DNA of 32,418 nt from Pseudomonadota bacterium (lineage in GTDB: Bacteria; Pseudomonadota; Gammaproteobacteria; Burkholderiales; Thiobacillaceae): positions 1-32,418 of the forward strand of contig JAUYET010000116.1 in assembly GCA_030691265.1 (NCBI GenBank). The letters are read 5' to 3'. Position 1 is the stretch's first letter. Every line of letters starts with the position of its first letter. Made by a program: the position numbers and the translations under genes. This document shows, in pieces, positions 1 to 32,418 of this stretch. Below the pieces are notes generated by a model that was given only the letters and a program-made list of their open reading frames with translations, was not told the DNA's origin and did not search any database.

Positions 1-383
1 TGGCCAGCCGTTTTGTCTGTACGGAAGAATGCGATGCCGATGATGCCTTCAAACAAAAATATATTGAGTGCCATCAGGAGGATATCGGCCTGATCATGAG
101 TCCGGCCGGCCTGCCGGGGCGTGCCATTCTCACCAATCAGGACAAGATCCGTCAGTACGATCTGGACCATCACACCCCATGCCGTCTGGGTTGTCTGAAA
201 AAGTGTTCCTACAAGGAGACGGGCGAGCGTTTCTGTATCATTACGTCTCTGGATCGCGCCCAGCGGGGCGATGTGGAGACCGGCCTGGTTTTCTGCGGCA
301 CCAATGCCTGGAAGGCCGACCGCATCACCACCGTGCAGGCCATTTTTGATGAGTTGTTTGCACCGCAGGAGGCAAAACCTTAG
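1..383 (+). CDS. nitronate monooxygenase (NPD) family flavoprotein, C-terminal part
   Basis: The gene enters from the left edge; the first whole codon is at position 3 and it stops with TAG at 381-383, leaving about 126 residues. The readable part begins ASRFVCTEECDADDAFKQ, followed by SPAGLPGRAI and a cysteine-rich stretch CRLGCLKKCSY, and ends near FCGTNAWKADRITTVQ. This resembles the C-terminal third of 2-nitropropane dioxygenase/nitronate monooxygenase-type FMN TIM barrels, where a flavin-contacting segment is followed by a Cys-rich tail. Family members oxidise alkyl nitronates or act as related flavin oxidoreductases. The substrate cannot be told from this fragment. A GC-rich hairpin follows the stop. 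Family assignment is fairly sure, function less so. Confidence 0.72.
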   Translation, partial: ASRFVCTEECDADDAFKQKYIECHQEDIGLIMSPAGLPGRAILTNQDKIRQYDLDHHTPCRLGCLKKCSYKETGERFCIITSLDRAQRGDVETGLVFCGTNAWKADRITTVQAIFDELFAPQEAKP

Positions 384-416
384 GTTTGATCCCAATAATT
401 TTCTTTAGATAGCGAC

Positions 417-447
417 AATGGCCCGCAGGAAAATTCTGCGGGCCATT
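417..447 (+). terminator. hairpin downstream of the nitronate monooxygenase gene
   Basis: A perfect 12-bp stem (417-428 with 436-447, AATGGCCCGCAG and its complement) closes a 7-nt loop 34 bases after the stop codon. The T-run behind it is poor (GCTGTTTGG), so it may be a weak intrinsic terminator or an mRNA 3'-end stabiliser. It separates the leftmost gene from the sahR promoter. Confidence 0.6.
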
Positions 448-513
448 GCTGTTTGGTAAGTATTGGTTATCCTGTTTATCAGGGATATGGGGCCACCTAT
501 GACCAGTTTTACC

Positions 514-560
514 TTGACCGCTGAATTGCGGGATGTTATATCAAGAATGCTTGATATAAT
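514..560 (+). promoter_or_regulatory. sahR promoter with overlapping palindromic operator
   Basis: A perfect inverted repeat, TTATATCAAG (536-545), spacer AATG, CTTGATATAA (550-559), lies 21 bases before the sahR start codon. A consensus extended -10, TGATATAAT (552-560), is built into its right half. A TTGACC at 514-519 with a 17-base spacer to TATATC (537-542) is an alternative promoter, and it also falls under the palindrome. A dimeric ArsR-type regulator bound here would block RNA polymerase, which suggests autoregulation. That SahR is the ligand is inferred from position. Confidence 0.75.
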
Positions 561-580
561 TAAATCGTTAAAGTTGATTT

Positions 581-1498
581 ATGATTGATCTCCTGAAATC
601 TCTTGCCGACCCGAGTCGGTTGCGTCTGACAGCGGTTCTTTTGCGCGGTGAATTCACCGTGCAGGAGTTGACCCGTATCTTCAGCATGGGGCAATCGCGT
701 ATCTCACGGCACCTGAAGATTCTGGCCGAGGCCGGGGTTCTGACTGTGAAGCGCCAGGGAACCTGGAGTTACTACCGGGTCGGGGATGGCAACCCCTTTT
801 TCAATGCCATTCGACCGGCATTCGAGCTCGAACTGGAGTTGCTGCCGGAGCGCAGTCAGGACCTGAACGCCCTGTCCGCAGTACTTGAGGAGCGCCGACA
901 ACGCAGCCGGGAGTTCTTCGACCGGCATGCCCGCCAGTGGGACGATTTGGCGCGGACGCTGCTGCCGGTACCGGAGTATCGCCAGCGCCTGCTGAAGCAG
1001 GTTCCTGAAGGGACAACGGTTCTGGAGATAGGCATCGGCACCGGCGGATTGTTGGTCGAGCTGGCGGCACGGGCGTCTAATGTGATCGGCGTGGACCACT
1101 CACCGGCGATGCTGGATGAGGCTCGTCGCCGGTTGTTGGCCGACGGCATTGGCAGCATCGAACTGCGCCTGGGGGAGATGACCCACCTGCCGCTTCCCGA
1201 TAACTCGGTCGATTGTGTGGTAGCCAACATGGTGCTGCACCATGCCGCCGATCCGGTGGCTGTTCTGCGGGAGATGTGTCGGGTGTTGAAGCCGGGCGGC
1301 ACAGTGGTTTTGGCCGACCTTGCCCGTCATGAACAGGAATGGGTCAGGGAGCAACTGGCAGACCAGTGGCTTGGTTTTGAGGCAGATGAGCTAATTGCCT
1401 GGCTTTCGTCGGCCGGGTTTGGTGATGTCCTCTGTGAACGAAGCGAGGGGAAAAACGGGCAGGAAACGGTACTGCTGGTAAATGCACGGAATTTGTAG
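581..1498 (+). CDS. sahR: SahR-type ArsR regulator with SAH-sensing methyltransferase domain
   Basis: This 305-residue protein has an N-terminal winged helix of the ArsR kind (about 1-75; LADPSRLRLTAVLL, then MGQSRISRHLKIL as recognition helix). A Rossmann SAM-binding fold follows (about 110-300; motif I VLEIGIGTGG, then VIGVDHSPAML and CRVLKPGG). This architecture, placed directly before ahcY, matches SahR, a proteobacterial repressor of SAM-cycle genes that lets go of DNA when S-adenosylhomocysteine accumulates. The methyltransferase fold is thought to serve as the SAH sensor, not as an enzyme. A palindromic operator overlaps its promoter. No clear Shine-Dalgarno precedes the ATG, and the leader would be very short. 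The stop codon TAG is the first part of a REP element, so the extreme C-terminus may differ from that of relatives. Confidence 0.85.
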   Translation: MIDLLKSLADPSRLRLTAVLLRGEFTVQELTRIFSMGQSRISRHLKILAEAGVLTVKRQGTWSYYRVGDGNPFFNAIRPAFELELELLPERSQDLNALSAVLEERRQRSREFFDRHARQWDDLARTLLPVPEYRQRLLKQVPEGTTVLEIGIGTGGLLVELAARASNVIGVDHSPAMLDEARRRLLADGIGSIELRLGEMTHLPLPDNSVDCVVANMVLHHAADPVAVLREMCRVLKPGGTVVLADLARHEQEWVREQLADQWLGFEADELIAWLSSAGFGDVLCERSEGKNGQETVLLVNARNL

Positions 1499-1570
1499 GG
1501 GCGGCGCTTGCTCCGCCCATGCTGCATAAAGGCAATACTTATCTGGGCGCAGCAAGCAGCGCCCCTACAA
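1493..1570 (+). repeat. GTAG-REP inverted pair (BIME) between sahR and ahcY
   Basis: Two 26-base arms (1493-1518 and 1545-1570) are inverted copies matching at 23 of 26 positions. Each arm reads GTAG followed by its own small palindrome: GGGCGG/CCGCCC in the left arm and GGGCGC/GCGCCC in the right arm, a compensated difference. GTAG plus a palindrome is the hallmark of REP sequences moved by REP-associated tyrosine transposases. It could slow transcription or affect mRNA decay between the two genes. Confidence 0.8.
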
Positions 1571-1610
1571 TAACCGCAACCAATAACAACCAACAAAAGG
1601 AGAAATAACC

Positions 1611-3005
1611 ATGTCACAAGATTACATCGTAAAAGACATGTCCCTGGCAGCATGGGGACGCAAAGAGATGATTATCGCCGAGACCGAGATGCCGGGCCTG
1701 ATGGCGATCCGTGAGGAATTCGCCAAGACCCAGCCGCTGAAAGGCGCCCGCATTGCCGGTTCGTTGCACATGACCATCCAGACCGCCATGCTGATTGAGA
1801 CCCTGACCGCTCTTGGAGCTGAGGTGCGTTGGGCATCCTGTAACATCTTTTCGACCCAGGACCACGCTGCCGCTGCCATCGCAGCCGCCGGTACGCCGGT
1901 CTTTGCCATCAAGGGTGAGACACTGGCTGAATACTGGGACTACACCCACAAGATCTTCGAGTGGCACGATGGCGGCGCCCCCAACATGATCCTGGATGAC
2001 GGCGGCGATGCCACCCTGCTGTTGCATCTCGGCAGCGACGCCGAGAAGGATCCCTCGGTGATCGCCAATCCGACCTGTGAAGAGGAAGAGTTCCTGTTTG
2101 CGGCAATCAAAAAACGTCTGGCTGAGCAGCCTGGCTGGTATTCAAAAACTGCCGCCTGCATCAAGGGCGTCACCGAAGAAACCACCACCGGCGTACACCG
2201 CCTGTACGAGATGCACAAGAAAGGCACGCTCAAGTTCCCGGCGATCAATGTCAACGACTCGGTTACCAAATCGAAGTTCGACAATATCTACGGCTGCCGC
2301 GAGTCACTCATGGACGGCATCAAGCGCGCCACCGACGTTATGGTAGCCGGCAAGGTTGCCGTGATCTGCGGCTACGGCGACGTGGGCAAGGGCTGTTCCC
2401 AGGCCATGCGCGGTCTCCAGGCCCAGGTCTGGGTGACCGAGGTCGATCCGATCTGCGCCCTGCAGGCCGCCATGGAAGGGTACAAGGTCGTCACCATGGA
2501 GTATGCCGCCGACAAGGCCGACATCTTCGTCACCACCACCGGCAATATCGACGTCATCACCCATGACCACATGGCCGCCATGAAGGACCAGGCCATCGTC
2601 TGCAACATCGGCCACTTCGACAATGAAATCGACGTCGCCTCGATCGAAGGCTACGAGTGGGATGAAATCAAGCCGCAGGTCGACCACATCATTTTCCCGG
2701 ACGGCAAGCGCATCATCCTGCTCGCCAAGGGCCGGCTGGTGAATCTCGGCTGCGGTACCGGCCATCCGTCCTACGTGATGAGCTCATCGTTCGCCAACCA
2801 GACGATCGCCCAGATCGAACTGTTCACGCGCACCGCCGATTACCCGGTCGGCGTCTACACGCTGCCCAAGCACCTGGACGAAAAGGTCGCCCGTCTGCAA
2901 TTGAGGAAACTCAACTCGCAACTCAGCGAACTGACCGACCAGCAAGCCGCCTACATCGGCGTACCGAAGACCGGCCCTTACAAGGCCGAGCATTACCGCT
3001 ATTGA
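1611..3005 (+). CDS. ahcY: S-adenosylhomocysteinase
   Basis: AhcY splits S-adenosylhomocysteine into adenosine and homocysteine, clearing the product inhibitor of methyltransferases and feeding methionine regeneration; it is a cytosolic NAD-dependent tetramer. The 464-residue product has the NAD-binding glycine motif GYGDVGKG (254-261), the block [13 protein letters not shown] around 215-228, and the family's C-terminal KAEHYRY. It carries the roughly 40-residue insert (around residues 145-185) found in long bacterial AhcY proteins. AAAGGAG lies 7 bases before the ATG. It follows sahR after a REP pair and may be transcribed from the SahR-controlled promoter; no SAH riboswitch is seen in its leader. 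Confidence 0.97.
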
Positions 3006-3019
3006 TTGGCGTTCGGGCT

Positions 3020-3072
3020 GGTGCGCATGGCGAACCCTACTGCTTCATCGCGTAGGGTGCGCCGCGCGCACC
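3020..3072 (+). repeat. GTAG-REP inverted pair between ahcY and xerC
   Basis: Two 21-base arms (3020-3040 and 3052-3072) match as an inverted repeat at 18 of 21 positions. The right arm is GTAG followed by the palindrome GGTGCGC-CGC-GCGCACC. Here the GTAG ends face inward, opposite to the other REP pairs in the window. It lies between convergent ahcY and xerC and could act as a two-way transcription stop, although no T-run is present. Confidence 0.78.
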
Positions 3073-3080
3073 GAATCAGC

Positions 3081-4007
3081 CTACTTCTTCTTCGCCCGCG
3101 GATGCGCCTGGTCATACACCTTGGCCAGGTGCTGAAAATCCAGATGGGTGTAGATCTGCGTCGTCGACAGGCTGGCATGGCCCAGCATTTCCTGCACCGC
3201 GCGCAAATCGCCAGACGATTGCAATACATGACTGGCGAAAGCGTGGCGCAGGGCATGCGGATGCATGCGTGAAGTAATGCCCTGGCGCTGAGCGAGTTGC
3301 TTCAGCGCCAGGGCCAACACCCCAGCCGAAATACGTGCGCCGCGCACGCCGACAAACAGCGCCTGCGTATCGACGCGGGCGACATTGGCGCGCACCGCCA
3401 ACCAGTTTTGCACCGCTTGCACCGCTTTTTTACCCACCGGCACCACACGCATGCGCGAGCCCTTGCCGGTCACGGTGACTTCGCCGCCGGCTAGATCAAC
3501 CCCGTCCAGCCCGCCGATATCCAGCCCAATCAATTCCGCGCGCCGCAAGCCGGCGGAATACATCAGTTCGAACATGGCCAGGTTGCGCACCGCCCAGAGG
3601 TCTTCCGGCTCCCCCGTTGGCACCCCCGCCAGCAATTGCGCCATCGCATCGACAGACGGCGCGTTGGGCAATTTCTTTTCGCTTTTCGGTGGACGCAAGC
3701 CCAGGCAGGGATTCGCCTGCAGCACGCCTTGTCGGGCCAGGTAGTTGAAAAAACTGCGCCAGGCCGACAACGTGCGGGCCAGCGTTTTCGCCTGTAGACC
3801 TTTGCTGTGCAAGGTGGCGAGCGCCCGGCGGATGTCGTGCGAAGTCAGGCTTGCCGGCCTTATTTCGCCACCCCGTTCGCCAACCCGTTCAAGCAGATGA
3901 CGCAAATCGAAGGTGTAAGTGGCAACCGTGGCTGGGCTGTAATGGCGCGCCACCAATGCCGCAAGGAAGGCGGTGATGGCCGTGGAAAGCGGGCCTTCGG
4001 CTTGCAT
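3081..4007 (-). CDS. xerC: tyrosine recombinase XerC
   Basis: XerC acts with XerD at the dif site to resolve chromosome dimers before division. The 308-residue protein has the SAM-like N-terminal DNA-binding domain (about 5-95) and the catalytic domain with all expected residues: R155 (SAGLRRAEL), K182 (GKGSR), H251 and R254 (HPHALRH), H277 (LGH) and the nucleophile Y286 (QIYTHL). Size and motifs fit a housekeeping XerC, not a phage integrase. It closes the acyltransferase-GNAT-dapF-DUF484 gene run on the minus strand, separated from DUF484 by a REP pair. The dapF-DUF484-xerC order is conserved in many proteobacteria, including E. coli. Confidence 0.95.
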   Translation of the reverse strand: MQAEGPLSTAITAFLAALVARHYSPATVATYTFDLRHLLERVGERGGEIRPASLTSHDIRRALATLHSKGLQAKTLARTLSAWRSFFNYLARQGVLQANPCLGLRPPKSEKKLPNAPSVDAMAQLLAGVPTGEPEDLWAVRNLAMFELMYSAGLRRAELIGLDIGGLDGVDLAGGEVTVTGKGSRMRVVPVGKKAVQAVQNWLAVRANVARVDTQALFVGVRGARISAGVLALALKQLAQRQGITSRMHPHALRHAFASHVLQSSGDLRAVQEMLGHASLSTTQIYTHLDFQHLAKVYDQAHPRAKKK

Positions 4008-4019
4008 GACAGCTAACCC

Positions 4020-4095
4020 GTAGGGCGGAAAAGCGGAGCGCCTTCCGCCAACGCTCGGTACATTCGGCGGAAGGCGCTACGCTTTTCCGCCCTAC
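4020..4095 (-). repeat. GTAG-REP inverted pair between DUF484 and xerC
   Basis: Two 30-base arms (4020-4049 and 4066-4095) are inverted copies differing at one position. Each reads GTAG then GGCGGAA ... TTCCGCC. It is the same REP type as the copy at 16886-16968. It sits in the only sizeable gap of the seven-gene minus-strand run and may reduce readthrough into xerC. Confidence 0.85.
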
Positions 4096-4112
4096 TTGCC
4101 CGGGAGTACACG

Positions 4113-4772
4113 TTAAAGAAAACGCGAAATCGCCGCGCCGCTCAATTCCGCCAGCCAGGTCAGATAAAGCGTGCCCATCTCCGGGTAAAACCGCTTGATG
4201 TCTTCCGAGGCCAGCACCAGCAGTCCATTCAGGTTTTCCTCGCGCAACGGCGCCAGCGCGAAAGATTTCTGATTCGCGCCCACAGTTCCGAACCAGGCGC
4301 GGATTTCGTCCGGCACATCGGGACCGCAACGCGGCTGGGTCAGGCCGGTCATCAGCACCTGGACATCGGCACTGACCTTGGCGAATTCCGGCATATCGGG
4401 GGCGGCTTCGGGTGGATGATCGGCCCAGACGCGGAGCGTGCTGTGCGGGATCGAGAAGCTCTCGGACAGGTTCATCGCCAGCGACTGAAACACCGCTTCC
4501 AGGCTGCGCGCCTGCATCAAATCGAGCGCGACTTTGTGCAATTTGTCGCCGATGGCATCGTTCTCTTCGGCAAACGTAATGAACTCGCGCAGCTTCAATT
4601 CCAGCCCGCGCGACTTGTCGCGCAGCGCCAGAACCTGCCGCTCGCCCAAGGAAATCGCCTGATCACCATAGGGATGCGGCACGCTGATGTCGGCCAGCAG
4701 TTCGGGATGTCCAGCGAAAAACTCCGGATTAAGTTTAAGGAATTCGCCGATTTGTTCGGGGGTGATGTTCAT
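4113..4772 (-). CDS. DUF484 family protein (GAF-like)
   Basis: This 219-residue protein starts [29 protein letters not shown], the usual opening of DUF484 proteins. A helical N-terminal part (about 1-85) carries [17 protein letters not shown] and likely forms a coiled coil; a GAF-like domain follows (about 90-219). The biochemical role of the family is unknown. Its position between dapF and xerC matches yigA of E. coli. The ATG overlaps the dapF stop by 4 bases (ATGA), so translation is probably coupled. No membrane segment is seen. Family call is secure; no function is proposed. Confidence 0.9.
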
Positions 4773-5611
4773 AGCTCTATCTCGCCTTGAAATACAGTGA
4801 CGGCCGGGCCGGTGAGGAAGACATCGCTTCCCGAACCGGCCCAGCTGATGGAAAGGTCGCCGCCGCGGGTGTGGACTTGCACTGTTTCATCCAGCAAACC
4901 GCGCGAAATCCCGGCGACAACTGCGGCACAGGCCCCGGTACCGCAAGCCAGTGTTTCGCCGCTGCCGCGCTCGAACACGCGCAGCCGTATCTCGCGCCGG
5001 TGCAGCACCTGCATGAAGCCGACGTTGACCCGTTCGGGGAAACTTGGATGCTGTTCGATCTTTGCGCCCAGTACCTGTACCGGCGCGCTGTCGACGTCGC
5101 AGACCACGCGCACGGCGTGTGGGTTGCCCATCGACAGGACGGAAATTTCGATCGCCTCGCCGTCCACATCGATGACGTAGGTCAACGCCTGTTCGGCCGC
5201 CATGAAGGGAATATCCGTAGGCGTGAATCTCGGCGGCCCCATGTTGACGGTGACCTGGCCATCGTCTGCCAGCTTCGGCACGATGACGCCGGATGCCGTT
5301 TCGACGCGGATTTCCCGCTTTGACGGCAAATCTTTCGTCAGCCCCTGGTCATGCACGAAACGCGCGAAGCAGCGCGCGCCGTTGCCGCATTGCTGCACTT
5401 CGCCGCCGTCGGCGTTGAAGATGCGGTAGCGAAAATCGCAGTCGGGCCGGGTGGCGGCTTGCACCAGCAGGATCTGGTCGCAGCCCACCCCGAAATGGCG
5501 GTCGGCCAGCGCCTGATACTGGGCGGGGCTGAGGTCGATGTGCTGGTTGATGCCGTCGAGAACGACAAAGTCGTTGCCGGCGCCGTGCATCTTGGTAAAT
5601 CGGAGTTTCAT
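4769..5611 (-). CDS. dapF: diaminopimelate epimerase
   Basis: DapF interconverts LL- and meso-diaminopimelate, supplying the peptidoglycan cross-linking residue and the precursor of lysine; it is a cofactor-free, two-base cytosolic enzyme. The 280-residue product carries both catalytic cysteines in their motifs, C75 in QQCGNGARC and C223 in LACGTGACA, plus the N-terminal [13 protein letters not shown] and MGNPHAV (161-167). Length is typical. It overlaps the upstream small membrane-protein gene and the downstream DUF484 gene by 4 bases each. Confidence 0.97.
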
Positions 5612-6102
5612 GCCGGCATTATCCGGGAGATCGAGCCGGAGGATTCTTCTTGCACCAAGCGCAGGATGTACTGTGCGAAATCCGGGTCTTCGCCGCGCAG
5701 CAGTTCAGGCAGACAAGCGCGGAAGTCTTCGCGCTGGCACCACTCGCGCATGTAGTCCTCCCACGAATGCCAGCGCCTGTCCTGTTTCGCGCTCATGTCC
5801 GGCTCATAAGCCAGCAGATAAGCGCGCTCGAACAGCGAAATCAACATATCGAACACCACCCACATACGTTCGCGCTGCTCATCACTCAAGTCTGGCGTGG
5901 GCTCATGGCTGCGCAGCTTGAGATCGGAATTGGCCAGCACCACTTCCAGGAAGTCGATATAGGCATCGGAGAGCTGCTGCCAAGTAGCCTCTTCCTCGTT
6001 CTCGCGTTCCTTGCGCTGCTCGAAGAGAAACACGCCGATGGCGAAGGGCAGGAACACCACCGTGACCACGTAGGAGAGAAGTTCCCAGGTTTCCAGGTTC
6101 AT
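5608..6102 (-). CDS. small membrane-anchored protein of unknown function
   Basis: I do not recognise this 164-residue protein. One membrane segment is visible near the N-terminus (about 8-27, [17 protein letters not shown]), followed at once by a charged stretch ([11 protein letters not shown]) and a long, mostly helical, acidic cytoplasmic part rich in Trp and Tyr. The topology suggests an inner-membrane anchor with a soluble helical domain. It overlaps the GNAT gene and dapF by 4 bases at each end (ATGA), so it is certainly translated as part of the run. Neighbours belong to envelope synthesis (lipid A acylation, DAP), but no role can be assigned. Confidence 0.8.
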
Positions 6103-6635
6103 GCCGACTCCGTCACGAGTTCCCTCGCCATCACGTAATCCTCCATCCTGAACCCGTCGCCGATCTCCTCGTCGATCAGCGTGGCGATCTTGAAACCATG
6201 CTTCAGGTAGGCGCGAATGGCGTTGTGGTTTTGCCGGTTCACGCGCAGAACCAGACGCGCAATGCCACGCGCGCGCGCAAGCCGGCTGAATTCGTCGATA
6301 AGCCGGCCACCGATGCCATGCCGCTGCAATTCCGTCTGCACGTAGAGTTTGTCGAGTTTGTAATCGCCCTCGACCAGCGGATGGCCGTGGACAAAGCCGA
6401 CCAGCTCCGATTTTACCCAGCCCGTTTTTGCCGACCCCGCCCGCGCCGCCAGCCAGACATCGCCGCGCGCGATGAACTGGCGCACCAGCACCGACCGGTA
6501 GCGTTGCGCCAGCATGTATTCGATCTGATCGGAGCTGATGATGCCCGGGTAATGCGCCCGCCAGACGCGGCCGGCGAGCGCCACCACGGCATCGGCTTCG
6601 TCCAGGCGCAGCGGACTGATTTCGATTTCATCCAT
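6099..6635 (-). CDS. GNAT family N-acetyltransferase
   Basis: A 178-residue acyl-CoA-dependent N-acyltransferase of the GNAT fold. Motif A is QRHGIGGRL (about 104-112), the pyrophosphate loop of acetyl-CoA binding; the second diagnostic block is NAIRAYLKHGF (138-148). The reading frame stays open further upstream, but the ATG at 6633-6635 (MDEIEISPLRLDEAD) is preferred: the upstream residues are unlike a GNAT, GGGAG lies about 12 bases before it, and it gives a short 8-base overlap with the preceding acyltransferase gene. The acceptor substrate is unknown. Position between lipid A-type acyltransferases and dapF hints at an envelope or housekeeping role, which is inference. Confidence 0.85.
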   Translation of the reverse strand: MDEIEISPLRLDEADAVVALAGRVWRAHYPGIISSDQIEYMLAQRYRSVLVRQFIARGDVWLAARAGSAKTGWVKSELVGFVHGHPLVEGDYKLDKLYVQTELQRHGIGGRLIDEFSRLARARGIARLVLRVNRQNHNAIRAYLKHGFKIATLIDEEIGDGFRMEDYVMARELVTESA

Positions 6636-7509
6636 ACAGGCTTGCTTCTCCCTCGGGGCGTGTCTTGAACCGTTTGTGTACCCAGAAATACTGTTCCGGC
6701 ATCTCACGGATACGGTCTTCCAGAAAAGCATTCATCCGCCGCGTGTCAGCCTCGACGTCATCGGTCGGAAAATTTTCCCAGGCCGGATAGAAGCGCGCCA
6801 CATAACCGCCCAATTCCTGCCGCGTGATGCACGGCACGACCACCGCGCCAGTCACCCGAGCGACGCGCGAAAGCCCGGTGATGGTCGCGGCGGGCGTAGC
6901 GAACAAAGGCACGAAGACCGCATCCTTGCGGCCGAAATCGAGGTCCGGCGGGTAATAGAACGGCAGGCCTTTCTTGATCGCCCGCAACACCGGCTTGATG
7001 CCATCCTGGCGCTGATAGATTTCCGAATGCTTGCCGTCACGGCCGAAGCGGCTGCGCGACTGAAACGCCAGGCGGTGGATGTACGGATTCTTGATATGCG
7101 CATTCAGCGTGACGACCGGCGCGAACTCGGTGGTCACGCGCACGCCGCCGATGGTGACGCCGACGAAATGCGGCGCGAACAGGATCAGCGGCCGGCCCAG
7201 ATGCGGCGTGACGTGTTCCATGCCCTCGAAGCGGGTGAGGCCATCGACCTCGGCGCGACTGCCCCACCAGGACACGGTTTCCTGCAAGCTGGCGCGGCCG
7301 AGCGCGCGGAAATGCCGGCGCAGCAGTCGATCGCGCGCGGCAGCATCCAGCTCGGGGAAGCACAGGCGCAGGTTGGTTGCAGCGATGCGGCGACGATCTC
7401 CCGCCAGGAAATACAGCAGACCGCCCAGCGCCTCGCCCAACGCGCCCAGAGCGCGGGCCGGAAACAGACGCCAAAGCAGCCAAAGCAGCGCAATGCCCAA
7501 AACTCTCAT
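6628..7509 (-). CDS. LpxL/HtrB-like lipid A acyltransferase with altered catalytic motif
   Basis: A 293-residue inner-membrane protein of the lipid A late-acyltransferase family, which adds a secondary acyl chain to Kdo2-lipid A. It opens with a membrane anchor (MRVLGIALLWLLWRLF), then DRRRIAATNLRLCFPEL, and later FYYPPDLDFGRKDAVFVPLF (184-203) and MPEQYFWVHKRFKTRP near the end, all characteristic. The catalytic HX4D/E motif here reads H114-FVGV-T119: the acidic residue is replaced by threonine (codon ACC). The start at 7509 is chosen because MRVLG gives the usual N-terminus and a 4-base ATGA overlap with the upstream paralogue; the longer frame reads as antisense-like Ala/Arg-rich sequence. 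Either activity is reduced or the base is supplied differently. Confidence 0.88.
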   Translation of the reverse strand: MRVLGIALLWLLWRLFPARALGALGEALGGLLYFLAGDRRRIAATNLRLCFPELDAAARDRLLRRHFRALGRASLQETVSWWGSRAEVDGLTRFEGMEHVTPHLGRPLILFAPHFVGVTIGGVRVTTEFAPVVTLNAHIKNPYIHRLAFQSRSRFGRDGKHSEIYQRQDGIKPVLRAIKKGLPFYYPPDLDFGRKDAVFVPLFATPAATITGLSRVARVTGAVVVPCITRQELGGYVARFYPAWENFPTDDVEADTRRMNAFLEDRIREMPEQYFWVHKRFKTRPEGEASLYG

Positions 7510-8354
7510 CGCGGCGGCCCTTCCGGCGGAGACTCGCCCGGAAACAGACGATGCAGCCGATAACTCCAGAGATACTGTTCCGGCAGGCGACGCACAGACG
7601 CCTCCAGAGCACGGTTGACGATGCGCATGGCGGCCCCGGTTTCCGCCGGCAGCTCCGGCAACGGCTCGATGATCAGACGATAACCGCGCCCCCAGGCCAG
7701 GCGTTCGCAGCAAAACAATAAAGGCTGCGCCTGGCGCGCGCCGGCGAGACGATAAAGCAGTGTCGGCATATAGGCCCAACGCCCGAACAGCGGCGCCCAG
7801 GCGCCCTCCCCTTTGTTGGCTTTCTGATCCGGCAACACCCAGGCCGCCTCATTGCGTTTGAGCGCGGTCAGCAAGGCGCGCACGCCGCCGAGATTGGGCT
7901 CAACCATATGCGCCTGGCCCCGATTGCGCCCCGATTGCATCATCGTATGCACCCATACCTGGCGCGGGCGGCTGTACAGCGCGGTAATCGGCATACGCGC
8001 GGCAAGATAAAGCCCGGCCAGCTCCAGGCAGCCCAGATGCGGCCCCAGCACGATCAAGCCCTTGCCCGCCTGGCGCGCCGCCTCGACATGCTCCCAACCA
8101 CGCACCTCGCGCACCCAGCCGGTCACCTCTTCGAGCGGGCGCAACCAGATCGGCGCAAGTTCCGTCATCCCCTTGCCCCATGCAATCGACGTCCTGATCA
8201 GCAATCCAGGCGAATACAACCCGGCATGACGCAGGTTGTCCGCGATCACCCGGCGATGGCGCGGGCGCAGCAAACCGAGCACCCCCAGCGTCGCGCCGAG
8301 AAAATGCACCAGCGGCAGCGGCAAGCGGGCGAGTAACTGGAAAAATAAAAGCAA
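7506..8354 (-). CDS. LpxL-like lysophospholipid/lipid A acyltransferase, second copy
   Basis: A 282-residue paralogue of the next gene, with the N-terminal hydrophobic anchor, RVIADNLRHA (35-44), an intact HX4E motif (H106-LGCL-E111) and the conserved block LPDQKANKGEGAWAPLFG (174-191), ending LPEQYLWSYRLHRLFPGE. It probably transfers a fatty acyl group to lipid A or a related lipid at the inner membrane. No ATG is available in frame after the upstream stop; translation must start at TTG 8352-8354 or at a CTG a few codons earlier, and no good Shine-Dalgarno is seen, so the start is uncertain. First gene of the minus-strand run, divergent from metK. Confidence 0.87.
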   Translation of the reverse strand: MLLFFQLLARLPLPLVHFLGATLGVLGLLRPRHRRVIADNLRHAGLYSPGLLIRTSIAWGKGMTELAPIWLRPLEEVTGWVREVRGWEHVEAARQAGKGLIVLGPHLGCLELAGLYLAARMPITALYSRPRQVWVHTMMQSGRNRGQAHMVEPNLGGVRALLTALKRNEAAWVLPDQKANKGEGAWAPLFGRWAYMPTLLYRLAGARQAQPLLFCCERLAWGRGYRLIIEPLPELPAETGAAMRIVNRALEASVRRLPEQYLWSYRLHRLFPGESPPEGPPR

Positions 8355-8455
8355 GGTGGGTTTGACCAGTGCATGAACGAACTCATAGAATTATCCAGCC
8401 GCCGCGTTAATCCAGACAACTTGCGGGCGGGATATAAATACGGCTAAAGCGTCCT

Positions 8456-8522
8456 GCTCCTGTCCCCGGAGTCGGTCATACCCAACCACATGCCGAACCT
8501 AACCGGGGAATCACACAGGAGC
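8456..8522 (+). promoter_or_regulatory. metK leader hairpin sequestering the ribosome binding site
   Basis: The metK leader can fold into a long stem. The outer 8 bp pair GCTCCTGT (8456-8463) with ACAGGAGC (8515-8522). The next 6 bp pair CCCCGG (8464-8469) with CCGGGG (8503-8508), leaving a one-sided 6-base bulge AATCAC. An inner 4 bp pair TCGG (8472-8475) with CCGA (8493-8496). The Shine-Dalgarno AGGAG lies inside the outer 3' strand, 6 bases before the ATG, so folding would block initiation. It fits the logic of SAM-responsive leaders on metK, but I do not recognise it as SAM-I, -II, -III, SAM/SAH or SAH class. Regulation is inferred from the fold alone. Confidence 0.5.
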
Positions 8523-8527
8523 TTCAC

Positions 8528-9721
<1,194 letters not shown>

Positions 9722-9727
9722 TCATGG

Positions 9728-9756
9728 TGGCCGCAGCACGCTTTACCCTGCGGCCA
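9728..9756 (+). terminator. hairpin after metK
   Basis: A perfect 9-bp stem, TGGCCGCAG (9728-9736) with CTGCGGCCA (9748-9756), begins 7 bases after the metK stop. No T-run follows, so it is at best a weak or Rho-assisted terminator, or an mRNA-stabilising hairpin. Confidence 0.45.
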
Positions 9757-9791
9757 GCGAGTACTCGTAGCGCAACGTATTGGAGGCCACC

Positions 9792-10265
9792 ATGCAATGG
9801 TCAGAAGTTCTATCCGACAAGTCTTTAAGAGACCTGCCGTACAAAATCGAACTCGACAAATGGGGGAACGTGATCATGAGTCCGGCAAGCAATCGGCATG
9901 GACGGTTGCAAGGCGTGCTATTTGCCTTGATGGAAAAATTGCCGCAAGGCCGCAGCCTGATCGAATGCTCCATCACCACCGACGAGGGCGTGAAAGTCGC
10001 CGATGTCGCCTGGTGTTCGGACACCTTCTTCGACCGCTTCGGCTACGAAACGCCCTACCCGCGCGCGCCGGAAATTTGCGTCGAAGTGCGCGCTCCGTCC
10101 AATTCCGAGGAAGAGCTCAACTTCAAAACCCGCCTCTATCTGGAAGCCGGCGCAAAGGAAGTCTGGATCGTTCTGGAAACCGGCGAAGCGCGCTTCTTCG
10201 GCGCCGAGGGCGAGCGGGTGCAGTCCGAATATGGCCTGGACCCCAGGCCGCTGCTAAATCACTGA
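9792..10265 (+). CDS. Uma2-type PD-(D/E)xK family protein, first of a pair
   Basis: A 158-residue protein of the Uma2 (DUF820) group, which has the restriction-endonuclease fold. The core is visible as VKVADVAW with D71, ICVEVRAPS with E98, then FKTRLYLEAGAKEVWIV with K112. The biological role of Uma2 proteins is unsettled; they are often encoded in multiple copies and linked loosely to mobile DNA or defence. The ATG at 9792 follows GGAGG at 9782-9786, so the frame before it is not used. It is 10 bases upstream of a second Uma2 gene. No catalytic claim is made beyond the fold. Confidence 0.8.
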   Translation: MQWSEVLSDKSLRDLPYKIELDKWGNVIMSPASNRHGRLQGVLFALMEKLPQGRSLIECSITTDEGVKVADVAWCSDTFFDRFGYETPYPRAPEICVEVRAPSNSEEELNFKTRLYLEAGAKEVWIVLETGEARFFGAEGERVQSEYGLDPRPLLNH

Positions 10266-10275
10266 GCGGCTCGCC

Positions 10276-10866
10276 TTGCAACTCGCCAAACAACACTGCC
10301 TGAGCGAAGCGGAATATCTGGCCTTCGAGGAAGCCAGCCCGACCCGCCACGAGTTTGTGGCGGGTGAGTTGTTCGCACTGGATGGGGTTAGCCAGCGGCA
10401 CAACCGCATCGCCGGCAACCTCGCCATCGCGTTGATGACCGTCTTTCGCGACAAACCCTGCCAAGTCTTCATGAGCGATGTGAAACTCCATGTCGCCCAA
10501 GGCAGCGCCTATTACTACCCGGATGTAATGGCGACCTGCACCGAGCAAGCCATTGCCGCTAACGAATCCCAGCTCGCCAGCGAGCCGGTGTTGGTGGTGG
10601 AAGTGCTTTCGCCCTCCACCGAAACCATCGACCGGCGCGAAAAACTGCACGCCTACCGCCGCCTGCCCTCGCTGCAGGAATACGCCCTGATCAGCCAGGA
10701 CATGCAACAGGTCGAAATCTATCGTCGTCAGGGCGAAGGTGGCGATATCGGCGCCTGGCTGTTCATCACCTATGAACCGGGGGACAACGTTGAATTCGCC
10801 AGCATCGGGCTGAGCCTGCCGATTGCCGAGTTGTACGCGGGGACGGATGTGGCCCGAATGCCATGA
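10276..10866 (+). CDS. Uma2-type PD-(D/E)xK family protein, second of a pair
   Basis: A 196-residue Uma2 family protein with the canonical layout: LSEAEYLAFEEASPTRHEFVAGE at the N-terminus, YYPDVMATC with D83, LVVEVLSPSTETIDRREKL with E109 and K123, and LPSLQEYALIS. It differs clearly from the Uma2 gene just upstream, so the pair is not a recent duplication. The best start is TTG at 10276, 10 bases after the preceding stop; no strong ribosome binding site is seen, so translational coupling is likely. It converges on the vsr gene with 100 bases between them. Fold is secure, role unknown. Confidence 0.85.
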   Translation: MQLAKQHCLSEAEYLAFEEASPTRHEFVAGELFALDGVSQRHNRIAGNLAIALMTVFRDKPCQVFMSDVKLHVAQGSAYYYPDVMATCTEQAIAANESQLASEPVLVVEVLSPSTETIDRREKLHAYRRLPSLQEYALISQDMQQVEIYRRQGEGGDIGAWLFITYEPGDNVEFASIGLSLPIAELYAGTDVARMP

Positions 10867-10966
10867 CCCTCGCTATCGCAAGCGACCAAGGTGCACGTGA
10901 CTCTGTAGAAAAATTCCGCGCAACCGGGATGCGTTTGGGCAATGGCAAGGCTGTCCCGCACTGTTT

Positions 10967-11458
10967 TCACTGGCCTGCTCGCCTTACGACAGACAGCTTG
11001 AATCGCTTTTCCCGCTCAGAGCGAATTCGCTCCACACATTCAACGAGATTTGTCTTGATCTCATGCTCCCATAAACGCACCACTGACCATCCCATAGTGG
11101 CGAGAGCCGCATCCACCTCCAAGTCCCTGACTTGATTACGCGTGATCTTAGCGGCCCAGAATGCCTCTCTAGTCTTGGGGTGAGAACCATGCAGAGGGCA
11201 GCCATGCCAGAAGCAGCCATCAACGAAGACGGCAATTTTGGCGCCTGGAAAAACCAGGTCCGGGCTTCCGGGAAGGTGAGGTTTCGAGCCAAGTCGGTAG
11301 CGTAGACCAGCAGTCCAAAGCGCCTGCCGCAAGAGAAGTTCAGGTGCAGTCCCCCGATGGCGAACTCGTCCCATCAAAAGGCTGCGGGCAGGTGTGGGAG
11401 GTTGGTCGTTACAGCTTGTCGAGTACGGCAGCGATACGACCAACTTTATTTTTGACAT
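10967..11458 (-). CDS. vsr: Vsr-like very short patch repair endonuclease
   Basis: Vsr nicks beside T:G mismatches left by deamination of 5-methylcytosine. The 163-residue product has the family core: TAPELLLRQALWTAGLRYR, PGSPDLVFPGAKIAVFVDGCFWHGC with the catalytic Asp and His/Cys zinc ligands, then WAAKITRNQVRD and GWSVVRLWEHEI. As written it starts at ATG 11458, overlapping the end of the ATPase gene by 50 bases and giving an N-terminal extension of about 25 residues before the usual ARSLLMGRVR. An internal start nearer that segment is possible. It is the last gene of the methylase-ATPase-vsr operon, which suggests either repair at sites modified by this methylase or a restriction role for the nuclease. 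Confidence 0.88.
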   Translation of the reverse strand: MSKIKLVVSLPYSTSCNDQPPTPARSLLMGRVRHRGTAPELLLRQALWTAGLRYRLGSKPHLPGSPDLVFPGAKIAVFVDGCFWHGCPLHGSHPKTREAFWAAKITRNQVRDLEVDAALATMGWSVVRLWEHEIKTNLVECVERIRSEREKRFKLSVVRRAGQ

Positions 11459-13433
11459 CGAGATAGCTCTGATAGGCCATCTTGGCGTTACCGATCAGAC
11501 CCGTGTAGGTCAGGAATTTCAAGTTGAATACTTCAAAAGAACGCGCCAATTTTTCGTTGATATCCGGTGCGCGATCTACAAGGAAAAAAACATCAATGAT
11601 CGGAGATTTCCCTTGCATCCCATTGAAATCTGGATGCTCGCGGTAAAACTGTTCCATTGCATCGACATATCTGCGCCCTTGTTCTTCAAGTTTTTTCGCC
11701 GCGACATAAAGCCCAGGTTTTTTCAGCTCGATGATTACGTGCCTCCCCGCAGTGGTTCTGTAGGCGATATCGAGCCGAGCACCTTCTTCTTCATCTGGGC
11801 AGGCACGCTTGAGTTCATCTGTCAGTGTCACCTCCCACTGTTCACTACCAGTTACCCGATCCCAAGATGGATCAAGCAACCAAAGGTGATCGAACAGATA
11901 TTTCTGGGCCACTCTCTCCTGTTTTTTCGCATCGACAATTTCTTCTTCGAATTTCCGGATGACTTCGAGCCTGGAACGGACGATGTCCAAGTAGTAGCTC
12001 TCTTCGAGATCATCCAGTGCAGTGAAAATGGCTTGAAACTCCGGGCTAAGCACATCGGTAATGTTTTCCAGCGCATCCAACTGGTGGCGAGCGCGCAATT
12101 TCTCGAAGCCGACCACGGCGCTCTTGTATAAGAGACGTTTCGCCTGGCGATCATTTTCATCGTTGTTGCTCAAATTGAGCTTGCTGATAGACGTCATCAG
12201 GCGGTCTGCCGCTCTTCGATCATGCTTGTCGGCAAAGCTGGCAATCCAGGTTTCGATATCGGGATTTTTCTCGGGGGCATTGCTGTAGCCCAGCGCATTC
12301 CGCCATTCGTCCCAGCGATCCCGGATATGGGTCAACGTTGTTCGAAGGTGCCGCCGCAATGCCTGGAATTCCTCGTCGTCATGCTTGATCGCTTCTCGGC
12401 TCGCTGTCGCACGATCGATCCCGTCCTGATCCAGGAAGTCGGCATGTACCTCACCGACTAGATAGCTATTGAAAAGGCGGGCGTCGCCCAGCTCAGACAG
12501 GATGTCTTCCTGGAACAGTCGCCCATTGGCGAATACCGAAATCCGGTTCAGGCTCTCGTCACCCTTACCAAGCTTGGCGGGCAAATCCACGGTGGCGATG
12601 ACGCCCCTCACAGTCAGTCCTGGTGGGGCACCCAAGATCAGAGCGTTGATTGCTTCGATGCAGGTTTTTTCCTCGCCGGTGGTTTCGTCAGTGAATTTGG
12701 CCAAATTGGGTGCCAATGCCAGTACATCGTCCCGTGCGGCATCGTCGAAATGCCACAGAAACTGGAAGTCGCCGTAGAACCCAGCATCCCTGCGTGTCAC
12801 CGGGCTTCCATTGAGCATGACTTTGAATGTATTGCCGAACACTCCAAAGCGGCGAGCTAGACGAGGGCGCAGGAAATCCGCTGTCCTATTGATCCTGGTG
12901 TTGAGTTTTCGTAGGGAAATACGTGTTCCGTGTGTTGCGCTGAAGTCGGCGGGGACATCAATCTCCTCGACGGGGTAGTCGAGGGGGATATCTGCAGCAT
13001 CATTGGCCCGGTTGGCCTGGTCACGTAGTTTCAGGACATCTATGCGGAACGCAACAACATCGGAATTCTCAGCGCGTGTCACGATATCGATCTGATCCGC
13101 CAAGGAGAACATGGCCAGTTTGCCTATTCCCTTGCGGCCCATGACCCTACGTTCGCCACTGCGGCTACGGTCTCCATTGGCTTCGCGTGTACGGCGGCTG
13201 TAGCCCACTTTGAGGAATTTCCCCGAGACATCATCGAACGTCATGCCGTGGCCGTTGTCTTCGACGAGGATGAGATCGTCCTCCGGTCGGACTTCGATCT
13301 TGACCTCACTGGCATCGGCATCCCATGCGTTCGAAATGATCTCGGTCACCACCGCAGGGGTCGAGCTATAGAGCCCAATACCCAAGTGATTGAGCACATT
13401 CAGTTCGATATGAAACTTGAGTTCCCTGGTCAT
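11409..13433 (-). CDS. MutL/MORC-like GHKL ATPase with C-terminal PD-(D/E)xK-like nuclease
   Basis: A 674-residue protein. The N-terminal GHKL ATPase (about 1-190) shows the N-box TEIISNAWDADAS with E31 and N35, G1 EDNGHGM with D59, and G2 GRKGIGKLAMFS (99-110). An S5-like middle region follows (about 190-340, ISVFANGRLFQ), then a long helical segment (about 350-510). The C-terminal domain (about 515-674) has ARLDIAY with D555 and VIIELKKPG with E569 and K571, the spacing of a PD-(D/E)xK nuclease. GHKL-S5 ATPases related to MutL and eukaryotic MORC proteins are known in predicted restriction systems beside cytosine methylases and Vsr. Here it lies 3 bases after the methylase gene, with TAGGA as its ribosome binding site. 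Nuclease assignment is from motifs only. Confidence 0.82.
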   Translation of the reverse strand: MTRELKFHIELNVLNHLGIGLYSSTPAVVTEIISNAWDADASEVKIEVRPEDDLILVEDNGHGMTFDDVSGKFLKVGYSRRTREANGDRSRSGERRVMGRKGIGKLAMFSLADQIDIVTRAENSDVVAFRIDVLKLRDQANRANDAADIPLDYPVEEIDVPADFSATHGTRISLRKLNTRINRTADFLRPRLARRFGVFGNTFKVMLNGSPVTRRDAGFYGDFQFLWHFDDAARDDVLALAPNLAKFTDETTGEEKTCIEAINALILGAPPGLTVRGVIATVDLPAKLGKGDESLNRISVFANGRLFQEDILSELGDARLFNSYLVGEVHADFLDQDGIDRATASREAIKHDDEEFQALRRHLRTTLTHIRDRWDEWRNALGYSNAPEKNPDIETWIASFADKHDRRAADRLMTSISKLNLSNNDENDRQAKRLLYKSAVVGFEKLRARHQLDALENITDVLSPEFQAIFTALDDLEESYYLDIVRSRLEVIRKFEEEIVDAKKQERVAQKYLFDHLWLLDPSWDRVTGSEQWEVTLTDELKRACPDEEEGARLDIAYRTTAGRHVIIELKKPGLYVAAKKLEEQGRRYVDAMEQFYREHPDFNGMQGKSPIIDVFFLVDRAPDINEKLARSFEVFNLKFLTYTGLIGNAKMAYQSYLDVKNKVGRIAAVLDKL

Positions 13434-13436
13434 TTT

Positions 13437-14471
13437 TTATCCTATTGATACGTTCACATGATCCATGAATATTTTGCCTACCAATTCGCCTAATCGTGGC
13501 GGAACCGCGTTCCCGATCATTCTTCCCACTGACGCGAAGTGTGCAATCTCACCGGGTGGCACAAATCTGTAGTCGTCCGGGAACGACTGGATGATGGCCG
13601 CTTCCCTTAGCGTGATGCCACGGTCCTGTTCTGGATGGCCGAAACGGCCCGTACCGAAGTTGTAGCACTGGGTCGTCATCGTCGGGGCAGGTTGGTCCCA
13701 ACTCATGCGCGCGTACACGCTCTTGAAAGAGGCGCCGGTTGACGCGAGGTGGCAAGGTGCGCGGAGTTCCTCGGGCCAATCTTCCCAGGTTCCACCTGGC
13801 CTCGATGCTCTGATGCGGCGGAGATTCACCAGGTTGAGGTTCCGTGCTTTATGCAAAGGATCGGTAGCGTCAGCTTGACCCGCCGCGAGCTTCGGCAAAT
13901 GTCCGATGGCTTCCCGGACGGTTCGCACAGGCCCGGATGGCGGTGGAATTCGCACAGGCCCGAGACGAGAGGCGACGAGCACGAAGCGTCTGCGCTCTTG
14001 AGGAATCCCATAATCGGCACAGCGAGCCCGCCTCGAGCTGACGTGGTACCCCAATGTTTCCAAGGTTTCGACGAAGCTGCGGTAGGGCGCATGGTTGGTG
14101 ACTCTGGGCACGTTTTCCATGGTCACCAGTTCCGGCTTTAGTTCGCGCACGAGTCGGGCAAATTCTTCCAGCAACCCCCACTTCGTCTCGTCTTTTTTTT
14201 CGCAGACGTTGGCCAGCGTAGAAAACGGTTGGCAAGGCGCACACCCCGCCAGCAAACAAATCGCACCGGGCGAATACCAACTCGCCAAATCGGCACCGCT
14301 CAGTTCTGACACGCTTTGGGTTACAAAAGTAGCGCCGTTGTTGGATTCATATGGGTATTTACAGGCAGGATCAATGTCGTAGCCGGCGCGGACCTGCACG
14401 CCTGCGGACCGTAACCCGCACGTCAGGCCTCCAACCCCACAGAACAAATCCACTGCCTCGATAGCTGGCAT
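13437..14471 (-). CDS. dcm: DNA (cytosine-5) methyltransferase
   Basis: A C5-cytosine DNA methylase of 344 residues. Motif I is VDLFCGVGGL (7-17), motif IV GCAPCQPFS with catalytic C80, motif VI MENVP (118-122), motif VIII QERRRF (158-163), and motif X GNAVPP (320-325). The target-recognition region spans about 175-290; the recognised sequence cannot be read from it. The frame is open another 32 codons upstream, but the start at 14471 (MPAIEAVDLF) puts motif I at the usual distance. An AT-rich TATATAGAATG just upstream of it looks like promoter, not coding sequence. First gene of a tight operon with the GHKL ATPase-nuclease and vsr. Base composition is visibly lower in GC than metK or cheA. 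Confidence 0.93.
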   Translation of the reverse strand: MPAIEAVDLFCGVGGLTCGLRSAGVQVRAGYDIDPACKYPYESNNGATFVTQSVSELSGADLASWYSPGAICLLAGCAPCQPFSTLANVCEKKDETKWGLLEEFARLVRELKPELVTMENVPRVTNHAPYRSFVETLETLGYHVSSRRARCADYGIPQERRRFVLVASRLGPVRIPPPSGPVRTVREAIGHLPKLAAGQADATDPLHKARNLNLVNLRRIRASRPGGTWEDWPEELRAPCHLASTGASFKSVYARMSWDQPAPTMTTQCYNFGTGRFGHPEQDRGITLREAAIIQSFPDDYRFVPPGEIAHFASVGRMIGNAVPPRLGELVGKIFMDHVNVSIG

Positions 14472-14678
14472 TGCGCACCCCGTTTTAGGTGTGCGCATTC
14501 TATATAAACAAGTAAGTCGCCTCTCGTTTATCCACTGCAAGGGCCGCCTTGGACGGCAAACCGCCACCCGATGGGGTCAAGCCTGGATGTCTCTTCCAGG
14601 TCGAAACCAGCCATTCACTTCAGGTTAAAACCCACTAGCGCCTTCGATCTTTCGCTGGATGGTAAATGGCCAAAAAGC

Positions 14679-14706
14679 AAAACGGCCCGCTTTCGCGGGC
14701 CGTTTT
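14679..14706 (-). terminator. intrinsic terminator of metY
   Basis: A perfect 12-bp stem (14679-14690 with 14695-14706) closes a TTTC tetraloop. On the minus strand it is followed by GCTTTTTGG after a T4 within the stem, a good intrinsic terminator 17 bases after the metY stop. On the plus strand TTTTGTTTTG follows, so it also works in the other direction. The rest of the 14472-14722 gap holds only the likely methylase promoter; I see no gene there. Confidence 0.88.
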
Positions 14707-14722
14707 GTTTTGTGACACCAAT

Positions 14723-15997
14723 TTACTTCGCCGCGTTCAACGCCTGATCGATATCCGCCATCAGGTCGTCAATATGCTCGATGCCGATCGACAGCCGGAC
14801 CAGGTCTTCCGACACGCCGGCCTTGGCCAGTTCGTCCGGTGAGAGTTGGCGGTGCGTCGTGGTGGCGGGGTGACAAGCCAGCGATTTGGCGTCGCCGATA
14901 TTGACCAGACGAACGATCAGATTCAGCGCGTCGATGAATTTCGCGCCGGCTTCGCGGCCGCCCTTGATGCCGAAGGAGACGATGCCGGAGGCCTTGCCGC
15001 CCATGTATTTGTCGGCCAGCGGTTTGAACAGCGAATCGGGCAGGCCGGCGTATTGCACCCAGGACACCTGCGGATGCGCACGCAGCTTTTCGGCGATGTG
15101 CTGGGCGTTTTCGCAGATGCGGTCCATGCGCAGAGGCAGGGTTTCGATGCCTTGCAGGATCAGGAAGCTGTTGAACGGCGAGATCGCCGCGCCCATGTTG
15201 CGCAGCGGCACGACGCGGGCGCGGCCGATGTAGGCGGCGGCGCCGAGCGCTTCGGTGTAGACGACGCCGTGGTAGGAGGCATCCGGTTCGTTCAGGCAGG
15301 CGAAGCGCTGCTTGTGTTCGGCCCAGGGGAATTTGCCGGAATCGACGATCATGCCGCCGATGCTGTTGCCGTGGCCGCCCAGGTACTTGGTCAGCGCATG
15401 CACGACGATGTCGGCGCCGTGTTCGAACGGCCGGCACAGATAAGGTGTCGGCACGGTGTTGTCGACGATCAGCGGGATGCCGTGCGCGTGCGCCAGTTCG
15501 GCCAGCTTCTCGAAGTCGGTGACATTGCCGAGCGGATTGCCGACCGACTCGCAGTAGAGGGCCTTGGTGCGCGCGTCGATCAGCTTCTCGAAGCTGTCCG
15601 GCTCGCGGTAATCGGCGAAGCGGACTTCGATGCCGTAGCGCGGCAGCGTGTGGGCGAACAGGTTGTAGGTGCCGCCGTACAGCGTGGAGCTGGTGACGAT
15701 GTTATCGCCGGCTTCGGCGATGGTCATGATCGCGTAGGTGATCGCCGCCATGCCCGAGGCCAGCGCCAGCCCCCCGATGCCACCCTCCATTTCGGCGACC
15801 CGCTTTTCCAGCACATCGGTGGTCGGATTCATGATGCGGGTGTAGATGTTGCCGGCGACTTTCAGGTCGAACAGGTCGGCGCCGTGCTGGGTCGAATCGA
15901 AGGCGTAGGACGTGGTCTGGTAGATCGGAACGGCGACCGCTTTGGTGGTCGGTTCCGGGCTGTAGCCGCCGTGGACGGCGATGGTTTCGATCTTCAT
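14723..15997 (-). CDS. metY: O-acetylhomoserine sulfhydrylase (aminocarboxypropyltransferase)
   Basis: MetY is a PLP enzyme that makes homocysteine from O-acetylhomoserine and sulfide, the direct sulfhydrylation route to methionine. The 424-residue protein has the Cys/Met-metabolism fold: TRIMNPTTDVLEKRVAEMEGG, the YGGTYNLF phosphate-binding region, IVDNTVPTPYLCRP, and the PLP lysine K204 in HALTKYLGGHGNSIGG. The length (about 425) and the LxKYLGGHG context favour MetY over MetB or MetZ. Start at 15997 follows AAAGGAGG by 6 bases; the frame upstream is not used. It lies 44 bases after the AddB-like gene and ends at a strong terminator. Confidence 0.94.
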   Translation of the reverse strand: MKIETIAVHGGYSPEPTTKAVAVPIYQTTSYAFDSTQHGADLFDLKVAGNIYTRIMNPTTDVLEKRVAEMEGGIGGLALASGMAAITYAIMTIAEAGDNIVTSSTLYGGTYNLFAHTLPRYGIEVRFADYREPDSFEKLIDARTKALYCESVGNPLGNVTDFEKLAELAHAHGIPLIVDNTVPTPYLCRPFEHGADIVVHALTKYLGGHGNSIGGMIVDSGKFPWAEHKQRFACLNEPDASYHGVVYTEALGAAAYIGRARVVPLRNMGAAISPFNSFLILQGIETLPLRMDRICENAQHIAEKLRAHPQVSWVQYAGLPDSLFKPLADKYMGGKASGIVSFGIKGGREAGAKFIDALNLIVRLVNIGDAKSLACHPATTTHRQLSPDELAKAGVSEDLVRLSIGIEHIDDLMADIDQALNAAK

Positions 15998-16041
15998 GTT
16001 GCCTCCTTTTATTGAGGTACCGCGAGCGGGATTATGCCGAC

Positions 16042-18741
16042 TCAAGCTGCAGGATGCGGTTCATCCAGATGTTCGCGCCGACACAGGCCACGCATTTCGC
16101 ACCACGCGCAGACGTGCGGCGCACCTTGCGCCGGCAGTGGCTGGCCTTGCGCCAAGCCGGCCAGCACCGTGCGCAGGCGCTCGCCTTCGGCTGCGGCCGC
16201 GGTGGGCAAATCCGTTTTCCAATCCAGGTTTTCCACCTTGTCCGCGTCCAGCGTGACAAAGCCGGCCTCGCTGGCGTCGGCCAGCCAGGCGTAGGCGGTG
16301 AGCTGGACATCCTCGGCGTTGGGGTCGAGCTTTTTATTCAGGGTCTGGCGCGATTGGGTCTTGTAATCGAGCAAGGCGAGCGCGTTTGGGTGAAGCCCGG
16401 CGTGGCGATCGACCCGGTCGGCGCGGCCTTCCAGACGAGTGCGCTGCCCTTCTCCCCACTCCACCTCGCGCATAAACGGCGTTTCCGCACTTTCATAACG
16501 ATAGCCGGCCACCTCCCGCGCCAGCGCCCAGGCCACGTAAGCCTCGATGCGCTGGCTCCAGCGCTGCCGCCAGGCGCCGGCGAGATAGGCCTCGGCTTCC
16601 GCTTCGGCGAATCCGTCCAGGCTGATCTGCAACAAGCTGGCGCTGAGTTCTGCCGCGGGACGGTCGCTCAATACCGGATGCGCGGCATGGAAACGGGCCA
16701 GGATGCGATGCACCAGACTGCCGTAATCGCGTTTGTCCATTTCCTCCGGCACCTCGTCGCGCTCGTTCAGGCGCAGCAGATGGCGGGCGAAAAACTGGTA
16801 CGGACACGCCACCAGGCTTTGCCAGGCGCTGACGCTGATGCGGGTGGGGACGGCATCGGCTGACGGCCAGGTGGGAGGGAAAATCGTAGGGCGGAAAAGC
16901 CGAAAGGCGCCTTCCGCCGGAGTCACGTCATAAGCATGGCGGAAGGCGCTATCGCTTTTCCGCCCTACAGAACTGCCCCATGCTGCTTGGTGAAACACGT
17001 CCAGTTGCAGCAACCAGGGGGAAAGCGGCGCGGCTTCGCCATCGATTTCAGACTGCCAGACCAGCGCCACGCGCGGCGTGCGGGCGAGCAGATCGGTGAA
17101 TGCATCCCGCGCCAAGGCTTCTTTCTCGCCCGCGCCGGGCAAGCCGAGCTGGCCGCGCACCGCGTCGTTGAAGATGGCCGCCGCCGGTTTGCCGGGCAAA
17201 TGCGCCGCGCCCACGCCCAGCACGATGGCGGCGTCGAGATCGCGCGTATGGGCGGCGGCCAGGTGGGTCAGGCGAATCGGGCTGGACACCGTGGCATCGC
17301 GAAAAGTGGCCTGCTCCAGATGCAGGAACAGCCAGCGCCGCCAGTCCGCCAGCGTATAGCGGGCGCTGTGGCCGGCGCTGTCGCGCGCCAATGTTTCCAA
17401 CAAGGTCATCAGTTGCGCGCCGACCGGGTCGGCGCGCAAGGGCGCTTCGGCGCCGATCTGGGCCAGCGATTCAATCAGGCGACGCATCCATTCCGCCAAC
17501 GGCACGCGTTTGGCCGACCAAGCCGCGCGCGCCCGCTCGATACGCAACAACAGCGCCAAACTGTCGTGCAGGCCTTCCCGTTTGGCCAAGGCGATATGAC
17601 CGGCCAGGCCATCCGGCGCGCCGTGACGCCGAATCGCCTCGTCCAGCTCATGCGCGGCTTGCAGGCGTTGCGGCACGGCATCGGCAAAGACGAAAGGCGA
17701 TTTCAGCAGATCGAGCAGATCGACATAGCCGAAGGCATCGCCGACCAGGCGCAACCAGCGTTCCACCACATGGCTGACCGCGGCGGTCGAAAACGCCCAA
17801 CCGGTTTCGTCCTGCACCAGAATGCCGCGCCGTTCCAGCAAGGCGCGCAAACGCCGCGCCATCAGGCGATCCGGCGCAATCAAGGCGATCTCGCGCAAGC
17901 CCTCCGCCAACCATTGCGTCAACGTCCGTTCGGCCGAGAGCGCGGCGACTTCCAGGCCGGGCGCGGCGATCAGGGCGACATCCCGGCCCAGCGGCGATTC
18001 GGCTTGAGCACGTCCGAACGCCGCGCCGCGCGCGCTCAGCGTCGATTCCGCATCCGTCCAAACCGCCTGCAGCAAGGCCAGACGCGCGGTGTTTCCCGGC
18101 GTGGCGGGCAAGGTGACGACCGGCGCGCGCAGTTGCCAGGCTTGCAGAAACGCGCGCTCGACGCCGTTCAGGCCGGCCAATCCAAGGCAATACAACGGCC
18201 GCTCGGCGCGCTCGGCCAGCCAGGCCAGACGCGCGCCATGCAGGTGCATGCGGCCGCGGGTCTGGACTGATTCGCCGCTTTGCGCCAGCGCGCGCCAGAC
18301 CGCGTCGGCCAAGCTGGCTTCGAGCGCGAGATAGCGGTTTTCTCCGCGCGCGGCATCGCTCAGTACCGCATCCGGTTGCGCCAATTCAGCATCGAGTTCG
18401 TTGACCAGCGCCAACAGTTCCTGCGCGGCCTGCCATTCGACATGGCGCGGCAGACGCCCGCTGCCGGCCAGAAAATCATGCAACTGCGCCAGACGCAGAC
18501 TGTCCGCCTCGGCGCTGTATTCCAAGCCATCGCCCAGCGCCACGCTGGCCGCCAGTTCCGGCAATGTCAGCAATCGAGGCGGCAGCAGATGGCGCCCCGG
18601 CAGCAACTCCAGCAACGCCTGCCGAAAAGCCTGACCGGCGTGATGGTGTGGAACCAGAATCAGACAGGCGGAGAAATCTGGCGTGCGACCAGACTCATGC
18701 TGGAGAAAGGCTTGCGCGGCAGCAATCAAGGAGCTGGTCAT
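16042..18741 (-). CDS. AddB-like PD-(D/E)xK nuclease with Fe-S cluster motif
   Basis: An 899-residue protein. The N-terminal two thirds resemble the inactive helicase-like fold of AddB/RexB (ACLILVPHHHAGQAFRQALL near the start; ALIAPDRLMARRLRALLERRG around 290-310). The C-terminal third is a RecB-type nuclease: YGSLVHRIL with H678, LEGRADRVD with D775 and LLDYKT with D792 and K794. Cysteines C646 (ACPYQFF) and C878, C881, C887 (CAWCEMRGLC) are placed as in the iron-sulfur staple of AddB and Cas4. Such proteins process double-strand ends with an AddA/UvrD-type partner, which is not in this window. Residues about 592-619 are encoded by a REP pair, so this linker is foreign sequence. The frame is intact. 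Confidence 0.87.
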   Translation of the reverse strand: MTSSLIAAAQAFLQHESGRTPDFSACLILVPHHHAGQAFRQALLELLPGRHLLPPRLLTLPELAASVALGDGLEYSAEADSLRLAQLHDFLAGSGRLPRHVEWQAAQELLALVNELDAELAQPDAVLSDAARGENRYLALEASLADAVWRALAQSGESVQTRGRMHLHGARLAWLAERAERPLYCLGLAGLNGVERAFLQAWQLRAPVVTLPATPGNTARLALLQAVWTDAESTLSARGAAFGRAQAESPLGRDVALIAAPGLEVAALSAERTLTQWLAEGLREIALIAPDRLMARRLRALLERRGILVQDETGWAFSTAAVSHVVERWLRLVGDAFGYVDLLDLLKSPFVFADAVPQRLQAAHELDEAIRRHGAPDGLAGHIALAKREGLHDSLALLLRIERARAAWSAKRVPLAEWMRRLIESLAQIGAEAPLRADPVGAQLMTLLETLARDSAGHSARYTLADWRRWLFLHLEQATFRDATVSSPIRLTHLAAAHTRDLDAAIVLGVGAAHLPGKPAAAIFNDAVRGQLGLPGAGEKEALARDAFTDLLARTPRVALVWQSEIDGEAAPLSPWLLQLDVFHQAAWGSSVGRKSDSAFRHAYDVTPAEGAFRLFRPTIFPPTWPSADAVPTRISVSAWQSLVACPYQFFARHLLRLNERDEVPEEMDKRDYGSLVHRILARFHAAHPVLSDRPAAELSASLLQISLDGFAEAEAEAYLAGAWRQRWSQRIEAYVAWALAREVAGYRYESAETPFMREVEWGEGQRTRLEGRADRVDRHAGLHPNALALLDYKTQSRQTLNKKLDPNAEDVQLTAYAWLADASEAGFVTLDADKVENLDWKTDLPTAAAAEGERLRTVLAGLAQGQPLPAQGAPHVCAWCEMRGLCRREHLDEPHPAA
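16886..16968 (-). repeat. GTAG-REP inverted pair inside the AddB-like coding region
   Basis: This 83-base element has arms 16886-16918 and 16938-16968. Each reads GTAG then GGCGGAA ... TTCCGCC, the same type as the intergenic copy at 4020-4095. It lies wholly inside an open reading frame, encoding about 28 residues (SDSAFRHAYDVTPAEGAFRL at its core) between the helicase-like and nuclease parts. Since 83 is not a multiple of three, flanking duplication or deletion must have kept the frame. Confidence 0.85.
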
Positions 18742-18856
18742 GGCGGCATTCTCCCGACTCCCTCATGCGAAAAAATCCCAGACGAAAAGCCGGGGGGGGC
18801 GGCCTGCAATGGCTATCTGGAGACTTTCGGCATCGACGCACGCCGACACACAAAGC

Positions 18857-18894
18857 AAAAAAGCTTGCCAGTACCGAAACCATGCAAGCCTTTT
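18857..18894 (-). terminator. intrinsic terminator, probably the ancestral tRNA-Phe terminator
   Basis: Read on the minus strand, AAAAGGCTTGC (18894-18884), a 15-base loop, and GCAAGCTTTTTT (18868-18857) form a stem with one bulged G and a T6 tail. No minus-strand gene ends just before it except the 26-base tRNA-Phe 3' fragment at 18901-18926. It therefore looks like the original tRNA-Phe terminator, now separated from the intact gene by about 2 kb of inserted DNA. Confidence 0.72.
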
Positions 18895-18896
18895 AT

Positions 18897-18926
18897 TTTT
18901 TGGTGGCCAGAGGCGGAATCGAACCG
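18897..18926 (-). repeat. left attachment-site repeat with tRNA-Phe 3' fragment
   Basis: This 30-base stretch is identical to 20863-20892. Positions 18901-18926 are the last 26 bases of tRNA-Phe (half of the T arm, the 3' acceptor strand and CCA); beyond 18926 the similarity ends abruptly. It is the partial tRNA left when an element integrates at a tRNA 3' end. Confidence 0.87.
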
Positions 18927-19215
18927 AGCAGTCAGTATAAGCACACCGCTTTCACTTGGGTACCGGGGCGGTTTCGCCCAAGCCTGAGACAGGGGCCATT
19001 TTCATCCGCTCCCCGTCTCCACCCCACCCGACTCGTCCCATGTTTTAGTCAAAATACGACATATCACTTAATTAGTTCGCCACTTTAAGACAATAACCCA
19101 CTATGACCGGCTTTGATTAGCCCAAACCAGACAAACCCAGTCCATCCATTATTTAGCCTTATTTGGACATATAGTCGCTACACTTAGCTGATATACGACA
19201 TTCTTGGGCCTCTCC
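18927..19215. other. AT-rich non-coding stretch upstream of the Fic-fusion gene
   Basis: No gene is supported in these 289 bases. The right part (from about 19040) is far richer in A and T than the surroundings. Related short motifs recur: ATACGACATAT (19054-19064), GACATATAGTCG (19166-19177) and ATACGACATT (19193-19202). They could be operator sites for the N-terminal winged-helix domain of the downstream protein, as AbiEi-type antitoxins are autoregulatory. A TATAGT at 19170-19175 is a possible -10, but no good -35 is seen. Confidence 0.4.
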
Positions 19216-20721
19216 ATGGTTTCGCTAGTTGAAAAAAGCCCCGCCGATACGCTTTTCTTTGCGAGCGAGGGACCTGTAATCGCCAAGCAACTTCAGCGCC
19301 GTGCGGCCGCCGGAGAGTTGATTCGCGTTGCGCCTGGCATTTACACCCTGAATGGAGACCCCGCAGAAGTCGAGGGACGCATCAGAAGGAACTGGCAAGT
19401 ATTGGCAGGCAAGCTGGCCCCTGGCGCAGTGGTATCGCATATCAGCGAGTTCAAGGGCGGCATTACCGAGGAGGGCTATGTCACCCTGAGTCATCCCACA
19501 CGCTTCAACAAGACGCTCAAGTTTCCCGGCTTGCAACTGGTCTTGCTTCAGGGCCCGAGTCAGTTACCGGGTGATATGCGCTTGGGGTCCACGGGACTCT
19601 TCTGGGCATCGCGGCCGCGAGCCTTGCTGGAAAACCTGGGGCGTGTCGTGAAGAAGCGGCCTACCCGCGCCGGCCGCGAAGCCGTCGAGGAAAAGCTTGT
19701 GGCCATCCTGAACGCCATCAAGGAGGCTGGCCTGAACCGGCTACGCGACGCAGCGCGTGAGCTGGCGCCCCAGCTCGGCGCCGAAGCGGAATTTACCGCG
19801 TTGGACAAGATGATAGGCGCGCTCCTCGGAACACATGCCAGGGGCGAGTTGAGAACACGCATAGGCCATCTGGTCGCCAGCGGCACCCCCGTGGACACCG
19901 GGTGCATGGCCAGGCTCGAAATTCTGGCATCCGCCCTACGCAGCAGTGTCTTGCCCGCCATCCCAGACGTAGCAAGTTCTGGGGACGCCAAAATTCACTT
20001 CGCCCTGCTGGAGTCCTATTTTTCCAACTATGTAGAAGGCACTAAATTCTCAATCGAGGAAGCGGAAGGGATTGTGCTGAGAAACAAGGTGGTGGAGAGC
20101 CGCCCCAAGGATTCCCACGACATCTTGGGCGTGTTTCATCAAGCCATCACTGCGGGTACTCGCGACACCGTGCCGCCCCCGGGCACACCGTTTCCCGAAG
20201 GGTTACAGCAAAGGCACCGAGAAATGCTGGCCCTCCGCCCAGAGGTTCATCCCGGCGAGATCAAGAGCGAGCCCAATTTTGCTGGAACGACGCGATTTGT
20301 TGACCCGGCCTATGTCCGCGGTACGCTCCAAGAAGGCTCTGCTATGGCCCTTAGCGTTCCTGAAGGGCTTGCCCGAGCCATTTTTTACGCCTTCTTCGTC
20401 GCCGATGTTCACCCCTTCGAGGACGGCAATGGCCGCCTGTCTCGGTTAACCATGAACGCGGAGCTATCTCGGTTGGGCTTGTGTCGTATCGTTATCCCGA
20501 CGTTGTTTCATCCCCAGTATGTCGATTGTCAGAAGGCGCTGACGCAGGGGAACGAGCCAGCCGGGTTAATCAGCGCCCTGGCAAAGGCCGCAGTGTGGTG
20601 CGCTCAGTTCGAGTATTCAAACTTCAAGACCCTCATTGCGACGGCAAGAAACACGAATGCATTCGAAGAGTCGCCCATGCAATTTCGGTTATTGAACATC
20701 GATGGGTCAAAAATGGCCTAG
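19216..20721 (+). CDS. AbiEi-like winged helix fused to Fic domain
   Basis: A 501-residue two-part protein. The N-terminal region (about 1-150) resembles AbiEi-type antitoxin/regulator proteins: a winged helix ending RRAAAGELIRVAPGIYTL, then AVVSHISEFKGG and a beta-rich segment ending RPRALLENL. The C-terminal part is a Fic domain with the complete active-site motif HPFEDGNGRLSR (399-410) and, before it, the inhibitory helix motif SNYVEG (270-275), the (S/T)xxxE(G/N) signature of self-inhibited Fic enzymes. Fic proteins usually transfer AMP to a protein target. The complete catalytic and inhibitory motifs suggest a functional, regulated enzyme. ATG 19216 is preferred; an in-frame TTG lies 12 bases upstream, and no Shine-Dalgarno is evident. 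It is the only gene of the tRNA-Phe element. Confidence 0.85.
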   Translation: MVSLVEKSPADTLFFASEGPVIAKQLQRRAAAGELIRVAPGIYTLNGDPAEVEGRIRRNWQVLAGKLAPGAVVSHISEFKGGITEEGYVTLSHPTRFNKTLKFPGLQLVLLQGPSQLPGDMRLGSTGLFWASRPRALLENLGRVVKKRPTRAGREAVEEKLVAILNAIKEAGLNRLRDAARELAPQLGAEAEFTALDKMIGALLGTHARGELRTRIGHLVASGTPVDTGCMARLEILASALRSSVLPAIPDVASSGDAKIHFALLESYFSNYVEGTKFSIEEAEGIVLRNKVVESRPKDSHDILGVFHQAITAGTRDTVPPPGTPFPEGLQQRHREMLALRPEVHPGEIKSEPNFAGTTRFVDPAYVRGTLQEGSAMALSVPEGLARAIFYAFFVADVHPFEDGNGRLSRLTMNAELSRLGLCRIVIPTLFHPQYVDCQKALTQGNEPAGLISALAKAAVWCAQFEYSNFKTLIATARNTNAFEESPMQFRLLNIDGSKMA

Positions 20722-20862
20722 CAGCCTGTCGAACGCAAGCAAGCGCAGGCCTGCGCGACCGAAAACGTCAGAAAAGTGTCAGACTGGCATGAAAATCGGA
20801 GTTTTTGGCGCGAATCTCGCCCGCCACAATCCACTGCAACACGTTGATTTCAATGGGCTTTA

Positions 20863-20892
20863 TTTTTGGTGGCCAGAGGCGGAATCGAACCG
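20863..20892 (-). repeat. right attachment-site repeat within intact tRNA-Phe
   Basis: Identical over 30 bases to 18897-18926. It covers the 3' end of tRNA-Phe plus four T bases beyond the CCA. Together the two copies define the limits of the inserted DNA. Nothing else of note lies between the Fic-fusion stop at 20721 and this point. Confidence 0.87.
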
Positions 20893-20942
20893 TCGACACG
20901 CGGATTTTCAATCCGCTGCTCTACCAACTGAGCTATCTGGCC
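20867..20942 (-). tRNA. tRNA-Phe (GAA)
   Basis: A complete 76-base tRNA on the minus strand. Acceptor GGCCAGA pairs with TCTGGCC, followed by ACCA with CCA encoded. The D arm reads AGCTCAGTTGGTAGAGC, the anticodon stem GCGGA/TCCGC holds loop TTGAAAA with anticodon GAA (complement of 20907-20909), and the T loop is GGTTCGATTCC. The gene is intact although its 3' end doubles as an attachment site for the neighbouring element. Confidence 0.96.
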
Positions 20943-20979
20943 ACGTCTGAAGCCGGGAGCCCGGCTGAAGAAGCCGCGC

Positions 20980-21008
20980 ATTAAATAGTGAAACCCGCAA
21001 TTCGTCAA
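20980..21008 (-). promoter_or_regulatory. tRNA-Phe promoter
   Basis: On the minus strand TTGACG (complement of 21003-21008) and TTTAAT (complement of 20980-20985) are 17 bases apart. A GC-rich stretch (GCGCGGC) follows the -10, like the discriminator of stringently controlled stable-RNA promoters. It lies about 38 bases before the tRNA-Phe 5' end. Confidence 0.75.
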
Positions 21009-21147
21009 GGCAGCCGGGCGGCGGAGCACATTGCATCCGCATCGAGTTCACAGCCCACATTCCCGACAATTTTAGTCGGGCTTGTCCGTCATTTGCCGGA
21101 CTGGCACACTACGGCTCCATCATCGAACGCTAATAGAGGATCCATCC

Positions 21148-21534
21148 ATGAGCGGCCTGAACCCGAACTCCCCCATTCCGACTGAAATCAAGCTGCATCA
21201 GCAGTCAAAATTCATGGAAGTGGCCTTCAATGACGACAGCCGTTTCAATCTCCCCTTCGAGTACCTGCGCGTTTTTTCACCCTCGGCCGAGGTGCGTGGA
21301 CACGGCCCTGGTCAGGAAGTGCTGCAAGTCGGCAAGAAAAACATCGAAATCAAGAACATCGAGCCGGTGGGTCAATATGCAGTCGTTCTGGTGTTTTCCG
21401 ACGGGCATGACTCGGGCATTTATTCCTGGGATTACCTTTACGACCTGGGCGCCAAACAGGAGTTTTACTGGAACGGCTATTTGCGCCGCATGGAAGAAGC
21501 CGGCGCATCGCGCGAGTCCAAAGCTTTGGTGTGA
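21148..21534 (+). CDS. DUF971 family protein
   Basis: A 128-residue protein of the DUF971 family, the domain that also forms the N-terminus of gamma-butyrobetaine hydroxylases. Visible blocks are PTEIKLHQQSKFMEVAFND, FEYLRVFSPSAEVRGHGPG, EPVGQYAVVLVFSDGHDSGIYSWDYLYDLG. The role of the stand-alone form is unknown; in many betaproteobacteria it sits near ubiquinone genes, not the case here. The start at 21148 follows AGAGGA by 8 bases; an earlier in-frame ATG at 21082 lacks a binding site and conserved sequence. Its stop overlaps the start of the fructosamine kinase gene (GTGA), so the two are coupled. Confidence 0.88.
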   Translation: MSGLNPNSPIPTEIKLHQQSKFMEVAFNDDSRFNLPFEYLRVFSPSAEVRGHGPGQEVLQVGKKNIEIKNIEPVGQYAVVLVFSDGHDSGIYSWDYLYDLGAKQEFYWNGYLRRMEEAGASRESKALV

Positions 21535-22439
21535 CATCCACGCTGATTGCCGAAATATCGAACGCCATCGCTGACGCGTCCGGCGAGGCATTTCGGGTTT
21601 CACGCCAGTTCAGCGCATCCGGCGGCTGTATCAACCACAGCCTGATCCTGGCTGGCGTGGATGGTCGCCGGTTCTTCGTCAAGCTCAACCAGGCTGCGCA
21701 ATTGAGCATGTTTGAAGCCGAGGCGGCGGGCCTGGCTGAATTGATTGGCGCCCAGGCCATTCGCGTCCCCGAGCCGTTGACGCGTGGCCTCGCGGCCGGC
21801 CAAAGCTTCCTGGTCATGGAATGGCTGGATTTGAGCCAATGTGGCGATAGTGGTAACCCCGGTGGCAACCCCGGCAGCAAGCTCGGCGAACGGCTCGCCA
21901 TGTTGCACAGTAAAACCTGGCGCGCATTCGGCTGGTGGCGCGACAACACAATTGGCAGCACGCGTCAGGCCAACTCGGCAACAAACAACTGGATCGACTT
22001 CTACCGCGACCAGCGCTTGGCACCGCAACTCGATCTTGCCGCTCGGCATGGAGCAGAGCGCGCCTTGCTCGACAGCGGTGAGCGATTGCTCGCCGAACTG
22101 GATGCGTTTTTCCCTGGATACAGCCCGCAGCCCAGCCTGTTGCACGGCGATCTGTGGAGTGGAAACACCGGTTATTGCGAGGGCGAGCCGGTCCTGTTCG
22201 ACCCGGCTGTGTACTACGGCGACCGCGAAACGGATATCGCCATGACCGAGTTATTCGGCGGCTTCCCGGATGCGTTCTACGCCGCCTACAACGCTGCCTG
22301 GCCGCTCGATCAGGGCTACTCGTCACGCAAATTGCTTTACCAGCTTTACCACCTGCTCAATCACTTCAACCTCTTCGGCGGCGCCTACGCCGGACAATCT
22401 CAAACAGCGATCAAGCGACTGCTGGCCGCATTGCGGTAA
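21531..22439 (+). CDS. fructosamine/ketosamine kinase family protein
   Basis: A 302-residue kinase-fold protein that by family phosphorylates ketoamine adducts (for example ribulosamine or fructosamine residues on glycated proteins), destabilising them for deglycation. Evidence: GGCINHSLIL, the ATP-binding lysine K51 (FFVKLN), the catalytic block LLHGDLWSGN with D207 and N212, and the metal-binding FDPAVYYGDRETDIAM with D224. Length is normal. Translation starts at GTG 21531, overlapping the DUF971 stop by 4 bases. A short Gly/Asn/Pro stretch (GDSGNPGGNPGSK, 105-117) is a slightly extended loop. Confidence 0.92.
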   Translation: MTSTLIAEISNAIADASGEAFRVSRQFSASGGCINHSLILAGVDGRRFFVKLNQAAQLSMFEAEAAGLAELIGAQAIRVPEPLTRGLAAGQSFLVMEWLDLSQCGDSGNPGGNPGSKLGERLAMLHSKTWRAFGWWRDNTIGSTRQANSATNNWIDFYRDQRLAPQLDLAARHGAERALLDSGERLLAELDAFFPGYSPQPSLLHGDLWSGNTGYCEGEPVLFDPAVYYGDRETDIAMTELFGGFPDAFYAAYNAAWPLDQGYSSRKLLYQLYHLLNHFNLFGGAYAGQSQTAIKRLLAALR

Positions 22440-22470
22440 CACCTTCGCTCGACATTTTTGTCGCAAGTGT

Positions 22471-22499
22471 TTGCCTGACCCGGGGGTTTTGTGGATAAT
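22471..22499 (+). promoter_or_regulatory. rpmE promoter
   Basis: TTGCCT (22471-22476) and GATAAT (22494-22499) are separated by exactly 17 bases, close to sigma-70 consensus, and lie 37 bases before the rpmE ATG. No Zur-type palindrome is obvious around it. Confidence 0.78.
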
Positions 22500-22535
22500 C
22501 CCGCGCTTTCCAGGTTCCGACCCAGGCAGCGCGAT

Positions 22536-22745
22536 ATGAAAGCAGGCATTCACCCCGAGTACAACGAAATTGCCGTAACTTGCGGTTGCGGCAACAGCTT
22601 CACCACCCGTTCCACGATGAACAAGCCGCTTCATGTTGAAGTCTGTGCGGCCTGCCATCCCTTCTATACGGGTAAGCAAAAAATTATCGATACGGCTGGC
22701 CGTGTCGAGAAATTCCGCCAGAAGTACGGCATCGGCAAAAAGTAA
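22536..22745 (+). CDS. rpmE: 50S ribosomal protein L31 (zinc-binding form)
   Basis: A 70-residue L31 beginning [14 protein letters not shown]. It has the zinc ligands C16-x-C18 and C37-x-x-C40 (TCGCGNSF and [11 protein letters not shown]), so it is the C+ type, which can serve as a zinc reserve and is replaced by the zinc-free paralogue under zinc shortage. The start at 22536 gives the conserved N-terminus; a longer frame from 22491 begins inside the promoter and is rejected. A strong promoter precedes it and a strong terminator follows, so it is monocistronic. Confidence 0.97.
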
Positions 22746-22751
22746 TTTCTT

Positions 22752-22795
22752 GCACAAACAAAAAAGCAGCCAGTGGCTGCTTTTTTTGTTTGTGC
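22752..22795 (+). terminator. intrinsic terminator of rpmE
   Basis: GCAGCC (22766-22771) and GGCTGC (22775-22780) form the core of a long palindrome flanked by A-rich and T-rich arms; TTTTTTT follows directly on the plus strand. The arms extend pairing out to 22752 and 22795. Symmetric, so active in both directions. Confidence 0.93.
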
Positions 22796-22849
22796 ATCAA
22801 CAACCCGCCCCACCTTCCTTGTTAACGCCCGGTTAGCCGCCGCATCGCC

Positions 22850-24430
22850 ATGACTTCGACGTCCCCCGCAAAACTGTTCTGGCTTGTCTTGCTGCTGGCC
22901 TTCTGGGCGTTCTATGGCTTGACGGGGCGTGATGCCTGGAAAGCCGAAGAAGCGCTGGCGCTGGCCCCGATTCTGGATTGGCTGGAGGGTCTCACTTCCG
23001 TTTGGTCGACACCCGCCCCGCTATTTACATTGGTAGCCGGCGCCGCGATCAAATTGGGCATCGCCGGCAGCGACATTCAGGACGGGGCACGACTGGCCAG
23101 CGGCCTGTTTACCTGTATCGCACTGCTCTTCACAGGTTTCAGCGCCAGGGTGCTGTATGGCCCGGGCTTCGGCGCCCCTGCGGCGATCGCATTAGTCGGC
23201 GGCTTCGGCCTGATGTTGCGCGCCCATGCGCTATCGCCGGAAACCGCCCTGCTGGCGGCATGGTCCGTCCTGCTATACGGCGTGATTGCAGCGAAAAAAC
23301 GTCCTGTCAGCGGCATGTTGGCCATCGGCCTTGCCCTCGCGACACTGACGCTTGGCCTGCGTGGACTGCCAGACCTGGCCGCCGGTTTGTTGATCATCCT
23401 GCTGCCCCTGGCTTCCCCCGCCTGGCGCGACCGGCAATATCAGCAATCCGTCTTGCGCGGATTGCTGCTCGCAGCCAGTGTGACCGGCATCGCCTGGACT
23501 TACTTATGGGCATCGGACAATTTGAGCGGCTGGCTGCACTGGCACGGCCTCAACCGATTTGCCCCCCTGCGCACACCCGCCAGCGCATTTTCCGAATTAC
23601 CCTGGTTTGCCTGGCCGCTCTGGCCCCTGGCGCTGAGCGCGATCTGGCACGCACACCGGCGTCTGGCGCGGGCGCATGAACTCCATCTCCCCTTGATCGC
23701 TGTCGCCGTATTGCTGACCTCTGCGCTTGTGCCCGCATGGTCGCGCGATGGCGCGCTGATGCCGGCATTGTTGCCGCTCGCCCTGCTTGCCGCTTATGGC
23801 GTCGATAATTTGCGGCGCGGCGCAGCGCAAGCGTTCTATTGGTTTGGCGTCCTGTTATTCGCCTTTCTTGCGCTGGCCTTCTGGACCTATTTCGCCGCCA
23901 TCGAATGGGGCTACCCAACAAAGCTCGCACTCCGCCTGGCCCGCCTGACCCCCAGCTACCGGCCGGGTTCTATCGAGACGGCGTCCTATGTCCTGGCGGC
24001 AGGCGCCACGTTGCTCTGGATCATCGCCATCCCCTTGTTTCCACGTGCGAAAATTCGCCCGGTTCTGGTCTGGGCAACCGGCATGATGCTGGTCTGGGTA
24101 CTGATCTCGGCCCTGTTCCGGCCCTGGCTCGAGGCCGGCTGGGCTTACCGCCCGTTGATCGCCGACATGTCGCGCCACCTGCCGGCCGGCGCCTGTTTGA
24201 ACACACAAGTCGATCCCGCCATGAAGACCATGCTGCGCCTGCATCGAACAGCGCCCGAGCGGACAACCTGTCCGTGGACACTGAAGCTGGTGGTACTGGA
24301 GGCAGGCAAATCAAGGGCATCCCTGGGAAACAGCGTGGCATCAGGAAATCATGTGATTTGGCAAGGCATCCGGCCACGCTACAAAACACAGGTTTACCAG
24401 CTAGAACGGCATGAACCTGAGCAACCCTGA
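22850..24430 (+). CDS. multi-pass membrane glycosyltransferase, GT39/ArnT-like
   Basis: A 526-residue polytopic membrane protein with roughly ten to twelve hydrophobic segments (for example LFWLVLLLAFWAFYGL at 9-24) and a polar C-terminal tail. The opening loop GRDAWKAEEALALAPILDWLEG resembles the acidic first-loop motif of GT-C glycosyltransferases (GT39/ArnT class), which use polyprenyl-phosphate sugars at the periplasmic face. The acceptor, possibly lipid A or another envelope glycan, is unknown. No Shine-Dalgarno is clear before the ATG. Its last 20 bases overlap the mobA start. The assignment rests on topology and that loop, so it is moderate. Confidence 0.7.
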   Translation: MTSTSPAKLFWLVLLLAFWAFYGLTGRDAWKAEEALALAPILDWLEGLTSVWSTPAPLFTLVAGAAIKLGIAGSDIQDGARLASGLFTCIALLFTGFSARVLYGPGFGAPAAIALVGGFGLMLRAHALSPETALLAAWSVLLYGVIAAKKRPVSGMLAIGLALATLTLGLRGLPDLAAGLLIILLPLASPAWRDRQYQQSVLRGLLLAASVTGIAWTYLWASDNLSGWLHWHGLNRFAPLRTPASAFSELPWFAWPLWPLALSAIWHAHRRLARAHELHLPLIAVAVLLTSALVPAWSRDGALMPALLPLALLAAYGVDNLRRGAAQAFYWFGVLLFAFLALAFWTYFAAIEWGYPTKLALRLARLTPSYRPGSIETASYVLAAGATLLWIIAIPLFPRAKIRPVLVWATGMMLVWVLISALFRPWLEAGWAYRPLIADMSRHLPAGACLNTQVDPAMKTMLRLHRTAPERTTCPWTLKLVVLEAGKSRASLGNSVASGNHVIWQGIRPRYKTQVYQLERHEPEQP

Positions 24431-25040
24431 ACGATGCGCCGAACCCCGCCCGGTCAGCGCCGTCATCCTGGCGGGCGGCCTGGCGCGCCGTTTTCAGGGC
24501 GAAGACAAGGGGTTGATCGAACTCTCATATCGGCCGCTGGCGGCCTGGGTGGCCGAGCGCCTGTCCGGCCATGCCGTCGAAGTGCTGATCAACGCAAACC
24601 GCAACCTCAGTCGTTATGCCGCCATCGGCCATACCGTCGTTCCCGACCATCTGCCCGACAACCCCGGCCCATTGGCGGGACTGCTTTCCGCCGCCCGCAC
24701 CGCGCAGCAGGAATGGCTGCTCTGCGTACCTTGCGATGTCCCTTTTCTGCCGCTCGATCTGGTCATGCAACTGCACGATCACGCCATCGCCAGCCAAGTC
24801 CAGTTGGCCCGCGCAGCCGACGAAACCGGCACCCACTTCGCCGTCATGCTGGTGCATCGAGAACTCATCGCCGACCTGGACAAATTCGTGCGTGAAGGCG
24901 GCCGCCAAGTACAGGCCTGGCAAGCCAGACACGCCAGCGAAACGATCTACTTTGGCAATGATCCCTATGCCTTTCTCAACATCAACACCCCCGACGACCT
25001 CAAAAAAGCGGAGCGCATCGCACACCGCTACGCACGCTGA
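24411..25040 (+). CDS. mobA: molybdenum cofactor guanylyltransferase
   Basis: MobA attaches GMP to molybdopterin, giving the guanine dinucleotide cofactor used by DMSO-reductase-family enzymes. The 209-residue product has the nucleotidyltransferase signature ILAGGLARRFQGEDKGL (19-35), NANRN (61-65), the guanine-contact region PDNPGPLAG (82-90), the metal-binding CDVPFLP (108-114) and the closing NINTPDDL (190-197). It starts 20 bases inside the end of the membrane glycosyltransferase gene and is followed after 9 bases by yidD. Its presence implies that the host makes molybdoenzymes. Confidence 0.94.
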   Translation: MNLSNPERCAEPRPVSAVILAGGLARRFQGEDKGLIELSYRPLAAWVAERLSGHAVEVLINANRNLSRYAAIGHTVVPDHLPDNPGPLAGLLSAARTAQQEWLLCVPCDVPFLPLDLVMQLHDHAIASQVQLARAADETGTHFAVMLVHRELIADLDKFVREGGRQVQAWQARHASETIYFGNDPYAFLNINTPDDLKKAERIAHRYAR

Positions 25041-25049
25041 ACCGACACC

Positions 25050-25268
25050 ATGAATCCCCTGCAATATCTCCTGATCGGCCTCATCCGGTTTTACCAACTG
25101 GTGTTGTCGCCATTCATGGGCAACCAGTGTCGTTTCACGCCGACTTGCTCGCATTTCGCGCGCGAGGCGGTGGAAAAACACGGCGCGATCAAAGGCGGCT
25201 GGCTGGCGATTCGACGCATTTCGCGCTGCCATCCGTGGCACCCGGGCGGCCACGACCCGGTGCCATGA
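25050..25268 (+). CDS. yidD: membrane protein insertion efficiency factor YidD
   Basis: A 72-residue protein with the YidD core: [31 protein letters not shown] and [15 protein letters not shown]. YidD assists YidC in membrane protein insertion. The N-terminal hydrophobic helix (about 5-22) and the conserved Cys/Pro pattern are intact. Usually the gene lies between rnpA and yidC; here it is separate, behind mobA, which is a less common placement. Confidence 0.95.
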
Positions 25269-25305
25269 GCCTGTGTAATAACCAACCCACGAACCCAACA
25301 GCGAC

Positions 25306-25333
25306 TTGACGACTCGCCCCGAGCCCTTATAAT
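25306..25333 (+). promoter_or_regulatory. grxD promoter
   Basis: TTGACG (25306-25311) and the consensus TATAAT (25328-25333) are 16 bases apart, 33 bases before the grxD ATG. It is one of the best sigma-70 promoters in the window. Confidence 0.85.
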
Positions 25334-25365
25334 TCCCGACAGATTTAGTCAACTTAGAGGTCAGC

Positions 25366-25698
25366 ATGGACATTCAGAAACTTATCCACGAGCAAGTCAC
25401 CACGCATCCGGTCGTGCTTTACATGAAGGGCACGCCGCAATTTCCCCAGTGCGGTTTCTCCGCCAACACCGCCAACATCTTGCGCGCCTGCGGCGTGACC
25501 GATCTTTTCTCGGTCAACCTCCTGGCCGAACAGGAAATTCTCGAAGGCATCAAGGAATACGCCAGTTGGCCCACCATTCCGCTGGTCTTCATCAACGGCC
25601 AATTCATCGGCGGCGCCGACATCACGCGTGATCTTTATCAGTCTGGCGAATTGCAAAAAATGCTGGCCGCCATCCCGGCCGATCGACCCGCCGCCTGA
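25366..25698 (+). CDS. grxD: monothiol glutaredoxin (Grx4 type)
   Basis: A 110-residue monothiol glutaredoxin with the CGFS active site at 29-32 (FPQCGFS), WPTIPLVFINGQFIGGADI and a normal length. Family members bind a [2Fe-2S] cluster with glutathione and carry it between assembly and target proteins, often with a BolA partner. It has its own strong promoter and a strong terminator, so it is expressed alone. Confidence 0.96.
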   Translation: MDIQKLIHEQVTTHPVVLYMKGTPQFPQCGFSANTANILRACGVTDLFSVNLLAEQEILEGIKEYASWPTIPLVFINGQFIGGADITRDLYQSGELQKMLAAIPADRPAA

Positions 25699-25720
25699 CA
25701 CCTCCCGCTTTCAGCCTTTC

Positions 25721-25755
25721 AAAGCCGGCCGGTTTTATAAACCGCCGGCTTTTTT
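25721..25755 (+). terminator. intrinsic terminator of grxD
   Basis: AAAGCCGGC then GGTTT (25721-25735, with one bulged C) pairs with AAACC then GCCGGCTTT (25739-25752), followed by more T bases to 25755. It lies 22 bases after the grxD stop. Confidence 0.92.
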
Positions 25756-25842
25756 CATGCCCGGGCACCTACTAAAGTTATATCCCTGCCTGCCGATAAC
25801 TCGAGCTTTAGGGCTGAGGCGCCCGTCAATCCGGAGGGATGA

Positions 25843-27006
25843 TTGAGCTCCAAAAAGTATGCGGCAATCATCGCTATCGTCGCATTGGCGGCGGGACTCA
25901 CCGCATGGTTTGCCGATCCGATCTGGCGTGTGCTTGCTGTCGCCGTGCTGGCGAGCCTGTGTTTGCGGTTCAGCCTGCGTTTTGATGTCACCCCGGTCAG
26001 CGTTCCGCAGGATAGCGAATCCCCGCTGCGCGCCGAACTGGTCGGCCTGTTCGGCGATCTCGCACGCACAGGCCAGAGCGAATTCCATGCCAGCCACGGC
26101 GATCTCGATCGCGTCAAAGAGTTGCTCCAACACGCCATCGACGAACTGGTTCGGCATTTCGGCGAAATGAACACGCATATCCAGGCTCAACGCGATCTCG
26201 TCTTGTCCATCGTCTCGCCCATGTCGGCCGACAGCGCGGAGACGAACGGCGCCAGTTTCTCCGAGTTTGTGGCCAATACGTCGCAAACGATGGGGGCATT
26301 TATCGACCACGCCAGCAACACCGGCAAGATCGCGCTGCACCTGGTGGAAACCATGGCAACCATGGATGCCGAAGTCAAAGCGATTCTTGGCGTCCTGAGT
26401 GAAATCGAAGCCATCGCCAAACAGACCAACATGCTCGCCCTGAATGCCGCCATCGAAGCCGCGCGCGCGGGCGAGGCCGGGCGTGGCTTCGCCGTGGTGG
26501 CCGACGAAGTACGGACATTGTCACAACGGACCAAGCAGTTTTCGCATGAAATCCGCAACCATATGGACGGCGTACAGGGTTCACTTGCCGCCGCGCAGGA
26601 ATCCATGCTCTCGGTTACCTCGATGGACATGAATGCCACGCTGCAATCCAGGCAGCAGATACAAAACACCCTGGCGCGCATCGGCGAAATCAACCAGAGC
26701 ATGACCCAAGCCGCGCAGCGCATCGACACCCACGCCGGCCAGGTCTCCCTTGGCGTCAACGCCGCCGTCACCGCCTTGCAATTTCAGGATCTGACCAGCC
26801 AACTGATCGGCCACGCACAAAAGCGCATCCTGAATATCAACACCATCGTCTTGCAGTTGGCCAATGACGTACAACAGCATGCGCAATTGAGCGGCAGCCT
26901 CAGCGCAGCGCGTAGCTGGTTGCGCGAGCATGCGCAGCGCGCAGCGCAACGCGGCCATCCGGTCAAGCAGGAAAGCATGCGTTCCGGGGATATCGAGTTG
27001 TTCTGA
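25843..27006 (+). CDS. methyl-accepting chemotaxis protein without periplasmic domain
   Basis: A 387-residue chemoreceptor. Two hydrophobic helices (about 6-23 and 28-45) are joined by only a few residues, so there is no periplasmic sensor. A helical cytoplasmic region follows, with the signalling hairpin around 185-227 ([21 protein letters not shown] and [15 protein letters not shown]). The missing sensor suggests it detects a cytoplasmic or membrane state, or works with a partner. The start is TTG at 25843, 5 bases after GGAGG (25833-25837); the ATG at 25839 is in another frame. First gene of the chemotaxis run, 15 bases before cheY. Confidence 0.9.
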
Positions 27007-27021
27007 TCAAGCGAGGGAAAA

Positions 27022-27387
27022 ATGGGAAAACTAGTATTAACCGTCGATGATTCCGCCTCCATCCGCCAGATGGTGGCATTCACCCTGCGCAGCGCAGGCT
27101 ATGAAGTCATCGAAGCGGTCGATGGGGTAGACGGCCTCAACAAAGCCAAGAGCAAAGTGGCCGATCTGGTGCTGACCGACCAGAACATGCCCGAGATGGA
27201 TGGCCTGACACTGATCAGAACGTTGCGCGCGCTGCCGGACTACCGCAGCAAACCCATTCTGATGCTCACCACCGAGTCGAGCGATGCGATGAAAGCGGCC
27301 GGCAAGGCGGCAGGCGCGACCGGCTGGCTGGTCAAACCGTTCGACCCGCAAAAGCTGCTCGAAGTCGTCAAAAAAGTCATCGGCTGA
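27022..27387 (+). CDS. cheY: chemotaxis response regulator CheY
   Basis: A 121-residue single receiver domain: acidic pair D9/D10, phosphorylation site D53 (LVLTDQNMPEMDG), T83/T84 (LMLTTESS) and K105 (WLVKPF). It takes phosphate from CheA and acts on the flagellar motor or another output. GAGGG lies just before the ATG. It sits between an MCP and cheA, as in many betaproteobacterial che operons. The 99 bases before cheA hold no gene. Confidence 0.95.
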   Translation: MGKLVLTVDDSASIRQMVAFTLRSAGYEVIEAVDGVDGLNKAKSKVADLVLTDQNMPEMDGLTLIRTLRALPDYRSKPILMLTTESSDAMKAAGKAAGATGWLVKPFDPQKLLEVVKKVIG

Positions 27388-27486
27388 CGTTCTCCCCATG
27401 AGCCGAGCTTGAGCACGAAAACGCATTCTGCATACAACGACGATGACGCCGTCACCGGTAGTAGCCAATAGCCTGCGGGGATCGCC

Positions 27487-29823
27487 ATGAGCATCGACAT
27501 GAGCCAGTTCTACCAGGTGTTTTTCGAGGAAACCTCGGAACATCTGGCGAGCATGGAAAACCTGCTCCTCAACCTGGATGTAGCGGCGCCCTCCCTGGAG
27601 TATCTCAACGCCATCTTCCGCGCGGCGCACTCCATCAAGGGCGGCAGCGGCACCTTCGGCTTCACCGACATGACCAGCGTCACGCACGTGCTGGAAACCT
27701 TGCTCGACCGCCTGCGCAAGGAAGAAATCGCGCTCCGGGCCGACATGGTGGACGCCTTCCTGGCCGCCGGCGACGTGTTGCGCGCGCAACTGGAACATCA
27801 TCAGGGCGGGCCGGAAGCGGATGCCGGCGAAATCGAAACGCTCTGCGCCCGGCTCAACCGGCTTGCCGCCGGCAATGTCGAAGCCAGCGAGATTGAAGCC
27901 GCACCCGCCGCCGGCGAGCCCGCCCCGGCGCGCAGGATTCGCCTCGACTGCCTGCTGCCATCCAACGTGGCGAGGGTGCCTGAAGCGATCGACAACCTGC
28001 TCGACGCACTGCGCGACGTCGCCGCGGTAGAGGTAAAACACCGCCCGGATGGCGCCGACGGCCAGCTCATCGCCGTCCTCACCACACAAGCCAGCGACAC
28101 CGGCCTGAAGGAAGCCCTGGCGTTTTACTGCGCCCCGGAAGAAGTCTCGATCCAGCCGGAGACGGAAGAAGCCGCCGCCCCGGTCGTCGATGGCAGCGCT
28201 GCCTTCTTCGACGACTTCGCGCCCAGCCCGACCTTGCCGAGCCCCGCCCCAGCCGACCAGGACGATGGCTTCGGCCTGTTCGCCGACGCCCCCGGCGCAC
28301 CCACAACTCAGCCAGAGCAAGCCCTGGTGGCGCCCGGCGACAGCCCCGCCGCCATCGAAGGCCCCGGCTATGGCATGTACGTCGACGCACCCAGCGGACT
28401 CGGCCTGTTCGACGGAGCGCCGGGCTCGGATCATGCCATCAGGACCACCGCCCCGGCGCCATTCCCCGACAACGCGGCCGCCTCGGTTACCGCGACGATC
28501 GATGTGACAGCAACGATCGGCCGGCGCCTGGCCGACAACCCCACCATTGAAACCGCCAAGGCAGGCCGCCGCGACAACGACAAAATCGTCACTGCCGCCA
28601 ACACCGACACCAGCATCCGGGTAGCCGTCGAAAAGGTCGATCAGCTCATCAATCTGGTCGGCGAACTGGTCATCACCCAGGCCATGCTGGCGGAAGCCGC
28701 CGGCAATCTCGAACCGGTGCTGGCGGAAAAGCTGCTCGCCGGCATCGACCTGCTTGCCCGCAACACGCGCGATATGCAGGAATCGGTGATGTCCATCCGC
28801 ATGTTGCCGATGAGCATGGTGTTCTCGCGTTTCCCGCGCGTCGTGCGCGACCTCGCCGGCCTGCTCAACAAGCAGGTGGAAATGAAGACCATCGGCGACA
28901 GCACCGAACTGGACAAAGGGCTGATCGAGAAGATCACCGACCCGATGACCCATCTGGTGCGCAACAGTCTCGACCACGGCATCGAAACGCCGGATAAGCG
29001 CATTGCCGCCGGCAAGAACCCGAAAGGCACGCTGACCCTGAAAGCCAGCCACCAGGGCGGCAACGTGGTGATCGAAGTGATCGACGACGGCGGCGGCCTC
29101 AACCGCGCCCGGATTCTCGAAAAAGCCAAGGAAAATGGCCTGCCGGTCAGCGATGGCATGTCCGACCACGAAGTCTGGCAACTCATCTTCGCGCCCGGCT
29201 TCTCCACCGTCGATGTGGTCACCGACGTTTCCGGGCGCGGCGTCGGCATGGACGTGGTGAAACGCAATATCGAAAGTCTCGGCGGCCGCGTCGAACTGGA
29301 ATCCTCACCCGGTTTCGGCACCCGCACGGTCATCCGCCTGCCGCTCACCCTCGCCATCCTGGATGGCATGTCGGTCGGCGTCGGCGGCGAAACCTTCGTC
29401 ATCCCGATCACCACGGTCATCGAATCGCTGCAACCCAGGCTGGATGACCTGCGCACCCTGGCCGGCGACAGCCGCATGGTGCATATCCGCGGCGAGTACC
29501 TGCCGCTCATTTCTCTCGCCGACGCCTTCGGCCTGGAAGGCCAGGCAGACATCACCCAGGGCATTCTGGTGGTGGTAGAGGCGGAAGAGAGCAAAGCCGC
29601 CTTGTTCGTCGATGAACTGCTCGGCCAGCAACAGGTCGTCATCAAGAGCCTGGAAGCCAACTACCGCAAGGTGCCCGGCCTGTCGGGCGCCACCATCATG
29701 GGCGATGGACGCGTGGCCATGATCATCGATGTCGCGGCGGTCACCCGCATGGGTCTGAGCCAGCGCGCTTCTCGCGCTTTGCCCGACTCGCCCGACATCG
29801 CCAAACGGCAGTTGACGGCATGA
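27487..29823 (+). CDS. cheA: chemotaxis histidine kinase CheA
   Basis: A 778-residue kinase with all parts in order. The Hpt domain (1-105) has phospho-acceptor H48 in AAHSIKGGSGTFGF. A CheY-binding-like region covers about 155-230 and a long Pro/Ala-rich linker about 231-375. The dimerisation domain begins around 376 (SIRVAVEKVDQLINLVGEL). In the ATPase the N-box is HLVRNSLDHGIE from 489, followed by IDDGGGLN and GRGVGMDVV around 584; the CheW-like domain runs from about 630 to 770. The linker holds three similar short motifs: GFGLFADAPG (261-270), GYGMYVDAPS (294-303), GLGLFDGAPG (304-313). A start four codons later (MSQFYQ) is also possible. Confidence 0.96.
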   Translation: MSIDMSQFYQVFFEETSEHLASMENLLLNLDVAAPSLEYLNAIFRAAHSIKGGSGTFGFTDMTSVTHVLETLLDRLRKEEIALRADMVDAFLAAGDVLRAQLEHHQGGPEADAGEIETLCARLNRLAAGNVEASEIEAAPAAGEPAPARRIRLDCLLPSNVARVPEAIDNLLDALRDVAAVEVKHRPDGADGQLIAVLTTQASDTGLKEALAFYCAPEEVSIQPETEEAAAPVVDGSAAFFDDFAPSPTLPSPAPADQDDGFGLFADAPGAPTTQPEQALVAPGDSPAAIEGPGYGMYVDAPSGLGLFDGAPGSDHAIRTTAPAPFPDNAAASVTATIDVTATIGRRLADNPTIETAKAGRRDNDKIVTAANTDTSIRVAVEKVDQLINLVGELVITQAMLAEAAGNLEPVLAEKLLAGIDLLARNTRDMQESVMSIRMLPMSMVFSRFPRVVRDLAGLLNKQVEMKTIGDSTELDKGLIEKITDPMTHLVRNSLDHGIETPDKRIAAGKNPKGTLTLKASHQGGNVVIEVIDDGGGLNRARILEKAKENGLPVSDGMSDHEVWQLIFAPGFSTVDVVTDVSGRGVGMDVVKRNIESLGGRVELESSPGFGTRTVIRLPLTLAILDGMSVGVGGETFVIPITTVIESLQPRLDDLRTLAGDSRMVHIRGEYLPLISLADAFGLEGQADITQGILVVVEAEESKAALFVDELLGQQQVVIKSLEANYRKVPGLSGATIMGDGRVAMIIDVAAVTRMGLSQRASRALPDSPDIAKRQLTA

Positions 29824-29856
29824 ACAACCGAGCGGGTGAATTCACTCGTCCCCAGC

Positions 29857-29943
29857 CCGTAGGATGTGGTGAGCGCAGCGAACCGCATCATCAACTCGGC
29901 GCATCGAAATGATGCGGTTCGCTTTGCTCACCACATCCTACGG
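29857..29943 (+). repeat. GTAG-REP inverted pair between cheA and cheW
   Basis: Two 35-base arms (29857-29891 and 29909-29943) match as inverted repeats at 33 of 35 positions. Within each arm GTAG is followed by an imperfect palindrome, GATG-t-GGT ... ACC-g-CATC. It lies in the 207-base gap between cheA and cheW, otherwise featureless, and may lower cheW expression relative to cheA or stabilise the upstream mRNA. Confidence 0.85.
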
Positions 29944-30030
29944 TCATCGGTTTCATCATCCAGGGCGTCGGCCTGGATTCATGAAAATTAACCGTGCATG
30001 CGAACCAACTCGCCCCCAGAGGAGTTAGAA

Positions 30031-30513
30031 ATGGACACCCCCGAAACCCGCAGCCTGGCCGCCTCCGGTGAATATCTCACCTTTACCCTGGGCGCCGAGG
30101 AATACGCCATCGACATCCTCAAGGTGCAGGAAATACGCGGTTACGATGCAGTCACCAAGATCGCCAACGCACCGCCTTTCATCAAAGGCGTCATCAATCT
30201 GCGCGGCATCATCGTTCCCATCGTCGACCTGCGCATCAAATTCAACCTGGGCAATGCCGCTTATGACCCGTTCACCGTGGTCATCATCCTCAACATCGGC
30301 AAACGCGTCATGGGCATCGTCGTCGATGGCGTCTCCGACGTGATCCAGTTGAATGCCGACAATCTGCATCCTTCGCCCGAATTCAGCTCCATCCTCGATA
30401 CCAGCTACCTTCTCGGGCTCGGCACGGTGGAAGAACGCATGATCATCGTGGTCGATATCGAACGCCTCATGAGCAGCCAGGAAATGTCGCTGGTCGAAGC
30501 TGCCGCAGCTTGA
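30031..30513 (+). CDS. cheW: chemotaxis coupling protein CheW
   Basis: A 160-residue CheW that links receptors to CheA. Typical segments are [50 protein letters not shown], and [16 protein letters not shown]. The start at 30031 follows AGAGGAG by 7 bases; an earlier in-frame ATG at 29998 has no such site. It is followed after 38 bases by an MCP gene. Confidence 0.95.
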
Positions 30514-30551
30514 ACCCTGGCCCCCTGAACCGAACCGAGGAGTACACGACA

Positions 30552-32418
30552 ATGAAAACCGGGCTTACCAATCTGTCCATCAAATGGCGTCTGATCGCGA
30601 TTTTCTTCCTGCTCTTTCTGGTCATCGCCATCGTCGGCGGTGTCGGCATCAGCGGCATGAAAGACACCAGCAAAAGCCTGGCAACAGTGGTCAACGACCG
30701 CGTCCTCCCGTTCGCGCATCTCAAGCACGTAGCCGACGCCTATGCCGTCTCCATCATCGACGCCGCCAACAAGGCCAATGCCGGCATGTTCAGCGCCGAG
30801 GAAGCCGGCAAGTCGATCCAGACTGCGCGCCAGGTCATCAAGGATAGTTGGGCGTTGTATGCCGCCGGCATCACCCATCCCGACGACCGGGCGCTGGCCG
30901 AGCAGGCCGTGCCGATGTTCGCCAATGCCGATGTGGAAACCGACCGGGTGCTCGCCGTCTTGCAGGGAAAAAGCGGCAATATCGCCGGCCAGTTGTCCGA
31001 GCGCATCGGCCCGCTGTACGCCGCCATCGACCCGATCAGCGGCCATCTTTCCACGCTGATCACCACCCAACTCTCTTTCGCGCGCGCCGAATACAACATC
31101 GCGGCGGCGGATTACGACAAGCATTACCAGATAGCCTGCGGGATCGGCGGCGTCGGCATGGCGCTGGCCATCGTCTTCGCCTGGCTGTTGCTGCGCTCCA
31201 TCGTGCGCCCGCTCAATATCCTGTCCGATGAAATCGACGCCATCACGGCTGGCAGCACCGATGTCGAGGTCATCGTCGATCGCCGCGATGAAATTGGCCA
31301 GGTCGCGGCGAGCTTCAAGCGGCTGCGCGACAAATTGCTGCGGGACCTGGCGCACATCGGTGAACAGGCGCGAGAAAATCTGCGCATCAAGATCGCCCTC
31401 GACAACGTCGATGCCAACGTGATGATGGCCGACAACGAGCGCCATATCGTTTACGTGAACAAGGCGGCGCAAGCCATGTTCAAGAAAGCGGAGGCCGACA
31501 TCCGCACAGAATTGCCGCACTTCAGCGCCGACAAACTCCTCGGCGCCAACATCGACACTTACCACAAGAACCCGGCGCATCAGGCCGGCATGCTGGCCAA
31601 TCTCAGCGGCGCTTACAAGAGCGCGCTGATGATCGGCGTCCGCAGCATGACGGTCACCGCCAGCCCGGTGATCGATGCCGACGGCGAGCGCCTCGGCTCC
31701 GTCATGCAATGGAGCGACCGCACGGCGGAAGTGGCGACGGAACAGGAAATATCCCGTCTCGTCGCCACCGCCGCCGACGGCGACTTCTCGCACCGGCTCA
31801 AACTGTCCGGCAAGGAAGGTTTCTTCCTGCAACTGGCGACCGGCATCAACCAACTGGTGGAAACCTCCGAGCACGCCATGAACGACGTCGCCCGGGTGCT
31901 GAAAGCCCTCTCGCAAGGCGATCTCACCCGCCACATCGACGGCGACTACGAAGGCCTGTTCGGCCAACTCCAGAACGACACCAATGCCACTTCCGAGCAA
32001 CTCTCGGAAATCGTCACCCAGATCCGCGAAGCCACCGATGCCATCCACTCGGCCTCACGCGAAATCGCCTCCGGCAACGCCAATCTCTCCAGCCGCACCG
32101 AAAAACAGGCCGCCAGCCTGGAAGAAACCGCCAGTACGATGGACGAGTTCACCAGTACGGTGAAACAGAATGCGGACAACGCCCGCCAGGCCAACCAGCT
32201 TGCCAAAGGCGCCTCTGAAATCGCCATCAAAGGCGGTGCAGTGGTCAGCCAGGTAGTGCATACGATGGGCGCGATTACCGAGTCTTCGCGCAAGATCGCC
32301 GACATCATCAGCGTCATCGACGGCATCGCTTTCCAGACCAATATCCTGGCCCTGAATGCCGCCGTGGAAGCCGCACGCGCCGGCGAACAGGGCCGCGGCT
32401 TCGCCGTGGTGGCCAGCG
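30552..32418 (+). CDS. methyl-accepting chemotaxis protein with HAMP and PAS-like domains, 3' end cut off
   Basis: The frame runs open from ATG 30552 (GAGGAG 10 bases upstream) to the window end, 622 codons. Layout: first membrane helix about 12-36 ([17 protein letters not shown]), a periplasmic four-helix-type sensor to about 190, second membrane helix about 194-215, HAMP to about 268, a PAS-like domain about 286-390 ([19 protein letters not shown] ... VMQWSDRT), a second HAMP-like segment, then the methylation helices and signalling tip with [18 protein letters not shown] near 597. The PAS-like domain between two HAMP segments suggests an additional cytoplasmic (redox or ligand) input. The C-terminal methylation helix is missing from the window. 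Confidence 0.93.

What the first reader, a model, noticed from the sequence alone, without database searches (positions are those of the whole stretch)
10967..14471. Methylase, GHKL ATPase-nuclease and Vsr operon: a MORC/MutL-like restriction or defence system
Three genes are packed with a 3-base gap and a 50-base overlap: a C5-cytosine methylase, a 674-residue GHKL-S5 ATPase ending in a PD-(D/E)xK-like domain, and a Vsr-like endonuclease. Comparative work has linked MutL/MORC-type ATPases with methylases and Vsr nucleases in predicted restriction systems, but their mechanism remains little explored. Here the ATPase itself appears to carry a nuclease, so the operon would have two nucleases, one ATP-gated, with the methylase protecting self DNA.
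Basis: partly seen in the sequence, partly recalled or inferred. Interest (0 to 1): 0.75.

Follow-up and report, generated by a model that had tools for sequence, protein, structure and literature searches.

The report
ATPase-fused restriction system with repair gene
This looks like a complete bacterial restriction-modification cassette whose DNA-cutting enzyme is fused to a MutL/Hsp90-type ATPase; the enzyme family already has a name in databases, but whether ATP controls its cutting remains to be tested, and relatives turn up inside another phage-defence system.

Summary
It is a new member of a known kind. The 674-aa protein scores 699 bits (cut-off 550) against NCBIfam NF050001, 'BbrUII/HgiDII family restriction enzyme'. 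Its plan, GHKL ATPase + S5 + C-terminal PD-(D/E)xK nuclease, was described in 2008 as paraMORC3. A stand-alone relative, VcSduA, loses phage defence when its ATPase or nuclease residue is mutated. Most likely it is an m5C restriction-modification system, probably for GTCGAC (the M.HgiDII site; site counts here are inconclusive). The Vsr is probably an optional repair enzyme for deaminated 5-methylcytosine, not a second restriction nuclease: its presence changes 16 times on the ATPase tree, and it is absent from 14 of 14 DrmMI-type DISARM loci but present in 25 of 57 loci with the methylase. The cassette is accessory DNA: in a congener the metK and metZ matches end 52 bp apart. Of the 80 nearest relatives, 16 lie in DISARM operons, a minority variant: 0 of 5 sampled DrmMI loci had the ATPase.

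The parts
13437..14471 (-). C5-cytosine DNA methyltransferase (344 aa from the ATG at 14471), likely M.HgiDII-type
   Evidence: PF00145 5.6e-50; TIGR00675 118.2 bits, cut-off 100.65; PADLOC DrmMII and MTase_II models; stretch with the target-recognition region more conserved across 60 loci than the core
11409..13433 (-). GHKL ATPase fused to a PD-(D/E)xK nuclease, BbrUII/HgiDII family restriction enzyme (674 aa)
   Evidence: NF050001 699.2 bits, cut-off 550; PADLOC REase_II 1.2e-81; catalytic residues invariant in 64 of 64 rows; AlphaFold2 model mean pLDDT 87
11412..11930 (-). C-terminal nuclease region of the same protein (about residues 502-674; E506, E534, D555, E569, K571)
   Evidence: Foldseek best matches FokI, MspJI, Nt.BspD6I, with unrelated chains such as Rad50 among the next ranks (best E 0.005); SduA_C, NucS_C, PDDEXK_4 and HSDR_N matches below cut-off
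12900..13433 (-). GHKL ATP-binding domain of the same protein (about residues 1-178; E31, N35, D59, K105)
   Evidence: HATPase_c_3 over residues 26-137; Hsp90/TRAP1 best fold matches; HtpG and MutL in the profile search of solved chains
10967..11458 (-). Vsr (very short patch repair) endonuclease, 163 aa; start codon uncertain
   Evidence: TIGR00632 127.6 bits, cut-off 97.85; aligns with E. coli Vsr 1cw0, E 5.9e-15
9715..14728 (.). Accessory insertion between convergent metK and metZ; holds two Uma2 genes and the operon
   Evidence: In congener G003 (L140) the matches that end at window 9714 and begin at 14729 lie 52 bp apart

Best explanation
It is a mobile type II-like m5C restriction-modification cassette of the BbrUII/HgiDII kind. 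The methylase marks a C in its site, probably GTCGAC. The GHKL-nuclease protein dimerises through its ATPase, as GHKL proteins do (general knowledge), recognises the unmethylated site and cuts with its C-terminal PD-(D/E)xK domain; ATP binding and hydrolysis probably control clamp closure or cutting. The Vsr repairs T:G mismatches left when 5-methylcytosine in the site deaminates. Shown here: gene content, family membership, conserved active sites, linkage to the methylase, insertion at a site that is empty in a congener. Inferred: the site, dimerisation, cutting, ATP gating, and the Vsr's repair role. Likelihoods: restriction-modification system 0.9; GTCGAC site 0.65; ATP needed for restriction in cells 0.6; Vsr as repair enzyme 0.8.
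For: NF050001 equivalog 149 bits above cut-off; all 64 members of A2 (window included) match NF050001 at 1e-50 or better. A C5 methylase lies within the held flank in 57 of 80 nearest genome relatives. Methylase and ATPase identities correlate across 60 loci (rho 0.31, 0 of 999 permutations as high). The methylase stretch 250-335, which holds most of the target-recognition region and the start of the next motif, is more conserved than residues 33-250 (0.74 against 0.56, a coarse measure), which suggests one site for the family; M.HgiDII is a characterised GTCGAC m5C methylase (passage). ATPase and nuclease residues invariant. VcSduA E27A and K557A abolish defence (passage). Vsr: 16 changes on the tree among methylase rows, rho -0.10 with the ATPase over 29 loci, 0 of 14 in DrmMI-type DISARM loci against 25 of 57 with a C5 methylase, Fisher p 0.0013 with relatedness ignored.
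Against: GTCGAC avoidance is not specific. The host has 343 sites in 2.02 Mb, third lowest per base of 23 genomes of the genus, but two congeners without a family match (E 1e-60) are lower, and base composition differs. In a 260-kb sample the observed/expected ratio is 0.39, rank 8 of 64 palindromes, against 0.96, 0.71, 0.90 and 0.07 in four congener samples. In loci of the window's clade (16) it is 1.44, the highest of 64; in 43 other methylase loci 0.78, rank 34; in 20 loci without methylase 1.28, rank 59, under a second-order background. No sequence of M.HgiDII or M.BbrUII was compared (one search found no record of a Haloferax relative). The methylase-ATPase correlation is modest. The C-terminal fold matches are weak (best E 0.005, non-nucleases such as Rad50 close behind) and no Pfam nuclease model is known to reach its cut-off in the window. 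No promoter-like site was found ahead of the operon (1 match in the region, on the other strand, fewer than in shuffles).
Confidence: 0.87

Rival explanations
1. Shedu/VcSduA-like defence: the ATPase-nuclease senses phage DNA features rather than one sequence, and the neighbouring methylase only protects host DNA or is incidental.
For: Same domain plan as VcSduA, described as an independent system (passages); SduA_C is the commonest Pfam match of the C-terminal region (12 of 21, best 1.7e-4).
Against: SduA_C stays below its cut-off in the window (16.0 against 27); methylase adjacency in 57 of 80 and correlation with the methylase; NF050001 assignment.
Confidence: 0.08
2. A decayed or reduced DISARM locus: the methylase is DrmMII-like and the ATPase is a leftover DISARM part.
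For: The methylase's best PADLOC model is DrmMII (5.4e-91); 16 of 80 ATPase relatives lie in DISARM operons.
Against: No DrmA, DrmB, DrmD or DrmMI in the window by profiles built from fetched DISARM genes; the DISARM rows fall into two sets away from the window's clade; the methylase-ATPase pair without DISARM is the common arrangement.
Confidence: 0.03
3. The Vsr is a working part of restriction (a second, nicking nuclease) rather than a repair gene.
For: Overlapping reading frames in the window and in L015 suggest co-translation; the 2008 paper lists Vsr nucleases among the partners of MORC and paraMORC operons.
Against: No Vsr in the held flank of 32 of 57 methylase loci; 16 changes on the tree; no correlation with the ATPase; opposite orientation or far side of the methylase in several loci.
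Confidence: 0.12

Closest known systems
BbrUII / HgiDII restriction-modification systems (NCBIfam NF050001)
   Same: Full-length match over cut-off; C5 methylase partner; M.HgiDII is an m5C GTCGAC methylase (passage)
   Different: A Vsr gene overlaps the ATPase here; site not tested; no direct sequence comparison with the named enzymes was made
paraMORC3 of Iyer, Abhiman and Aravind 2008 (PMC2292703; parts 1 and 2 of 4 read)
   Same: GHKL + S5 + C-terminal RE-fold nuclease with E-D-ExK motif; neighbours of the group include methylases and Vsr
   Different: The paper predicts function from context; the parts read give no recognition site or named enzyme for this group
VcSduA, a Shedu with a GHKL N-terminus (PMC12137116, passages)
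   Same: GHKL ATPase plus PD-(D/E)xK; E27 and K557 needed for defence, probably the counterparts of E31 and K571 here (not aligned by me)
   Different: Described as an independent system; SduA_C is below its cut-off in the window protein
E. coli Vsr (1cw0)
   Same: Aligned over query residues 24-135, E 5.9e-15
   Different: Partner methylase differs (Dcm in E. coli is recalled); target would be the cassette's own site
DISARM
   Same: A related GHKL-nuclease is part of some DISARM operons; DrmMII-like methylase model
   Different: No DISARM core genes found in the window

Membership tests
BbrUII/HgiDII family restriction enzyme (NF050001) | Full-length match above the curated cut-off | tested here: met
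   699.2 bits, cut-off 550, positions 2-659 of 659
BbrUII/HgiDII family restriction enzyme (NF050001) | Adjacent C5-cytosine methylase | tested here: met
   13437-14471, 3-base gap
BbrUII/HgiDII family restriction enzyme (NF050001) | Recognition of GTCGAC | tested here: inconclusive
   Conserved target-recognition stretch; site counts give no specific signal
BbrUII/HgiDII family restriction enzyme (NF050001) | DNA cleavage blocked by cognate methylation | not testable with these tools
   needs an enzyme assay
paraMORC3 | GHKL + S5 + C-terminal RE-fold domain with E-D-ExK | tested here: met
   E506/E534, D555, E569-x-K571 invariant in 64 rows; model and fold matches, weak for the C-terminal part
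MORC (proper) | GhXhhpXXRhl motif in the S5 domain | tested here: not met
   No match, strict or relaxed, in the window protein
Shedu (SduA_C/DUF4263) | Pfam SduA_C above cut-off | tested here: not met
   16.0 bits, cut-off 27
Vsr endonuclease | Curated family score | tested here: met
   TIGR00632 127.6 bits, cut-off 97.85
DISARM | DrmA and DrmB in the locus | tested here: not met
   Profiles built from fetched DrmA, DrmB, DrmD and DrmMI proteins found none over 60 bits in the window

The most novel reading that the evidence does not exclude
The GHKL-nuclease is an exchangeable ATP-gated cutting module. The same protein family serves as a sequence-specific restriction enzyme beside a C5 methylase and as an extra nuclease inside a DISARM variant, downstream of DrmMI and in 10 of 14 such loci just before DrmA. 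If so, cutting is a clamp-type, nucleotide-switched reaction unlike that of ordinary type II enzymes.
Probability: 0.35. Interest if true: 0.62.

Novelty: new member of a known kind. Interest (0 to 1): 0.42.

Why it matters
A restriction enzyme built on a MutL/Hsp90-type ATPase is a simple, three-gene, clonable test of how GHKL clamps control nucleases, a question shared with MutL, topoisomerases, MORC and Shedu. The DISARM link offers a second context in which the same module would work with a different (adenine) mark, so its dependence on sequence, methylation and ATP could be separated.

Tried and rejected
GTCGAC avoidance as proof of the site was tried on a 260-kb sample of the host, four congener samples, relatives' loci, and whole-genome counts in 23 genomes. 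Rejected as non-specific.

MORC membership was rejected on the motif test. The Vsr as a co-evolving part was rejected. The operon as a DISARM remnant was rejected.

A general rule that DrmMI-type DISARM carries this ATPase was rejected. Six of 398 genomes drawn from the window's phylum matched one DrmMI model (PDLC02643, E 1e-100); five of those loci could be read beyond the gene (the sixth is a 3,963-base contig) and none had the ATPase. One control genome of 14 also matched and was not looked at.

Viral contigs gave two distant partial relatives (one protein query). Direct repeats at the ends of the insertion were sought and none convincing was seen.

Literature. Two searches for HgiDII and BbrUII listed four papers each; I opened passages of PMC5867850 and PMC6329791 and of PMC4618763 and PMC4537262 (in the passages shown the term was BbrUIII, not BbrUII). 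One search listed 12 of 83 papers; only PMC5867850 of these was opened. None of the passages speaks of ATP. That HgiDII was long ago assayed as an ordinary type II enzyme is my recollection only. A published link of this ATPase family with DISARM was not seen in searches. I saw the listings (20 of 97) and opened passages of PMC9142583 and PMC10273834; the library holds open-licence papers only, so absence from print is not shown.

Rows dropped. The tree left out L001, L003, L004, L005, L012, L013, L014 and L035 (duplicates, distant or broken copies). Its 'none' group includes rows with a lower-scoring methylase (L024, L061, L071), because the tree used a 340-bit limit, with L022, L025 and L077 added by hand. 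A2 holds the window plus 63 of the 81 usable relatives listed. The methylase count is 57 of 80 and 58 of 80, where one ORF may count for two profiles. In one search two loci (L045, L084) were labelled DISARM on a DrmMI match alone; I do not count them. PADLOC named DISARM proteins from three loci (L064, L030, L063); the other DISARM loci were recognised by profiles built from those proteins. The name 'class 1' for DrmMI-type DISARM is recalled.
Full report
What is there. On the minus strand of the window are a C5-cytosine methylase (13437-14471), a 674-aa GHKL ATPase (11409-13433) and a Vsr endonuclease (10967-11458), with a 3-base gap and a 50-base overlap. Profile libraries name all three. 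The decisive result is NCBIfam NF050001, 'BbrUII/HgiDII family restriction enzyme', at 699 bits against a cut-off of 550, end to end.

The nuclease. Across the 64 rows of A2 (the window plus 63 of the 81 usable relatives) E31, N35, D59 and K105 of the ATPase and E506, E534, D555, E569, K571 and Q585 of the C-terminal part never vary. In a smaller set with plasmid homologues, one archaeal protein has D at 569. The AlphaFold2 model (mean pLDDT 87, pTM 0.65) has an N-terminal part that matches Hsp90/TRAP1, a long helical middle and a C-terminal mixed domain. The C-terminal part modelled alone (pLDDT 77, pTM 0.67) matches FokI, MspJI and Nt.BspD6I at the top, but weakly (best E 0.005), with unrelated chains such as Rad50 close behind. 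Twelve of 21 C-terminal sequences touch Pfam SduA_C (best 1.7e-4), with NucS_C (5), PDDEXK_4 (5) and HSDR_N (4) behind; the window stays below the SduA_C cut-off. The motif and these matches together, not one alone, make the PD-(D/E)xK reading firm.

Context in relatives. A C5 methylase lies in the held flank of 57 of 80 and a Vsr in 27 of 80; some loci end at contig ends, so these are lower bounds. In the window's own clade of 18 rows, 16 have the methylase; of the other two, L023 starts at a contig end and L024 has only a lower-scoring methylase about 4 kb away. Of 9 plasmid relatives opened, 7 have an annotated cytosine methylase beside the ATPase on the same strand (two of these are from one species, Burkholderia glumae), one (Deinococcus) has it in the opposite direction, and Rubrobacter has none. 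So the ATPase is not mostly away from methylases.

Methylase and ATPase tend to travel together: their pairwise identities correlate over 60 loci (rho 0.31, 0 of 999 permutations as high). Methylase residues 250-335 (of the longer reading), which hold most of the target-recognition region and the start of the next motif, are more conserved than residues 33-250, 0.74 against 0.56. This coarse measure is what one expects if the family shares one site. M.HgiDII is a characterised m5C GTCGAC methylase and M.BbrUII a characterised m5C methylase (PMC5867850, passages). I therefore predict GTCGAC, but the genome counts do not prove it. The host has 343 sites in 2.02 Mb, third lowest per base of 23 in the genus, yet two congeners without a family match are lower. 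A 260-kb sample gives observed/expected 0.39, rank 8 of 64 palindromes; four congener samples give 0.96, 0.71, 0.90 and 0.07. Under another background model the 16 loci of the window's clade give 1.44, 43 other methylase loci 0.78 and 20 loci without methylase 1.28.

The Vsr. It aligns with E. coli Vsr. Among methylase-bearing rows its presence needs 16 changes on the ATPase tree. Its divergence does not follow the ATPase (rho -0.10, 29 loci). It lies on either side and in either direction. It was not found in any of 14 DrmMI-type DISARM loci, whose methylase marks adenine, against 25 of 57 loci with a C5 methylase (Fisher p 0.0013, relatedness ignored). This fits repair of deaminated 5-methylcytosine better than a second restriction nuclease.

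Mobility. The nearest relative, L015 (a MAG titled Thiobacillus denitrificans, 78% protein identity), matches the window at 74% DNA identity over 11003-14503, with no match in the flanks at E 1e-5. In congener G003 the matches to metK and metZ end 52 bp apart, where the window has about 5.0 kb with two Uma2 genes and this operon. Of 101 genomes (the window's own and its relatives) only the window's own has the family, and 3 of 398 drawn from the phylum, at E 1e-60.

DISARM. Twenty-three of the 80 loci lack a methylase. Fourteen of these carry DrmMI upstream of the ATPase and DrmA downstream: DrmA is the next recognised gene in 10, comes after a gene matching methyl-directed restriction enzymes in one, and after DrmD in three. 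Two more have DrmA, DrmB, a further gene, Vsr, then the ATPase. On the tree these 16 need 2 changes of label, away from the window's clade. The arrangement is a minority one: 6 of 398 genomes had a DrmMI match, and none of the 5 readable loci had the ATPase. I did not see this link in the listings of searches or in the two papers of which I opened passages.

Known or new. Iyer et al. 2008 described GHKL+S5+RE-fold proteins as paraMORC3 and noted methylase and Vsr neighbours for MORC and paraMORC operons (parts 1 and 2 of 4 read). A 2025 paper mutated the ATPase and nuclease residues of the stand-alone relative VcSduA, lost defence, and hypothesised that the ATPase controls the nuclease (passages). 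So the window holds a new member of a known kind. What stays open is direct: does a sequence-specific restriction enzyme of this family need ATP, and what does the module do in DISARM.

Noticed in passing
L030-L034, L037, L039, L042, L043, L046, L051, L057, L064, L066; L063, L067: Relatives of the ATPase-nuclease lie inside DISARM operons, downstream of DrmMI and in 10 of 14 just before DrmA; in L063 and L067 a Vsr sits between DrmB and the ATPase.
   Followed up: partly
window 9715-14728; L140, L136: Accessory insertion of about 5.0 kb between convergent metK and metZ; in congener G003 the two matches end 52 bp apart. G002 (L136) stops matching the window at 14578 and has other ORFs there, so the site may be a hotspot.
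   Followed up: partly
window 9780-10265 and 10276-10866: Two adjacent Uma2 (putative restriction endonuclease) genes inside the same insertion, on the opposite strand to the operon.
   Followed up: no
window 19204-20721: 505-aa protein with a Fic/DOC domain (3.7e-8) near a tRNA-Phe at 20867-20942.
   Followed up: no
G000 sample and G012: CTCGAG and CAGCTG are strongly avoided in the host sample (0.11 each) and in some congeners; GTCGAC is rare in G012 (134 in 3.1 Mb), where the family search found nothing at E 1e-60.
   Followed up: no
L014 4001-5987: In one Burkholderia glumae plasmid the ATPase gene aligns in three pieces and is annotated shortened, so it looks broken; two sister plasmids match in one piece.
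   Followed up: no
L155 18337-19000: A DISARM locus without the ATPase has a Vsr match and a C5-methylase piece beside DrmD.
   Followed up: no
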